DNA of 64,000 nt, taken from NCBI RefSeq assembly GCF_007744675.1, contig NZ_CP036269.1, forward strand, positions 5,931,546 through 5,995,545. Direction: 5' to 3'. Positions 1 to 64,000 of this stretch are shown here, in pieces; the first letter of the stretch is position 1; each line of letters opens with the position of its first letter. The position numbers were made by a program, and so were the translations under genes. Below the pieces are notes generated by a model that saw only the letters and a list, made by a program, of their open reading frames with translations, was not told the origin of the DNA and ran no database searches. Source of the stretch: Gimesia alba (GTDB taxonomy: Bacteria; Planctomycetota; Planctomycetia; Planctomycetales; Planctomycetaceae).

Positions 1-2
1 AA

Positions 3-881
3 GGCTGGTCGTACTGGTTGGGAACCATCCCCGCCGATCGTACAGAGATGTGGCGAATTTTTTATAACTACTATCTCAATTTAATCCGTGACAACGACCG
101 GATGTTGCAATCATTGCTGACAACGTGTGATGAACTGGATCTCTGGAAAAACACGATCTTCATCTTTACCGCCGATCATGGCGAATTGGGAGGCAGTCAT
201 GGTGGCTTGCGGGGGAAAGGACCATTTCCGTTTGAGCAACAATCGCACGTTCCTTTCATCATCGTACATCCGGATCATCAAGGGGGCCGAAGTTGTACTG
301 CCGTCACCAGCCATATCGACCTGTTACCAACTCTGGCCAGTCTGACAGAGCAACCCCTGGACGCACGTAAAAAAGCAACACAGGGCATGCCTGGTAAGGA
401 TATCTCGGTACTACTGGAGAATCCGGAAGCGGCTGCCGCAGATGCAATTCGAAAAGGGGCTCTCTTTAATTATGTCGGTCTGCAGACCATCGACGCCAAT
501 TACTTAAAGAAAATCGCCCCACTGCAGGCACATAGCAAGTTTGTTCCCCCACTCAAAGAGCTTCACCCCAATCTGAAAAAACGCGGCTTCCTGAATTTCG
601 TGTTTGACGGGCGCTATAAATATGCTCGGTATTACGCACCCAGTGAATTCAACATGCCAGAAACGCTCGAACAGATATATCAATACAACGATCTGGAACT
701 GTTTGACCTTTACTGTGACCCCCATGAAATGAACAACCTGGCGATGGAGCCGGAAGCAAACCGGGAACTGATCTTAAGGCTCAACGGCTTAATGAACGAA
801 TTGATGATGCAAGAAGTGGGCGTCCATGACGGCCAGTTTTTACCCGCAGCCGTTCGCCCCAAAGGGCCGATCAAGTTCTGA
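3..881 (+). CDS. Sulfatase, C-terminal part (cut by window start)
   Basis: The reading frame is open from the first bases of the window, so the gene starts upstream; a TTG at 18 is only an internal codon. About 290 residues of the second half of an alkaline-phosphatase-superfamily sulfatase are present. The segment TADHGELGGSHGG is the usual metal-binding Asp-His block of arylsulfatases, followed by a Lys-Gly-Pro-Phe stretch and VPFIIVHP, typical of the family. The C-terminal DLYCDPHEMNNLA block is the familiar 'ELYDLxxDPxExxNLA' sulfatase tail. The N-terminal Cys/Ser formylglycine motif lies outside the window, so activity and class cannot be judged. It is convergent with the following minus-strand operon, 41 bases away. 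Substrate unknown; a sulfated carbohydrate is likely by family. Confidence 0.9.
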   Translation, partial: GWSYWLGTIPADRTEMWRIFYNYYLNLIRDNDRMLQSLLTTCDELDLWKNTIFIFTADHGELGGSHGGLRGKGPFPFEQQSHVPFIIVHPDHQGGRSCTAVTSHIDLLPTLASLTEQPLDARKKATQGMPGKDISVLLENPEAAAADAIRKGALFNYVGLQTIDANYLKKIAPLQAHSKFVPPLKELHPNLKKRGFLNFVFDGRYKYARYYAPSEFNMPETLEQIYQYNDLELFDLYCDPHEMNNLAMEPEANRELILRLNGLMNELMMQEVGVHDGQFLPAAVRPKGPIKF

Positions 882-922
882 GCCAATCGGAAACAAGACT
901 TGAGATTGAAGACTCAACACGG

Positions 923-3529
923 TTATTTCTCAACCGGAATGAAGCGATAGATCGTATCGATGATACGATTATGGTGCTTCGTACGATTGACCGTGTTACT
1001 TTGCATGAGCAACACTCCCACCAAATCCCGTTCAAAGTCGACCCAGGCGACAGGGCCCGAATAACCGGGGTGTGACAAAATACGCGAATTACCGTTCACT
1101 TTACTGTCTTTAATCTGAAAGGCCAATCCGTATCGACCATTGGTTCCCGGCTGAGGTTGATAGAGTTGCTGTAATGCCTCCGCTTCAATCAGCTGTTTCC
1201 CATTGTGAATACCGTGATTCAGATGCAGCTGCATCAGCGTGCCGATATCATCGAGCGTCGAATAGACGCCGCCACCAGCTGTGGAAAACCGCTTGTTCTG
1301 TCTTTCGGCCACTTCCAGACCAAAGTTATCCGGCTCGAAGACGCCCGCTTTGCTCGACTGATACAAGGGTGCAAGCTTCTTCAGTTCCTCTTTCGTCGGC
1401 TGAATCGTTGAAGCCTTCAGATTGAGGGGTTTAAAGACACGGTTCTGCATCAGTTCGATAAATGTTTTCCCCGTAATTTTTTCAGCCACGCAGGCAGAGA
1501 GATCGATGGGGCGACCATACATCATCCGCGTCCCCGGTTCGACGACGAGCCCCAGTTTCAGACAGCCATTCACAAAATCCTCTGGCGTCTGCGGGAAGAC
1601 ATAGTCTTTGAGTTCCGGGCTGGATTTCTCAAGCTGTTTTTCCGACTTGAGCCAGTTATCGTTGGGAATTCCCGAAGTGTGACTGAGCACATGAGACAAA
1701 CGGACCGGCTGTTTCGGCTTAGCACCGTCGGGCAGTCGGATCTCGGCAAACTCCGGGAAAGTTTTCGCAATCGGATCATCAAACGTCAATAGACCGTCAT
1801 CCACCAGCGAAGCCATGAGTGTGGCGGTAAACAGTTTACCGGTCGACGCCAGCCAGCAGAGTTGATCCACGGTAAAGGGTTTCTTTGTTTCGATATCGAC
1901 GACGCCATGTGCTTCGCGCATGACAACCTTGCCACGATGAATAAGCAAAACAGAAATTCCAGGGTAATAACCTTCCTTGATCACCGCCTGAATTTTCGCA
2001 CGAATTGCGGCCCGGCCTTCATCGGTCAGATTCGTTTTTTCCGTTAGTTGAAAACCGGCAATCGGCATTTTGACTGCATACAGCGATGTTCGAGCGGTTA
2101 CATACAGCGTTTTGCGATCCGGACCACCAAATGCACAGTTCGCGGGCCCTTCAGGAAACGGAATCACAGCCCGTGTTTCCCCGTCCGGACTGATAACCTG
2201 AATGCAGCTCGCACGCGGACGTGTGACGTACAGATTCCCCTGCACGTCAACCGTCAATCCATCGCCGCCACTTGCAGGCTGATCTTCCCGCTGAATCAGT
2301 GAGCCGAAAACGCGCCCTTTTCCAATCCGGCCCGGCGATTTGATCGGATACGCCAGCAACTCAGCCTGTCCAGAAGGAAGCACATACAATGTTTTTTCAT
2401 CGGGAGAAAGCAACACGCCGTTACAGCGTGAAACATCGCTCACCAGTTTGGTGACTTTCCCCTCCGCCGAACAATAGAACACACCACTGGGGCCGGGATT
2501 CTTTTTCGAACCGCCGATGTCGCTAAAATAAACGCCGTCATGTGAGTCGAGTACGAGATCATTCACACGATGGAATGGTTTCCCTTCACAGGCTGCGGCG
2601 ATGATTTTGTATTTTCCTGTTTTGACATCATAGGCCACGATCTGCGCAGGTGCACCCTCCGTTTTCTGACTGCCCGACTGGCAGGCAAACAAGCGTCCGT
2701 CGGGATGAAAAAACAGACCGTTAGTCCGCAGACTCTCTTCGAGAAACGTGGACAGTGTGCCGTCAGTTAAAACGCGAAATACCTTTTCGGGGCGCAAGTC
2801 TGAAAAATAGACATTCCCTTGTGCATCGGCGGCGGGCCCTTCTGTGAACTGGAATCCGCCATGCAGTTTCTGCACTTCACCAAATTTACCGATGCCCGCG
2901 TGTTTTGAATTGGAAGCAGGTCTGATCCGCAGATTGCGAAATTTCAGCGCGCCTGCTGTTTCTCCTTCCGGTCCGCCGGAATCGCCACCCAGCCCGAAGG
3001 TCAGTTTGCGTTCGGCAATGTATTCAGCCTTCACAGTGAACTCACTGTCATTCACTGTCACTGCCATCACTGGGCCGTCGAACTGCACCTTAGCTCGATA
3101 CCATTGGCCGATATTGATCTGATGCGGTTTCTGGAGCAGGTTTTCCGACTCCCCCTTCTTTGCATGACCGAGTACACGAATCTGATCGCGGCTCACTACC
3201 AGATGCACAATGTGTCCGCGTTTCTGGGAGCCATTGAAAATAATACCGGCAAATTTCGCTTTGCCTTCCAGACGAAACTCGAACTCGACAATCCCGTCAC
3301 GCATAACGAAGCGGCGCATTTTGACGGGGCCATGACGACGCGGGCCGGATTCATATCCGCGCAAGACACCGTCCTGTGCCTGCCACGTTCCCAGTCCCCA
3401 GAACCATTCTGTTGAAAGCGGTTCCTGAAACGATTCCTGGAGCAGGACCAACGGCTCAGCTGCTTTCGTCGTTGCAGTCGCGGTGATACAGAGAATCAGG
3501 CAGAGTAAAATTCGCGTCAGCTTCTTCAT
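923..3529 (-). CDS. Exported three-domain protein: LamG-like + SMP-30/gluconolactonase-like propeller + serine beta-lactamase/esterase
   Basis: 868 residues with a Sec signal peptide (about residues 1-23, ending TKAAE). Residues about 28-205 look like a concanavalin-type beta-sandwich as in DUF1080/LamG proteins. Residues about 215-490 carry SMP-30/gluconolactonase-like propeller blades (GPAADAQGNVYFSD, RVNDLVLDSHDGVYFSD, DGLTVDVQGNLYVT). Residues about 510-868 form a class C beta-lactamase/esterase-type domain with the SxxK motif STGK (Ser562, Lys565), a downstream YGR where the family usually has YxN, and HPGYSG in place of the KTG/HxG box. The start overlaps the stop of the upstream sulfatase gene by 4 bases (ATGA), so translation is probably coupled. 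It likely acts in the periplasm on sugar lactones or esters; the substrate is not known. The Tyr-motif change leaves catalysis of the last domain open. Confidence 0.85.
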   Translation of the reverse strand: MKKLTRILLCLILCITATATTKAAEPLVLLQESFQEPLSTEWFWGLGTWQAQDGVLRGYESGPRRHGPVKMRRFVMRDGIVEFEFRLEGKAKFAGIIFNGSQKRGHIVHLVVSRDQIRVLGHAKKGESENLLQKPHQINIGQWYRAKVQFDGPVMAVTVNDSEFTVKAEYIAERKLTFGLGGDSGGPEGETAGALKFRNLRIRPASNSKHAGIGKFGEVQKLHGGFQFTEGPAADAQGNVYFSDLRPEKVFRVLTDGTLSTFLEESLRTNGLFFHPDGRLFACQSGSQKTEGAPAQIVAYDVKTGKYKIIAAACEGKPFHRVNDLVLDSHDGVYFSDIGGSKKNPGPSGVFYCSAEGKVTKLVSDVSRCNGVLLSPDEKTLYVLPSGQAELLAYPIKSPGRIGKGRVFGSLIQREDQPASGGDGLTVDVQGNLYVTRPRASCIQVISPDGETRAVIPFPEGPANCAFGGPDRKTLYVTARTSLYAVKMPIAGFQLTEKTNLTDEGRAAIRAKIQAVIKEGYYPGISVLLIHRGKVVMREAHGVVDIETKKPFTVDQLCWLASTGKLFTATLMASLVDDGLLTFDDPIAKTFPEFAEIRLPDGAKPKQPVRLSHVLSHTSGIPNDNWLKSEKQLEKSSPELKDYVFPQTPEDFVNGCLKLGLVVEPGTRMMYGRPIDLSACVAEKITGKTFIELMQNRVFKPLNLKASTIQPTKEELKKLAPLYQSSKAGVFEPDNFGLEVAERQNKRFSTAGGGVYSTLDDIGTLMQLHLNHGIHNGKQLIEAEALQQLYQPQPGTNGRYGLAFQIKDSKVNGNSRILSHPGYSGPVAWVDFERDLVGVLLMQSNTVNRTKHHNRIIDTIYRFIPVEK

Positions 3530-5496
3530 GGTTGAGCACTTTCAAAAGACCAGCTTTTCTCTCCGCTTCCCTTACCGGTAAAGCGGATTGTCTGAATTTC
3601 CACGGGAGACTCGCCAGCCGGTACATAGAGCCGTACGATTCCTGGTTTTCCCTCTACGGGGAGCGGCAAGTTGACGTCCTGCCACTGCTTGCCCCCCTTG
3701 AATGAATACTCCACAGTCTGTCCCGTTCGTGGAAATGTCTCCTGAGCCGCCGTCTTCCACTGCACTTTGCCAAAGCCGCCGGTGGCACTGCGGAGGCGAA
3801 GTTTCAACGTCAGCGGGCCGGGCAATTTGACCTGTGCCGTTCCGAGAAACGGCGTGCGACCATCGGCTTCAATCCGTGCGGCCCCTTTGACAATTGTCAG
3901 CTTACACATTTTCGGAACCAATCCGAACGCGGGGCCGCGTGAGGGTATTTTCAGACGTGGATTAAAATCAGGGTTAGGTTTGGGTGCGAGTGCTCCCGTC
4001 TCTTTGATGAATCCTTCAATCAGCGCATCGAGTTCTTTGACCTTGTCCGGCATTTTGGCAGCCAGGTTCGTCGTTTCGCCGATATCCTCTTTCAGATTGT
4101 AAAGTTCATACAGGTCCGGGTAATCGGGATGCGGTTCCCAGCGGCGGATCAGTTTATAATCACCCGCTCGCACCGAGACGGCGGGAATCAGATGCGGGAA
4201 CCAGGTAAAAAGTGCGTTTCGCTCCAGTGTTCCCTGTTGTAGTAACACCGGTAAGAAAGAAACGCCGTCCAGTATTTGCTCATCCGGCTTTTCAACCTGA
4301 ACGACATCCAGAATCGTCGGGTACATGTCGATGGGACCGACAACCGTATCCGAAAGAGAACCGGCCTTGATGTGCTTCGGCCAACGCACCATCAATGGCA
4401 CACGCTGTCCCCCTTCGTAGATCCTTCCTTTTCCTTCACGTAGCGGCGCGTTATTGGTGGGTGCTTCCGGCCCTGCCCACTTGCGGTAGCTTTGGATCGT
4501 TTTATATTTGGGATGCCTGGGAGTCACATTCCTCAATTTCGGATCGTCGGCACGCCAACTATGCGTATTGCCGCCATTATCCGAATAGAAGATAAACAGT
4601 GTCTTCTCAGTCAGATTCAATTCATCGAGCTTATCCAGCACGCGTCCCAGACTTTCGTCAACGTTCTGCAGCATCGACGCCATGACGGGATTGCGTTGTT
4701 CGCCGCGCGGGTCTTTTTTCTTTGCATATCGGGCCGTGTATTGTTCCTTATGCTGCCACGGACCATGCACGGAGTAATGCCAGAAATTCAGGTAAAACGG
4801 TTCTGCATGGTGGTTCTCAATGAACCGCAGTGCTTCGTCAGTCAGCCGATCCGTAATGTGCTCTCCTTCAGGACCATCTGTGATGTTGCCGACTTTGTGT
4901 CTTGCCGTCGGTTGTCCATCCGCGTGCACTCCGTATGGCGAAAAATAATTCGGCGGCCCCGGATCGGGGGCACAATGCCAGATTGTTTCGAAACCCTGCT
5001 TGTCGGGCCAATGCTGGGGCATCGCTCCCAAATGCCACTTTCCAAAATGGCCCGTACGATAACCGGCATCTCGGAGCACTTCCGCCAGGGTAATCAGTTT
5101 TGGATCAAGATAACGTTTACTTTCCGGATAGATATATTTTTTATTAGGCGACTTCTTTGTATCATAGCGAGGACCGCCCGGCTGGGGCGGGAGATGTCCA
5201 GTGGCACTGGTGATTCCGTGACGTGCAGAATACTGACCACTTAAAATGGAAGCCCGTGTCGGCGAACAGAGGGGCACGGCATACGCGTTCGTAAACCGCA
5301 TCGACTGCTTCGCCAGCCGTTCCATGTTGGGCGTTTCGTAGTATTGCGATCCGTAAACCGAACTGTCCATCCAGCCCATATCGTCAACCAGAAACAAAAC
5401 CACATTGGGTTTTGCGGGAGCATCAGCAAATGCCGGCACCAGTACAGAGAAAAACAGAACCAGACAGAATAACGATTTCCAAAGAGACGATTTCAT
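3526..5496 (-). CDS. Exported sulfatase with C-terminal beta-sandwich extension
   Basis: 656 residues from the ATG at 5496, chosen because a signal peptide starts there (MKSSLWKSLF, cleavage near AFADA); an upstream in-frame start would add 13 residues without sense. The formylglycine motif CSPTR (Cys77) and the N-terminal metal-binding LVDDMGW block are intact, and SDNGG supplies the second metal site. The sulfatase fold ends near residue 510. About 130 further residues (roughly 525-656) look like a beta-sandwich or carbohydrate-binding module with alternating hydrophobic strands, which most short arylsulfatases lack. It is the middle gene of a three-gene minus-strand operon (upstream sulfatase ending at 5580; downstream hydrolase overlapping by 4 bases). 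Likely a periplasmic polysaccharide sulfatase; substrate unknown. Confidence 0.93.
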   Translation of the reverse strand: MKSSLWKSLFCLVLFFSVLVPAFADAPAKPNVVLFLVDDMGWMDSSVYGSQYYETPNMERLAKQSMRFTNAYAVPLCSPTRASILSGQYSARHGITSATGHLPPQPGGPRYDTKKSPNKKYIYPESKRYLDPKLITLAEVLRDAGYRTGHFGKWHLGAMPQHWPDKQGFETIWHCAPDPGPPNYFSPYGVHADGQPTARHKVGNITDGPEGEHITDRLTDEALRFIENHHAEPFYLNFWHYSVHGPWQHKEQYTARYAKKKDPRGEQRNPVMASMLQNVDESLGRVLDKLDELNLTEKTLFIFYSDNGGNTHSWRADDPKLRNVTPRHPKYKTIQSYRKWAGPEAPTNNAPLREGKGRIYEGGQRVPLMVRWPKHIKAGSLSDTVVGPIDMYPTILDVVQVEKPDEQILDGVSFLPVLLQQGTLERNALFTWFPHLIPAVSVRAGDYKLIRRWEPHPDYPDLYELYNLKEDIGETTNLAAKMPDKVKELDALIEGFIKETGALAPKPNPDFNPRLKIPSRGPAFGLVPKMCKLTIVKGAARIEADGRTPFLGTAQVKLPGPLTLKLRLRSATGGFGKVQWKTAAQETFPRTGQTVEYSFKGGKQWQDVNLPLPVEGKPGIVRLYVPAGESPVEIQTIRFTGKGSGEKSWSFESAQP

Positions 5497-5579
5497 GTTG
5501 TTGCCTACCAAGCTAGATCGCGTTGAAATGATCAATCAGGACGAAACATTCACAAGCACTGTCGCGTAACACTTCACGC

Positions 5580-7058
5580 TTACAGATCTTTCTCCGTCGG
5601 TGGAAAACGTTTGCGGCTGTCGCTGTCGACTGGCTTTCCGCTACGCGTATTCCACCATTCGGCTGCCCGCTTTGGATCATAACTCGGATTGGGAATCGGC
5701 ATTCGGGCGTTGACACCCTGACGCCACACTTTCAGTTTCTGCTTCAAGTCTACGACACGCCCTTTCTTTTCGGATGCAAGATTTTTCGTTTCGCCGATAT
5801 CATTGCTGATCTGGTAGAGTTCGACATCGCCGGTACCATCGAGATACTCGATCAGTTTCCAATCCCGCTCACGAATGCTGCTCGCAGGTCGGTCGTGGTG
5901 GTAGTGGGGATAGTGCCAGAAGAGTGCGCTACGTTTGAGTTTTGCATCGGGATTTTTGAGTAAGGGTAGTAAACTCACCCCGTCGATCGTCTGATTTTTC
6001 GGAAGCGTGCCGCCGGCCAGCTCAACAAACGTGGGATAGAAGTCGTATGTGATCGTCGGCTCTGCACAGACGGTTCCGGGTTTTACAAGTGGCGGATACT
6101 TGATAATCAAAGGCACGCGAACGCCGCCTTCGTGCAGCGAGCCTTTTTCCCCTTTAAGCGGAGCCAGGCTTGAGACATTGTCATCCGCCTGTTCCCGGTA
6201 ATCGTAGCGACGATAGAGGCCCCCGTTGTCCGAGGTAAACACAACCATCGTATTGTCGCTCAATCCTTCGGCTTCGATGGCATCGACTATCCGACCGACC
6301 ATGTCATCGCAATGTTCAATCATGGCGGCATAAACCGGGTGTGGAAATTCGCGTTTCAGACTGGCTGACTTCTGTCGGTACTTCTCGACCTTTTCCGACA
6401 TCGCTCCCAGTGGAATGTGTACGGCGAAAGGAGAGAGCATCAGAAAGAATGGTTTTTGTTTGTTATCACGAATGAAATCGATACTTAGATCCGCTTCAAA
6501 ATCAGTTCGATACTGCCCCTGCTTCGGCTTCAAGTCGCGTCGTCCCTGCACCCGATACTTGCCGGGGAGATGTGGTCCGCCAATAACGGCTGAAAAATCG
6601 TATCCCTGTCGGTCAGGCTGAAACTGAGGTCCGTTGCCCAGATGCCATTTTCCGATATAGCCAGTCTCGTAGCCAGCGGAATTCAGCGATTCCGCAACGG
6701 TGACCGTATCGAGCGGCAAAGCCATTGTCGGACGCGGAGTAATCACACGTTCAAACGGTCGCCAGTGCCCGGCGATAAAATCGGTAATGCCGATGCGTGC
6801 CTGATTCTGTCCCGACTGCAACGCACACCGCGTGGGAGAGCAAACGGCACCGGCTGCATAAAAATCGGTAAACCGCATCCCTTCTTTAGCCAGCTGATCG
6901 ATCCGCGGCGTGTCCACAAAATCATTGCCATAACAGCCGACATCCTTCCAGCCCATATCGTCAATAAAAATGAGCACGATGTTAGGTCGCTCGGCAGCCG
7001 TCGTCGGTCCCGCAGCAATCAACATGAAAAATAAAGACAGAACCATCACGCGCGCCAT
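5580..7058 (-). CDS. Exported sulfatase
   Basis: 492 residues with signal peptide (MARVMVLSLFFMLIAAG, cleavage near TAAE). The formylglycine motif CSPTRCAL (Cys73) is intact, and the metal-ligand blocks FIDDMGW and TSDNGG are present, as is the C-terminal DVELYQISNDIGETKNLA block. The start is supported by GGAG eight bases before ATG. It is the first gene of the minus-strand operon 7058-923. The family hydrolyses sulfate esters after oxidation of the motif Cys to formylglycine by an anSME or FGE enzyme, neither of which is encoded here. Length and motifs match the ordinary arylsulfatase A-like group; substrate unknown. Confidence 0.94.
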   Translation of the reverse strand: MARVMVLSLFFMLIAAGPTTAAERPNIVLIFIDDMGWKDVGCYGNDFVDTPRIDQLAKEGMRFTDFYAAGAVCSPTRCALQSGQNQARIGITDFIAGHWRPFERVITPRPTMALPLDTVTVAESLNSAGYETGYIGKWHLGNGPQFQPDRQGYDFSAVIGGPHLPGKYRVQGRRDLKPKQGQYRTDFEADLSIDFIRDNKQKPFFLMLSPFAVHIPLGAMSEKVEKYRQKSASLKREFPHPVYAAMIEHCDDMVGRIVDAIEAEGLSDNTMVVFTSDNGGLYRRYDYREQADDNVSSLAPLKGEKGSLHEGGVRVPLIIKYPPLVKPGTVCAEPTITYDFYPTFVELAGGTLPKNQTIDGVSLLPLLKNPDAKLKRSALFWHYPHYHHDRPASSIRERDWKLIEYLDGTGDVELYQISNDIGETKNLASEKKGRVVDLKQKLKVWRQGVNARMPIPNPSYDPKRAAEWWNTRSGKPVDSDSRKRFPPTEKDL

Positions 7059-7351
7059 GATTTCAGCTCCCGTTGTTTAGAGTATTCCTGCTGCCACTGA
7101 AATGACAGATTTCTTACCGATTCAATACCACTTACATCTTACATGTAAACAGAGGCTGCAGAAATGGTAAAGTATTACATTGCAACTCATTATAAAAATT
7201 TGGAAAGCAGAAAAAACGGTAGATTTGTCTTCCCGAATTCATTGAGTCCAATAGAGAAAGAAAACACAGGGGGGGCCGATTGAAATGAAAGTATTGCGGA
7301 ATCTTTGGCGAGCAGAATACTTAAGTTACTCACTCAGCGATAATAAAAGTC

Positions 7352-10300
7352 CTATTCACCTGCCGGATAGCGATAGGGTGTAGCTGCTTCGTATAATTTC
7401 TGACGGTCCTGCAATTCGGTTTTCAAGTTGGCACTGGCAAGAGTAATTGCTTCCTGATTGGCCTTTAATGCTTCTTCATAATTGTCATTTTCGGCATAAG
7501 CCACCGCTAAAGCTGCCCAATGGGTTGCCTTGAAGTCAACCTGATAGTTGCTACTGCATCTTTTCCCAAATTCAGCTAGTTCAAGTGAACTTTTTTTATC
7601 TCTGAGTTCTGCATCATTACTTGCTGCTTTGATTTCCGCAGCAGCCATGATGACATCGAAATTCTCCCGATATTCTTTCATCGCTAATTCCAAAGCGACG
7701 AGTGCCTCTCGATATCTGCCCAGCTTGTATAATGCCAGACCTTGAAATTGCTGGAATTTTTCCAGTTCGGGCCACTTAGTAAGCGTTTCATTCGAGAGTA
7801 ATAACAGTTGATCGGCAAGCCCTTGGTCCCAATATAATTCACACAATTTGAATCTGGCTACAGCATCTTCCGGATCCGTTTCGACCCGCTTCTCCCAATA
7901 TGCAATACGCTCTTCAATCAGCGTTTCTTCCGTCGGCAGGTCATCTGCGGAAAGACGCCGGATCCTCACATTTTTCAGTTTCCAAACATACTCTGACGTA
8001 CATGGAAGTCGGGAGGATTTGCTTTTCGAATCGCTACTGAATATCAAATGAAACGGCTGCTGAAGGACTTCATTAAAACGAACGAAATCCGGGTAGTTCC
8101 CAAGCGTTACTTCACTTGAACGCTGTCTCATCTTCCAGTCAATCAAATGCATGCCTGGATTCATGATTCGAATCGATTGGGCGTTTTGTTCCATCTTCTG
8201 ATTTAAAGAATAGACTCTGAAACCGCAGTGAAGTTCTTCTGAGGTGCGGAACTCAATAGGAGTTTTTGCTTCAGGGTAAGACCAACTTCCACGAATACCT
8301 ACATAGAGGTCAGGTTTTTTTTCGGTTTTTTCGTCATCGTTCGCATTGAAATCAGTCCATCGAATACCGATTTCAGTCTTGCCGGCATAAGATGCCATTT
8401 GCTCAACATGAGCTTGAATCTGAAGAGGTGCTTCAAAATTTATCAGTGGCCGCGCCCAGGAGGACTTTGACTGAATCGTTTCTCGACAAATGAGCATATT
8501 TTGATCCTGCTCACTCCAGTCAATCTGATCACTACTGATTTCCCAGCCGAGACCTTTCTCGCGAAAACTCAATTCCACCCAGTCACCTTGGAAATATGCT
8601 TTGAGTTGCCTTAGCATTTCTCCGGTGTGCGAATAGTAGTGCCTGGCCAGATCATCTTTTGCGGTCAGTTTTAATGCCTGCCACTCTTTTTCCAATGGTT
8701 CAAGTTCGGATACGTTCGTATTGGCAGGCCACTGTTTTCGCAATTCTTGATCGAACTGCATGACGCGATCATGTACCTCTCCCTGGGCTGCAAAAAGCCT
8801 ATATAACAGAAACTTCCCAAGACGATGCTTATATTGAAGCTGAGAGAAATCAAGATCACCTTCAGCCGCCTTGTACTCGGCGATGGCATCTTGAGGACGA
8901 CCTATCTGTTCAAGGAATAATCCGATTCTTGTTCGGTAGTAAGCAGTATCTCCATATAATTTTTCATCTGGATGAGCCGCCCGGTATTTTGCGCGTCTGG
9001 CCAGAAATTCGTCCATGATTGAATCAGCACCAAAACTCTCAAGCTGTTTCCTGTCCTGATTAAATTCTCGTCTATTTAGGTATTGCAGCATGTCCACAAC
9101 AAAATAGGGCACAACGGTGTCAAATCGATTACTGTCAAGACATTTCTGAGCGAAGCTACGAAACTGACCTAAGCTACCTCCCCAGCGAGGTAACATGGAA
9201 CTCATGACGCTGTAATAGGAAGGGTAATGATCGAAACGTTTTTCCACACAGCGGCGAAACCAGTCAACAGGTTCATACTCCCTGTCCTGCCCCGCTAATG
9301 CGACAGAGATCAATTTATACGCAGGATACAAGGAATTCGGTCGCAATAAATAAGCGTATTCCAAATGAACCTTACCCATGCTCAAGTTTTTTTCGAAAAA
9401 ATCAACTTCGCCCCAATTCATATCTTTGGTCAATCTTCCACCTCGTCCATCCCATGCTCTTTCTACAAGGCGAACACCAACCAACCAATGCTTAATAAAT
9501 GGATCTATCTTCTTTGATTTCAAACAGCCGACCAATAATTCGTTGTGAAACAAGAAATCATTCTGATCCCAAATACCAGCTAATTTAAAATGCACACAAT
9601 CGTGCCATTGCTCTGTTTCTGATTCTGCCTCCAGCCAACGTAAAATGCTGACGATTAATGCGTGCCTTTGCCCCTCGCCCCCATAAGGTCTGCAGTCAAC
9701 GACAAACATTCGAAGATAGACTTGAACAATGGGCGGGTACTGGCTTTTTCGCAGTTTCTCGATGCAGTCTATCCACATTGCCTCAGCCGCGGCGGTATCT
9801 CCTGTTGCCTGATATAAAATATAGGCAACATAAGTACGCAATAAAGGATCCTTGGAATCCAGCTCAATCACCTGATTTGCTAACTGCAGCAGTTCGGCAT
9901 CGGATAAGGAATCAGGTTGCCCCGTCACTTTAAACAGATAAGCATGCAGAAACTTCTCACCCGCTTCTTTGACTGCTTCCTTGTCCGTAGTCAACTCACG
10001 ATACGCTTCCAATTCTTGTAGGCGGAATTGGAGATATTTCTCATTAAAGTCGCGGACCGTTGAACTATTTTCAGAGAGCGGTAAATCAATGGGTTGATTT
10101 AATGTTTTCCCTGCTTGATCTAATTTTAATTCTTTGGTTTTTTCACGTGCTTTCCTGGCAACCTGATAAATATCCTGGCTGAGTTCCAGATAATCGCCGT
10201 TAAAAAGATAAACGGGGCCATTCCCATAGTCAGGAATATCGAGTGGTTTTTCGGCACGCCGTTTGGAGTCACCATATCCAAGTCGACGAATCTCAGCAGC

Positions 10301-10435
10301 AATTTTGTATTCCTTATCAGCCTCTCTCTGGCGCGCTTCTTTGTCTTTCGTAAAAACAAACGCAGCCAACAAAGCCAGTAATATCAAAAAAAGTAACGTA
10401 AAACGAACTAATGTATTTTGGAGCAGAGAGAACAC
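7352..10435 (-). CDS. Large membrane-anchored TPR protein of unknown function
   Basis: About 1027 residues from a GTG at 10435, preferred because AAGGAA lies about ten bases upstream and the protein then opens with a single membrane helix (roughly residues 10-30: LLFLILLALLAAFVF). A TTG at 10540 would add 35 unlikely residues. The rest should face outside the cytoplasm. Scattered TPR-like helical pairs occur in the first two thirds and clearly near the C-terminus (RFKLCELYWDQGLADQ; GLALYKLGRYREALVALELA; EEALKANQEA). Between about residues 640 and 830 is a beta-rich, possibly concanavalin-like segment. I do not recognise a named family. It stands alone, with sulfatase genes on one side and a tRNA remnant on the other. 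Confidence 0.75.
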   Translation of the reverse strand: MFSLLQNTLVRFTLLFLILLALLAAFVFTKDKEARQREADKEYKIAAEIRRLGYGDSKRRAEKPLDIPDYGNGPVYLFNGDYLELSQDIYQVARKAREKTKELKLDQAGKTLNQPIDLPLSENSSTVRDFNEKYLQFRLQELEAYRELTTDKEAVKEAGEKFLHAYLFKVTGQPDSLSDAELLQLANQVIELDSKDPLLRTYVAYILYQATGDTAAAEAMWIDCIEKLRKSQYPPIVQVYLRMFVVDCRPYGGEGQRHALIVSILRWLEAESETEQWHDCVHFKLAGIWDQNDFLFHNELLVGCLKSKKIDPFIKHWLVGVRLVERAWDGRGGRLTKDMNWGEVDFFEKNLSMGKVHLEYAYLLRPNSLYPAYKLISVALAGQDREYEPVDWFRRCVEKRFDHYPSYYSVMSSMLPRWGGSLGQFRSFAQKCLDSNRFDTVVPYFVVDMLQYLNRREFNQDRKQLESFGADSIMDEFLARRAKYRAAHPDEKLYGDTAYYRTRIGLFLEQIGRPQDAIAEYKAAEGDLDFSQLQYKHRLGKFLLYRLFAAQGEVHDRVMQFDQELRKQWPANTNVSELEPLEKEWQALKLTAKDDLARHYYSHTGEMLRQLKAYFQGDWVELSFREKGLGWEISSDQIDWSEQDQNMLICRETIQSKSSWARPLINFEAPLQIQAHVEQMASYAGKTEIGIRWTDFNANDDEKTEKKPDLYVGIRGSWSYPEAKTPIEFRTSEELHCGFRVYSLNQKMEQNAQSIRIMNPGMHLIDWKMRQRSSEVTLGNYPDFVRFNEVLQQPFHLIFSSDSKSKSSRLPCTSEYVWKLKNVRIRRLSADDLPTEETLIEERIAYWEKRVETDPEDAVARFKLCELYWDQGLADQLLLLSNETLTKWPELEKFQQFQGLALYKLGRYREALVALELAMKEYRENFDVIMAAAEIKAASNDAELRDKKSSLELAEFGKRCSSNYQVDFKATHWAALAVAYAENDNYEEALKANQEAITLASANLKTELQDRQKLYEAATPYRYPAGE

Positions 10436-11155
10436 AGATCTTGTTTCCTTTCTCAGCCAAAGGATAACCAAACAGCCCCACCTCAATTCAGAACAAACAT
10501 ACAGACCCTGAATTATCGGAGAACGGTGGTCACCAATCAAGCTGGAAGTAACTCCGACAAGGGAAATTGATCGAGATCACATCGGGATTCCAACTTTGCA
10601 TGAACACACTGTTTCGTAAAGTGATCCACTTACTCCAAAGCCGCATCAACCACAGTCAGTTTCGTAGCTTATGAATGATCCGAAGCATCTTTCATAAGAA
10701 AGTCCCGAGGTTTTCTCAGAAAGTTAAAATGCTATCTGCTACTAAAGTGGCTAACAAAAAGCGCTGGGCGATTTCTCTACCAGCGTTTATGTCAATTGAT
10801 GGGTCACGCTTATTGATAAGCATAACCAGAAGCTCCCCATACAAAACCCTCTTCGTAACGACTCTCGTTGGAACGAAAATCACTAGACTTGAAAACAAGG
10901 GAGTTATAAAAACCCGAGCCCGCTACTGCACCCCTGAACACAGACAGCACGTCTCGAACTTTTGACGGAACAATTGAGCCGAAAAGTCGCGCAAAACCGT
11001 TAACCAAAAACGCTCTGCGAACTGGTTGCCGCTACGTGCCGACTGAGTCGACCATGCAGCCAAGTTACCGATTCGCCTGCTCCGCCCATTTCACTGTCGG
11101 AAAGCGGAGAGCATGAGAGGTGGCATCTGAAGAATGGGTTAGCCTTTCTGGTGAA
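10436..11155. other. Gene-free stretch holding part of a tRNA-Asn relic
   Basis: About 720 bases without a convincing gene. The only recognisable content is the degenerate 3'-flank copy of the tRNA-Asn locus at 10752-10836, annotated separately. Short open frames on both strands overlap it and each other, have no ribosome site, and cross the relic, so they are not called. The part from about 10840 to 11150 has no family signal that I can see. Confidence 0.6.
10752..10836 (-). pseudogene. tRNA-Asn locus relic, 3' end and terminator
   Basis: This stretch aligns along its length with the 3' flank of the intact tRNA-Asn (18152-18243): both contain the hairpin, then a similar 'gggtca-gctt' segment, 'aagcataac-agaagctcc', and lose similarity after only the last few bases of the tRNA. 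The hairpin is kept although its bases changed: CGCCGG/CCGGCG at the intact locus is CGCTGG/CCAGCG here (762-767 with 780-785 of the 10 kb block), a compensatory pair, followed on the minus strand by a T run. It is the 3' piece of a second tRNA-Asn copy whose 5' piece lies at 13385-13476. Confidence 0.7.
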
Positions 11156-12703
11156 TCAATCACTGGAAACCGTGGCCCCCTGTTTGCGGGCTTCTTGTAA
11201 CAACCGGTCGATGTCGAACTGTGCAAGAGGGGGTTCCTTGGCTTGGAATGGTTGGATGTGAAACAACGTGACGATCGTTTCCTCAGGAAGGCCAGGACGA
11301 TGAAGTGTGGTAATCCGCATTGCAGGATACCAGCGATCACCGGGTAGCTGTCGCAAATCAGTCAGCCTGTGCTCCTCAGTTCGGCGCCAGCCGTCGGAAT
11401 CCAGGGTCCAATCAATCTGTTCAACAGCGATGTGATCGTGAGCAGGATCGAACCAGCAGTCCTTCCGCCAGTTGACCCCCTCGAAACGGATTCCGATTAA
11501 ACCAGCGTCTTTCTTGCCGGGAGTATTGAGCCGAGTGGCAGTTCCCCCAATTGGCCAGAAACAATCCATTGGAATAATCAAATTGCCCCTACCGCGCGGC
11601 CCGATGCGGATTCGGTTCTCGCGAGTGTTGTAATCGACTCGCCTTTGGCCGTCGTTCAAAAGAATGTTCCATGGCTGCGGTGTCTCGAACCAATCCCAGA
11701 GACGGACTTCGGAGGCATCGTATCGCAGTCGACAGAATTTGACGGGCCCCCAGTAGAACCCGCTTTCGTCCCACTGTGGCAATCCGTCCTGGTAGAACAC
11801 CTGCATTTCCTCGCCCCAGATAAGAGCGCGGTAGCGAGTTGGAAACCGCCCAATCGCTTCGTCGATCTTCTTCAATGCTTGGACAAGTTCGGGTTCGGAC
11901 GCTGGCTGAACGTCCGACATAATTCGTACAGGGAGATTCGCCGGCACTCCCAAGTCGGCCAGACTTTGTGGGCCAGATTGGGGAAAGCTGTAGCGGCCGT
12001 CCTGATATGAGCCATCCAACAAACGCTGCCGCACTCGTACCGGGAGTTTCGTTTGCGGATCGACCCAAAGCTGCCGCTTGACAACGCGCTGCTTGAGGGA
12101 GTTCTGCCCGAAAAAGTCAAACCGGATCAATTGCTGTCCCTGCACTGATTCCGTGTTCCGAGTCCAGGGGGGGCTGTTGCCGGTTGGCAGATCGGCATTC
12201 GGCGTGGTCAGCCATTCCTGTGGGAGACCAACGGCATCCAGCGGCGAACTCGGCGATCCGAGGGCCGTTCGTGGCAAATGGTCTTCTATGATAAAGTGGA
12301 GTTGAGGCCTCCATTGCTGGTGGATGTTGCGCCGATGATCATGGTACGCGGCGTTCCCATTGCGGTCGCGGTGCCAACTCTGATGTTCTCCCAACAGGAT
12401 CCAAAGTTCGTCCCCCGTATCGAATTCTACATGCAACCAGTGCTCGCGGCCAATCGCCTCGCGGAGCTCCGCCAGAGTCAGTTCAGGCGCACTCAAAGAC
12501 AACAGCCATACTGCCAATAACACCAGTACCGAGACAGACAGTCCTAAGCTCGATTTCATGATTCGGAGTCCTTTCCGATTGCTTGGAGTAAAAACCGGCG
12601 AATTGGGCAGGCGATCCATCACCTTGTCCACAAGGGAGCTTTCCGGAGGGAGCGGCTTCCCGAGACATTGCAGCAATTCGTCAAGTTCATGATGCGGATT
12701 CAT
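11156..12703 (-). CDS. Anti-sigma-factor-like membrane protein with large extracytoplasmic domain
   Basis: 515 residues. Residues 1-50 form a short cytoplasmic segment beginning HHELDELLQCLGK, as in many planctomycete anti-sigma factors. A single membrane helix follows at about 51-71 (LSVSVLVLLAVWLLSL). The remaining ~440 residues are extracytoplasmic, beta-rich, and reminiscent of LolA/MucB-type lipoprotein-sorting folds (for example LWVDPQTKLPVRVRQR). The start codon overlaps the stop of the ECF sigma gene by 4 bases (ATGA), the classic arrangement of a sigma/anti-sigma pair. Inference: the cytoplasmic end holds the sigma factor and the outer domain senses an envelope signal. No zinc-type HxxxCxxC motif is visible, so this is not a canonical ZAS anti-sigma. 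Base composition by eye is more GC-rich than the neighbours. Confidence 0.75.
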   Translation of the reverse strand: MNPHHELDELLQCLGKPLPPESSLVDKVMDRLPNSPVFTPSNRKGLRIMKSSLGLSVSVLVLLAVWLLSLSAPELTLAELREAIGREHWLHVEFDTGDELWILLGEHQSWHRDRNGNAAYHDHRRNIHQQWRPQLHFIIEDHLPRTALGSPSSPLDAVGLPQEWLTTPNADLPTGNSPPWTRNTESVQGQQLIRFDFFGQNSLKQRVVKRQLWVDPQTKLPVRVRQRLLDGSYQDGRYSFPQSGPQSLADLGVPANLPVRIMSDVQPASEPELVQALKKIDEAIGRFPTRYRALIWGEEMQVFYQDGLPQWDESGFYWGPVKFCRLRYDASEVRLWDWFETPQPWNILLNDGQRRVDYNTRENRIRIGPRGRGNLIIPMDCFWPIGGTATRLNTPGKKDAGLIGIRFEGVNWRKDCWFDPAHDHIAVEQIDWTLDSDGWRRTEEHRLTDLRQLPGDRWYPAMRITTLHRPGLPEETIVTLFHIQPFQAKEPPLAQFDIDRLLQEARKQGATVSSD

Positions 12704-13227
12704 ACTTCGACCTTCCGTAGAATTTTCTGCAACCGCTCCAGGGCACGCGAGAGTTGTTTGGTTACGGTACCCACAGGGCGGCCGGTCAATTCGGCAATGA
12801 CTCGAACAGAATGGCCGTCCACATACCGGAGCAGCACGACTGCGCGTTCATGCTGGGGTAGGCCTTGGATTGCGGCCAACACATCGTGAAGTTCCGCCTC
12901 ATCGCCCTCCACTACGGGAGGCGTGGCGATCTCAGATACCGTATCCAGAGAACACGCATCGATTTGCCGCCGTCGCAGCACCAGGGCCGCCCGTCGCTCG
13001 GCAATCCGTGCCACCCACGGACCGAACAATGCAGGACTACGAAGCGACTGCAGATTTTCGTAGGCGGCGAGAAACACATCCTGAGTGACATCTTGTGCCA
13101 GGTGATAGTCCTTCACAACTGACCAAACGGTGGTAAGGACGAGTCGCTCATATCGCCGCACGAGTTCGGCGAAGGCAGCCCGCTCACCACACATCACAGA
13201 TTTCACTAGTTCAGCAGTCGATGTCAA
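12700..13227 (-). CDS. ECF-family RNA polymerase sigma factor
   Basis: 175 residues from a TTG at 13227, chosen because GGAG stands eight bases upstream and the protein then begins at the usual ECF position (TSTAELVKSVMCGERAAF); an upstream ATG at 13338 would add 37 residues unlike any sigma factor. Region 2 spans about residues 18-80 (AEDxxQ-like DVTQDVFLAAYENL). Region 4 spans about 115-170 (LPQHERAVVLLRYVDGHSV, then RPVGTVTKQLSRALERLQ as the helix-turn-helix). It directs RNA polymerase to specific promoters. It is followed with a 4-base overlap by a membrane anti-sigma-like gene. The pair lies exactly between two halves of a broken tRNA-Asn copy, suggesting insertion or rearrangement. Confidence 0.9.
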   Translation of the reverse strand: MTSTAELVKSVMCGERAAFAELVRRYERLVLTTVWSVVKDYHLAQDVTQDVFLAAYENLQSLRSPALFGPWVARIAERRAALVLRRRQIDACSLDTVSEIATPPVVEGDEAELHDVLAAIQGLPQHERAVVLLRYVDGHSVRVIAELTGRPVGTVTKQLSRALERLQKILRKVEV

Positions 13228-13384
13228 GATCTTTGCTCCAAACTTCCTTGTGAGAGCCCATATCTTAATAGATGCGCGCCGTGACCGAAATGCGACAAGA
13301 AAAGCCTGTGATCTCGCGGAATTCTCCGGCCCGTTCAACCCTGAGCAAGGCGGTCGAGTCTGGCCCCCTGCATCCTGACTTTCC

Positions 13385-13476
13385 GCCGCTCACTCTACCG
13401 ATTGAGCTGTCGAGAATCAGGCTTCGCGGCAAGCGCAGTCTCTCAAACAGGTTATGCGTAAAATAATCTGTGAGAA
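13385..13476 (-). pseudogene. tRNA-Asn relic, 5' half and upstream flank
   Basis: The minus strand matches nucleotides 1-32 of the intact tRNA-Asn (18281-18312) with three differences in the 26 bases from the D arm to the acceptor, then continues to match its 5' flank for about 60 bases, including the blocks 'ctctcaa', 'gttatgcgta' and 'tgtgaga'. Similarity stops in the anticodon loop, so no functional tRNA can form. The missing 3' part is found in the same orientation at 10752-10836, about 2.5 kb away. In between lie the ECF sigma and anti-sigma-like genes. Confidence 0.72.
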
Positions 13477-13537
13477 AAGCGTTAACTCTGCGGGACCGTA
13501 CACCAGGAGAGATGACAGCAGCATCCCCATAGCCGGA

Positions 13538-14935
13538 TCACATCGGGGCAATCCGTTTGGAGCCAACATCAGTTGTTAAGACGACATGACTATTAAAGCT
13601 CGCTAAGATCAACTGCTGTTTGGCAGCCTGATGTTCCGGGTCGTCCCACAAGTTGTTGTGTTCCCAGGGATCCGTTTGCAAATCGTAGAGCTCTCCCAAA
13701 TCCTTGTCGTGATACAGAGATAATTTATACCGGTCGTCGCGATACATGGTCGCAAAACTGCCCTCCCCGCCCGTGAAAAACGGATCGAGTGCGTCAAAGT
13801 ATTCACAGCGAACACTATCGCGAATTTGTGAGCCTGATTCTTCGCCTGTGAGGACCGGGAGCAGGCTCTGCCCCTGATGATAGTCAGGGATGGGAATACC
13901 TGTTAAATCGAGTAATGTGGCAGAAAGATCGAGTAATTCCACAAGCCCGGTTGCACGCTGGTTGGCCACAAAGTGTCCCGGCCAGGAGAAAATCAACGGT
14001 ACCCGGATCAATCCTTCATAAAATCGACATCCCTTTTGTACCAGCCCATGATCTCCCAACGTCTCACCATGGTCTGAAGTGAAAATGATGACCGTATTGT
14101 CTCTCTGTCCTGTTGATTCTAATGCGTTGAGGATCCGCGCAAACTGATCGTCAATTTGAGCAATCATTGCATAATAAAGTGCCTGAACTTTTTTCAGCTC
14201 ACTGATTTCCGTGGACATCGTGACAGGCTGAAAATCAACCCGGGAAAGCAGTTCCTGGGTCGCCTGATCAGACTCCTCAAAATGGGGACCCGGCATCGCG
14301 GCAGGGTCGAACATATTCGCATATTTTTCAGGAGGCGTAAACGGAGGATGCGGGTCATAGATATTGATATTCAGCAACCAGGGCTGTTGATGATCCTGTT
14401 CGATAAATTCGATCGCCCGATCGGAGGCCCATTTTGTCTGATGGTATTCGGGGTCAACATTCTCTTTGCTGTTTCGCATGTCATCAAGGCTTTTACCTTG
14501 AGCACGTACCCAGTCGGCATAATCGTGTGTTCCTTCAGGCCAATCATCACGCGGAGCATGGCTGTGCTGCCAGAGTGTGAACCCATCATCCAGCCGAGGT
14601 TCTGCGCGATGGCCGGCACTCACTAAATGAAATTTTCCAATCAACCCACACTGGTAACCACTCTCTGCGATTAACTTGCTGATCAGTGGTGGCCAATCAG
14701 GAAAGGTGTCGTTGCCATTTCTGGTATTGTGTAAGCGCGAAGGATACAGCCCGCTCATAAAACTCGCCCTGCTGGGGGTACAGATTGGACTTTGGCAATA
14801 CGCATGCGTAAAGGCCACCCCCTCTTCCACGAGCGAATCAACCACAGGCGTTTTCACATACGCGTTCCCCAGCGCACCAATGGTGTCAAACCGTTGCTGG
14901 TCGGTGCAATACCATAAAATATTAGGACGGGTCAT
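13538..14935 (-). CDS. Sulfatase without signal peptide
   Basis: 465 residues starting MTRPNILWYCTDQQRFD, so the mature sulfatase fold begins at residue 3 and no export signal is present. The formylglycine motif is CTPSR (Cys52). FTSDHGETLGDHG gives the second metal-binding block, with the C-terminal DLGELYDLQTDPWEHNNL tail. The family is the choline-sulfatase/arylsulfatase-like group with motif C-T-P-S-R. A ribosome site (AAGGCG) precedes the ATG. It lies 89 bases downstream of the fused tripartite tricarboxylate transporter on the same strand, which suggests co-transcription and desulfation of an imported substrate in the cytoplasm. The substrate is unknown. Confidence 0.92.
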   Translation of the reverse strand: MTRPNILWYCTDQQRFDTIGALGNAYVKTPVVDSLVEEGVAFTHAYCQSPICTPSRASFMSGLYPSRLHNTRNGNDTFPDWPPLISKLIAESGYQCGLIGKFHLVSAGHRAEPRLDDGFTLWQHSHAPRDDWPEGTHDYADWVRAQGKSLDDMRNSKENVDPEYHQTKWASDRAIEFIEQDHQQPWLLNINIYDPHPPFTPPEKYANMFDPAAMPGPHFEESDQATQELLSRVDFQPVTMSTEISELKKVQALYYAMIAQIDDQFARILNALESTGQRDNTVIIFTSDHGETLGDHGLVQKGCRFYEGLIRVPLIFSWPGHFVANQRATGLVELLDLSATLLDLTGIPIPDYHQGQSLLPVLTGEESGSQIRDSVRCEYFDALDPFFTGGEGSFATMYRDDRYKLSLYHDKDLGELYDLQTDPWEHNNLWDDPEHQAAKQQLILASFNSHVVLTTDVGSKRIAPM

Positions 14936-15024
14936 GGAATCGCCTTCGTGTTTTAGAGACTTTGTGGTTGAAAAAACTCTGCAACCTCTGCGTGAGGTCT
15001 ATTTTCTGCGCTGGAATGAACCAG

Positions 15025-17943
15025 TTAGGGCAGTACAACAGAGAATACTGATGTGAACACAATTTCTGTACCCAAACCAGTCAACAAAGAGAGTTCGATG
15101 AGAATTAACAAATACCTCGGTTGCCATTTTGCCATAGCTCCGCCAGTGACTGCAACCATAAATGCAGTTGCCAGCCAGTAACTGAGCCAGCCCTGTTCTA
15201 ACACCAGCACATAACAGCAAAGCAGTACAAAACAACAAATGGCCAGCCAGATGCGCGGCTTGCAGCTTGAGAATCTATTTGTTGACGGTGTTTGACTGAG
15301 ACGTTTTTCCTGTACGACGATAATGCTCATCAATGAGAGAGTTGCCATGATCATATAGAAAGGAAAATCAGGAATCTGAACTGTTGATCCGGGAACCAGT
15401 TCGCTAAATTTCTTCTCACTTTGGCTGATGTTCTCATTTAATTTCTCGCCCCGATAAAACACCGGTGCAATAGACAACACCCGCAAACTATTCCGCACAG
15501 AATCGGATTGCATCGCCCGCTCCAGTGTATCTGCCAGTAGATCAATTCGCTCTTGCGGAGTACCTTTGGGTGCCCACCAGTAAAACGAGTTACCAACCAC
15601 GGCATCGATATGCTGTTCGCGAGCCGTCGAAACGTCCGGCAGGGCGGCTTGCCTCTTGTCAGACAATACTGCCAAAGCGCGAATCTGCCCGTCTCCCTGA
15701 TAGGACAGAAATTCTGCCAGCGAAAAAATGGTGGCATCGATATGACCACCAATGAGCATCGTATATCGCTTTTGCCCATCTCCCGATTGCACATAATTAA
15801 AATATTCACCACCAGAGGCCTGTTCTATCTTTTTGGCAGCGAAATGGGCGACTGCCCCGAAATTGGTTCCAAATTGAACTTTACCAGGATGGTTCTCGGC
15901 GTAATGCAACAGCTCAGCCAGATTTTTGTACCGGGCATTTTGATGCGTTGCTACCACCAGGTTAATCTCTCCCGTTTGGGCAATCGGATCAAAAGCCTCC
16001 GGACCGTAGTTCACTTTGCCGGAGTATTTCGATGTAATAATCCCCTCATGGTTACAGAGTATTTTGTAACCATCGGCCCGCGCCTGTTTGACATTTCGGC
16101 TCCCAATCGTACTACTGCCCCCCGGCTGATTAATGATGACGACAGGTTGTTTCAGCAGCTTATTCTCGGTGATGGACTTTTGAATGATTCTGGCAAACAG
16201 GTCCGTTCCGCCTCCTGCAGAAAACGGCACGACAACCTGAACGGGGCGTTGTGGAAATTGCGTCAGCTCATGTTGATTCGCGAAGAAACCAGAAAACTGA
16301 AAGACGATCATGCCAATAATGGCCGTCACCGCAACAGTATGCCAAACTGGTAAACCGTATCGACTCCAAAATGAGTGAGACTCATCTTCTGCGTTCTCAC
16401 TCAATATTTCTGAGGAATTAAGAGCAGTCGTCTTTTCGGCATCATCATGCAAGGTCTCTTTTTTGCTGTCCGATTGTTTGCGGAACCGACGCACAAGCGG
16501 CACAATCAGCAATAATGCAGAGATGGCGACAAAGAGTAAAGAAATGGGCCGAGTGATGATCGGTAACCAGCTACCATGCGATGACATTAGCCCGGCGCAC
16601 AAATTTTCTTCCGCAATCGGACCTAAGACAAAACCAATGACAAAGGGTGCCAATGGGATTCGGTTTCGCTCTAATACCAGTCCCAGCAGCCCGAAACCGA
16701 GCATCACCCAGACATCGAACATTCGGTTCGACAACGCAAATGCTCCGGCAATGCAAAAGGTGAGAATAATGGGTAACAAAAAAGGACGTGGAAACCGTAC
16801 CAGTTTTGCCAGAAAACCGACTGATGCAATCATCACCGCAAACATGACCAGGTTTGCCAGAAAATAGGTCCCCATAATGGTATGCACGAGTTCGGGATGA
16901 TCGCTGAATAACCGCGGACCTGGTTGCAAACCATGCAGAACTAATGCGCCGAGCAAAATGGCATCGATCACACTGCCAGGGATGCCCATCGCCACGAGTG
17001 GAATTAAAGCGCCTCCTACAGTCGCATTATTGGCTGCTTCTGAAGCAATAATCCCCTCAGCAGAACCGGAACCGAATTTCTGTGGAGTTTTGGAACTGTT
17101 TTTGGCGGCTGAATAAGCGGCTATCGAGCCGATGTTGGCACCAATGCCGGGAAGTATTCCAATAAATGTTCCAATAAAGGAAGACCGCAACATATTAACC
17201 CATTGATTTTTCCAATCTCTGAAAGTAAGCCACAACCCACTGTGTGTTACCGAGACGCGCGGAACTTTCTTGTCAATATTCGCAATATCGCGCAGCACCT
17301 GATTGATCGCAAACATTCCAATTAAAACGGGCAACAATTTGAAACCACCATTGAGAGGAGTGAACCCGAATGTGAGTCGTACTTCGCCAGTGGCTGCGGA
17401 AATTCCCGGCATGGCTGCCAAAATTCCCAATGTTCCCGAAAAGAGTGAGCGCGTCAGCGATGCACCATCAATGGTCGCGATTAGCACCAGGGCCATCAAC
17501 ACCAGCGAGAAGTACTCAAAAGGTCCCAATTGTGTTGACCAGCGGGCAATCGGGGCAGACAAGGTGACTAAAAACACACAGGAAATTAAACCACCCACCA
17601 GGGAAGCATAAATTCCCAGCCCCAGCGCACGACCGGGCTGACCTTGTTGCGACATGGGGTATCCATCAAGCGTTGTCATAACAGAGGCGGGCGTGCCGGG
17701 CATTCGCAAGAGTGTGCCGGTTATCAAGCCACCGCTGATTGATCCCACATACATACTCACTAACAATGTCATCGCCAGTTGAGGATCGAGCGTAAACGTC
17801 AACGGCAACGTGAGTGCAATCAACATGGCGCCGGTTAACCCGGGAATCGCACCCACGAAGATACCAAGCGATGTTCCCACAAAAATCAGCGTCAGGCTGA
17901 GAGGTGTAGATAATTGAACAACTGTCGTTTGAATCGCATCCAT
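15025..17943 (-). CDS. Single-chain tripartite tricarboxylate transporter (TctA-TctC-TctB fusion)
   Basis: 972 residues covering all three parts of a TTT transporter. Residues about 1-485 are TctA, the multi-helix permease, with GIFVGAIPGLTGAM near the start and the repeated ILPGIGANIGS block in the second half. After an acidic linker (about 486-520) and one membrane helix (about 523-545), residues about 563-850 form a Bug/TctC-type solute-binding domain (VQVVVPFSAGGGTDLFAR, INQPGGSSTIG, DGYKIL). Residues about 855-972 contain about four membrane helices with VLEQGWLSYWLAT, as in TctB. In known systems (Salmonella TctABC) these are separate proteins and TctC is a free periplasmic protein. Here it is tethered and lies between the two membrane parts. 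The ATG opens a hydrophobic N-terminus with no good ribosome site visible. Probable import of a carboxylate; substrate unknown. Confidence 0.9.
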   Translation of the reverse strand: MDAIQTTVVQLSTPLSLTLIFVGTSLGIFVGAIPGLTGAMLIALTLPLTFTLDPQLAMTLLVSMYVGSISGGLITGTLLRMPGTPASVMTTLDGYPMSQQGQPGRALGLGIYASLVGGLISCVFLVTLSAPIARWSTQLGPFEYFSLVLMALVLIATIDGASLTRSLFSGTLGILAAMPGISAATGEVRLTFGFTPLNGGFKLLPVLIGMFAINQVLRDIANIDKKVPRVSVTHSGLWLTFRDWKNQWVNMLRSSFIGTFIGILPGIGANIGSIAAYSAAKNSSKTPQKFGSGSAEGIIASEAANNATVGGALIPLVAMGIPGSVIDAILLGALVLHGLQPGPRLFSDHPELVHTIMGTYFLANLVMFAVMIASVGFLAKLVRFPRPFLLPIILTFCIAGAFALSNRMFDVWVMLGFGLLGLVLERNRIPLAPFVIGFVLGPIAEENLCAGLMSSHGSWLPIITRPISLLFVAISALLLIVPLVRRFRKQSDSKKETLHDDAEKTTALNSSEILSENAEDESHSFWSRYGLPVWHTVAVTAIIGMIVFQFSGFFANQHELTQFPQRPVQVVVPFSAGGGTDLFARIIQKSITENKLLKQPVVIINQPGGSSTIGSRNVKQARADGYKILCNHEGIITSKYSGKVNYGPEAFDPIAQTGEINLVVATHQNARYKNLAELLHYAENHPGKVQFGTNFGAVAHFAAKKIEQASGGEYFNYVQSGDGQKRYTMLIGGHIDATIFSLAEFLSYQGDGQIRALAVLSDKRQAALPDVSTAREQHIDAVVGNSFYWWAPKGTPQERIDLLADTLERAMQSDSVRNSLRVLSIAPVFYRGEKLNENISQSEKKFSELVPGSTVQIPDFPFYMIMATLSLMSIIVVQEKRLSQTPSTNRFSSCKPRIWLAICCFVLLCCYVLVLEQGWLSYWLATAFMVAVTGGAMAKWQPRYLLILIELSLLTGLGTEIVFTSVFSVVLP

Positions 17944-18162
17944 ATTTTGTGCTGGTGCAGATGACTGCTTGACCCCTTACTCAACGGCGACCGTTAGATC
18001 GTGATTCATTGAAGAATGATTTTCACCAACAAGACTCCCGATTACGAAGGAGAGCGAAGATGATTTCGTGTTGCCTGATTTTTCCCTAAGGTTCTATCAT
18101 TATCCTGATACATTGTATCTCAAAACAGATAGTGAACATGTCTACTATGATCATGGATCAAC

Positions 18163-18197
18163 AAAAAACGCCGGGCGATTTCTCGACCGGCGTTTTT
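18163..18197 (-). terminator. Rho-independent terminator of tRNA-Asn
   Basis: Perfect 7-bp stem ACGCCGG/CCGGCGT (18168-18174 with 18187-18193) with a 12-base loop, followed on the minus strand by six T. It lies 42 bases past the tRNA-Asn 3' end. A variant with a compensatory base pair exists in the relic at 10752. Confidence 0.85.
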
Positions 18198-18239
18198 GAC
18201 AAGTAATGGGTCATGCTTGTTCCTAAGCATAACAAGAAG

Positions 18240-18312
18240 CTCCTCGACAAGGACTCGAACCTTGAACCTAGCGGTTAACAGCCGCTCGCTCTACCGATTG
18301 AGCTATCGAGGA
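18240..18312 (-). tRNA. tRNA-Asn (anticodon GTT)
   Basis: Full cloverleaf on the minus strand, 73 nt. The acceptor arms TCCTCGA/TCGAGGA pair completely, with discriminator G. The D stem is GCTC/GAGC, the anticodon stem AGCGG/CCGCT with loop CTGTTAA (anticodon GTT), and the T stem CAAGG/CCTTG with loop TTCGAGT. CCA is not encoded. A terminator follows at 18163-18197. Broken copies of the locus lie at 13385 and 10752. Confidence 0.97.
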
Positions 18313-18469
18313 CTATGTTCGTGGTAAAAGAAAGCTCTCAACCACGTTATGCGTATAAGATATTGTGAGAATTAGATGAAGTCAACCGAAGTTAATCATG
18401 ATCCACTTGGGTTCTGGCAAAATTCTCAAGAAAAATGAGGCGGATTTCGGACATCGTAACTGTTTTGTG

Positions 18470-18913
18470 TCACTCAGCTTCGGCGTCCGGTTGCTCGGGG
18501 GCCACCCCTTTGATCTTTTCCAAGGTGACTTTATTGCCTTGCTCATTGTATTCGATGAGGTTCATAAAGGCCCCCATCAGCATGATTCCCCGGCCACAGG
18601 GGCGTTCGAGATTTTCCAGCAGGGTAGGATCCGGGACATCGGTCCGGTCAAAGCCTTCGCCTTCATCCTGGATTTCAATGCGAACCCGTTCGTCGCTCAA
18701 CCAGCAGTTGATTTCAACGCTTTTGTCAGGCGACATGCGATTCCCATGCTTGATGGCATTCACCAACGCCTCTTCCAGAGCCAGGCGCACGGCAAAGACA
18801 TCGCGATCTGGATACTCACGTACCTCAAGAGCCTCGACAATCCTGGCTTGAACAGCCTGACCTTCCGAGGTATCGCTGGGAATCGTTACTTCAAAGTGTT
18901 CGTCCGATGACAT
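18470..18913 (-). CDS. RsbW-like anti-sigma/serine kinase (HATPase_c)
   Basis: 147 residues from the ATG at 18913; a GTG five codons earlier is the alternative. It is a compact GHKL ATPase of the RsbW/SpoIIAB type. The N box is EEALVNAIKHGN (about residues 50-61), the G1 box IQDEGEGFD, and the G2 box GRGIMLM. Such proteins bind a sigma factor or other target and phosphorylate a STAS antagonist. A STAS protein gene lies 190 bases upstream on the same strand (19106-19462), so the two probably form a partner-switching pair. No sigma factor or PP2C phosphatase gene adjoins them; the ECF gene at 12.7 kb is of another class. Confidence 0.88.
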   Translation of the reverse strand: MSSDEHFEVTIPSDTSEGQAVQARIVEALEVREYPDRDVFAVRLALEEALVNAIKHGNRMSPDKSVEINCWLSDERVRIEIQDEGEGFDRTDVPDPTLLENLERPCGRGIMLMGAFMNLIEYNEQGNKVTLEKIKGVAPEQPDAEAE

Positions 18914-19105
18914 GTATTTGGCCAGCACACGATTTCTGGTGATTATCCAGTTACTATTTAGAGATAGTTCAAGCAGTTTTCAGGAAAACAGATTCAAAAA
19001 TCAACGCCCGAATTCCTTGCTGAAAGATCTCACAACATTTTGTTCTCCAAGAGTGCTTTGTGAACGACTGGGAATGCATCCGAACCTGCCATTCCCGAGC
19101 CAAAG

Positions 19106-19462
19106 CTAAAACCCTTCGAGAGCAGCTTCCTGTGTTTCGGCGATATCAAAAAGTTGATTCAGTCTCGTAATGGCAAATACTTCATAGATATCAGGACGAA
19201 TTGAACAAAGTTTCAATTTCCCCTTTGCCTTTTTAACTTTTTTATCCAGTGTAATTAACTTTCCGAGTGCTGCACTGGAAAGATATTCGACATTGGAAAA
19301 GTCGAGAATAATCTTCTTGCGCCCATCTTCATCGACAAGTCCGAATAATTGCGTCCCGATGATCTGGATGTTTCCTTCATCAAGAATCTTCTTGTCAATA
19401 AACTTTGCAATGGTGACATCATTGACTTCCTCGATGTCAACACGACGGTGACCAGCTGCCAT
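19106..19462 (-). CDS. STAS-domain anti-sigma factor antagonist
   Basis: 118 residues forming one STAS domain. The strand-helix-strand core holds ILDFSNVEYLSSAALGKLI, with the phosphorylatable Ser in the SSAALG segment as in SpoIIAA/RsbV, and then KLKLCSIRPDIYEVF. The ribosome region before the ATG is purine-rich (AAGAGGGTGGG). Its likely partner is the RsbW-like kinase encoded downstream at 18470-18913. Unphosphorylated STAS protein would bind the kinase and release its target. The regulated process is unknown. Confidence 0.9.
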   Translation of the reverse strand: MAAGHRRVDIEEVNDVTIAKFIDKKILDEGNIQIIGTQLFGLVDEDGRKKIILDFSNVEYLSSAALGKLITLDKKVKKAKGKLKLCSIRPDIYEVFAITRLNQLFDIAETQEAALEGF

Positions 19463-20227
19463 AATTCCAGCCCACCCTCTTCTAAAAAGACAAAATCCGA
19501 CGTTGGCACATGCATTCCCTATGAATACATTATCGTTGACGTGAAATACCTACGATTGCCTGGCCCGATCGGAATCGATCATAAAAACGAATTGAATAAA
19601 GTAACAAATTATATCTGCTTCGACTAAAAAAGGAATCACCTAAACAGATATTCCCATTAGACTAACATCAATTTGCATCCGGACAACACGTCCCTGGTTA
19701 TGCATGATCATCACGCTTTCGTTCCTTGCTGTCAAGCATATTCGCAAGATTGTTTACGGGAATCTACCGGTCTAAGTGCCATATCCAGCAGACTTTGTGT
19801 AATCTCGCAGACTCAGGTCGTCTAAATCCCCGTTTATTCCGGTGAAAAGTCGCCACGAAATCGACCTCTCTTTCGAAATCCAGGCTGCCGAATTCTCATG
19901 CTGCCTTTGTAAAGACATTGATACGTCTCTCAGTGGATCGTGTTAAACGATTGAAACAACACAGCAGCCCCCCTTCACGGAACTCTGCTTGAAGGAAGCA
20001 CAACCGCTCGGTTTCTGGCGGTAATCGAACATTTTTCCTGATTTCTCCTTAACTGCAATTGGCATAACCCTGACAGATTGCCTGCGCCCTGGAAAACCTT
20101 GCTTTCGCACGTTCCTGAAAGAGCACCGACCTGATCTCAGGCGCACTGTTTGCCTCTTAGTGCTGTTTGACAAAGTACATTTCGCCCTCACCGGCGGTTC
20201 TGTTTGACTCTTCACCCGGGGAACACC
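19463..20227. other. Long intergenic region between divergent transcription units
   Basis: About 765 bases between the STAS gene (minus) and the secreted unknown (plus). It must contain two divergent promoters, but I cannot place either with confidence. A 96-codon minus-strand open frame (20233-19943) is rich in Arg, Cys and Ser, has no ribosome site, and overlaps the next gene's start, so it is not called. No repeat or RNA structure was recognised. Confidence 0.5.
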
Positions 20228-21439
20228 ATGCAACGTCGATTTCGCTACGCCCTCATCATTCTGACAGTGAGTCTGGGTTCGAGTTCCCTCCTCCAGGCAG
20301 GAATCGAAATCGAGTTGACAGACGGAAGAGCCCTCACTGCCGACCGAATTGAGTGGGGCGCCTCGTCGACTTTGATCCTCGAATCAGCTTGCCAGAAAGG
20401 CATTGTTTCCTCAACACTTTCACTGGAGCAGATCAAGCGACTCTCGATTGATGGCTCGCACTATGATCAGGAAACAATTCAACTGGCTTCATCAAACCGA
20501 CACTTGATTCAGCCAGCTACGTTCACATCCATTCAAAATGATCCAAGAGAGAGAGCGACTTCCCTCCGGCATCTGTCTGAGAAAGCCCCCGCGTTGGATT
20601 TTCATTGCCGATTACCGCGTCCTTGCACTTCCAGTCGGAGTCGTGGCACAATTATTGGCATTCATGATGATCCGCTGAGTGCTTATGAGCCGATGTTGAA
20701 TCAGGTTTATCCTGAAGGCGTTCCGACTTTGGAACGTGGGTTTGCTCTGGAACTGATGCGTTCCCAGGCAACCCAACGGGCTTTGGGAGCACCCCCGCAA
20801 CCGCAAGACTTCCCACCACCCCCGGCAGCGAATCCGATCTTGGGGAAACTGACACAGATTGCAGTCCAGGCGACTCCGCTGAATACACGTGGCAAAGCGG
20901 ACTGGAATGCACTGGCGATTCGCGTGCAGGGCTTTGACCGAATGGGCAATCCCGCTCGGATTTCCGGAAATGTTAACATCACCCTGTATGGCCAGCGTCA
21001 ATTGCTGTTACCTGTCTGGGATCAGCAATTTCTAGCGAAACCGATTGAGACGATTTCGCTCGCGCAATGGACGCGTAATTGCTCGACCACGCCACGCACA
21101 CAGACTCCGCGCGTTGGAAACGCGTTTGGTGCAGGTCAGCTGACTGATCAGACCTGGATTGTGTTATTACCTTCGCCGATCCCTGAACAGAACCCGAATG
21201 TTTACGCGCTCGGTGAAGTCCAGGTTTCACTGGTCTCTCCCGGCATCGGAACGTTTGAAGCTTCGACGCCCGCTGTGCCCTTGAAACATGTTTCGCTCAC
21301 CCGAGATCTCTCACTGGCAAACGACGGCTCGCGTTTCTTTCCGTCCGAAACGACCTCGTCGGGTGTCTATCGTATGAAGCGTTTGAACTACAATGCTGCC
21401 TCAAGACCAAGCAGCCGCACACTCTCCATCCAGCCTTAA
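20228..21439 (+). CDS. Exported protein of unknown function
   Basis: 403 residues from the ATG at 20228, where GGGGAA lies a few bases upstream and a signal peptide begins (MQRRFRYALIILTVSLGSSSLLQAG). The mature part starts with IEIELTDGRALTADRIEW, resembling the small beta-barrel 'function-of-the-interface' segments seen in planctomycete exported proteins. A Pro-rich stretch (QPQDFPPPPAANP, about residues 199-211) separates it from a beta-rich C-terminal half. I recognise no family. The last 39 bases overlap the convergent amidinotransferase-like gene on the other strand. Confidence 0.75.
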   Translation: MQRRFRYALIILTVSLGSSSLLQAGIEIELTDGRALTADRIEWGASSTLILESACQKGIVSSTLSLEQIKRLSIDGSHYDQETIQLASSNRHLIQPATFTSIQNDPRERATSLRHLSEKAPALDFHCRLPRPCTSSRSRGTIIGIHDDPLSAYEPMLNQVYPEGVPTLERGFALELMRSQATQRALGAPPQPQDFPPPPAANPILGKLTQIAVQATPLNTRGKADWNALAIRVQGFDRMGNPARISGNVNITLYGQRQLLLPVWDQQFLAKPIETISLAQWTRNCSTTPRTQTPRVGNAFGAGQLTDQTWIVLLPSPIPEQNPNVYALGEVQVSLVSPGIGTFEASTPAVPLKHVSLTRDLSLANDGSRFFPSETTSSGVYRMKRLNYNAASRPSSRTLSIQP

Positions 21440-22228
21440 GGTCAGGCATTTCGCAGAGCCGCCTGCTTTGATGAATTCATCCAGGGGCGTGCTGTGTGCC
21501 TCATAACCGCGTTCCTTAAGATCTTTTTCCAGTTGAGGGCAGCCTGTATTCAAGGCCACCGATTTCCCGATCACGACGGCATTACAGGCAAACCGCTGCG
21601 CTTCCTGATCCACAACAGGAATCAAATGCGGGATATGTTCTTTTAAAGCTTGTTGCGCATAGCTGTCAAAAGCGGGTGGATAATAAATGGCTTCCGTCTC
21701 ACTGAGAGGACAGAAGCAGGTATCGAGATGATAATAGAATTCATCAACCAGTTGTAACGGAATCACGCGGCAGTTCATTTCACCGGCTACCCATTGCAGG
21801 GCCTTCACATCGCTGCGAATCAGATAACCGGCAAAGAGTGTGTCTCCGCAAAACAGCGCATCGCCGGCCCCTTCAAAGAAATAATCGTCGGGCATCTCAA
21901 TTGTTTCAAAGCCAGCCTCTTGAAACCAGTCCCGATCGACGGCGGTTTCTCCCTGTCGCGCTTCATGCCGAAACAGGGACAGAAATGCCTTGTCTTTCCA
22001 GATGAGTCCGGCGTTCGCCGTAAAGACGAGGTCGGGCAGCCCTTTGACGGGTGCTATCAACTCAATACGGGCATTCAAAGTCTGCAGAAGCTGATGCAAG
22101 GCCTCCCACTGCTGCCGGGCCACGTCGAGATTACTCTGTTGACTGCGGCTCATCCAGGGATTGATTTCGTATTCAATCCCATAATAATCGGGCGGACACA
22201 TTAAGATGGTGGGGGTATTGAATTTCAA
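21401..22228 (-). CDS. Dimethylargininase/amidinotransferase-family enzyme
   Basis: 275 residues with the pentein fold of the DDAH/arginine deiminase/amidinotransferase group. Visible family features are CPPDYYGIEYEINPWM at the N-terminus, VFTANAGLIW (about 68-77), FFEGAGDALF (Glu119), the catalytic His in YYHLDTCFCPL (His167), and the catalytic Cys in GGSAKCLTLRL (Cys261). Members hydrolyse or transfer guanidino groups of arginine derivatives; exact specificity cannot be read from the sequence. The start is a TTG at 22228, as the first ATG (codon 10) would remove the first beta strand. It overlaps the 3' end of the convergent gene by 39 bases. Confidence 0.85.
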   Translation of the reverse strand: MKFNTPTILMCPPDYYGIEYEINPWMSRSQQSNLDVARQQWEALHQLLQTLNARIELIAPVKGLPDLVFTANAGLIWKDKAFLSLFRHEARQGETAVDRDWFQEAGFETIEMPDDYFFEGAGDALFCGDTLFAGYLIRSDVKALQWVAGEMNCRVIPLQLVDEFYYHLDTCFCPLSETEAIYYPPAFDSYAQQALKEHIPHLIPVVDQEAQRFACNAVVIGKSVALNTGCPQLEKDLKERGYEAHSTPLDEFIKAGGSAKCLTLRLDGECAAAWS

Positions 22229-22348
22229 TGCAGCTCGCTTTCTTGATTGTGATTCCAGCTGATCTCTATATTTTCAATTCACTTCGGATACTCTCATTAT
22301 ACCATCGTCAACTGACGCCTGTTTGAATTATTCGAAAGAGAAACGAGT

Positions 22349-22390
22349 TTTCGAATCCGGCTGAGTTTAATTGACGACATGACCGTCAAT
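22349..22390. promoter_or_regulatory. Inverted repeats upstream of the M3 peptidase gene
   Basis: ATTGACG at 22370-22376 is mirrored by CGTCAAT at 22384-22390, a perfect 7-bp inverted repeat with a 7-base spacer. Just before it, ATTCGAAA (22330-22337) pairs with TTTCGAAT (22349-22356). Both lie in the divergent intergenic region and could be operators. No motif was matched to a known regulator. Confidence 0.3.
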
Positions 22391-22446
22391 AGAATACATT
22401 CAAGGCATAATCGCAACTTCTTTCTCTCTGATCGGGATTCATCACC

Positions 22447-24261
22447 ATGACTGAGGCAATTTCGTACCCCCTGACCTGGGACCTGGCTTCCCTGTACCCT
22501 CATCCGGACCACGCTGACTTTGAAAATGCTTTGAAGCAGATGAAAACGTCGCTGGAGGAGCTGGTGACGCGGGTTGCTGAATTGTCTACGTCTACCAATC
22601 CAGAAACGGATGCCAGCGTCTGGGGTGATTTTCTTACAGACTACCAGGCTGCCATCGCCGAATTATCAGGACTGTTTGCCTGCCTGGAGTGCTACTGTTC
22701 CGAAGATGCAAACAACAAACACTATCAGACCTTAATGGCGCGTCTGGCCAGTATCCGTCCGTTACGCGAAAACATCGAAACACAACTGCAGCTCACCGTG
22801 CGTGAACTTTCGGATGAAGTCCTGCAGCAATTCTGCCAGCAGGATGCGCGGATTCAAGAGATTCAATTCTTCCTGGAAGACTGCAAACGGAATGCAACAC
22901 TCAGGCTGCCTAAAGAACAGGAGATTCTGGCGTCGCAACTGGCGGTCGACGGTTTGCATGCCTGGGGACGTTTGTATGACCGTCTATCGGGCGATCTGAA
23001 AATTCGGATTATGGAAAAGGGGGAACTGGTGGAACGGTCTCCTGGCCAGGTCCACTTTGATTCGCCAGAGCGTTCGATTCGCGAAAATAATTTCTTCGCT
23101 GCGAACAAAGCCTGGGACACGATCGCCGATTCCTGTGCTGACGCGTTGAATCATCTCTCGGGAACCAGACTCACTGTCTATAGCCACCTGCCGGTCACCG
23201 ACCATCTGGATGCCCCGTTGATTTATAATCGGATGCAGCGCGGCACTCTGGATACGATGTGGTCTGTCATTTCGAAGCGGAAACAGAAGCTGGTGCAATT
23301 TCTGGAAAAGAAAGCCGAAATGCTGGGGCTGTCCCAACTCTGCTGGTACGACCTGAATGCGCCACTCCCCCTGACGGGCGGCGAATCGCCGGAGATATCC
23401 TACGATCGCGCGTGCGAATTGATTGTCAATTCCTTTGACCAGTTCAGTCCCGACTTGAGTGAATTCGCCGAACGGGCACTCCGTGAAAACTGGATTGAAG
23501 CCGAGAATCGTCCGGGAAAACGACAGGGTGGTTTCTGCACGACGTTCCCTGTTCAGAAGCAGTCGCGCATTTTCATGACCTACACCGATTCCGCCGACAG
23601 CATGTCAACACTGGCGCACGAACTGGGACACGCCTATCATTCGTATGTCCTCAAAGATGTGCCTTATGCACTCAGCGATTATCCAATGAACCTGGCGGAA
23701 ACCGCTTCCACGTTTGCCGAAGCAGTGCTGGGCGAACAACGTCTGAAAGCTGCAAAGTCGAAAGCAGAAGAACTGCAGATTCTCGATGGCATGCTGGGAG
23801 ACGCGGTCGCCTTTATGATGAATATCCACTCCCGCTTCCTGTTTGAAGACCGGCTGCATCAGGAGCGGCAGGAAGGCGAATTGACGCCTGACCGTTTCTC
23901 TGAGTTGATGCAACAAGCACAGAAAGAAGCGTATGCGGGCGCCCTGGATGATGCGGGTTGGAATCCGCAGTTCTGGATTTCCAAATTGCATTTTTATATC
24001 AGCGAATTACCGTTCTACAATTTTCCTTATACGTTTGGCTATTTACTCTCCCTCGGCGTTTATGCTCTCGCAGATACATTTTCCGATCCGTCGGAATTCG
24101 CAGCCAAATACCGTGAACTGCTGATTGCCACCGGGTGTCAGGTTACTGAAGAAGCCGTCTCGAATACATTTGGCTATCAGTTGGGGGAAGCCGACTTCTG
24201 GAACAAGAGTATCGATATCATTGATCGCCGGGTCGACCGCTTCCTGGAACTGGCAGAGTAA
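22447..24261 (+). CDS. pepF: M3-family oligoendopeptidase (PepF-like)
   Basis: 604 residues, the usual length of oligoendopeptidase F. The zinc-binding motif HELGH (His391, Glu392, His395) is intact in TLAHELGHAYHSYV, followed about 25 residues later by NLAETASTFAEAV, which supplies the third zinc ligand Glu. The N-terminal half is helical, as expected for the PepF/M3B domain. It hydrolyses short peptides in the cytoplasm; no signal peptide is present. The ATG at 22447 is preceded by GGGATT. It stands before metX but 263 bases away with structured DNA between, so it is probably a separate transcript. Confidence 0.93.
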   Translation: MTEAISYPLTWDLASLYPHPDHADFENALKQMKTSLEELVTRVAELSTSTNPETDASVWGDFLTDYQAAIAELSGLFACLECYCSEDANNKHYQTLMARLASIRPLRENIETQLQLTVRELSDEVLQQFCQQDARIQEIQFFLEDCKRNATLRLPKEQEILASQLAVDGLHAWGRLYDRLSGDLKIRIMEKGELVERSPGQVHFDSPERSIRENNFFAANKAWDTIADSCADALNHLSGTRLTVYSHLPVTDHLDAPLIYNRMQRGTLDTMWSVISKRKQKLVQFLEKKAEMLGLSQLCWYDLNAPLPLTGGESPEISYDRACELIVNSFDQFSPDLSEFAERALRENWIEAENRPGKRQGGFCTTFPVQKQSRIFMTYTDSADSMSTLAHELGHAYHSYVLKDVPYALSDYPMNLAETASTFAEAVLGEQRLKAAKSKAEELQILDGMLGDAVAFMMNIHSRFLFEDRLHQERQEGELTPDRFSELMQQAQKEAYAGALDDAGWNPQFWISKLHFYISELPFYNFPYTFGYLLSLGVYALADTFSDPSEFAAKYRELLIATGCQVTEEAVSNTFGYQLGEADFWNKSIDIIDRRVDRFLELAE

Positions 24262-24350
24262 AGGAGTTATGTTTCCTATCCTCTACCCTGGCATAAAGCT
24301 TGAGGAGTGCAGGAAACAGGCTCTACTGCTCATCGCTTCAGCCTCATTTT

Positions 24351-24429
24351 CCGTAAATATTCCTTAAATGAGCCCATTTACGGTGAAAGCCGGTCTAAAA
24401 TGAGAACAGATCCCGATTTAATGAATCGG
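24351..24429 (+). promoter_or_regulatory. Two hairpins in the metX leader region
   Basis: CCGTAAAT (24351-24358) pairs perfectly with ATTTACGG (24376-24383), and CCGATT (24413-24418) pairs with AATCGG (24424-24429) around a 5-base loop. Both lie in the 263 bases between pepF and metX. They do not match a SAM riboswitch consensus that I can recognise. The first could end the pepF transcript; the second lies nearer to metX. Confidence 0.35.
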
Positions 24430-24524
24430 ACCCGTGTCGAAATTCCGGAAGACCTTCGGTATACTGATTCCACGATAAAAGAGAAACGTCGATTCTGCAG
24501 GTAATCTGAAAAGCAATTTTTTCT

Positions 24525-25727
24525 ATGGCAACACAACAGGAAACAGCGGAAGCCCGCCAACATTCAGGGGTGGGTTTTGTTCAGACCCAACTGGCGACCT
24601 TGTTTGTGCCTCCTCACTGGTTAAAACTGGCGGGGGGTGGAGAACTGGGGCCGATTCAGGTGGCCTATGAAACGTATGGCGAATTGACGCCGGCGAAAGA
24701 CAATGCCATCTTCATCTGTCATGCGCTGACCGGAGATGCTCACGCAGCCGGATACTATGAAGATGATGACGAAAAGGCAAAACCGGGCTGGTGGGATGAT
24801 CTGATTGGCCCCGGCAGAACTTTGGACACCGATAAATATTTTGTCATTTGCGCGAATGTGCTGGGCGGCTGTCAGGGAACTACGGGCCCCGGAAGCATCA
24901 ATCCCGAAACCAACCAACAGTATCGTCTCAATTTTCCCTTTATCACTGTGGGTGACATTGTCGAAGTCCATTCCGCATTGACCCGGCATCTGGGCATTGA
25001 TCAATTACTGGCTGTGATCGGCGGGAGTCTGGGAGGCATGCAGGTCCTGGAATGGGCCGCGCGTTTTCCGGATCAGTTACGCAGCGCGATTTGCCTTGCA
25101 TCAGCGGCCCAACTCTCGGCCCAGGGAATCGCCTTTAACGCTGTTGGCAGACGCGCCATCAAAACAGATCCCGAATACAAAGACGGGGAATACGAAACAG
25201 GCGCCGGCCCTCGCTATGGTCTGGCATTGGCCCGCATGATTGCCCACATCACTTATCTGTCAGACCAGTCGATTGAAATGAAATTCGGTCGACGTCTGCA
25301 GGATCACGACACCTTTACTTATGAAATGCTGCCTGAAGTCGAGTTCCAGGTCGAGAGCTACCTGCATTATCAGGGCAAACGATTCGTGGAACGGTTTGAT
25401 GCCAACAGCTATCTCTACCTCACGCGGGCGATGGACTATTTTGATCTTGAATCGCAATATGGTTCGTTGACCAACGCTCTGGGCAAAACTGATGCTCGGT
25501 TTTTAATTGCTTCTTATGACTCGGACTGGCTGTTTACCACCACTCAAAGTAAAGAAATTCTGCGAGCGCTGATTGAATGCGGCAAACATGTATCGTTTAT
25601 CGAATTAAAAAGCCCGTTCGGACACGACTCCTTTCTGATTGAAATTGAACAACTGCAAAACATGATTACTCCCTTTCTGGAACAGGCCTATCAAAGCCGG
25701 CTGATGGAGAGTGCTCAAAAGACATAA
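24525..25727 (+). CDS. metX: Homoserine O-acetyltransferase (MetX)
   Basis: 400 residues of the alpha/beta-hydrolase acyltransferase family. The nucleophile elbow is GGSLGGMQ (Ser168), with the catalytic Asp in ASYDSDWLF and His in FGHDSFL near the C-terminus. The oxyanion region FICHALTGDAHAAG and NVLGGCQGTTGP are family signatures. It transfers an acyl group from acyl-CoA to homoserine, the first committed step of methionine synthesis in the cytoplasm; acetyl versus succinyl preference cannot be settled from sequence alone. The next gene, 57 bases downstream, is metW, the standard partner. Confidence 0.95.
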   Translation: MATQQETAEARQHSGVGFVQTQLATLFVPPHWLKLAGGGELGPIQVAYETYGELTPAKDNAIFICHALTGDAHAAGYYEDDDEKAKPGWWDDLIGPGRTLDTDKYFVICANVLGGCQGTTGPGSINPETNQQYRLNFPFITVGDIVEVHSALTRHLGIDQLLAVIGGSLGGMQVLEWAARFPDQLRSAICLASAAQLSAQGIAFNAVGRRAIKTDPEYKDGEYETGAGPRYGLALARMIAHITYLSDQSIEMKFGRRLQDHDTFTYEMLPEVEFQVESYLHYQGKRFVERFDANSYLYLTRAMDYFDLESQYGSLTNALGKTDARFLIASYDSDWLFTTTQSKEILRALIECGKHVSFIELKSPFGHDSFLIEIEQLQNMITPFLEQAYQSRLMESAQKT

Positions 25728-25784
25728 TTGAGTGCAGCAGCCACGCGGCTGGTGTGAGACTCAAAGATTGATGCGGATTTTTTT

Positions 25785-26486
25785 ATGTGTGCACAACATC
25801 GATACTGTATGCAGGACCCGTCACTGGAAATGACGGATAAACTGCTGCTGGAACAGATTCAGCCAGGCAGTCGCGTTCTCGACCTGGGTTGCGGCGATGG
25901 TCGTCTGCTGGCCCGGTTGCGCGAAGAACGCGGGGCTTCGGTACTGGGCATTGAAATCGATATCACACAACATCACGCCGCGATCGCCCGCGGAGTTCCA
26001 GTGATTCAGGCCGACCTGGATGAAGGCTTGCAGGACATTCCCGACGGCTCCTTCGATTACGTCGTCTTGAGCCAGACGCTGCAACAGGTGTTACAACCGA
26101 AACAGCTACTGGAAGAAATGGTGCGCGTTGCCAAGCGGGCATTGGTTGTGGTGCCCAATTTTGGCAACTGGCGGATTCGACTCCAGGTTTTAAAACAGGG
26201 GCGTGCCCCGGTCACGGAAGTCTTACCCTATGAATGGTATAACACGCCGAACTTGCACCTGATGTCGATGCATGATTTCCAGGACCTGATGCGGCTGCTG
26301 GGAATCGAAATCCTCCAGGAAATTCCGATCATCAACCATCGTGCCGTCGAACGCGCCTGGCTGGCCAATCTGCGTGCCCAGCATGTGCTCTATGTTCTGC
26401 AACGACAGAGTGATCCTTATCCAGTATCTGAAAGTGAAAATAACGCAGAGAGCGAACTCGAATCTCCCCGACCTGGTTCGCGATAA
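25785..26486 (+). CDS. metW: MetW methionine biosynthesis protein
   Basis: 233 residues; about 195 form the MetW core with an SAM-binding Rossmann fold (VLDLGCGDGRLLARL, then GIEID). The family-specific segments are PDGSFDYVVLSQTLQQV and VVPNFGNWRIRLQ, with the conserved LPYEWYNTPNLHLMSMHDF. The C-terminal ~30 residues are polar and probably disordered. MetW works with MetX in methionine synthesis in bacteria with this pair. It is the second gene of metXW, and the promoter is expected before metX. No good ribosome site stands before the ATG. Confidence 0.92.
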   Translation: MCAQHRYCMQDPSLEMTDKLLLEQIQPGSRVLDLGCGDGRLLARLREERGASVLGIEIDITQHHAAIARGVPVIQADLDEGLQDIPDGSFDYVVLSQTLQQVLQPKQLLEEMVRVAKRALVVVPNFGNWRIRLQVLKQGRAPVTEVLPYEWYNTPNLHLMSMHDFQDLMRLLGIEILQEIPIINHRAVERAWLANLRAQHVLYVLQRQSDPYPVSESENNAESELESPRPGSR

Positions 26487-26673
26487 CTTGAAAAACAATC
26501 TGTGACTTTTCGACGCATTAAAAATGGACAGCTCCGGCAATTCCCCCCCCCCTTGATCCCCTGCAAAAAATCCTGTTTGTGGTGCCTTAATTCCTGTTTC
26601 CACAAATGGAAATTCCCGATATACTGCCCCACCTTCAGGTCAGAAATGACACCGTCTCACTTATGTCACCGGC

Positions 26674-26704
26674 TTGACACCATTGACGTAAGATGAATTA
26701 AAAT
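26674..26704 (+). promoter_or_regulatory. Candidate promoter of the parA-like gene
   Basis: TTGACA (26674-26679) and TAAAAT (26699-26704) are separated by 19 bases, about 60 bases before the ATG. The region also has three TGACACC/TGTCACC-like words, which might be operator half-sites. A run of ten C lies further upstream (26543-26552). Confidence 0.35.
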
Positions 26705-26763
26705 AAGCGTTTGAAACAAGTATGTGACCCAGTTTTTGAAGAGAAAGAGGGAAGGGACTCCCG

Positions 26764-27588
26764 ATGCGTATCATTGCAATCATGAATCAAAAGGGGGGCG
26801 TCGGTAAAACGACGTCGAGTGTGAACATGGCTGCCGGGCTGGCGATGCAGGGCAAAAAAGTCTGCCTGGTTGACCTCGATCCGCAGGGGCATGCCTCGTT
26901 GCATCTGGGAATTGAACCGATGGGAAATGTCCCCACGGCCTATGATGTCTTCTCGGGATTCAAAACTCTGGCAGAAACCCGCCAACTGGTCGCTAAAAAT
27001 TTATGGGTGGTTCCTGCAACACTAGATCTGGCGGCAACCGAGTTGGAACTGGTTGACGCCGAAAACCGGGAAATCGTTCTTCGCGAGGCCATCAAGAAAA
27101 TGGCGGAAACGGAACCCTTTGATTACCTGATTATGGACTGCCCCCCTTCTCTGGGTGTGTTAACGGTCAATGCTCTGACGGCTGCCACCGAGGTCATCAT
27201 TCCTCTGCAACCTCACTTTTTTGCGCTGCAGGGTTTATCCAAGCTGTTGGAAACGACGGCTCTGGTACGGCGTCGCTTGAATCGCAATTTGAAAGTTTCC
27301 GGCGTCGTCTTATGTCTCTACGAAACGGGAACCCGATTGGCAGCCGACGTCACCGACGACTTGTGTGCCTTTTTGGGAGAAAGCGATCCGGAGGCTCCCT
27401 GGGCTGATGCCAAAGTCTTCCAGAGTCGAATCCGACGAAACATCAAACTGGCAGAAGCCCCCAGCTACGGACAATCTGTGTTTGATTATTCCAGTTCGTG
27501 CCCGGGCGCCAAAGACTACGCTGGTCTGGTTGAGGAAATCATCGCCGGAGAACAGGCAGAAGAATCGCCTCTGCAACAGGCGGCCTGA
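26764..27588 (+). CDS. parA: ParA/Soj-family ATPase
   Basis: 274 residues of the ParA/MinD ATPase family. The deviant Walker A motif is KGGVGKTT (Lys10 and Lys15), the switch I region DLDPQGHAS, and the Walker B region [10 protein letters not shown]. The [16 protein letters not shown] segment and [14 protein letters not shown] close the family pattern. Such ATPases partition chromosomes, plasmids or large protein assemblies by dynamic DNA binding. A strong ribosome site (AGAGGGAAGGG) precedes the ATG. No ParB gene adjoins it; the stop abuts the next, convergent gene without spacing. Whether it is the chromosomal Soj or an orphan ParA cannot be told here. Confidence 0.92.
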
Positions 27589-29034
27589 TTACTCAGACGC
27601 CGGTTTCTGTTTTTCTTCCAGCTTCGCCTTAGCTTCTTTCCAGAGCGGATCGTAAACCTCTTTGTCAAACGGAGGACATCCTGTCGGGTACTGTCCCAGT
27701 GGATGGTCCTTCGTGCGCATCAGGTTGGTGCAATAAGAAAACGTACGGCAGACAGTTTTCCGTTTGAGCTTTCCTTCTTCCTTCAGCTGTTTGGCAAATT
27801 CCGGCTGCGACAAAGTGGCGCGGCCCATGCCGACGATGGAGATTTTTCCCTGTTCGACGTTAGCGGCAGCGGCGTGCATCGCAAAATCCTGCAGCCAACT
27901 GTAACCGCTGCCCACGACCGGAATATCAGGAACGGCGGCCTGGATCTGCGATGCAATCCGGAAGTGGCGTGCAACGCCGATCAGGGGATGCTCGGGTGCG
28001 TGATAACCATCGGTCGGCGGGAACTCGGCAGGACGCACAATATGCGGATTCGCATACGGGTTCCCGTTCGAAATATTGATCATGCTCACGCCCCACTCTT
28101 TGAGCAGCTTAGCCACTTCCAGCGGTTCAGTCAGGTCTTCTTTTAAATGGTCATTCGGGTCAGTACCAAAGGCCGTCTGTAAAGGCAACTCATGAGGACA
28201 GGGCGCTCCCACAAAGTCATCGCCCACACCTTGATAGGGAATCCCGTCGTAGCCGTTCATGCGAGTGCCGATCACCAGACTCGGGCACTCTTCCCGAATG
28301 CGTTTAACGACATTCCGTACCAGACGCGTGCGGTTTTCCAACGAGCCGCCATACTCACCCGGCCGGTTTTTCGCAGCCAGTAATTCCGAGAGCAGATATC
28401 GATGGCACTGTTTGATATCAACAAAGCCGACCCCGATTGACTCGGCCAGTTTTGCGGCGGTCACATATTGATCTTCGATGCGTTTTAAATCGTCGTCAGT
28501 GAGAACCGGATAGCTGTCATCAATCGGACGGCCCGTCGATTTATCAATCGTTCGTGGATCAAGCACCTGATCCCGCGTCGCAACCAGTGGCTTTTCAAAA
28601 CTGAAGCGACCCGAGTGCGTCAGTTGCAGGCCAATGACCAGTCCGTCGTCAGAACCAAAGGCTTCTTTGTGTGCGTCGCGACAACCGCCGAGCATGGTTT
28701 CTAAAGCAGACGCCGTTTTGTCGTTGATCATCAACTGCCGCGGGTTCATCCGTGCCTCGGGGCCGATGGCCGTCGCTTCACCCCAAATTAACGATGCGCC
28801 GCCTGCACCAAAGCGTTGATAGCGGCGGTAGGTCAATTCATCGGGAAAGCCGTCGGCGGTGCCGTCACAGCCTTCCATCGGCTGAATGCCCAGACGACTT
28901 TTGGCTTCCAGGTGACCGATTTGAATCGGTTGATACAGCACATCAAAATTGTCTGAGACCTGAATCGGGCAGCCTAAACGTTCTGAATCGGCGACGACAT
29001 CGGCGGGAGTTTTATACTTATAATATTTGGCCAT
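27589..29034 (-). CDS. NADH:flavin oxidoreductase (old yellow enzyme family)
   Basis: 481 residues of the OYE-type FMN TIM barrel: SRLGIQPMEGCDG near the N-terminus, QLTHSGRFS, VDIKQCHRYLLSELLAAKNRPGEYGG with the catalytic region, and VVGSGYSW near the phosphate site. The C-terminus carries Cys residues (CRTFSYCTNLM, GCPPF). That spacing resembles the start of the Fe-S region of 2,4-dienoyl-CoA-reductase-type members, but the second domain of those enzymes is missing. It reduces an unsaturated or keto substrate with NAD(P)H in the cytoplasm; substrate unknown. It is convergent and abutting with the parA-like gene. Confidence 0.88.
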   Translation of the reverse strand: MAKYYKYKTPADVVADSERLGCPIQVSDNFDVLYQPIQIGHLEAKSRLGIQPMEGCDGTADGFPDELTYRRYQRFGAGGASLIWGEATAIGPEARMNPRQLMINDKTASALETMLGGCRDAHKEAFGSDDGLVIGLQLTHSGRFSFEKPLVATRDQVLDPRTIDKSTGRPIDDSYPVLTDDDLKRIEDQYVTAAKLAESIGVGFVDIKQCHRYLLSELLAAKNRPGEYGGSLENRTRLVRNVVKRIREECPSLVIGTRMNGYDGIPYQGVGDDFVGAPCPHELPLQTAFGTDPNDHLKEDLTEPLEVAKLLKEWGVSMINISNGNPYANPHIVRPAEFPPTDGYHAPEHPLIGVARHFRIASQIQAAVPDIPVVGSGYSWLQDFAMHAAAANVEQGKISIVGMGRATLSQPEFAKQLKEEGKLKRKTVCRTFSYCTNLMRTKDHPLGQYPTGCPPFDKEVYDPLWKEAKAKLEEKQKPASE

Positions 29035-29095
29035 GGTAGATGACTCATTGAATGCAAAGTGAATGGCGGTGAGGGTAAAAAGGGTCTGACTTCCC

Positions 29096-29113
29096 CGAGT
29101 TTACTCAAACTCG
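29096..29113 (-). terminator. Small hairpin after the SDR gene
   Basis: CGAGTTT (29096-29102) pairs perfectly with AAACTCG (29107-29113) around a 4-base loop. It lies downstream of the SDR gene and upstream of the oxidoreductase gene on the same strand. No T tract follows, so termination is only a guess. Confidence 0.3.
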
Positions 29114-29171
29114 AAGTGAATTACCATTCCGCGGAAAAAAGCGAACCATGCCGGTCTTTTGAGTCCATTTT

Positions 29172-29855
29172 CTAACCAGGAGCCGTCAATTGTTTTCCGT
29201 TATCCCGAGCTGACAGGCCTAACAGAAAGGGGACGGCGGTCTCTGCCCATTCCTCCGCAGTCGGGTAGTGCGCGGCATGCGATCCGAAGCAGCTCTGCAG
29301 CATTTCGGTATTAATAATCCCCGGGTTCAAGGGGATCGCTGCCATGCCCTGTGGCAGTTCTTGAGCCAATGCTTGCGTCAAACCTTCGACGGCCCATTTC
29401 GTCGCACAATACGAGGCGACTTCTGCGGAAGTCGAACGCCCCCAACCGGAACTGAAATTCACAACCACGCCCGTCTGCTGCTCAAGCATAGCAGGCAGAA
29501 AATGGCGAATGGTATTGGCGGTACCTTTGATATTCACATCGATAATGGAATCAAAGTCTTCCGCGGGCACTTCCCACAGCGGCGCGTTCTCATTGATCTG
29601 AGCCGCATTATTCAGCAGCAGATCCGGCGCGCCGAACCGGTCGATCGCACTGGCGGCCCAAAACTGGACAGAACTGTTATCAGAAATATCCACCACCGAA
29701 AACTGATGCGCAGCACCATACTGATTCGACAGCGCAGCGATCTTTTCTGCTGACCGACCACAGCCGATCACGGTATGACCGGCTTCAATGAACCCGGCGG
29801 TCATGGCACGGCCCAATCCCTGGGTCGCACCAGTCAAGACGATTACTTTCGACAT
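29172..29855 (-). CDS. Short-chain dehydrogenase/reductase
   Basis: 227 residues, a classical SDR. The cofactor motif is TGATQGLGRA (residues 8-17), with NNAAQ at 82-86, the catalytic Ser in NFSSGWG (133-139), and YCATK (Tyr149, Lys153). It would oxidise or reduce an alcohol/ketone with NAD(P)(H); the substrate cannot be assigned. The ATG has AGGT upstream. It ends 137 bases before the oxidoreductase start and is 33 bases from the ThuA gene upstream, so the ThuA and SDR genes are likely co-transcribed. Confidence 0.92.
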   Translation of the reverse strand: MSKVIVLTGATQGLGRAMTAGFIEAGHTVIGCGRSAEKIAALSNQYGAAHQFSVVDISDNSSVQFWAASAIDRFGAPDLLLNNAAQINENAPLWEVPAEDFDSIIDVNIKGTANTIRHFLPAMLEQQTGVVVNFSSGWGRSTSAEVASYCATKWAVEGLTQALAQELPQGMAAIPLNPGIINTEMLQSCFGSHAAHYPTAEEWAETAVPFLLGLSARDNGKQLTAPG

Positions 29856-29888
29856 TGGTTTACCTGCACTAAACTTGAGCCGGGGAAT

Positions 29889-30749
29889 TTACTTCTCAGC
29901 GGCTTTAGTAGCAGCGGCCGCTTTTGCATCTTCCCGTTTGGAAAGTTCCGGATTCACGGGAACCGCGGAGGGTGCATCGCCACGAATCCATTTGATGGCT
30001 CCGATGACCGATTTTTGAAATACAGGGTTCGCCCAGGTTTGCGGGTTGTGTCCCAGATTATTCACAAAGACTTTGCCTTGCCCCCACTCTTTCGCCCAGG
30101 CAACGGGAACCTGATACGGACGTTTGGGATTGCATTTTTCCATATTCAGACTCATCAGCACATGCACTTTTTCCGGCTGCCAGTTTTTGTACTGATAAAT
30201 TTCGTCTTTGATTTGAAATTCTTTCCCGAATGACTTCATGGCCGGATGGTCGGCGTTGTGCACAGTGATCGTCACCGTGTTGCCCGCATTCCAGGGATGA
30301 CCGTTGAACGATCCGCCGATCATATCCCAATAGGGTTCATACGTCTTATAGGTATCCGTCGCAGAATGGAAGCCAATGAAGCCATGCCCTTTCTGTTTGA
30401 GCCAGTCATTCAGAAAATATTGCATATCTTCTTCTTTGATCGGAAGCATCCCCGTCGTGTAAAACATCACGAGATCATAGTTTTTCAGATTCTCTTTCGT
30501 GAAGTCAGCGGCAGCATCCTGAGTGCAGTCGACCGTGAACAGGCCGGACTGCTTGCCCAGTTGGACCATGGCGATTTCGGCTGGTGCCAGCTCGGTCTTA
30601 TCCTTTCGCTTTACTGAACCATGCGTATAACCTTTACTTTGGGTCAACATCAACACCCTGGTTTTTCCAGATTCGGCCTGGGAATAGGAGGGGGTCAGCA
30701 ACAGGGTACATGCCAGCAAGCAGCAAGACAGCAGTAATCGAAATCGCAT
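29889..30749 (-). CDS. Exported ThuA-domain protein
   Basis: 286 residues with a signal peptide (MRFRLLLSCCLLACTLLLTPSYSQA). The ThuA/class-I-glutamine-amidotransferase-like fold shows as TRVLMLTQSKGYTHGS, YDLVMFYTTG, HGFIGFHSATDT and GGSFNGHPWN. ThuA proteins are linked to trehalose or other sugar use, and planctomycetes export many; the reaction is not established. GGAG stands eight bases before the ATG. A DUF1080 lipoprotein lies just upstream on the same strand, a frequent pairing in planctomycetes. Confidence 0.9.
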   Translation of the reverse strand: MRFRLLLSCCLLACTLLLTPSYSQAESGKTRVLMLTQSKGYTHGSVKRKDKTELAPAEIAMVQLGKQSGLFTVDCTQDAAADFTKENLKNYDLVMFYTTGMLPIKEEDMQYFLNDWLKQKGHGFIGFHSATDTYKTYEPYWDMIGGSFNGHPWNAGNTVTITVHNADHPAMKSFGKEFQIKDEIYQYKNWQPEKVHVLMSLNMEKCNPKRPYQVPVAWAKEWGQGKVFVNNLGHNPQTWANPVFQKSVIGAIKWIRGDAPSAVPVNPELSKREDAKAAAATKAAEK

Positions 30750-30841
30750 GATGATCGCTCCACGGTTAGTTAAAAATAAGACTCAAGACGTCAGTCTGCC
30801 TATTTTAAAGAGAACGGGCAGTCTAATGCAAAGCAAAACAC

Positions 30842-31561
30842 CTAATCGGTTAATTTCTGCACGCGGATATTACGAAACTCGACAGCGTCTCCTTCGGACT
30901 GAATACCGAAGAAACCTGACTTGAGTTCACTCGGCTTGCTGGAAGCGATGGGGGTTCCATTCAAGACCGAAGTCAGTGCACCATCTTTACAAACGACTTC
31001 GATGGCGTTCCACTCGCCGATCGGGCGTCTGGCAGATTCGCGGGCCGCCTGATTGTCGGTCACTTCCAGAGTGATTTCTTTGCTGTTGGATTTGATGTGG
31101 GCCATCTCCTCAAATTTCCCCTGTACTTCCAGACATTTTGGCCAGATCCGATTTTCGCCGGTGATGAAAAATAGGAAGCCGGTGTTGGGGTTTTCATTTT
31201 TCTCAGCCGATTCCGGAAAGCGGTACTCCAGCCGTACGGTACAGTTTCCCAAACTTTCGAGCGAGTGCAGATAGCCCCGCGGCTGGCCCGTGCAGGAGAT
31301 CACACCATTTTTCTCAGTCCAAGTGGGATCTTTGACTGGTTCTTTTGATTTTCCCTGGAACTCTTTGAAGTCCTTTAAGCTAAGCAGCGTGAAACCATCT
31401 TCGACATCAAATAACGATTCTAACGTTTTTTCAGGCAAATCAATGGCAGGAACTTCATTGAGTGCTTCCTCTTTTTGTTTTTCAGTCGGTGCCGAACCTG
31501 AGCACCCCATTAGACAGCACATCACGGCCATCAGTGATAAACAGACAAACTGGGATTTCAT
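30842..31561 (-). CDS. DUF1080 lipoprotein (3-keto-disaccharide hydrolase-like)
   Basis: 239 residues from the ATG at 31561. This start gives a lipoprotein signal MKSQFVCLSLMAVMCCLMGCSGS with lipobox LMGC. A longer open frame upstream (to 31693) adds 44 residues that make no sense before a signal peptide. The rest is a DUF1080-type beta-sandwich: DGFTLLSLKDFKEF, NGVISCTGQPRGYLHSLE, VRLEYRFPE, NTGFLFFI and the closing KSGFFGIQSEGDAVEFRNIRVQ. The family includes 3-keto-glucoside hydrolases. It is probably lipid-anchored at the membrane and co-transcribed with the ThuA gene (92 bases apart). Confidence 0.9.
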   Translation of the reverse strand: MKSQFVCLSLMAVMCCLMGCSGSAPTEKQKEEALNEVPAIDLPEKTLESLFDVEDGFTLLSLKDFKEFQGKSKEPVKDPTWTEKNGVISCTGQPRGYLHSLESLGNCTVRLEYRFPESAEKNENPNTGFLFFITGENRIWPKCLEVQGKFEEMAHIKSNSKEITLEVTDNQAARESARRPIGEWNAIEVVCKDGALTSVLNGTPIASSKPSELKSGFFGIQSEGDAVEFRNIRVQKLTD

Positions 31562-31918
31562 CGAAGATTCTCTTTCAGGAAAGTCAAAGTTAAATCGGTG
31601 ATTGCAAGGAAACATGTTCTGATCTTGTTTCCCTATCATATCGATTCCAGATGGCGCACTGAAGCCTGCTGTCCTGTCTTCTGTGCAGGACACCTATAAT
31701 CGATACATCTTTCTATTCTCCCCTCAAATATCTGAAATCCGTAAACAATACATGAGGGAAACACTGCAAACTTTACGATACAAGTACTGTTCCCTCCTTA
31801 AACTGATTCGCTTCACAGGGACAATGATTGAATCCTTCATCACTGAATCATTCCCTCCCTGTGCTCAGAGTGATCAGTTGCTGAATTCGGAATACCACCG
31901 AGAAAGAAATGGGCCAGC
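31562..31918. other. Divergent intergenic region
   Basis: About 357 bases. TGTCCTG (31670-31676) pairs perfectly with CAGGACA (31686-31692) around a 9-base loop, and AATGATT/AATCATT forms a looser inverted repeat near 31825-31850. Neither is followed by a T tract. I see no further signal and no gene. Confidence 0.45.
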
Positions 31919-32200
31919 ATGCAACAGTTAATGATTTCCCCTCAGCAGTGTCAATCCAAGACAACCAGACCATCGGCCACAGGTCTGGGCCATGCTGATT
32001 CAGCTGAAACGGAAGATACTTCTCAGAACCTGAGCATCTCGGTTCTGGAATGGTTGAACGCCGAACTCCGCAAAGAAGTTGAAAAGCAGGAAATTGTAGA
32101 ACTGCAAGCAAACGAAAAAATGATTGATCGTTTGCAGCACATGCTGACATCCAAAGCGACCGGCATCACAATCATGGTGGCAGGCCTGTTTCTGATGTGA
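31919..32200 (+). CDS. Small hypothetical protein with hydrophobic C-terminus
   Basis: 93 residues. The first 35 are polar (Gln, Ser, Thr). Then comes a charged amphipathic helix (VLEWLNAELRKEVEKQEI and following), and the chain ends in about 14 hydrophobic residues (GITIMVAGLFLM), which could be a short tail anchor. No ribosome site precedes the ATG, and a second ATG lies four codons later. A minus-strand frame covers the same bases but looks like a shadow. No family recognised; the gene is plausible rather than certain. Confidence 0.35.
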   Translation: MQQLMISPQQCQSKTTRPSATGLGHADSAETEDTSQNLSISVLEWLNAELRKEVEKQEIVELQANEKMIDRLQHMLTSKATGITIMVAGLFLM

Positions 32201-32351
32201 TGCAGACCCCTCATTGGCAATCTGAGGTCGGGGTCATGTTGTTGATTCTGCTATGAAACAGGATCCGTTCGTAGCAGAATCAGTCGCCAGTGAGTGTTTT
32301 GGACATTGAAACGAGTTCACGCTCTGATTCCATGTCGCACGTGTATAAAAG

Positions 32352-33020
32352 TCAGACAATTCCGGAACCAAAGGTATCGCCGCCTCGCGAACGGGACTCA
32401 CTCTCATTCGATGAGACTTTGTCTGATTCGGGCTGGTCTGCTGCCGTGTGATGCGGCGGACTCGCCTCCTGGGTGGACTCCGCGGAGTCGATTCGGAACA
32501 CCTGATTATTTTTACGGATGTGGATTGATTCGGCCCCCGATACTTCGGCTGGGGTCTTTGTATCTTCTAAGTCTTCTTCATAAGGACTCAGGCGGGCATA
32601 ATCCTCTTCACCGAAATCGTCATAGCGGCAGATATAGCCGTCCTCTTGTGCGGATATTTTTTCATCCTGATAGGCTTTGAGGACTTCCTGCTGGATCAAT
32701 TCACGGCACTCCGAATTGATCGGGTGAGCGATATCGGCATAGAGTCGGGCGCGTCCCGCGTCGTCCTTATCCGCCCGGTTTTCATCCAGTCGTACACCAC
32801 ACTGGTTGCAAAACGAAGCCCGCAAGTGGTTTTTAGTATGACACTTCGGACAACGATCCATCAGCTTGCGGCTGGGCATCGCCACAAAGGCGCCTTTCGC
32901 CCCCTGAATAATTTTCAAATCTCGAATGACAAACGAGACATCGAAAGTAATCGAGCAAAAAGCAAGTAATCTTTCATGCGGATCATTCATCAACTTGATG
33001 CGAACTTCACTGATATCCAT
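32352..33020 (-). CDS. spoVG: SpoVG-family protein with inserted zinc ribbon and disordered tail
   Basis: 222 residues. Residues 1-52 and 95-118 together form Spo[41 protein letters not shown], then [22 protein letters not shown]. Between FVAMPSRK and DIAHPINS, where ordinary SpoVG (about 85-100 residues) has only a short loop, about 43 residues are inserted with a four-Cys zinc-ribbon pattern (Cys57, Cys60, Cys71, Cys74). A ~100-residue acidic, Ser-rich tail ends in TFGSGIV. SpoVG binds nucleic acid and affects septation and gene control in Firmicutes and Borrelia. It lies 38 bases after ispE on the same strand, the neighbourhood also seen in Bacillus. GGAG precedes the ATG. Confidence 0.9.
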
Positions 33021-33058
33021 GGCCTCACTCCATTTGTGCCAAATTTTGAATTGCTCAT

Positions 33059-33976
33059 CTATAGTCGGTTCTGGACAACAAATATGTGCCCTTTGACTGT
33101 GGAACGTAAACGTGCCGCAATCTGAGATGCCTGAGCCCGGTTCTGGCAGATACCGAAATAGGCAGTCCCACTTCCACTCATCATATGCCCCAAAACAGAT
33201 TGTTTTGAGAAGTAATCTTTTAAAATTAATATGTCCGAATTTAGTGTTTCTGCAGGAGCCTGAAGATCATTCAACATGAGGCTGGATAATGAATGAAATT
33301 GACCAGAAGCCAGATCGCCTACGAGTTGCTCTACCTGATTTTCCGAATGGTTTCCCACTCGACAGTGCCGATAAACGTCTGCAGTCGATAATCCCGAGCC
33401 GGGACGCACAACTACAAAGTGGAGACAATGGGGAATTGAAACAGGTTCAATAATTTCACCTCTTCCCCGGCAGATGGCACTGGTGCTTTCTGTCAGAAAG
33501 AAGGGAATATCACTTCCCAGTTCCGCCGCCAATTCACGTAGTTCATGAAGTGACAATCCCAATTGCCAAAGTTTATTGACAGCAAACAAGGCTGCAGCTG
33601 CATCGCTCGACCCCCCGCCTAATCCAGCCTGTGAAGGAATTCGTTTTGTTAACTGAATTCGAATTCCTTGCTGTTTACCCGACTTTGCCTGAAGCAACCT
33701 GATTGCGCGAACTACCAGATTTTCTTCTCCCGTCGGGATTGACTCATGGGCTGTAAGTTGTTGGGGCTGAAGAGAATTTGCTTCGACAACACGCAACTCA
33801 ACTTCTGATGAAGGTTCCTCCGTGAAAACTAAGGTGTCGTATATTCCTACCGACAGCATTAACGAAGTAATATCGTGAAAGCCGTCGGATCGCTTATGAT
33901 CGATGCTTAAGAACAAATTTAATTTTGCAGGAGTATGAACGGTAATGGAGCGCGAATTGGAGTAAGAAAAGAGCAT
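33059..33976 (-). CDS. ispE: 4-diphosphocytidyl-2-C-methyl-D-erythritol kinase (IspE)
   Basis: 305 residues of the GHMP kinase family. The N-terminus [12 protein letters not shown] matches IspE, the ATP-binding motif is [17 protein letters not shown], and [10 protein letters not shown] is the third GHMP motif. Phosphorylates CDP-ME in the methylerythritol-phosphate route to isoprenoids, in the cytoplasm. About 20 residues longer than E. coli IspE but complete. First of an ispE-spoVG pair. No strong ribosome site before the ATG. Confidence 0.95.
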
Positions 33977-34229
33977 CCGTCACATTTCCATATTTCCTAC
34001 CAAAACGAATTCAGTGTCGTTTTATTGAACAGGTCCTCACTGATGAGTGAGAGATTAGAGCGATTTGACCTGATTAAGATTCGATTGCTATACGACGTAA
34101 CAATATGAAAGACTATTGCTACAGCGAGTATCCTATCTGTAAAACTCAAAAACGTCAACATCTTTTCCGAGATGCGGGGATTTCCCCCTTTATTTCAAAG
34201 CGTTTTTTGAAGTTCTGTTTTGGAACGGC

Positions 34230-37200
34230 TCACTCGTCAGTCATCGATTTGAGCAGTTGCTTGAACGCTTTATTTTGCACCTGCTTCTGGTTTGTGAAGC
34301 GAATCCGCGCCTGCTCTCTGCCTTTGGAATCAGTTTTGATTTCGCGCTCACTTCCTAGGTCGGCGATCTTGCCCAGCGTGAGTTGTCCTGCAGAGGATTG
34401 CAGCGTCAGGTCGACACCTTCGCGGCGTTTGGTATGAATCGTCAGAAACGATTTCTTCTGGCCGGCACGCGTAAATTTTACCAGCGATTTACTGTCCCAT
34501 TGAATGACCGAATCGGGATAAGTCTGCTCCACCAGATCAAACAGAGACTCCAATAGCGACGCATCCCAGACAACCCGTTTATTGTTGGGAAACCCTTTCC
34601 GCGAGAGATGCCATTTCTTCTTCAGGACTTTCCAGGGCATGATCTCTTCGGGTTTGATTTCATCGCGTTGAATCAAGCCGAGATACGATTCGCACGCTGT
34701 CTCCAGGAATTCCATAAACGCGGGCGTGCTGATTTCTTCCTCCCAGTGAACCGTCAGACTGACTTCCTGCCAGGGCCCTTTCAGGTTTTTAACTCGCACC
34801 CGGTTTGAACGTCCATAGATGGGAAGCTCGTCCAGATCATCCAGCGACTTAAACGCTAGTTGATCGCGGAGTTCGTCCTGCTTGAAGGTATTCCGCTTGA
34901 CGCGGAAATTGAGTCGCAGCAGCCACTCATCCCCCGTATTCGCATGCAGGAACCAGCCCTGTTTTTTGACCGGCCCGTTCACTTCCACAATACTGCGATG
35001 ATTCCAGTTGATCTCACCAAAGCCCTCTTTGTTCTCCACAAAGTCGATCACCGCTTCCAGCGCCCCGCCTTCCCACTGACAGGCCGCTCCCGAAAGGGAA
35101 ACATGGTCCTGCGTATGCCAGCGTCTCCCCTCTTTCTGCCACGGCATCTGTGCGTCGCGGCCGATTTGCTTCAGGTCCAGGTCGCCTGCCTGCTTTTCTC
35201 CGAGCGACTGTGCGTCGAAGACTTCGCGTTCCTCGCGATCACCGGAGGCAAGAATCGGCTTGAGAATTTCTCCCGTATAAGATCGGAGAAGCGGCGGCTG
35301 TTTCGATTTGCGTGCGCTGGCTTTTGTTGACTGTTTCTGAAAGCGGTCTGCATGTTCCACCAGTTTCTCCGGCGTCCCTGCAGCGATGATTCGTCCGCCA
35401 CCAATGCCTGCTTCCGGTCCGACATCCACCAGCCAGTCGGCTGTTTTGATCACGTCCAGATTGTGCTCGATGACGATCACGGTATTGCCGAGTTCGACCA
35501 AACTGTTGAGTACCTTGAGCAGTTTGGCAATATCATCAAAATGCAGGCCGGTCGTCGGTTCATCCAGCAGATACAGCGTTTTCCCGGTGCTCGGTCGCGC
35601 CAGTTCCGCCGCCAGTTTCACGCGTTGCGATTCACCCCCGGATAATGTTGGCGCGGATTGTCCCAGCGTCAGATAGTCCAAGCCAATCGCACACAGGGTT
35701 TCCATCGTCCGTCGGATCGCCGGAATGTTGTTAAACAGCTCCGCCACTTCGCCAATCGACATCTCCAGCACATCGGCAATCGATTTTCCTTTATATTTGA
35801 CTGACAGCGTTTCCTGATTATAGCGTTTGCCGTTACAGGTTTCGCAGGTCACCCAGACATCAGGTAGAAAGTGCATTTCGATACAACGCTGACCGTTGCC
35901 TTCGCAATCCTCACAACGTCCGCCCGAACGGTTGAAACTGAAACGTCCCGGCTGATAGCCGCGCACTTTAGAATCAGGGAGTCGAGAAAAGAGTTCGCGA
36001 ATCTGATCAAACACACCAGTGTAGGTGGCAGGATTCGAAGCCGGCGTATTCCCGAGCGGCCTTTGATCAACAATGATCGCTTTATTGATTTGTTCGAGCC
36101 CCAGCAGATCATCAAACGGACCAGGCGCTTCTTTAGAGCGGTGCAGCTTTTTAGTGACGGCCCGTGCCAGCGTCTCTTCGATCAGCGAACTTTTTCCCGA
36201 TCCACTCACTCCGGTAATACAGATGAATGCGCCCAGCGGAATCGAAAGATCGACCGATTGCAGATTGTGCTGGCGAGCGCCCTTCAATTCCAGCCAGTGA
36301 CCGGTGGGAGAAACCGCAACGTCGGTCTTGCCCTGTTTCTCATAAATCACGCGGCGTTCCTGAGGCAGTGGGATCGTGAGCTGATCCGACAGATATTGCC
36401 CCGTGAGTGATTTCTTTTTGCGTTGTAACTGCTTGGGCGAACCTTTGCCGACAATCGTGCCGCCAAACCGCCCTGCCCCGGGACCAAAGTCGTACAGACA
36501 GTCCGAAGCTTCCAAAACTTCCCGATCATGCTCGACCATCACGATCGTGTTGCCGATATCGCGCAGTTTTTTGAGCGTGTTGATCAACCGTGTGTTGTCG
36601 CGCGGATGCAGGCCGATCGTCGGTTCATCCAGCACATACAACACGCCGGTCAGGGAACGTCCCACCTGCCCTGCCAGTCGAATCCGCTGGCTCTCTCCCC
36701 CCGAAAGTGTCGGCAACGGGCGACTGAGGGTTAAATATTCCAGTCCGACATCAACCAGAAACTCCAGGCGGCTCGTGGCTTCTTTGATCAGATCGCCGGC
36801 GATCTGCTTTTGCCGTTTATCGAGCTTTGCGGTTTTAATAAACGCGAGCGCATCGCTCAAAGGAAGATCACAAAACTGGCCGATGGTCTTACCCTGAAAC
36901 CGCACGGCAGCAGCATCAGTCCGCAGGCGGCTGCCGTTACACACAGAACAGGGCACTTCCCCCGTCATCTCGTGCAGGCGACTGCGAAACGCGAACGAGA
37001 GCCGCGATGCTTCCTCAATCGCCGGGTACAACCCCTTGTACTGAAATTGAATTCTGCCGGAGTCATCTAGGGGAATCCAGCGTTCTTCATCGCCGTACAG
37101 AATGACGCGCTGCTGTTTCACGCTGAGCTGATTAAAGGGGACGTCCAGCGGAATCCGAAACTGTTTTGCCAGCGCAATCAGCGTTTTGTTGAACTCGGGA

Positions 37201-40200
37201 TTCGTCCGTGGATCAGGCCAGGCGGCAACCGCGGCGTCCTGCAGACTGCGGTTCGGATCGGGAATCAACTCGGATAAATTCGTACCCAGTTCGGTTCCCA
37301 GACCTTCACAATATTCGCACCATCCCAGCGGACTGTTGAACGAATAGTTATGCGGCGTCAATTCTTCAAAACTCTGACCGCACTGTTCACAGAAATAAAA
37401 CAGGCTGAACGTTTCGAAATCCCATTCTTCTTCGGGAATCGTATCATCACAATAGCAGGTATACATCAACCCTTCGCCAAGCGCCAATGCAGATTCCACC
37501 GAGTCGGCAATGCGCGAACGATTCTTGGCGGCGACGGTAATCCGGTCGAGCACCACTTCCACTTCATGTCGGCGGCGGCGGTCGATTTCCGGTACCTCTT
37601 CCAGACGGTACGTCGTGCCATCAATGCGCACCCGCAGAAAGCCTTGTGACTTTAGTTTTTCCCAAAGCGTTTCATAGGCCTGACCGACGTTGATCTCGAC
37701 GGGCGCCAAGATCAAGAGCTTGGTTCCCGCTTCCATCGACAAAATGCGTTCAATGACTTCATCGGTAGTCTGCGTTTCCACGGGCACATCGCAGTCCGGG
37801 CAATACATGGTTCCGAGACGGGCATAGAGCACGCGCAGGTAATCATAGATTTCGGTTACGGTGCCGACGGTCGAACGGGGTGAATGACCGGTCGTTTTCT
37901 GTTCAATGGCAATCGCCGGCGAGAGCCCGTGAATGTGCTCGAACTTCGGTTTGGGCATCTGCCCGAGAAACTGGCGTGCGTAGGCCGACAGCGATTCGAC
38001 ATAGCGACGCTGCCCTTCGGCGTACAGCGTATCCATCGCCAGAGAACTCTTGCCGCTGCCACTCGGCCCACAAAATACATTCATCTGATTGCGGGGAATT
38101 TGCACATCCAGGTTTTGCAGATTGTGCTGGCCGGCACCGCGGATCGTGATCTCCTTGCTGTCCCCTTTCGGTTTGCCATTTCGTTTTTGATTCGCCGACT
38201 GCCAACGCAGATGCGGGTTGTTGAGAGTCAGCGCTTTTGCTGTTTTCTTGCGTTTCGTCGATTTGGCTGGTACCAGTTCGGTCTGTTCTTTCAAGGCTAA
38301 ACCGGTATAAGAGTGCGAACAGGCGGCGACTTCTTCGGGCGTGCCTTCAACCAAAATCGTTCCACCCCCTTCTCCCCCCTCGGGGCCGAGATCGATCACC
38401 CAGTCGGCCGTCTTGATCACATCGAGATGATGTTCGACCACCAGCACTGTGTTCCCGGCATCGACCAGATGATGCAGCACTTTCAGCAGTAATTTGACAT
38501 CGGCAAAGTGCAGCCCGGTCGTTGGTTCGTCTAAAAGATAAAAAGTGCTGCCGGTCGAACGTTTACCCAACTCGCGTGCCAGCTTGACCCGTTGTGCTTC
38601 ACCGCCGGACAGTGTAGGGGAAGGCTGTCCCAGTTTGAGATAGTCCAGCCCGACATTGTGCAGCGATTCCAGCAGCTTCAGAATTTTGGGAACGTTCTGA
38701 AAATGTTCAATTGCCTGTTGAATATCCATCTCCAGCACTTCGGCGATATTGGCGCCCTTGTAGCGAATCTCCAGCGTTTCATGGTGAAAACGGCGGCCTT
38801 CACAAACCGGACAGGGAACCCAGACATCAGCAAGAAAGTCCATCTCCAGCTTATTCGCGCCGTGTCCTTCACAGGCTTCACAGCGTCCGCCGGCAACATT
38901 GAAACTGAACCGCCCGGCTTTGTAGCCACGGGCGCGGGCATCCGGGAGCTTCGCATACAGATCGCGGATCAGATCAAAGACTTTGACATACGTCGCGGGA
39001 TTCGAACGGGGCGTACGACCGATGGGAGACTGATCGATGTCAATCGCTTTGTCGATGAATTCCAGGCCGGTCACTTTCTGGTGTTCGCCCGGATTTCCTT
39101 TTCCTTTGTTGACACTTTTATTGAGGACCGACCAGAGAATATCGTTCACGAGCGAACTTTTCCCAGAACCACTCACGCCGGTGACACAGATAAAACCTTT
39201 GGTGGGAATCACAGCGCTGATATTTTTCAGGTTATGATGTTTGGCCCCTTTGATTGTGATCGATTCTTTTTTGACAAGACGACGACGTGCTTCCGGGATT
39301 TCGATTTTTTCTTTACCGGAGAGGAACTGGGCCGTCACACTCTCTTTCGCTTTGAGAACTTTCTGATAGGTGCCTTCCGCGACAATGTGCCCGCCACGGA
39401 TACCGGGGCCGGGACCGAAGTCGACGATATGGTCAGCGGCGCGCATCGTCTCTTCATCGTGTTCAACGACGATCACCGTATTTCCCTGATCACGCAGATC
39501 GCAGAGACTTTCCAGCAACATCGTATTGTCGCGGGGATGCAAGCCGATGGAGGGTTCATCCAGAATATAAACGACGCCCACCAGACCGCAGCCAATCTGC
39601 CCGGCCAGTCGAATCCGCTGACTTTCACCGCCGGACAGCGTGGGCGCGGTGCGGTCGAGCGTCAGATAATTCAGGCCGCATCGCAACAGAAAGCCGAGGC
39701 GTCCGCGAATCTCTTTCAAGACTTCGTCGGCAATCAGCAAACCGGTTTCGTCCAATTCTAGTGATTCGAAGAAGGTGGCGGCTTCTTCAATACTGAAGGC
39801 ACAAACTTCCGGCAGAGTTTTGGCTGCTGGTTTTTGACTGCCGTTGGATGCATAACTGGTCGAAGTAATGTGGACGTGGCGTGCCTGTGTATTCAGTCGC
39901 GTTCCGTGGCAACTGGAACATTGGACGAAGTCCATGTACTTTTCGAGCTGTTTCCGCCGCATGGGGTTGCTGGTTTTACGGTAACTTTCCAGCAGTTCCT
40001 CAATGTATCCCTCCCAGGTGCCGCCATGCTTCCAAACACCGCCCGAATGCCGCCAACTGAAGGTGATATTGCGTTCGCCGGTTCCATACAAAAACTGGTG
40101 CTGCGCTGCTGCGGGCAATTCGTTCCAGGGCGTTTTCAGAAAACTGTCTTCAGTAAGTTTAAGATCTTTTTCGATAGAACGGGCCACGCCGTTGTAGATG

Positions 40201-41198
40201 TGACGTCGCCATTTTCCGACTTTGCTTAACGGGCCCAACAACTCGAAGGCCCCTTTTTGAATCGACAGCGAACCTTTTTTCAGTAACGAGTCGAGTGGAA
40301 AATCGTACCGCATTCCAAGGCCGTTACATTCAGTACACATCCCCAACGGACTGTTGAAACTGAATAACTGAGGCGTCGGCGGTTCATAGCTGATGCCGCA
40401 ATCGGCACAGGCATAGCGTGAGCTGAATATTTTGTCCTGCAGCGTCTCTGCATTTTCATTATCGGGATGTTTCGCAGAAAGTTCCTGGGCGACAATCAGC
40501 GTTCCATTGCCCAGTTTCAACGCCAGTTCCACCGACTCTGCCAGCCGCGCGCGGCTGACTTTGCCTGCCACCAGTCGGTCGATGACGACTTCTATCGTGT
40601 GCCGCATCTGACGATCCAGCTGAAGCTGATCGGTTAGTTGCACGATGCGACCATCGACGCGCGCTCTGAGGAAGCCCTGTTTGGAAAGATCCTCGAACAG
40701 ATCTTTGTACTCGCCCTTCTGCTGCTGGATCAACGGCGCCAGAATGGTAAAACGGGTTTTCTCCGGCAGGAGCGAAATTGAATCGATAATCCGCTCGCTG
40801 CTCTGGGAGCTGATCGGTTTGCCGCAGTTTTCACAGGAGCCCAGTCCGACGCGGGCGAATAAGACGCGGAGGTAGTCGTAGATTTCTGTAATCGTCCCCA
40901 CGGTGCTGCGCGGGTTGCGGCCGCTCATTTTCTGCTGAATGGAAATCGAAGGGGCGAGGCCGGAGATGGCATCGACTTCCGGTTTGGGCATTTGCCCCAG
41001 AAACTGACGCGCGTAACTGGAAAGCGATTCGACGTAGCGCCGTTGCCCTTCTGCGTAAAGCGTATCAAACGCAAGCGAGCTTTTGCCGGAGCCGCTGACT
41101 CCGGTCATGACGATCAGCCGATTGCGGGGAAGTTGAACACTGACGTTTTGCAGATTGTGCTCGCGAGCACCGGTAATAATGATATCTGTTTGTGACAT
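34230..41198 (-). CDS. uvrA: Tandem double UvrA excinuclease subunit with extra C-terminal domain
   Basis: 2322 residues from the ATG at 41198 ([16 protein letters not shown], the normal UvrA start; a TTG 15 codons upstream is less likely). Two complete UvrA modules follow each other. Module 1 (about 1-970) has Walker [15 protein letters not shown] and [13 protein letters not shown], with signatures [16 protein letters not shown] and [16 protein letters not shown]. Module 2 (about 1010-1940) has [14 protein letters not shown] and [13 protein letters not shown] with the matching signatures. Zinc-module CxxC pairs occur in both (for example CENC, CEAC, CPDC, CEDC). About 315 further residues (2005-2322), unlike UvrA, end the chain. 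Normal UvrA is about 940 residues and works as a dimer, so a covalent dimer is the likely meaning; Chlamydia has a comparable long UvrA. Role: damage recognition in nucleotide excision repair. Confidence 0.95.
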
Positions 41199-41283
41199 GG
41201 ACCGCGTTATACCAATCGGCTGATGCCGAGATAAGAAACTCAAACGAAATCGTGATCAATCGAACGCATCGATTCAAAGTGGC

Positions 41284-41694
41284 TCAGAGCAACCCGCCGC
41301 CGAAGCTATCTTCTTCCTCATCTTCAGCCGCCGGTTCTTGAACCTGAGGTGTGTCTGGTTTGGGCTCTTCGGGAGCAGTGAATGAAATTTCTGTCGTCTG
41401 CGCTTCAGCCACGACGATTTCTTCGACCGTTTCCATTTCCTCAATCGAACGTGCCGCGGCGGCAGCCCGTTCTGAAGAAGACTGATCGGCAGCCGGCGGT
41501 TCATAATAGTCAAAATGAAACGGATCCCGGTACAGACTGCGTTTTTCTTCGACGAGTTTCATGAAGACAGTTTCTCCATTCATCTGCGTTGATTTGGTAG
41601 TGACATCGCCACTCAATCGAATCGTTTCGCCCGTTTGAGGACACTTCCAGAGTCGCCTGACATCAAGGTCCAGCTTCAATCCGGGGCCTTTCAT
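41284..41694 (-). CDS. Small protein with acidic, probably disordered tail
   Basis: 136 residues. The first ~65 look folded (LDLDVRRLWKCPQTGETIRL, with a single Cys) and might form a small beta domain or half zinc ribbon. The rest is Glu/Ala/Pro-rich and ends DSFGGGLL. The same pattern, an acidic tail ending in [ST]FGxG plus two aliphatic residues, ends the SpoVG-like protein at 32352. AAAGAGAAAAG precedes the ATG. It stands 85 bases upstream of uvrA on the same strand and may be co-transcribed with it. No family name that I can support. Confidence 0.75.
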   Translation of the reverse strand: MKGPGLKLDLDVRRLWKCPQTGETIRLSGDVTTKSTQMNGETVFMKLVEEKRSLYRDPFHFDYYEPPAADQSSSERAAAAARSIEEMETVEEIVVAEAQTTEISFTAPEEPKPDTPQVQEPAAEDEEEDSFGGGLL

Positions 41695-41868
41695 AGTGCT
41701 TTTCTCTTTACTATTGGGGGATCAGAAATCAACGCTTTTCAGAAACGCTTCACTACATTACACTTTGCATCTCTATGAAACATACCTGATCTCGTATCCT
41801 GTGTTCAATTGCTGGCGTCGAAATAATTAAATCGAAGATCCTTTTGTTCATTAAATCAAGGTTAATTG

Positions 41869-42888
41869 ATGTCTGATTCCGAACCATCCGTTTCCCAACC
41901 CCCACCCAAATTTCCCGCCAAAGGGGATCTGATCCAGCTCGGACGGGGCCTTTTAATGGGGGGGGCCGACATCATTCCTGGCGTTTCCGGGGGAACCGTC
42001 GCACTGATTCTGGGCATCTACCAGCGACTGATTACCGCCATCAGTCACTGTGATGCCCGATTGTTTCAACTACTGATACAGCGAAAGTGGTCTGAAGCGG
42101 CGCAACACCTCGACCTGCGATTTGTGATTCCCCTGGGTGTGGGAATTTTGACGGGAGTCGTCAGCCTGGCCAGCCTGATGCATTATCTGCTCGATTATCA
42201 TCTACAACTGACATTGTCGCTGTTTTTTGGATTGATCCTGGCTTCCAGTTTTCTCGTGGCACAAATGGTAGATCGCTGGACGATCGCGAATGTGATTGCG
42301 TTTGTCGCTTCATTGATCGGCGTTTATCTGCTGGTGGGAGAACATTCCGTCAAGCCGCCGGAAGGAAATCTGTATGTCTTTCTCTGCGGGATGATCGCCA
42401 TCTGCGCGATGATCCTGCCTGGCATCAGCGGCGCACTGATTCTGATCCTGCTGGGAAAATATCACGACATTACCGGTTTATTGAAAACCATTCCCAAAGA
42501 ACTACTCAAAGGGAATATCGACTGGAACGGTTTGCTGACTGTTGTTGTGTTTGTGTCGGGTTGTTTACTCGGATTGATCCTGTTCAGCAAAGTGCTACGC
42601 TGGCTGTTGCACAATTTTCATACGCTGACAATGGCCGTGCTCTGCGGCCTGATGGTGGGTTCATTACGACGGATCTGGCCGTTCAAGATTGACGCGACCC
42701 CCTACACTGCCGAACAGACACCTGAAATGGTGCCCTTCAAACATCGGATTTACGAAAATGTCTGGCCGGGCAGTTTCGACGGCATGTTTTGGGCCTCGCT
42801 GGCGCTGATCGCTGGTGCCGCTGTTCTGGTCTGGGGACTGGATCGCTTATCCCAGAAATACGCGATGCACGATACAAGCAACCTTTAG
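41869..42888 (+). CDS. DUF368 membrane protein (polyprenyl-phosphate transporter, PopT-like)
   Basis: 339 residues from the ATG at 41869 (a TTG one codon earlier is the alternative). About eight to nine hydrophobic segments. The two family repeats are GGADIIPGVSGGTVALI (about residues 28-45) and AICAMILPGISGALI (about 178-193), the internal PG-x-SG pair that defines DUF368. Members were shown to recycle undecaprenyl phosphate across the inner membrane, so a role in envelope building is likely. Monocistronic by position, between divergent and convergent neighbours; the stop is 12 bases from the end of the next, convergent gene. Confidence 0.9.
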   Translation: MSDSEPSVSQPPPKFPAKGDLIQLGRGLLMGGADIIPGVSGGTVALILGIYQRLITAISHCDARLFQLLIQRKWSEAAQHLDLRFVIPLGVGILTGVVSLASLMHYLLDYHLQLTLSLFFGLILASSFLVAQMVDRWTIANVIAFVASLIGVYLLVGEHSVKPPEGNLYVFLCGMIAICAMILPGISGALILILLGKYHDITGLLKTIPKELLKGNIDWNGLLTVVVFVSGCLLGLILFSKVLRWLLHNFHTLTMAVLCGLMVGSLRRIWPFKIDATPYTAEQTPEMVPFKHRIYENVWPGSFDGMFWASLALIAGAAVLVWGLDRLSQKYAMHDTSNL

Positions 42889-42900
42889 TTGGTACGTTCC

Positions 42901-45240
42901 TTAATCTTTCCCATCATCCTGAGGGTAAAGTAAAACACGGTCGTGGCACAAAAGGATCAGATCCTTGCGATTATCACCGGTCAGATCGGCGATCACGGCT
43001 TCCCGCGGATTGACACCGGCCCGGTTGGAACGGGAAAAAGTTTTCTCTTCAAAGACTTTGAAGTTTAACGCATGCTTCAGGTCCTGTTTCGCGCCCAAGT
43101 TGAGAATTTCGACATGATGAGTGCGTGTGTCGAGGATCACCAGGTCAGACCGACCATCGCCGTTCAGATCGCCTGCCACCGAATCGGTAAAGTAGGCTTG
43201 CGGCAATTTTGATTCAAAGGAAGCCACTTCCTTCAATGTGGGTGGAGTCTGACCGGAGTAGAGAATCCCGAATTGTCCCCGTCCGAACAATAACAGGTCG
43301 GGCCGCTGATCGCCGTTCAAGTCGGCGACGTGGGCAGAAATAAAGGGAAACTCGCCAATTTCCACTTCTTTCCAAGGACGATAAACATTGGACTCTTTCC
43401 GCAAAATGCGGAGTTTCTCAACCCCCAGGTCGACCAGTACAATTTCATCGCCTGGTTCGCCATCAAGGTCAATGTTCACTGCACCGACGACGCGGGCTTT
43501 GCTTTCAGGGGCATTGAACTGATCGACAACCTGCCATTGATTGGTGGAGTTCAACCTCAGTCGGCGGGCGAAGTTATTCTGCGCGGTCAGAACCCAGTCC
43601 CGTTTTTTGCCGCCAATGAAAATGGATTCGGGTTTGATTTCATCCAAGTTGATTCCCCCGGAAGGCTCAATCAATTTGGGAGTTTGCCTTGGAAGTAACG
43701 AGACCATTTTGGGTGATCGGGACAGTCCGTAAAATGCCATGAGTTCATAAATGCCGTCTCCATTGGCGTCGAGCTTGACTAATGATTTGGGCGCATCCAG
43801 GCTGGGAGGATTGCTTGGAAACTGATATTCGCTCCACTTCCCATCACTGCCCAGACGGAGTGCCTGCAACTTATAACTATAGCTTCCTTTGTTGACGACT
43901 TTGGCGGCATAAATCAATTCGGGTGTCTGATTTCCATCCAGGTCAGCCAGTTCAAACGCCAATGGCTCGCCTTTAATGGGTAGAATTTGAGGAAACGACA
44001 AACGCTGTTTGTCTAATGAACTGACGCCGATAATCTTTTCGCGTTCGCTCAAGACAAAGACTTCGCCCCGTCCGTCGCCGTTCACATCTTCAATGCGTAA
44101 CTGCTCCACGCCCAGCAGACCGGGGTAGGTCTGCCCGAGATCGAGGCCGCGATCTTTCGTTTGCAGATAAACCAGCATTTGCGCGGTTTCCGGGTCAGAG
44201 ACAACGACATCGCTTAATCCATCACCGTTGATATCTCCCACACCAAAACCACGATTGCGACCTGATCCTGCTTCGCCGAATCCGTACAGAGTCAGTCGTT
44301 TGGAGAGATCTCCGTTTTGATTCTGTGCGTTTTCCAGCTGCTGAACTTTGAGACGCCCGGTTTGTGAATCAATGGTCATGATTTCCGAACCCGGTTTGCC
44401 ATCGAGATTGGAGAGTGTGACCGAACGCGGGTTAGAAAGCTCAAACCGAATTTCCGGCCCCAGTTTTCCATCCTGTTTTTGCAAACGGGCACACAAAACC
44501 TGGTTTTTCCCATCACGGGTCGCGTAGGTAAAATCGTTGCGACCATCGCCGTCCAGATCGGCAATCGCAGCAAGGCCCAGCTTGGGAGACGTATTCAGAA
44601 TTGATTGCGGCGTATTTAACTCCCCTTGCGTGTTCTGCAGAATTTCATAGGTATGATTTTTCCCCAGAACAATTAAATCGTCTTTCTGGTCGAAATTCAG
44701 ATCTCCGGCCGCAATCGTCCACTGCGTGGGCTGCAAGTCGGCCAGTCGAATCCGTTTGCGTTTTGACCAGTCTCCCTTTTCAGACTGATAGCGAATAATC
44801 AATCGATCCGGCAATGCCAGATAAGCCAGATCGTTGCGGCCATCGCCGTTGAAGTCCCCCACGGTCAAAGCAGAGACAGAAACATCAACGGGTACCTTCA
44901 CATGTTTCAACCGAGCATCATTGGGAATGAAGTTGATGCCTTGATTGGAATCGTCATTCGCTTCCTGATCTTTGTCGGTTCGTTGCTGCAAGATATCAAT
45001 GCGACTGTTACTGTTGTCGATCAGAATCAGGTCATTCAGATGATCCCCGTTGATATCTTCCGCCAGCATGTTGGAAGAGCGACTGGATAATTTGAAGAGT
45101 TCGAGTGGCTTGAATCCGTAGAATTCAGCCAGATTGACTTTTTCGTCAGCGCAAGCCGGCTTCCCGTTTCCTCCGACCACTAAAGCCACTAACGCAAAGA
45201 AGCATAAAACCCGGTCTGCTTTTCGTAAGCCGTTAAACAT
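42901..45240 (-). CDS. Exported FG-GAP/VCBS-repeat protein
   Basis: 779 residues with a signal peptide (MFNGLRKADRVLCFFALVALVVGG, cleavage near ACA). I count about thirteen FG-GAP-type repeats with Ca-binding loops, for example DFNGDGRNDLAYLA, DLDGDGRNDFTYA, DINGDGLSDVVVSD, DVNGDGRGEVFVL and DLNGDGRSDLVILD. This suggests two beta propellers. Ligand unknown; such proteins sit in the periplasm or on the surface. GAGGAG precedes the ATG. It lies 89 bases from the sppA gene upstream on the same strand; co-transcription is possible. Confidence 0.9.
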   Translation of the reverse strand: MFNGLRKADRVLCFFALVALVVGGNGKPACADEKVNLAEFYGFKPLELFKLSSRSSNMLAEDINGDHLNDLILIDNSNSRIDILQQRTDKDQEANDDSNQGINFIPNDARLKHVKVPVDVSVSALTVGDFNGDGRNDLAYLALPDRLIIRYQSEKGDWSKRKRIRLADLQPTQWTIAAGDLNFDQKDDLIVLGKNHTYEILQNTQGELNTPQSILNTSPKLGLAAIADLDGDGRNDFTYATRDGKNQVLCARLQKQDGKLGPEIRFELSNPRSVTLSNLDGKPGSEIMTIDSQTGRLKVQQLENAQNQNGDLSKRLTLYGFGEAGSGRNRGFGVGDINGDGLSDVVVSDPETAQMLVYLQTKDRGLDLGQTYPGLLGVEQLRIEDVNGDGRGEVFVLSEREKIIGVSSLDKQRLSFPQILPIKGEPLAFELADLDGNQTPELIYAAKVVNKGSYSYKLQALRLGSDGKWSEYQFPSNPPSLDAPKSLVKLDANGDGIYELMAFYGLSRSPKMVSLLPRQTPKLIEPSGGINLDEIKPESIFIGGKKRDWVLTAQNNFARRLRLNSTNQWQVVDQFNAPESKARVVGAVNIDLDGEPGDEIVLVDLGVEKLRILRKESNVYRPWKEVEIGEFPFISAHVADLNGDQRPDLLLFGRGQFGILYSGQTPPTLKEVASFESKLPQAYFTDSVAGDLNGDGRSDLVILDTRTHHVEILNLGAKQDLKHALNFKVFEEKTFSRSNRAGVNPREAVIADLTGDNRKDLILLCHDRVLLYPQDDGKD

Positions 45241-45329
45241 CCTGTCTCCTCGTTCTCATATTTCTACTCTGATCATCAGCTTCAGGCTGAGGCGTTTCAG
45301 AGTTGTTAAATCATCAGACCAATTTTTGA

Positions 45330-47138
45330 CTAGTTCACACGAATCTGAAATGGCATCAGCGTCAGCGTTTTTTCCCGAGCCAGCAAGTTGATCAGATCCA
45401 GTTGTTTCAACTGCTGTGATAATTCGGGAGAGAGCAGATTGAGCATGCGCGTCATTTGCTGAGCCTGCCCGGCCTGTGCATCAATGGGGCCAAAAATCTG
45501 CTCAAACGGACTGGTCGGCCGGGGAAGAATTAATTTTTCAAATTTCTCACCTTTCGGAATCTTACCGAGCTGGCGCGCGTGCTCGATGGCATCGTCCAGC
45601 GTTCCCAGTTGATCCACTAATCCATTATTGAGCGCCATCGCTCCTGTATAAACGCGGCCCCGGGCCAGTTTTTCCAGGGCGGTGTACTCCATTTTTCGTC
45701 CCTCAGCCGCTTTTTCCGTAAACTGTTTATAGACGGCATACAGCAGCTTGGTCACAGCGGCACGTTCTGATTCCGTAAAGCCAGTCATGGGGCTGAAGGT
45801 CCCGCTGTTTTTGCCGCGTGAAATCACGCTGGTGGTAATTCCAATTTTGTTATACAGACCTTCTACAGCCAGTTTCCCGCCTACCACACCAATCGATCCG
45901 GTCAACGTGCCAGGCTCTGCAAAGATGTGATTCGCGCCCATGGAAATGTAATAGCCTCCGCTGGCAGCGACATCGCCCATGCTGACCACGATTGGCTTGC
46001 CTGCTTCTTGCAGCGAACGCCACATTAAATCACTGGCGAGCGCACTTCCCCCCGGACTGTCGACCCGCAGGACAATGGCTTTGACCTGATCATCTTTAGC
46101 TGCTTTTTCAACAGCTTTGATGAAGGTATCAGAGCCCAGTACATTCACACCCAGAAGTCCGCCTTGTGAACTGGAACCAGACATAATTGCCCCGGTTGCA
46201 TAAATCACGGCAATCCGTGGTCCTGAACCAATGCGTTGTGAGGAATCGATGCCGGCTAACAAATCCATCAATTTAATCAGGCCGGCGATCCCTGAGAAAT
46301 CGGTATCCGCTCGCTTTTTCGCATATTTCTTGATGATCCGGACTTCGGTCTTGGCTTTGCCTCCGGTGATCAGTTTGGGTAGCTGATCTTCATAGGCAAT
46401 ATGATCGACAAGCCCTTTCTGTTTGGCATCCGCGGCCATGTAGGGTCCAGCGTTGATCGCGGCTTCCACCTGCTCTGCCGTGATGCCCCTGGATTTGGAA
46501 ATCATTGCTTTGATCTGACGATAATAGTCATCCAGCAGCGCTTCCATTTCTTCACGAAATGCAGGGCTCATATCCGTTCGCGTGTAAGGCTCGGCTGCCG
46601 ACTTGTATTCGCCGACCCGCAATACGTCCGGCTTGACATCCAGCCAGTCGAATAAATTTTTATAGAAGCTGACCTCGGCGCGCATCCCCAGCAGAATCAG
46701 CGTGGCCGACTCTGGCATCACGATCTGATCGCAGGCGGTCGCGATCAGATAATCTTTCGTCATGCCCGACTCAATCCAGGCATACACTTTTTTCTTGCCT
46801 TTACGGACTTTGAAAATGGCTTCGCGCAGTTCGTTGATTTTCGCCCAGCCCAGCTGAGTTCCCTTCAAATGCAGGATTACTCCCGTCAGGGATTGATCCT
46901 CGGCTGCTTTTTCCAGTCGCCCGGTCACCTTGGAAAGCGACTCGGTCACATCACCAAACAACCCCGGCATCTGTGGGCCTTCGGGATAAGAACCCTTAAT
47001 GATAATGTGTGCCCAGTTTTCCCGCGTGGGCTTGTCTTTTTCTTCTGCAGCTGAAGCAGATGTCAGCATAAAACAGAGACTGCACCCCAAAACCAGAGCG
47101 AATAGTAACCATCGATTTTTCAGAAACGGCATCGACAT
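45330..47138 (-). CDS. sppA: Signal peptide peptidase SppA, long form
   Basis: 602 residues, the two-domain (67 kDa) SppA type as in E. coli. A signal anchor is at residues 8-31. In the first S49 domain the general-base Lys lies in VGEYKSAAEPYTR (Lys179). In the second, the nucleophile Ser lies in DVAASGGYYIS (Ser393) after RVDSPGGSALASD. Both catalytic residues are kept, so an active membrane-bound protease that degrades cleaved signal peptides is expected. GGAG stands seven bases before the ATG. An upstream, divergent gene starts 310 bases away. Confidence 0.93.
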   Translation of the reverse strand: MSMPFLKNRWLLFALVLGCSLCFMLTSASAAEEKDKPTRENWAHIIIKGSYPEGPQMPGLFGDVTESLSKVTGRLEKAAEDQSLTGVILHLKGTQLGWAKINELREAIFKVRKGKKKVYAWIESGMTKDYLIATACDQIVMPESATLILLGMRAEVSFYKNLFDWLDVKPDVLRVGEYKSAAEPYTRTDMSPAFREEMEALLDDYYRQIKAMISKSRGITAEQVEAAINAGPYMAADAKQKGLVDHIAYEDQLPKLITGGKAKTEVRIIKKYAKKRADTDFSGIAGLIKLMDLLAGIDSSQRIGSGPRIAVIYATGAIMSGSSSQGGLLGVNVLGSDTFIKAVEKAAKDDQVKAIVLRVDSPGGSALASDLMWRSLQEAGKPIVVSMGDVAASGGYYISMGANHIFAEPGTLTGSIGVVGGKLAVEGLYNKIGITTSVISRGKNSGTFSPMTGFTESERAAVTKLLYAVYKQFTEKAAEGRKMEYTALEKLARGRVYTGAMALNNGLVDQLGTLDDAIEHARQLGKIPKGEKFEKLILPRPTSPFEQIFGPIDAQAGQAQQMTRMLNLLSPELSQQLKQLDLINLLAREKTLTLMPFQIRVN

Positions 47139-47448
47139 CAGAAATCTCCAGTAGAGGGACGTATGTATTGTTTGCAGAGGTAGAACCGGCTTTTCGACAA
47201 TCCGTGAAACGTTAAAACCGTGTTAACTCCTATAAGCAGTCTAAGGCGAACTACCGGCAACGGTCAAGAAAGAGTTGACTGATGCTCCCGTTATTCGCAC
47301 TGAAAATGATTCGCTTGGGAAAATTCCTGCCGGAAAAACCAAAAAGTGTTGTCAGAGGATGCCTCTTTTGTCACACTGGAGACTTAAGTTTCTCACAGTA
47401 ATTGACCGTCTCGCTTCATTTTCCGTGTTCAGCTCTGGTTTTCAAAAT
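47139..47448. other. Divergent promoter region
   Basis: 310 bases between sppA (minus) and the next plus-strand gene. An open frame from 47275 runs in phase into that gene but has no ribosome site and precedes its signal peptide, so it is taken as non-coding leader. No repeat or RNA structure seen. Confidence 0.4.
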
Positions 47449-48258
47449 ATGTCTGTCCGATCAATCTTTGTTGCCGTTTGCCTGGTTGTTTCCTGTTCGA
47501 GTTCCCTGTTTGCACAAGGGCTGGTCTGGGAATTGCCTCCCGATGGTTCCTGGGTCAGATTTGAAGGCACTTATGAAAAAGAGATGCCGGGGCCGGAATC
47601 CAACGATTTGAATGTCAAACTCAAATGGACGCGGCATCTGATTATCAGCTCGGTCGGTTCTGAAATGGCGGAATTCGACGGCGCGCAAACCGCCTGTCGC
47701 TGGCTTGAGTTCAAGTGCATTACCGGCAAGGCGACGGAATCGGGAGTAGCCCCGGGGGTCTCGGGCCCGCGGATTTATAAAGTGCTCGTCCCCGAATCTG
47801 CAATTAACGGTCAGCTCGTTGATAAAAAACAGATTCCTATCACGTTTCTTCCGATTATTCGTGGCTATCGAAAAATCGGCGATCGAGAAGTTGAACCTTT
47901 AAAAACAAATGTGTTGCGGTATTACCCGATGATCACAATGCTCGAGCATTACACCAAATGGGACTCGGAAGGTGAAGCAACGACTGTCGAAACGCCAGCC
48001 GGAGCTGTCTCTGCTCGAGAGTACAAGGGAACGTTCATGAGCGAAAGTCCGAGTGCTCGCTCCAAGAACGAAGGTACCATCTGGCGCACGAGCGAGATTC
48101 CGTTTGGTGTGGCGAAATGGACCGTGGAAGTCACACGGGATACTAAAGGGGGCACGCAACCCCGATCCGAATTCAAAATGACGTCTCGGATTCATGTGGC
48201 GATGTCGGCTCATGAAGTCGGAAAAAATGCCGAGAGCTCGCTCCCCGCGTCTCGCTAA
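47449..48258 (+). CDS. Exported protein of unknown function
   Basis: 269 residues from the ATG at 47449, chosen because the signal peptide begins there (MSVRSIFVAVCLVVSCSSSLFAQG). The mature part begins LVWELPPDGSWVRFEGTYE, beta-rich throughout, and contains TRHLIISSVGSE and CRWLEFKC. The pattern recurs in planctomycete exported proteins but I cannot name a domain. It is followed by the aspartate aminotransferase gene, 286 bases on; no operon is implied. Confidence 0.78.
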   Translation: MSVRSIFVAVCLVVSCSSSLFAQGLVWELPPDGSWVRFEGTYEKEMPGPESNDLNVKLKWTRHLIISSVGSEMAEFDGAQTACRWLEFKCITGKATESGVAPGVSGPRIYKVLVPESAINGQLVDKKQIPITFLPIIRGYRKIGDREVEPLKTNVLRYYPMITMLEHYTKWDSEGEATTVETPAGAVSAREYKGTFMSESPSARSKNEGTIWRTSEIPFGVAKWTVEVTRDTKGGTQPRSEFKMTSRIHVAMSAHEVGKNAESSLPASR

Positions 48259-48544
48259 TCGACGCACGTTCCGTCCTGTTTGCGACTCTTGAATCACACA
48301 CGCTCTTCGCAGAACAGGCCGACGGAGGGAGAAACCACCGCTTACGCCTGACATTTGGCTCGGATTCCCTCTCGATTTGTAAACAAAGCTACCAGAGACT
48401 TGACGCTATCCGCTCAGGTGCAAAGAATCAGGTGTTTTCGAACATCAAAGAATTCCCGGTGTCCTAACAGGGAATTGGGTGCGATCTGAAAATGGTTTTC
48501 AGATACAGACTGTTTTATTCATTCAGACTACAAAGATCACAATT

Positions 48545-49744
48545 ATGTCGATGCAGCTCTCCTCTACTGTCCAGAAACTAAAACCCTCTGCCACAATCGC
48601 AGCTGCTGCAAAAGCGAAAGAATTAAAAAACACGGGCGTCAAAGTCTACGAGTTCACGCTGGGCGAGCCGGATTTCAATACTCCTGCTCATATCTGTGAG
48701 GCTGCCAAAGCAGCGATGGATAATGGCCAGACCCATTACACTCCCGCCGCGGGAACTCCGGAAGTCAAACAGGCGATCTGCGATGCCTATCAGCGCGATT
48801 ATGGTTTAAGCTACCAGCCGAATCAGGTGGTGGTTTCCAATGGCGCCAAACACTCGATTCATAATGTGTTGACTGCACTGTGTGGTCCCGGCGATGAAGT
48901 GATTATTCCGACGCCTTACTGGGTCAGTTACAGTGCTCTGGTGGAATTAACGGGGGCAACTCCGGTGATGGTCGAAACGACCGAAGAGAGCGGCTTCTGC
49001 ATGAGTGCCGAACAGTTTGCCCAGGCGATTACTCCCAAAACGAAACTGATGATGCTCAACAATCCCTGTAACCCGACCGGAGCCGCTTATCCGGTGGAAG
49101 CACTCGAAGCGCTGGCGCGGGTCGCGGTGGAAAAAGATGTCGCCGTACTCTCCGATGAGATCTATGAAAAACTGATTTATGAAGGTTCCGAATTTCGCAG
49201 CTTTGCTTCCTTCGGACCAGACGTCGCCGAGCGCACGATTATCGTCAGCGGCGTCAGTAAAGCCTACGCGATGACCGGCTGGCGGATTGGCTGGACGATT
49301 GCTCCAGCAGAACTGACGGCGGCGATGACCAAACTGCAGAGTCAGGAAACCTCGAATCCCTGCAGCATCAGTCAGGCAGCGACGATTGCCGCTTTAAGTG
49401 GACCGCAGGAAAGTGTGGCGGAAATGCTGGAAGCCTTCAAAGAACGCCGGAGCTATGTTCGGGAACGCTTACGAAAGTTCCCGGACATCAGTTTTGCGGA
49501 ACCAGGGGGCGCGTTTTATGCGTTTTTCAACGTGAGTGCTCACTTCAACAAACCGCTGGGTGGCGGCAAAGTAGTGAAAGACTCCAGTGAATTCTGTACC
49601 GCACTGTTGGAAGAAGCCCATGTCGCGTTAGTCACCGGTGACGCTTTTGGTGCTCCCGGTTATGTACGACTTTCGTTTGCCACCGATCTCAAAACTCTGG
49701 AAGAGGGGCTGAATCGGATTGAACAGTTTCTGTCGCCCGCTTAA
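48545..49744 (+). CDS. Aspartate aminotransferase (class I, PLP-dependent)
   Basis: 399 residues from the ATG at 48545 (a longer open frame upstream lacks support; a second ATG two codons later is possible). The fold-type I aminotransferase pattern is complete: FTLGEPDFNTPAHI near the N-terminus, NPCNPTGAAY, SDEIYEKL, and the PLP Lys in SGVSKAYAMTGWRIGW (Lys239), with the closing YVRLSFATD holding the carboxylate-binding Arg. Such enzymes of the Thermus/Bacillus type convert aspartate and 2-oxoglutarate to oxaloacetate and glutamate. Some members also accept prephenate, which cannot be excluded here. It ends 22 bases before a bidirectional terminator. Confidence 0.92.
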   Translation: MSMQLSSTVQKLKPSATIAAAAKAKELKNTGVKVYEFTLGEPDFNTPAHICEAAKAAMDNGQTHYTPAAGTPEVKQAICDAYQRDYGLSYQPNQVVVSNGAKHSIHNVLTALCGPGDEVIIPTPYWVSYSALVELTGATPVMVETTEESGFCMSAEQFAQAITPKTKLMMLNNPCNPTGAAYPVEALEALARVAVEKDVAVLSDEIYEKLIYEGSEFRSFASFGPDVAERTIIVSGVSKAYAMTGWRIGWTIAPAELTAAMTKLQSQETSNPCSISQAATIAALSGPQESVAEMLEAFKERRSYVRERLRKFPDISFAEPGGAFYAFFNVSAHFNKPLGGGKVVKDSSEFCTALLEEAHVALVTGDAFGAPGYVRLSFATDLKTLEEGLNRIEQFLSPA

Positions 49745-49766
49745 TTGAAATTGAGTGCATTCATTT

Positions 49767-49804
49767 AAAAAAGGCCATCCTGAAGCAATTCAGGATGGCC
49801 TTTT
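49767..49804. terminator. Bidirectional rho-independent terminator
   Basis: A perfect 16-bp stem (49769-49784 with 49789-49804, core GGCCATCCTGAA/TTCAGGATGGCC) around the loop GCAA, with A run on one side and T run on the other. It serves the aspartate aminotransferase gene (plus) and the large surface-protein gene (minus). Confidence 0.92.
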
Positions 49805-49843
49805 CGTTTCAGCAGTTTCTTACATCATGCCCAGGAGGGAGGA

Positions 49844-52800
49844 TCAGAATTCCCCCCAACCGAAGGGCAGTTCGCCAACAATTGTTCCCGGCAGGAAGAC
49901 ACCATTCGCATCGTTAGGTGTGGTTACGAATGGATTGGTGTCCAGAATGAAGATACCGGTGTCCCCTGAGACACGGAAGGTACTTTCTCCTGTACCGGAG
50001 TAAAGGAAGGTCCCTGCACCAGGAGCATTCAGGTTAGCAATACGAGCAGCCAGACGTTGAGCGTTACGACGTCTTGTAGTAGAGGTGAACGGTCCCGGGC
50101 TGGCAACGTTGTTCAAACGCGATTTGAAGGTATCAGCATTGTTGTAGAACGCACCAGTATTGTTTACATCAGATGATATAATTGTATTGGTCTGCCAGGT
50201 CAAATCCAAACGAGCCAGTGCATCGCTCTGAATGGTAGTGATGGCCGTCGGATCGGTGGTATTACCCCATGTCCCTGCTGTCGCAGCCGGATTATCCGTG
50301 GAGACAAATGATTCGAAGAAGACATCGTCTCCCAAGTTACCCGTTAAAGTCGAGTTGGTAACCGACATGATCACACCAGAGGTAACGAAGTTCCCCACAC
50401 CGTCACTAGCAAATCCGCCTGGAGCAGTCGTGCTGTTAAAGGATCGAGTGGTACCAACACGAACCACCAGACCAGTGGTACCAAAGCCACTGTCACGACC
50501 GTTGTCGATGATCTGGTTGTTATCCATATCCATTCTCAGGTAAACATCCTGGAACAGACTTCCGTCTGCTGCTAGAGGATCTGTAGAAGGATCGGTCTGG
50601 TTTTGAGTGAGTGAAGCGGTGTAGACCACATACACACCTTCCAGGCGGTTTTCGTTCACGATATTGTCGTCAAACGCAATGTCGATTGAAGAGGAAGTTC
50701 CCCCCAGACCCGGTCGAGCCAGGACATCGAAACCGCGACCTCCGTTGAAGTCGATTACGTTGCCGGTAATACTGAGATCGAAGCTCCCTGAGAGCACATT
50801 CATGAATTCGATACCATCTCCGCCGTTGCGGGTAATATCGTTGTTGGAAATGGTCGTGTTATTATACCCGAGCAGATCCAGGTCGATACCGACGGCAGCG
50901 TTTTCTGCGATGTAGTTGCGGGCGATCGTGAGTGTTCCAGCGTCTTCGACAGCGATACCGTCGACTCCGTTGTTCACGATCATGTTACCCAGCGAGGAGT
51001 CTGCCGCATCCCCGATGACCAGATTATCGGTCGCCCCTTCAAGGTGAATACCGTCACCGGTGTTTTCCGCAATGTAGTTACGAGTCCAGGCCCCGGTGAT
51101 ACCCCGTGTATCAAAAACGGAGTTGGTTAGCTCGGTTGTCATAATACCATGGAGATCGTTTCCGGTAATCACATTGCTGTCCATATTGGCTGACAGCACT
51201 GCATCTGATTCAACACGGAGATCGACACCAGAGAGACCGTTATCGGTAACTGTGTTGTTGTTGACGGTATAAGTATCGGTCTTGTTGGCTGCAGAGGCAG
51301 TCAGGTCGATACCATTCAGCGTGTTGGTAGTGAAGGTGTTGTAGGTGATGTCGATATTGGTCATGACACCATCCGAGGTTCGGGCCATTTCAAGACCGTT
51401 GCCTGTGTTATTGGTAAACAGGTTTCCGAAATCCGTTGTGCTGCCCCCAATTGTAATATTGTCTATTGTACCAAAATCACCCAAGTTATTTCCTGTGACG
51501 GTCATCAACAGACCGGATGCAGCACTGTTCTGGATGATACTCCGCTGAATGGTGCTGTTAGTCAAAGTGGCTGTATCCCGCACGATAAACCCGACGCCTT
51601 CACCAGTAAACTCACTGCTGAGAGTGGTATCAAAAGTGGTATCAAAGTCGTGTTGATCGATGTCAACCTGGTTGGTTGTGTTACCGATTAACAGCAGACC
51701 GATGTGGGCATCACCGTTATTCGTGAAAGTGTTGACGAGTGAATTATCGACGGCAGCCAGACTTCCAAAGGCCAGAGTGACACCGCCATTGCCGCCCACG
51801 GTAGTGGTACCGTCGACAGTACCGCCGACACCGAAGCTGGCTCCATCATCACCGGGCAAGGCGGGAGCACGTCCCACGAAAGTATTGCGTGTGATACTGG
51901 CCGTTGTTCTGACGTCGCTGGATCCAAACAGGATACCCGAAGTCCCGAGTGTCTCCCGATTAAAGTTGTTCAAATCGATGCTACCCAGGGTATTGACCGC
52001 AGTGTTAGTGCCACCCATCGCAGACCCACCAATGAACAGTCCGGCTTCGGTATTGTTACTGAAATCATTGGTGGAAATCAGTGCCGTCGTAAAAGCACCG
52101 CCGTTGTTATTGGTAATACTCATACCGTGTCGGGTATTCCCGGTGAAGGTATTATTGGAAACCGAAGGCGAAGCGATGGTCGTCAGATCGATTGTTCCCG
52201 TCGTTAAGGTATTTGCAAAGCCATCCTGTCCGTTACCGGTGGCAGTATTGTTGACAATCTGACCACCGATAGTACCTGTATTGAGTGTATTCAGGCTAAT
52301 CCCGTTCTGACCATTACTGTTAAAGAGGTTGGTAGTCGCATTTACGCTACCGATACTCAGATTGATGGTAGACCCTGCACCATCGGCCGTGGCCACAAAA
52401 CCATCTGTGGTGTTGTTGCTGGCATTGATGGTTGTCAGTCCCAGATCGAGAACGCCGTTTCCGTTCATATCTTCGCCGGGATCAATCACCCCATTTCCAT
52501 TCATATCTTCCGTGACAGCCGAGATGGTACCGCCGCCGGTCGCATCAAAGGCAATACCGATGCCGGTGTTGCCAGTTGCTGTGATCGTGTCAAAGGACCG
52601 GAATGTGATTGTCCCACCGTTCGAATTGACATGCAGACCAGTATTCGGATTGATATTATTATTGAATGTATTATTGGAGAAGTCCGTATCAATCGTTCCC
52701 CCATTCTCGGTCAGAATCATCCCGGTACCGTTTGCATTAGCTGTATTTCCGGTGATTCCCAGTGTCGTAGTACCATCGGCGGCGGTTCCCACCCCATCGA

Positions 52801-54670
52801 TGGTCGTTCCTGCGTTGGCAATGATTTCAAAGCCGGTTCCTGTTCCCGGAGGAACGACGCCCAGATTGTTTGTTGCCGTGTTGTTTTGGAACGCCAGCTC
52901 AAGTGTGCCTGTATTCTGTGTGATACGGGCACCATGTAGAGAGTTGGCCCCATCTCCTGAGAACGTGTTATCGGTGACGATACCGATGCCGTTAGCAGTA
53001 TTGGTGACATCAACACCACGATTATAGAGCACGAACGAGTTACGATTGATATTGAACCCGCGTGTTCCTGCTGAGAAGATGCCGGTGTTATACGGGAGTG
53101 CTGCCGTGGTTCCACTGATGTTGAAACCGGAAACTTCCCACGCACCACCTTGACCGGTAACCACATTTCCGCCCGCGGTGTTTGTCAAAGTAGGACGGCT
53201 GGCTGCTGGATTATATCCAGGTAGAGTGAGTGTTGATACCGTTCCCATTTGAAGCACATCGAAGGTATGTGTAACAGCTTCACTCAACAATCGTTGGCCT
53301 GTGACACCACCGATGCCACCACCATTGTCAAGTAATGTAATCCCGCCGTCCAGATTCATTTCGTTACCATCCTGCACGAAGATAATATCCGTTGTCGCCA
53401 CTGGAGGAGAGGCATTATAAGCGGCGACTGAACCAAATGGTGTTTCGTACGTACCATTTCCGGCAGCCCCAAAGTCAGGATCGATATGAGCCACAATATA
53501 AGGCATGCCGTCATCTGGGTTGATCGCCAATTCCGAATTAATTTCTGTTTTGGTATTCGCAACAATACGGTAATTACGATTCATTGGTTGATACATACGC
53601 TGTTGCAGCGTTTTGGGACGCATCCACTTATCAGATCTACCCTCAGGAATTGAGAGTGTCACATTCATCCAGGCGTTCGATCCAAAGACCGAATCCTTGG
53701 CATAGCTGACACTCATCTGCCACCAGTCATTAATATTGGCTTCTGCACGGAACTTGGCCCCTGCTGCACTCTTGCCGTGGTCAGAGTTATAATAATAACC
53801 GCCAACAAAAGCATCGATTCCGAATTTCCCTAAAACAGGAAGCGGACCACCGATTTCAGCATCAACACCGCCATAGGAGGATTCTGATATCCGAGCCCGG
53901 TTCAGGTAAATATTATTTGACTGAAAGTAAGCGCCTCCCGTCAGATTATTCGAAATGACAATTTCACCGTTATTGATCGGGAAGTATCCATTGATACGCG
54001 ATGTGAGGTATTGACCGATCACTTCCGCACTCAGACCGATCTGATGATAATCCTGATAATGTCCGTCGTCATAATCGTACCAGCCTGCGATGGTGAAGAT
54101 TTTATCTACGGTTTCGCTATATGCACGCCAACCAGCTCCCAGGTTGACACCACCGGCTCCCTGATCGGTCACCATTGCTCTTAAATCGAGAAAGAGCATG
54201 CTTTGTTCCGGGTTAATGGTAAAGGGAACTAAAGCTCCGAGATTCGTATACCCGTCATCATAACCAATTCCGCCACCAATGCCTTTATCCAGACGGTAGA
54301 TGGTGCGGAACTCTTGTGGTCCCAGAGGTTGGTATCCAGCCCCATTGTCGATGTACTCATTCACGACCATGGTTCGCGGATCAGGATATTTGTAAGGAGC
54401 ATATCCTTGCAAATTATCCTGATAGCTGACATCTTTCATCGTCGTAAAACCGGGAACATCATTTCTCTGGACTGTGTTATCAGGAATAAAATCGTGCCTG
54501 AACACGCCAGAAGAAACACTGCCTACAATGGCGGAACCTTCTTGTTCGCCTAGAGTAGCGTGTCCTTCGGATTGATTGTCCCCAGTTTGTTCCGGCTCTG
54601 CAGACGCGAACGCCAGTACGTACTGAGATGCTAATAAACAGCAGGCCAGGCTGACACATAATTTGTTCAT
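49844..54670 (-). CDS. Outer-surface protein: inverse-autotransporter-like barrel plus beta-helix passenger
   Basis: 1608 residues from the ATG at 54670 (GGAG six bases upstream; signal peptide MNKLCVSLACCLLASQYVLAFASA). Residues about 105-375 look like the intimin/invasin-type beta-barrel. They show GAGWRAYSETVDKIFTIAGWYDY, a LSAEVIGQYLTSRINGYFP strand and GGVDAEIGGPLP, and the segment ends in PMNRNYRIV, where type Ve proteins have their conserved RNxxIV. From about 400 to 1500 run many short repeats of beta-helix type (NNTFxxN, GNTxxG, GGDGI) typical of a long right-handed parallel beta-helix. Two adjacent EDMNGNGV-D loops near residue 720 look Ca-binding. Expected site: outer membrane with passenger outside. 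Binding partner unknown. Confidence 0.75.
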   Translation of the reverse strand: MNKLCVSLACCLLASQYVLAFASAEPEQTGDNQSEGHATLGEQEGSAIVGSVSSGVFRHDFIPDNTVQRNDVPGFTTMKDVSYQDNLQGYAPYKYPDPRTMVVNEYIDNGAGYQPLGPQEFRTIYRLDKGIGGGIGYDDGYTNLGALVPFTINPEQSMLFLDLRAMVTDQGAGGVNLGAGWRAYSETVDKIFTIAGWYDYDDGHYQDYHQIGLSAEVIGQYLTSRINGYFPINNGEIVISNNLTGGAYFQSNNIYLNRARISESSYGGVDAEIGGPLPVLGKFGIDAFVGGYYYNSDHGKSAAGAKFRAEANINDWWQMSVSYAKDSVFGSNAWMNVTLSIPEGRSDKWMRPKTLQQRMYQPMNRNYRIVANTKTEINSELAINPDDGMPYIVAHIDPDFGAAGNGTYETPFGSVAAYNASPPVATTDIIFVQDGNEMNLDGGITLLDNGGGIGGVTGQRLLSEAVTHTFDVLQMGTVSTLTLPGYNPAASRPTLTNTAGGNVVTGQGGAWEVSGFNISGTTAALPYNTGIFSAGTRGFNINRNSFVLYNRGVDVTNTANGIGIVTDNTFSGDGANSLHGARITQNTGTLELAFQNNTATNNLGVVPPGTGTGFEIIANAGTTIDGVGTAADGTTTLGITGNTANANGTGMILTENGGTIDTDFSNNTFNNNINPNTGLHVNSNGGTITFRSFDTITATGNTGIGIAFDATGGGTISAVTEDMNGNGVIDPGEDMNGNGVLDLGLTTINASNNTTDGFVATADGAGSTINLSIGSVNATTNLFNSNGQNGISLNTLNTGTIGGQIVNNTATGNGQDGFANTLTTGTIDLTTIASPSVSNNTFTGNTRHGMSITNNNGGAFTTALISTNDFSNNTEAGLFIGGSAMGGTNTAVNTLGSIDLNNFNRETLGTSGILFGSSDVRTTASITRNTFVGRAPALPGDDGASFGVGGTVDGTTTVGGNGGVTLAFGSLAAVDNSLVNTFTNNGDAHIGLLLIGNTTNQVDIDQHDFDTTFDTTLSSEFTGEGVGFIVRDTATLTNSTIQRSIIQNSAASGLLMTVTGNNLGDFGTIDNITIGGSTTDFGNLFTNNTGNGLEMARTSDGVMTNIDITYNTFTTNTLNGIDLTASAANKTDTYTVNNNTVTDNGLSGVDLRVESDAVLSANMDSNVITGNDLHGIMTTELTNSVFDTRGITGAWTRNYIAENTGDGIHLEGATDNLVIGDAADSSLGNMIVNNGVDGIAVEDAGTLTIARNYIAENAAVGIDLDLLGYNNTTISNNDITRNGGDGIEFMNVLSGSFDLSITGNVIDFNGGRGFDVLARPGLGGTSSSIDIAFDDNIVNENRLEGVYVVYTASLTQNQTDPSTDPLAADGSLFQDVYLRMDMDNNQIIDNGRDSGFGTTGLVVRVGTTRSFNSTTAPGGFASDGVGNFVTSGVIMSVTNSTLTGNLGDDVFFESFVSTDNPAATAGTWGNTTDPTAITTIQSDALARLDLTWQTNTIISSDVNNTGAFYNNADTFKSRLNNVASPGPFTSTTRRRNAQRLAARIANLNAPGAGTFLYSGTGESTFRVSGDTGIFILDTNPFVTTPNDANGVFLPGTIVGELPFGWGEF

Positions 54671-55211
54671 CGAAAGCTCCAACGTCGATGTGTAACTCGT
54701 CTCTTACGATTTCAGACGATCAACTCCGTTCCTTAATAGTCTCCTGGGATTTTCACTCTTTGAGGCATCTGCCCCCACTCAAAAATCCCTGTCGACCAGA
54801 GTGACAGGTGAAACCTGACACTCTTCCCCTTGTCTCCGGGTCGGATGTAAAACTATTCCGATTATCCGGGTACAAGCGGTTATTCTGATCTTTCGGAATA
54901 ATCGTGTTGTTAAGTTGAGACGAAATATGCTAATCGGAGGGGTGAGCAGAAAACACGATAAGTACAGACACAGTTCGCACGTTGAAAAAGAAGGCGTAAC
55001 ACATTTTCAATTAGAGACTTATGTCAATTAAGATTGCATGGATTTGTCAGGAATTTCTGATCGGAGTGATTAGAAAATTATTCAAAATTTTTGCTGTGAA
55101 TTCAGGCGAAAAACTGATCCGAGACATGACAATTTGAACACTGCATTGCCTGACAGCGCGAGAATCCTGGGAACTTAGCAAGAGATGGAAGTTTAGACTC
55201 GAAGAAAACTA
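54671..55211. other. Intergenic region upstream of the surface-protein gene
   Basis: 541 bases. An 11-bp inverted repeat with one A.A mismatch, GAGTGACAGGT/ACCTGACACTC, lies at 54799-54823, about 130 bases before the surface-protein start, and could be an operator. The AT-rich half beyond 54950 shows no gene. No promoter can be placed firmly. Confidence 0.45.
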
Positions 55212-56588
55212 TTACTTAAACCAGACTGTGTCAGCTTCCCATTTACCCCCAACAGGAATCAGAGTCGTTAAAGTCCGGCCATTTTTCATTTTGATTTTGG
55301 CACGAATTTTAGCTCCCGATCCTTCAATCTGAACCGTGTGAATCAAGTCTTCCGGCGTGGCAGAAGCAGCTTGCGGTTTTGCCATTTCCAACGACTCAGC
55401 GGTAATCAGATTTCGTACACGTTCCGTGAAAAACGGCTTCAGCGCGTCGACGTCACCCTGTTGAATATATTTCAACTGAAGCACCATGATTTCTCTGGAT
55501 TTTGTAACCAGCTGTTCTTCCAACTTCTTTTTCTGGATCGCGGTCAGCGGACTTGTTTCCGGATGTGCCTCCACCAGTTTCGCCGATTTCAGCCGCTCAA
55601 TCCATTGCCGGCGATCCTCTTCGCTCAGAGGTAGTTTACGCGTCACATAAGCCAGACGATGCATATCACGTTTGCCACGCACCATTCTGTTGATCTCGTG
55701 TTGGGCCGGTGTCTTATCACTTTTGGCCACACGCCACTCATACAGAATATCATCGTCCCCATCTTGAATGACGTTCCACTCTTCAACCTCATAGGACTGC
55801 TCAACCAGGGCTTTCATCCGATTCATCATCTCTTTGGCGGTAAGTTGCTCACCCAGCTTGAACAGCCTCTGTGTGGAAAACATCTGCTTGTAATTCTGGA
55901 CCGCTTCTTCGGGTAAGACATACTCCGTGAGAGCATTGGTTGCGTTCATCAACCGATAGCCCTCTCTCCAAGGCGGCCCCAGACGAAATTCCATTGATCT
56001 CAGTGCTTTGGAATATTCTGCAGAGAGGCCGCGTGTATCGACGACCGCGTAGAGCCTGCCCTCACGAAAGTTGAGCCACATAAACCCATAAATCAATTGC
56101 GTTTCATCGGACTGATCCCGCTGTCGATCCGGTTTTCCCAGCAATTTGAGTGTTTCGACTTCCGGCGTCCCCACGTTTAAGACGCCTTTCCGATCAAAAA
56201 AACTCCAGAATTTCAGGAAATCGCGCAACGCATTTTTGTTTGTGGAATCCAGAAGCACCGCTTTCCGCATTTCCACCCAGCTTTTGGACGCTTGAGAATC
56301 TTCCAGATAACTGACGCCTAACAGGTAATGCAAGACACTGCTTTGAGGCTGTAATGCAACCGCTTTTTCAAACTCGGCAATCGCATCCTTCCAGTTTTTC
56401 TGCTTGAGAAAGGCCTGCCCCTGTTTTGCATGCTCCAATGCAGCTGCTTTCGCTTTGGGATCCTGCTCAGGAGAGGCTGTCTGCGGACTGGTTTTTTCCT
56501 GTGCCTGCACGTGATTTCCGCAGAGACAGCTGCAGGAAATCAGACAGAAACACAAAACGAGAGTCAGGTCATGCAGACGAAATTTCAT
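55212..56588 (-). CDS. Exported TPR protein of unknown function
   Basis: 458 residues with signal peptide (MKFRLHDLTLVLCFCLISCSCLC, cleavage near QAQ). Residues about 45-125 contain two TPR units (AKQGQAFLKQKNWKDAIAEFEKAVALQP; LHYLLGVSYLEDSQASKSWVEMRKAV). The rest has no recognised domain; residues about 340-458 contain a long helix (IQKKKLEEQLVTKSREI) and end in a beta-rich NTF2-like tail (RAKIKMKNGRTLTTLIPVGGKWEADTVWF). Probably periplasmic. A second TPR gene lies 74 bases upstream on the same strand; the two may be an operon. GGAGGGG precedes the ATG. Confidence 0.82.
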   Translation of the reverse strand: MKFRLHDLTLVLCFCLISCSCLCGNHVQAQEKTSPQTASPEQDPKAKAAALEHAKQGQAFLKQKNWKDAIAEFEKAVALQPQSSVLHYLLGVSYLEDSQASKSWVEMRKAVLLDSTNKNALRDFLKFWSFFDRKGVLNVGTPEVETLKLLGKPDRQRDQSDETQLIYGFMWLNFREGRLYAVVDTRGLSAEYSKALRSMEFRLGPPWREGYRLMNATNALTEYVLPEEAVQNYKQMFSTQRLFKLGEQLTAKEMMNRMKALVEQSYEVEEWNVIQDGDDDILYEWRVAKSDKTPAQHEINRMVRGKRDMHRLAYVTRKLPLSEEDRRQWIERLKSAKLVEAHPETSPLTAIQKKKLEEQLVTKSREIMVLQLKYIQQGDVDALKPFFTERVRNLITAESLEMAKPQAASATPEDLIHTVQIEGSGAKIRAKIKMKNGRTLTTLIPVGGKWEADTVWFK

Positions 56589-56661
56589 CGTTGTTTGATC
56601 CCCTCCAGGTTTAAAACAGACGCCAATTCAATATGGACTGGATTGCAAGAGAGTGAATGGC

Positions 56662-57444
56662 TTACTTCGTGACTTCGGGTTCCGTTAATAATTGTAGCTC
56701 TAAACGACCGGTATGCCACATATAATTCGGCCCAAAGCCGGCGCGTGGCCCCCATTTGTTGTTGACCGCCTTTTGTAAATATTTGCGTGCGGCTGCTTTC
56801 CGCCCCTGAAGCGACTCGTTCAAGCCAATATACAGATAAGCGTAAAAGTGGCGTTTTTCCCGCTCGTTTTCATCAATTTCTGCCGTCTTAATATTCTTCA
56901 AGATCTGATCCGGCGTGATTTTGCCTTCGAACAGGCGGTAAATATCCGGGAAAGGCTCGCGATCATCCTTTTCATATTTCAGCAGGCCCTGTTGAGCCTG
57001 CTTGGGGCCTTTGGCCTGATACTGTGAAAAGAAACGCCAGATTCCATTCTCGCGATCGACATTGTCGAACGAATGATAAATTTCAAACTGCTTCGCTGCC
57101 TCGTCATACTGCTTCGCGTAATAGCAGGCAATCCCCCGACGCCAGTGAGAAGCTTTTATCGAAGGCTTCAGCTCGACCATTTTGTCATAGTCGGCAACGG
57201 CAGCTTTGAATTTGCCTTGAAAGAAGAACGCATCCCCTCTCCGCGAAAACAAGTTACTCTCATTGGGAGTTTGTTTGATCTGAGCCGTCAATTCGTCGAT
57301 CAATTGAGAAAGTTTGAGCTGCATCATAGCTCGTTCTTTCGCGGCGTCTGCTTTCGGAGTTTCTTCCGCTGCCCGAGCGTATCCGCTGGCATACGGCATT
57401 AAAATTACCCCGCAAAGCAATCCTCGGTATATGTAACGTCTCAT
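56662..57444 (-). CDS. Exported TPR protein of unknown function
   Basis: 260 residues from the ATG at 57444, which opens a signal peptide (MRRYIYRGLLCGVILMPYASGYARA). A longer open frame to 57624 would run across the promoter of tRNA-Gln and is not used. At least three TPR-like units are visible (LFSRRGDAFFFQGKFKAAVADYDKMVELKP; HWRRGIACYYAKQYDEAAKQF; FYAYLYIGLNESLQGRKAAARKYLQKAV). No catalytic motif. Probably periplasmic scaffold; partner unknown. Confidence 0.83.
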   Translation of the reverse strand: MRRYIYRGLLCGVILMPYASGYARAAEETPKADAAKERAMMQLKLSQLIDELTAQIKQTPNESNLFSRRGDAFFFQGKFKAAVADYDKMVELKPSIKASHWRRGIACYYAKQYDEAAKQFEIYHSFDNVDRENGIWRFFSQYQAKGPKQAQQGLLKYEKDDREPFPDIYRLFEGKITPDQILKNIKTAEIDENEREKRHFYAYLYIGLNESLQGRKAAARKYLQKAVNNKWGPRAGFGPNYMWHTGRLELQLLTEPEVTK

Positions 57445-57586
57445 CAACTGGCTCTTTCGTCCTGAACACAGATTTCCGGCCGGGAAGATTAACTGAACCT
57501 TCTTTCTCAATATACTGTCATACTCTGGTAGAAGTGAAAAGAGCTGGAGAGACTGAAAAGAATAGAAAATTCTCTCCCCAAACGAC

Positions 57587-57614
57587 TTGGCGTGCGAACA
57601 GAATTTCGTATAAT
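57587..57614 (+). promoter_or_regulatory. Promoter of tRNA-Gln
   Basis: A perfect TATAAT at 57609-57614 with TTGGCG at 57587-57592 (16-base spacing), 66 bases before the tRNA. The -10 is a full match to the sigma-70 consensus. Confidence 0.55.
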
Positions 57615-57680
57615 GGCCGAACATAGCTGCAAGTAATGCTACCTGCTCAGCTTAGCTAGTTTTCACAAAGCACAGATTAT

Positions 57681-57751
57681 TGCCTGATAGTGTAACGGTA
57701 GCACGAGTGACTCTGACTCACTTAGTCTAGGTTCGAATCCTAGTCGGGCAA
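57681..57751 (+). tRNA. tRNA-Gln (anticodon CTG)
   Basis: 71-nt cloverleaf. The acceptor TGCCTGA/TCGGGCA pairs with one G.T, with discriminator A. The D stem is GTGT/GCAC, the anticodon stem AGTGA/TCACT with loop CTCTGAC (anticodon CTG, Gln CAG codons), and the T stem CTAGG/CCTAG with loop TTCGAAT. CCA is not encoded. A strong terminator follows at once. Confidence 0.96.
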
Positions 57752-57756
57752 CTTAC

Positions 57757-57793
57757 AAAAGTCCTGAATCAGTTCTGATTCAGGACTTTTTTA
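57757..57793 (+). terminator. Rho-independent terminator of tRNA-Gln
   Basis: Long perfect stem AAAGTCCTGAATCAG/CTGATTCAGGACTTT with a 2-base loop, followed by a T run, six bases after the tRNA end. Confidence 0.93.
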
Positions 57794-57896
57794 TTGAACA
57801 GTTAGAAATTGACTTTTACCAGAGAGCCATCAAGAGCAATTCATATGTAGAGTCACGTCAGTTCCGTTCATATTTTCTCTTAGATCAGGAGAGCCA

Positions 57897-58571
57897 ATGA
57901 TTTCAGTCGATTACTCTTGTAATAAACACGGTTGCACTAATCGCTGTCCTGAAGAATATAGTGGTTGTCCAGAATGCGGAGCTCATTTCTGCCAGGACTG
58001 TGCGTTAGAGTTTGAGATGATCTGCTCTTGCGGGGGAGAGTTACAGCAAGATGAATACTTTAAAGTTTGCTGTCCCGATAAATTACCCGTAGAAGTCGTG
58101 CAATACAAAACATTGAAGGAACGGCTGAAAGCGCTCAATGAAATCCGACCGCGCTATAATTTCATCGAAGCTGAGTACAACAATTACAAGAGCATCATTA
58201 TCAACTGTGAGCGAGAAGCAAGAGCGAACAGAACTGAAGTCCAAGACAATGAAGGTTATTATCTGTTAACCAGAGCGCCTCTCAAGTATTTTTATCCAAA
58301 TGAAGTAGTAACGAACCTCATCAACCATGCAGTCCCTTCCAATGTAGATCAGCTTCTCAGCGTGCTCACTGATGAACTTTACATGCAAGAACTCCTCGAG
58401 CAGATAGATAACGCTCCTCGTACTGATGAGGAATGGGAAGAGTTAAAATCCCGTTGGAAAATATATTCATTGATTGTAGGTACATGGATCCCGCACGATG
58501 GTGAAGAAAAATGTTTTTATAGCTATCGCGACAGCATCGAATTAATACGCAAGCATCTTCACCGAGAATAA
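57897..58571 (+). CDS. Cys-rich N-terminal protein of unknown function
   Basis: 224 residues. The first ~60 are packed with Cys: CNKHGCTNRC, then CPECGAHFCQDCALEF, then MICSCGG, and CC. These are at least three CxxC-type pairs, which look like a RING/treble-clef or B-box-like zinc module (two zinc sites). The remaining ~160 residues are helical and polar, with no motif I know. Codon use and base content look more AT-rich than the neighbours. A very good ribosome site (AGGAGA) precedes the ATG. It is a single-gene unit just after tRNA-Gln, the usual site for acquired genes, but no integrase is present. Function unknown. Confidence 0.75.
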   Translation: MISVDYSCNKHGCTNRCPEEYSGCPECGAHFCQDCALEFEMICSCGGELQQDEYFKVCCPDKLPVEVVQYKTLKERLKALNEIRPRYNFIEAEYNNYKSIIINCEREARANRTEVQDNEGYYLLTRAPLKYFYPNEVVTNLINHAVPSNVDQLLSVLTDELYMQELLEQIDNAPRTDEEWEELKSRWKIYSLIVGTWIPHDGEEKCFYSYRDSIELIRKHLHRE

Positions 58572-58602
58572 ACTCAATTCCCTTTTTCCGACTCACCAAT
58601 TC

Positions 58603-58836
58603 TCACCGTTGCTGTGAAAGAATAATCAGTTTCCACTGAATCGGCCCCAGGTCTTCGGCGTGCTGGTGGTGGTTCTGGGGCGGGAACGGATTATTCTTGT
58701 TCGAAGCGATCTCGTCTCCACACGCTTTGCAGCGGTAGATGCCGGAGTGCGGGCAGTTCTCACCCGGATTGTGCAGCGTGTCGAACTCTGGATGGTCTGC
58801 CTTTTCGAGGTACTCACTATATTTATAAAGCGCCAT
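58603..58836 (-). CDS. Small zinc-ribbon-like protein ('protein L' type)
   Basis: 77 residues from the ATG at 58836, with GGGAG five bases upstream. It begins MALYKYSEYLEK, then HNPGENCPHSGIYRCKACG, PFPPQNHHQH and a closing GPIQWKLI. This pattern (YRCxxCG, PPQNHHQH) matches the small protein called 'protein L' in many Gram-negative genomes. Cys and His residues suggest a zinc site. Function unknown. It lies on the strand opposite to the Cys-rich gene and ends 31 bases from it. Confidence 0.85.
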   Translation of the reverse strand: MALYKYSEYLEKADHPEFDTLHNPGENCPHSGIYRCKACGDEIASNKNNPFPPQNHHQHAEDLGPIQWKLIILSQQR

Positions 58837-59252
58837 GTGAACTCCCTCTCCCTGAAAAATATGAAAAGTGATTTGTGCAGGCGATTCTGCCGACACGTTG
58901 ATCAGATCGGAAAGTTGATCATCGTCTTTACTTTAGCTTAACTATCAAGATCAACTCTTCAATATTAATCTTCCACAAAATGGGATTCTTGCGGTCCGCA
59001 AGAACGAACGAGAGAAATCGGTTGCATTCGGGACCATCCGATCCCGGATCGAATTTTCGTGTACTTTCGTGTTTTTCGTGGTAGTAAAAAACGGTCTCTT
59101 GTGTCACTGTTGGCTTATCAACACAGAATAAGAAACAGATGGCTTTTCCGAGTCCTTGATTGACAACCCTGAATTCATCGTTGATGATAGAGGATTCAAA
59201 CGTTTGTCTTTCTCAATAATAAATCGACCTCTTTTGGTGCAGAGTCTCTTCT
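58837..59252. other. Intergenic region with palindromes and a dispersed repeat
   Basis: 416 bases without a gene. It holds a perfect 19-base odd palindrome TTCTTGCGG-T-CCGCAAGAA (58986-59004), a second palindrome CGATCC-C-GGATCG (59039-59051), and one copy of the TTCGTG repeat (59054-59092). The promoter of the sulfatase gene should lie in the last 150 bases but is not clear. Confidence 0.6.
59054..59092. repeat. Dispersed 'TTTCGTG...TTCGTGGTAG' repeat, copy 1
   Basis: The fullest copy of a short intergenic repeat with three TTTTCGTG-like words followed by GTGGTAGTAAAAAA. A near-identical copy is at 61744-61780 and a shorter one at 60794-60815. Confidence 0.7.
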
Positions 59253-60788
59253 ATGAATCGAATTGTGATTGCGTTCTCACTTGTGGCTTTGATGTTGTTC
59301 AGTCAAGGACCTCTCCTCAAGGCGGCTGAGCAACAGCCGAACATTTTGTGGATCATTGCCGAAGACATGGGACCGGAACTAGGCTGTTACGGTACTCCCG
59401 AAGTGAAAACGCCCACGCTGGACCGCCTCGCTAAGAACGGCATGCTGTTTCAGAATGCATTCACCGTCACGCCCGTCTGTTCCACCAGCCGTTCTTCATT
59501 TATGACAGGCATGTACGCCATGTCGATCGATGCGCACAATCATCGTTCGCATCGCGAAGGAACCAATCCGCTGCCGGAGGGCGTTCGCGTCATCACCGAC
59601 TGGCTGCGTCCCGCCGGTTACACGACGGGTAATATTAAAACTCTGACCACTGATCGCAAGCTGGCCAAGTTCTATAAAGGAACCGGCAAGACTGACTGGA
59701 ATTTCACGTATCCCAAAGGCAAACAACCGTTCGACGTGAAGAACTGGGATGACCTGAAGAATCAGCAGCCGTTTTATGCCCAGATTAATTTTTCAGAAAC
59801 CCATCGTGGCGGTGCCTGGAATACGTCGCACGATCATATCGGCTATCAGGCCGACCCCGCTAAGGTGAAGATTCCCCCTTACTACCCTGACCATCCTGTC
59901 ACGCGCGGAGTGTGGGCACAATATCTAAACGCTGTAATGGCCGTTGACAAAAAAGTGGCTTTCATTCTGGATCTGTTGAAGCGAGACAAACTCGATAAAA
60001 ACACGATCGTGATTTTCCTCGGCGATCACGGCCGTGCGATGCCTCGCGGAAAACAGTGGCCGTACGATAGTGGCCTGCATATCCCCCTCATCATTTACTG
60101 GCCTGAAGGAAACGATACGCTCCCTGCCCCCGCACATTACACGCGCGGCGAAAAAAGCGAACAGTTGATTTCCTCAATTGACTTGAGCGCAACGACACTC
60201 GCCTTAGCAGGCGTTACAAAGCCAGAGAAAATGCAGGGACAGGTCTTTCTGGGAACACAAGCCGAGCCGCCCCGCACGTATGTGTTTGGCGGACGCGACC
60301 GTGGCGACGAAACCGTGTTTCACATTCGCACGGTGCGCGACAAACGCTTTCGTTACCTGCGCAACAAATATCCGGAACACCCCTTCCTGCAGATCAATCG
60401 TTACAAGGAAACGCAGTATCCCATTATCGGCCTGCTACGCCATTTGCACGCCGAGGGCAAACTGACCGGCCCACCATTAGCACTGATGGCAAAAAGCCGC
60501 CCCAAAGAAGAACTTTACGATTTACAGAACGATCCCTGGGAAATTAACAACCTCGCAGAAGATCCCCAATCTCAAGAGACGAAACAACGACTAGCGTCGG
60601 CGTTGGATCAGTGGATGGAAGAAATCGACGACAAAGGTCGAATTCCCGAAGATCCTTCCATCCCCAAATTCTGGGACGAACGTTCCATACGCGTTTATTC
60701 AAAACGATTGCAGGAACGCCCGAAAGACTGGTTCCTCACCAATCCCGCACTGGGGCCTTATAAAGTGGAAAGCAACAAATCTGAATAG
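59253..60788 (+). CDS. Exported sulfatase with unusual CSTSR motif
   Basis: 511 residues with signal peptide (MNRIVIAFSLVALMLFSQG, cleavage near LKAAE). The fold is that of heparan-N-sulfatase-like arylsulfatases: IIAEDMGPELGCYG, a metal-binding FLGDHGRAMPRGKQWPYDSG block, and EELYDLQNDPWEINNLAED at the end. The formylglycine motif is CSTSR (Cys76): the Pro of CxPxR is replaced by Thr, while Cys and Arg stay. Whether the formylglycine-forming enzyme still accepts it is open, though the same change is seen in other planctomycete-type members as far as I recall. Likely periplasmic; substrate unknown. Confidence 0.92.
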   Translation: MNRIVIAFSLVALMLFSQGPLLKAAEQQPNILWIIAEDMGPELGCYGTPEVKTPTLDRLAKNGMLFQNAFTVTPVCSTSRSSFMTGMYAMSIDAHNHRSHREGTNPLPEGVRVITDWLRPAGYTTGNIKTLTTDRKLAKFYKGTGKTDWNFTYPKGKQPFDVKNWDDLKNQQPFYAQINFSETHRGGAWNTSHDHIGYQADPAKVKIPPYYPDHPVTRGVWAQYLNAVMAVDKKVAFILDLLKRDKLDKNTIVIFLGDHGRAMPRGKQWPYDSGLHIPLIIYWPEGNDTLPAPAHYTRGEKSEQLISSIDLSATTLALAGVTKPEKMQGQVFLGTQAEPPRTYVFGGRDRGDETVFHIRTVRDKRFRYLRNKYPEHPFLQINRYKETQYPIIGLLRHLHAEGKLTGPPLALMAKSRPKEELYDLQNDPWEINNLAEDPQSQETKQRLASALDQWMEEIDDKGRIPEDPSIPKFWDERSIRVYSKRLQERPKDWFLTNPALGPYKVESNKSE

Positions 60789-60793
60789 ATTCG

Positions 60794-60815
60794 CTTGTTT
60801 TCGTGGTAGTCAAAA
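60794..60815. repeat. Dispersed TTCGTGGTAG repeat, short copy
   Basis: TTGTTTTCGTGGTAGTCAAAA matches the right-hand half of the repeat at 59054 and 61744. It lies a few bases after the sulfatase stop. Confidence 0.55.
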
Positions 60816-60849
60816 TCGATGAAGCAGACCGCCTTCTCCGCCTGTTTAC

Positions 60850-61137
60850 TTATAGCAAATCTTCCCACTGTCTGGCGCCGTGTAGAATGCGGAGTATCTG
60901 GATTCCATTTTCGATCGGTTCGTAAAAAATGAGGTAGTTCCCAATCGGAAAACAACGAAGACCCTTTCGAAATTTGTCGTGTTTAGAGCCCAGCCCGGGA
61001 TGTACAACCAGTTTTTGTAGCATCTCATTAATTCGCAGGATAAGCTGATCGGCGGCATTCGGATCGTGCTCAGCTATATAAGCCCAGATACTCAGGGCAT
61101 CTTCATTGGCTTGACGCGTGCGTATGATCCGCGGCAT
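60850..61137 (-). CDS. RelE/ParE-type toxin
   Basis: 95 residues of the ParE/RelE fold: IWAYIAEHDPNAADQLILRINEML, then HPGLGSKHDKF, LRCFPIGNYLIFYEP and ILRILHGARQWEDLL, all typical for ParE, which poisons DNA gyrase in characterised members. Its ATG overlaps the antitoxin stop by one base (TAATG), so the two are translationally coupled. The two-gene unit is complete and compact. Confidence 0.9.
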   Translation of the reverse strand: MPRIIRTRQANEDALSIWAYIAEHDPNAADQLILRINEMLQKLVVHPGLGSKHDKFRKGLRCFPIGNYLIFYEPIENGIQILRILHGARQWEDLL

Positions 61138-61394
61138 TACTTAGTCTTTGTTTCATGGCGGGCGTGTGCTTGTTTGAGAATATCTTCCACATCCCATTCT
61201 GCGAGGTCACCGGCGTCAGCCTGATCAAAGCCGATCTGGAGCTCGCGACGCAATTCGGCATCCACCCACTGTCGAAAATTCTCCTGGGAGATCAAGACAT
61301 AGCTCTTTTGTGTCTGATCATCCTCAATTTTGAGAGGACGGTCAGGCTGCTGGTGTAATGCCTGTCGCATTTCTTCAGTGATTTTGGGAGCCAT
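61137..61394 (-). CDS. Antitoxin partner of the ParE-type toxin
   Basis: 85 residues from the ATG at 61394; an upstream in-frame start at 61466 would add 24 unlikely hydrophobic residues. The first part (KITEEMRQALHQQPDRPLKI) and YVLISQENFRQWVDAEL resemble small antitoxins of the Phd-like group common in planctomycetes. The C-terminus IGFDQADAGDLAEWDVEDIL resembles the toxin-binding tail of ParD proteins. It should bind the toxin and its own promoter. Confidence 0.75.
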   Translation of the reverse strand: MAPKITEEMRQALHQQPDRPLKIEDDQTQKSYVLISQENFRQWVDAELRRELQIGFDQADAGDLAEWDVEDILKQAHARHETKTK

Positions 61395-61627
61395 AATCGC
61401 GTCTTTTACCCAAAAAAGGAACCTGAAATAAAAAGAATATAAACAGGGCACTAAAGCACGACCCATTCATATTAATTATAACACCACCAAATCCTCTGGG
61501 CTACAGTGAACTTGCTTGACGCAAACAAAGATTCTAGTCATCGCTCATTATTGCCTGCCCGCCTGCCCCATCAAAAACATTCGTGCGTTTTCCCTGTTCC
61601 CTTTACCAGAATAATACAAATTTGAAC

Positions 61628-61659
61628 CCCGCCAGGCGGGTTGGCACATAGGCCAACCC
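61628..61659. repeat. Two overlapping perfect hairpins
   Basis: CCCGCC-A-GGCGGG (61628-61640) and GGGTTGGC-acatag-GCCAACCC (61638-61659) are both perfect and share the three G at 61638-61640, so they cannot form together. Probably an intergenic structured repeat; no T tract follows. Confidence 0.6.
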
Positions 61660-61743
61660 CTACGCCGGAATGGGGGATATTACTCTGATTTCGTTCGCAT
61701 TACCTGACAGTTTCCTGTTGCCTGCAGCAATCCCATAGTACGC

Positions 61744-61780
61744 TTTTCGTGTGCTTTCGTGATTTTCGTGGTAGAAAAAA
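61744..61780. repeat. Dispersed 'TTTCGTG...TTCGTGGTAG' repeat, copy 2
   Basis: TTTTCGTGTGCTTTCGTG followed by ATTTTCGTGGTAGAAAAAAA, nearly identical to the copy at 59054-59092, ending shortly before the next gene's 3' end. Confidence 0.7.
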
Positions 61781-61830
61781 ATGGAATAGATTACGGAAGC
61801 GCGAAATTCATGAGTAACTCTGGAACATAC

Positions 61831-62967
61831 TCAGTTCGCAGATCGTTTCAGTGTGCCGCGGGGTGTGATTTTTGCAGCGGGGCCGAGGGGGCGTTCTTCC
61901 TGATGCGGGAACGCACGGATCGTGGTGACGATCTGCTTCTGCTGTTCGAACTGTTTGCCGCTGGCAAGTTTGACGGTCGTTTCCAGAAAGCGTTCAATTT
62001 TTGATTCCAGAGGCAAGCCGGTTTTACGGTCAATCATGCAGGTGCCGAACGATTTGCCGCCACGAATGTAGAGTTGCACTGACTTACCGTTCTGATTGAT
62101 CGGACTGCTGATCTTGGAAGCCGCGATATCGCCGGCAATATTGATCGTCGCGATCTTGTCGTTCAGCTCGCGGAGTGTGTATTCAGTTTTGAGCGTCATT
62201 GGAATCGGCTGCGTCAGGCGACGGGTTTTCGTCCAGGTCTCGCCCACACGAATCGCACCCCCTTTGTGGTGCTCGTCAATGTTGTAAGGCAGGAGCCCAA
62301 TGCTGTCATCGATGAAATTGGCCACGCCGTCATCGCCCGACGATTCGGAAATTTTAGCCAGCACCGTTTCCCGCTGACTGGCGGGAGTGTTCTGCAGGCA
62401 GCGTTTGAGAAAATCATCAAAGCCGACCAGCTCGACAATTTTATTATCCGCGCCGATCCAGAAAGAAAATCCGTTGTCGACCAGCCGCTGATAAGCCTGC
62501 ACTTCAGGGGGAACCGGGCCGCTCGTGCGGTTCGAATCGTAGTTGACGCGCTCCCCGGCGATATCGTGCGAATATTTGACGCCGGTATAACGCACCTTGA
62601 ATCGTTTGCGGCCGTCATCGCGAAGCTCTTCCACCGTCAGAGCCAGAATCAGTTCCAGCTTCGATTTGCTGTTCACAATTCCCGCTGCGGAAGCCTGCGA
62701 CAATGTCTGTTCTACGGTTTTGATCATCGGAAACCGCTGATTGACGGCCAGATTGAGTTCCAGTACTTCCACTTTTTCATCACGCAACGAAGCATTCTGC
62801 ACTTCGATCGGCGTCTGCAGTGGTTTCGCGGCCGTCGTTGTTTCGGGGGGCGCTTTACTCTCCACTTCCGTCGGTTTTTCGTTTTGTTTTTTGCTCCAGT
62901 ATGACCAGCCGGTCCCGGCGAGAATCACAATTCCCAACATCCAGCTGATATAACGCTTGCCCTGCAT
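61831..62967 (-). CDS. Membrane-anchored protein of unknown function (DUF6263-like)
   Basis: 378 residues. A membrane helix at about 5-25 (RYISWMLGIVILAGTGWSYW) is followed by a Pro/Thr/Glu-rich linker (about 26-58) and a beta-rich domain (about 65-370): LELNLAVNQRFPMIKTVEQTL, VEELRDDGRKRFKVRYTGVKY, IRVGETWTKTRRL and DRKTGLPLESKIERF. This layout fits the DUF6263-type beta-sandwich proteins, but that label is a recollection. It faces the periplasm. The next gene (plus strand) diverges 146 bases away. Confidence 0.75.
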   Translation of the reverse strand: MQGKRYISWMLGIVILAGTGWSYWSKKQNEKPTEVESKAPPETTTAAKPLQTPIEVQNASLRDEKVEVLELNLAVNQRFPMIKTVEQTLSQASAAGIVNSKSKLELILALTVEELRDDGRKRFKVRYTGVKYSHDIAGERVNYDSNRTSGPVPPEVQAYQRLVDNGFSFWIGADNKIVELVGFDDFLKRCLQNTPASQRETVLAKISESSGDDGVANFIDDSIGLLPYNIDEHHKGGAIRVGETWTKTRRLTQPIPMTLKTEYTLRELNDKIATINIAGDIAASKISSPINQNGKSVQLYIRGGKSFGTCMIDRKTGLPLESKIERFLETTVKLASGKQFEQQKQIVTTIRAFPHQEERPLGPAAKITPRGTLKRSAN

Positions 62968-63113
62968 GGCGACTTGGCCCAGAATAGATAAAGAAAACTA
63001 ACGAATAGAGGTCTGGTGAAACTTTTGAGATGCAAAAGTTATCAGCAATAGTGATTTAGTGAAAGACGAATTCGGCCTTGATACGCCGATTCTTTGTTCC
63101 ACAGGGGGATCCG

Positions 63114-64000
63114 ATGCGAACCGTATTTCAGGTGTTTCTGTCAGTTTTATGTTTGATGTCTCACTTCCAGAGCGAAGCAGCCGCTGAGGATGTCAAAAAA
63201 GCGACGCATCCTAATATTGTCTTTCTGCTCAGCGACGACCAGCGGCCCGATACGATCGGAGCACTGGGTAACAAGATCATCAAAACGCCGAATTTAGATC
63301 AACTGGTCAAACAAGGAACCAGTTTCACGCGGGCCGTCTGTGCGAATCCGATCTGTACGCCCAGCCGGGCTGAGATCATGACCGGCGTGAGCGGCTTTCA
63401 CAATGGCTCCCTGGATTTCGGCAAACCGATTAAACCAGAACTGACGACCTGGTCTCAGGCGATGCATAACGCGGGCTACAACTCCTGGTATGTGGGCAAA
63501 TGGCACAACGATGGTAAACCCGTGATGCGGGGTTACGATGAAACGCTGGGACTCTTCACGGGCGGCGGTGGTCGCTGGGCTGTTCCCTCTTATGATGGTA
63601 ACGGCTTGCTTGTCACCGGTTATCGTGGCTGGATCTTTCAGGATGACGAGCGAAACATGTTTCCTCAGAAAGGGGTCGGCCTGTCTTCCAATATCAGCGA
63701 GCATTTTGCGGACGCCGCAATTGAATTCATCGAACGCAAACATGAAAAACCATACTTCCTGCATGTTTGCTTCACGGCACCCCACGATCCGCTGCTGATG
63801 CCGATTGGCTATGAGCAGTATTACGATCCGAACAAAATACCGGTCCCTGTGAACTTTCAGCCCGAGCATCCCTTTGAGCATGGGAACAAGTATGGTCGCG
63901 ATGAAAAACTGCTTCCCTGGCCGCGGACGAAACAGATCGTGCAGAACGATTTATCCCTGTATTACTCGGTCGTTTCACATCTGGATGCCCAGGTGGGTCG
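63114..64000 (+). CDS. Exported sulfatase, N-terminal part (cut by window end)
   Basis: About 295 residues from the ATG at 63114, after the ribosome site GGGGGA; the frame stays open to the window end. Signal peptide MRTVFQVFLSVLCLMSHFQS, cleavage near EAAAE. NIVFLLSDDQRPDTIGALG is the metal-binding start of the fold; the formylglycine motif is CTPSR (Cys81), followed by GYNSWYVGKWHND. SAPHDP-type FTAPHDPLLMP is the substrate/metal block. Same motif class as the sulfatase at 13538, but exported. Substrate unknown. Confidence 0.93.
   Translation, partial: MRTVFQVFLSVLCLMSHFQSEAAAEDVKKATHPNIVFLLSDDQRPDTIGALGNKIIKTPNLDQLVKQGTSFTRAVCANPICTPSRAEIMTGVSGFHNGSLDFGKPIKPELTTWSQAMHNAGYNSWYVGKWHNDGKPVMRGYDETLGLFTGGGGRWAVPSYDGNGLLVTGYRGWIFQDDERNMFPQKGVGLSSNISEHFADAAIEFIERKHEKPYFLHVCFTAPHDPLLMPIGYEQYYDPNKIPVPVNFQPEHPFEHGNKYGRDEKLLPWPRTKQIVQNDLSLYYSVVSHLDAQVG

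Follow-up and report, generated by a model that had tools for sequence, protein, structure and literature searches.

A single gene of the planctomycete Gimesia alba encodes all three parts of a tripartite tricarboxylate transporter (TTT; TC 2.A.80) in one polypeptide: a TctA permease, a TctC/Bug-type substrate-binding protein (SBP) domain and, more weakly, a TctB part. The gene lies in a window of 64,000 nucleotides (positions 5,931,546 to 5,995,545 of NZ_CP036269.1), drawn from a genome that consists of one contig of 7.77 Mb, and its frame runs cleanly for 972 codons from ATG to TAA with no internal stop (Table 1). A first-pass annotation of this DNA had proposed a single polypeptide in the order TctA-TctC-TctB. 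The frame and its Pfam matches bear this out, the TctB call being the weakest of the three. TTTs are usually described as separate subunits with a free exported SBP (PMC5812351), and here there is one ORF instead. Taken as a whole, the evidence is very probably best explained by a TTT-type importer whose three subunits are united in a single membrane protein with a tethered binding domain.

Table 1. Features of the fused gene and its neighbor. Positions are those of the 64,000-nucleotide window. AF2, AlphaFold2.
Feature	Position	Strand	Median dN/dS (66 genome pairs)	Evidence and remarks
Whole reading frame, 972 aa	15025..17943	(-)		TctA - linker and helix - TctC/Bug domain - TctB part
TctA permease domain, residues 1-485 (Pfam 17-436)	16489..17943	(-)	0.083	PF01970, E 1e-141
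Hydrophilic linker, residues 486-532, presumed cytoplasmic, most variable stretch	16348..16488	(-)	0.449	Median identity 57%
Linker membrane helix, residues 533-555	16279..16347	(-)	0.218	Alignment; hydropathy and cleavage-site check; low-confidence helix in both AF2 models
TctC/Bug substrate-binding domain, residues 557-858 (Pfam 585-848)	15370..16275	(-)	0.189	PF03401, E 2e-33; PDB relatives by sequence and fold
TctB part, residues 859-972, read as TctB helices 2-5 without helix 1	15028..15369	(-)	0.305	PF07331, E 5.2e-7; hhalign; AF2
Presumed type I sulfatase, CTPSR sequence, no evident signal peptide by eye	13538..14935	(-)		Next gene downstream, 89 bases away

The permease and the binding domain are recognized directly. 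The TctA domain reaches 472.9 bits against a family cut-off of 28.9, the binding domain matches the TctC/Bug family (Table 1), and a sequence search of the PDB with the chain returned 11 sequences, every one of them matching over the binding domain alone. The TctB part is harder to detect. Pfam run on the whole chain reports no TctB row, either here or in the four other fused proteins of the genus that were given to it. When the C-terminal 114 residues are searched alone, they match the TctB family with 30.3 bits against a cut-off of 29.1, over profile positions 32-137 of 137, and the same part reaches 33.5 bits, again above the cut-off, in the genome scan. A profile built from seven separate TctB proteins, with no fused member, also finds it (iE 2.7e-16), and hhalign aligned a 13-row alignment of the C-terminus with the seven separate TctB proteins over the last 79 columns (probability 99.3, E 4.6e-20). 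These matches identify a TctB subunit, partial and weakly matched, without helix 1.

The same helix is missing from unfused relatives. Pfam finds TctC followed by TctB in all seven unfused two-domain proteins that we scanned, with the TctB match beginning at profile position 25-37 of 137 and one TctB hit (L048) falling below the Pfam cut-off. Among the 72 binding-domain frames of at least 420 aa, duplicates and fused ones counted, 68 match our own TctB profile at iE <1e-3, always from a position of at least 41 out of about 170. The remaining frames are L091, L092, L095 and L002, and Pfam detects TctB in L002 from position 22. At L088, where TctB is separate, its first helix ends ahead of the region aligned with the two-domain TctB starts. 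Judged by these profiles and alignments, TctB helix 1 is unmatched both in the fused chain and in unfused two-domain relatives, and the helix at residues 533-555 aligns with the helix at the N-terminus of unfused TctC-TctB proteins and takes the place of TctB helix 1. Because the TctB part lacks helix 1, the SBP would sit where the loop after that helix belongs. The first-pass annotation had described a TctB-like four-helix part and an extra single helix. The four helices and the helix ahead of the SBP both stand; the TctB part is incomplete, missing the canonical first helix, and the extra helix is reread as the one that begins a two-domain TctC-TctB protein. As a side observation, models with four TctB helices and without the first suggest five helical segments in a full TctB, versus the four given in a review of the family.

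Structure prediction returned a layout of the same kind. We modeled the whole chain with AlphaFold2 from an alignment of 49 rows (A4, with 5 of 83 separate TctA rows and 42 of 45 TctC-TctB rows). The best of five models has a mean pLDDT of 82.1 and a pTM of 0.58, and its pLDDT falls below 50 only in residues 504-561, 853-857 and 887-894. It comprises mostly helices in residues 1-504, a low-confidence helix at 534-554, an alpha/beta binding domain and then four C-terminal helices (860-883, 895-917, 922-937 and 942-966). Modeling residues 505-972 separately (47 rows) left this layout unchanged, with a mean pLDDT of 85.1 and a pTM of 0.69. Ten-residue pLDDT means over the linker helix are 38-48 in the whole-chain model and 56-79 in the shorter one. 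A Foldseek search aligned the binding domain with TctC/Bug proteins of solved structure, at a best E of 9.8e-18 and with target TM-scores of 0.74-0.88 over the 17 leading rows, all of the TctC/Bug type. Among the best 50 of 963 matches none is titled a membrane transporter, and the search leaves the TctA and TctB folds uninformed. Folding the product, as had been suggested, recovered the known fold of the binding domain; for TctA and TctB the model gives helices.

The distribution of charges was examined for the orientation of the chain in the membrane. The two TctB loops expected inside carry three and two basic residues, the three stretches expected outside carry none, and one basic residue follows the linker helix. 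The linker itself, with 6 basic and 10 acidic residues at 487-536, is a poor cytoplasmic signal. The N-terminus of TctA has been described as predicted to be cytoplasmic (PMC5812351). We take the binding domain to be periplasmic, and the earlier proposal of a helix before the SBP that would place this domain outside is supported.

The fused chain is conserved within the genus. Searching 170 genomes of the order, with the best five candidates per genome scored, we recovered the full-length chain (residues 1-972, no stop) from 12 of 17 same-genus genomes, that of G. alba included, at 86-100% identity and a length of 972-975 aa. The frame runs off a contig end in a thirteenth genome (G034), and four genomes (G033, G036, G038 and G039, which are 100, 74, 96 and 92% complete) are without the gene among the matches listed. 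Finding the same chain in 12 genomes of the genus leads us to reject a sequencing or assembly error, and makes it very unlikely that stops near 16480 and 15380 were lost in this way. The initial judgment that this is not an assembly error is further borne out by a median dN/dS below 0.5 in every segment.

Could two genes nevertheless have run together by accident, or be decaying, with no function as a fusion? The four genomes without the gene and the looser constraint on the linker and the TctB part (median dN/dS 0.449 and 0.305, against 0.083 for TctA) are what would speak for this. However, the frame is unbroken in 12 of the 12 genomes holding the whole gene at a median dS of 0.33-0.61 by segment, and the SBP domain evolves at a dN/dS of 0.189. 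An accidental join is already largely refuted by these data, and we find it scarcely credible. The linker, the most variable segment, is nonetheless nearly constant in length, with 4 gapped columns in the whole 12-genome alignment.

Related loci suggest how such a chain could have been assembled. We scanned genome contigs and compared the best 80 of 136 related loci, a set that may lack records lying very close to the window. Only one of the 80 shows the fusion (L033, apparently the same record as L012), and L034 is truncated inside TctA. TctC, TctB and TctA occupy separate frames at seven proteobacterial loci (L069, L083, L088, L089, L090, L093 and L094), and L097 has the same three parts in overextended frames. 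Many planctomycete, Verrucomicrobiota and Lentisphaera loci pair tctA with a second gene of ~429-554 codons that encodes TctC and then TctB; 45 distinct TctC-TctB frames were taken from L033-L112. At ten loci tctA comes before tctCB (L021, L028, L038, L040, L042, L043, L044, L048, L051 and L102), and at every one of the ten the tctA stop overlaps the following start as a 4-base ATGA or GTGA. The overlapping start differs from the first start of the tctCB frame at L028, L044, L051 and L102. The linker of the fused chain lies where these loci have their stop/start overlap, at which a small insertion or deletion could, by our reasoning, fuse tctA with tctCB.

A tree of 84 TctA rows, built by a quick method with SH-aLRT support and midpoint-rooted for drawing, recovers a fused clade (100) and a clade with the tctA-tctCB arrangement (100) as sisters (96); one row, L034, is labeled fused by assumption, and ten rows are of unknown arrangement. 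The rows labeled separate, meaning a binding-protein frame below 420 aa with TctB not always detected, fall on one side of one branch (99), and rows in which tctCB precedes tctA require several changes. The tree suggests that the union of SBP and TctB preceded the addition of TctA. The order would then run from three genes to a joined tctCB, to tctA followed by tctCB, and to all parts joined. Separately, we observed five proteobacterial regions (L114, L116, L120, L132 and L133) in which only one stop codon separates the tctA frame from a tctC frame that comes after it in phase; these are one step from a natural TctA-TctC fusion.

We think that the chain stays whole in the cell. Signal peptidase or a membrane protease could instead cut it at the linker helix, so that, as in the sister clade, TctA and a TctC-TctB protein would be the working form. 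The linker helix corresponds to the N-terminal helix of relatives, some of which end in a lipobox-like pattern; our crude pattern flags 20 of 57 frames of unfused relatives, with false hits and misses visible. One weak cleavage-type site (LYS/G) also occurs in 4 of the 12 fused proteins. Yet the -3/-1 rule gives no site in 8 of the 12 within the part of the linker helix examined, and the crude lipobox pattern appears in only 1 of 10 sister-clade proteins (L028, doubtful). Cleavage at the helix is, on balance, unlikely.

Internal translation initiation, as a relic of the overlapping start codon, might also yield some free TctC-TctB, and we consider this still less probable. The sister clade does begin tctCB at the overlap; 8 of the 12 genomes read ATG or TTG at one linker site, and all 12 retain an ATG within the linker helix. 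However, that linker site, the best one, reads TTA in the other 4 genomes, and a single linker site with a start codon in all 12, for which we looked, was not found. Initiation at the ATG of the helix would leave a remaining helix that is probably too short to anchor or export the domain.

Outside the genus, no TctA-SBP-TctB single chain was found among the matches listed in the genome samples that we queried with the fused protein (P0001). These samples comprised the 170 genomes of the order (best 5 candidates each), 392 of the phylum (best 2, overlapping the order sample), 288 from the phylum of G535 (best 2), 289 from the class of G536 (best 2), 100 from the order of G537 (best 8) and the 5 genomes behind related loci; TTT-rich proteobacteria, in which TTT genes are commonest, were thinly sampled. 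The proposed search of planctomycetes for the same three-domain order was thus positive in 12 of 17 genus genomes and nowhere else among the matches listed. We also checked 21 regions with a long open frame or with a match across a stop (13 and 8) against the three profiles, a set that left out other stop-crossing rows such as G480 and G1165. No three-domain chain appeared among the 21, and L122 gave no profile match. Three proteobacterial loci with long TctA frames (L118, L128 and L131) have their TctB match in another frame and so give no support for TctB-TctA fusions. L119 is a possible TctB-TctA fusion: its TctA frame (1110-3098) has ~170 residues, the size of TctB, before the TctA match, and no TctB match there.

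The genome holds two places each for TctA, TctC and TctB above the family cut-offs, that is, two systems. The second TTT (G000:C1:917830-920459; L002) consists of a two-domain TctC-TctB gene followed by a separate tctA, and its TctB part scores 57.8 bits. Tethering had been suggested to remove competition among many TctC proteins. This argument fails, because there are only two TctC domains in the genome and both are joined to a TctB.

We then considered what the transporter might carry. The next gene downstream contains CTPSR, which we take to be the type I sulfatase motif, and all 12 genomes with the fusion have it beside the fused gene, at 94-100% identity, which makes a sulfated organic anion a possible cargo. 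This is our best guess, made with low confidence, and the sulfatase is a candidate functional partner of the transporter. Its scores lie below the NCBIfam equivalog cut-offs for choline sulfatase and a named arylsulfatase (217.2 of 433.45 bits and 279 of 481 bits, respectively). A sulfatase relative of at least 65% identity accompanies 24 of the best 80 of 136 related loci, several of them short contigs. In the sister clade, the sulfatase seen at five loci (L042, L043, L044, L051 and L102) is no more than a distant one (~32%), which makes the link with a sulfated cargo uneven. At the other five (L021, L028, L038, L040 and L048) no close sulfatase was seen, with little or no downstream DNA except at L048. 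As for other neighbors (11156-13338 and 18470-19462), read from the ORF list alone, one flank has an ECF sigma factor-like gene together with a large partner protein, and the opposite flank has genes resembling an anti-sigma kinase and an antagonist of it.

We propose that the TctC/Bug domain would stand in the periplasm, anchored N-terminally by the membrane helix after TctA and C-terminally by TctB helices 2-5. There it would catch an organic anion and pass it to its own TctA, which would import the anion on an ion gradient, with the TctB part serving as a scaffold or landing pad. As the most speculative step, the neighboring sulfatase would desulfate a sulfated organic anion in the cytoplasm. 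From the sequence comparisons and models, we infer the intact chain, its topology, the one-to-one tethered delivery and the order of arrangements. The reading that combines all of these, namely a one-chain SBP-dependent secondary importer with intramolecular delivery, assembled by stepwise gene joining and bringing in a sulfated organic anion intact for a sulfatase in the cytoplasm, is put forward tentatively, at somewhat less than even odds of holding in full.

If it works as proposed, the fused chain would tie the nutrient-catching part of the transporter permanently to its gate. TctB has been described as being of unknown function, and neither TctA nor TctB as having a solved crystal structure (PMC5812351). 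For cryo-EM, a TTT that is naturally one chain would provide a complex of fixed 1:1:1 composition, and it would allow a test of whether uptake is limited by docking or by diffusion of the binding protein. The series of relatives, with its overlapping stop and start, illustrates clearly how the several proteins of a transporter may merge into one with the topology kept.

Among open-licence papers surveyed by title and the start of the abstract, none concerned a single-chain TTT or a TctC-TctB fusion, most subscription journals lying outside this scope. The closest known system is the TTT (TctABC) itself, which has the same three domains by Pfam and whose solved Bug/TctC proteins share the fold of the SBP; the fused chain differs in being one polypeptide, in having the linker helix in place of TctB helix 1 and in tethering the SBP at both ends. 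TctAB fusions are reported as rare TTT members (Rosa et al., PMC5812351) and likewise join TTT membrane subunits, but in those, as described, the binding protein remains separate. The Q-P fusions of TRAP transporters (PMC8276074) join the binding protein to the small membrane subunit and are the counterpart of the unfused TctC-TctB gene, although the large subunit is described as separate in TRAP, and TRAP and TTT are stated to share no sequence similarity (PMC5812351). In TAXI-GltS, given as 14 of about 10,000 GltS entries (PMC12344293), an SBP is likewise joined to a secondary transporter, one for which an elevator type has been proposed; according to that account, the fusion pairs another SBP with another permease in two parts, has no small membrane subunit and occurs mostly in Lachnospiraceae. 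Finally, the ABC importers GlnPQ and OpuA are likewise described as having a binding domain covalently tied to the membrane part but, unlike the secondary importer proposed here, they are driven by ATP.
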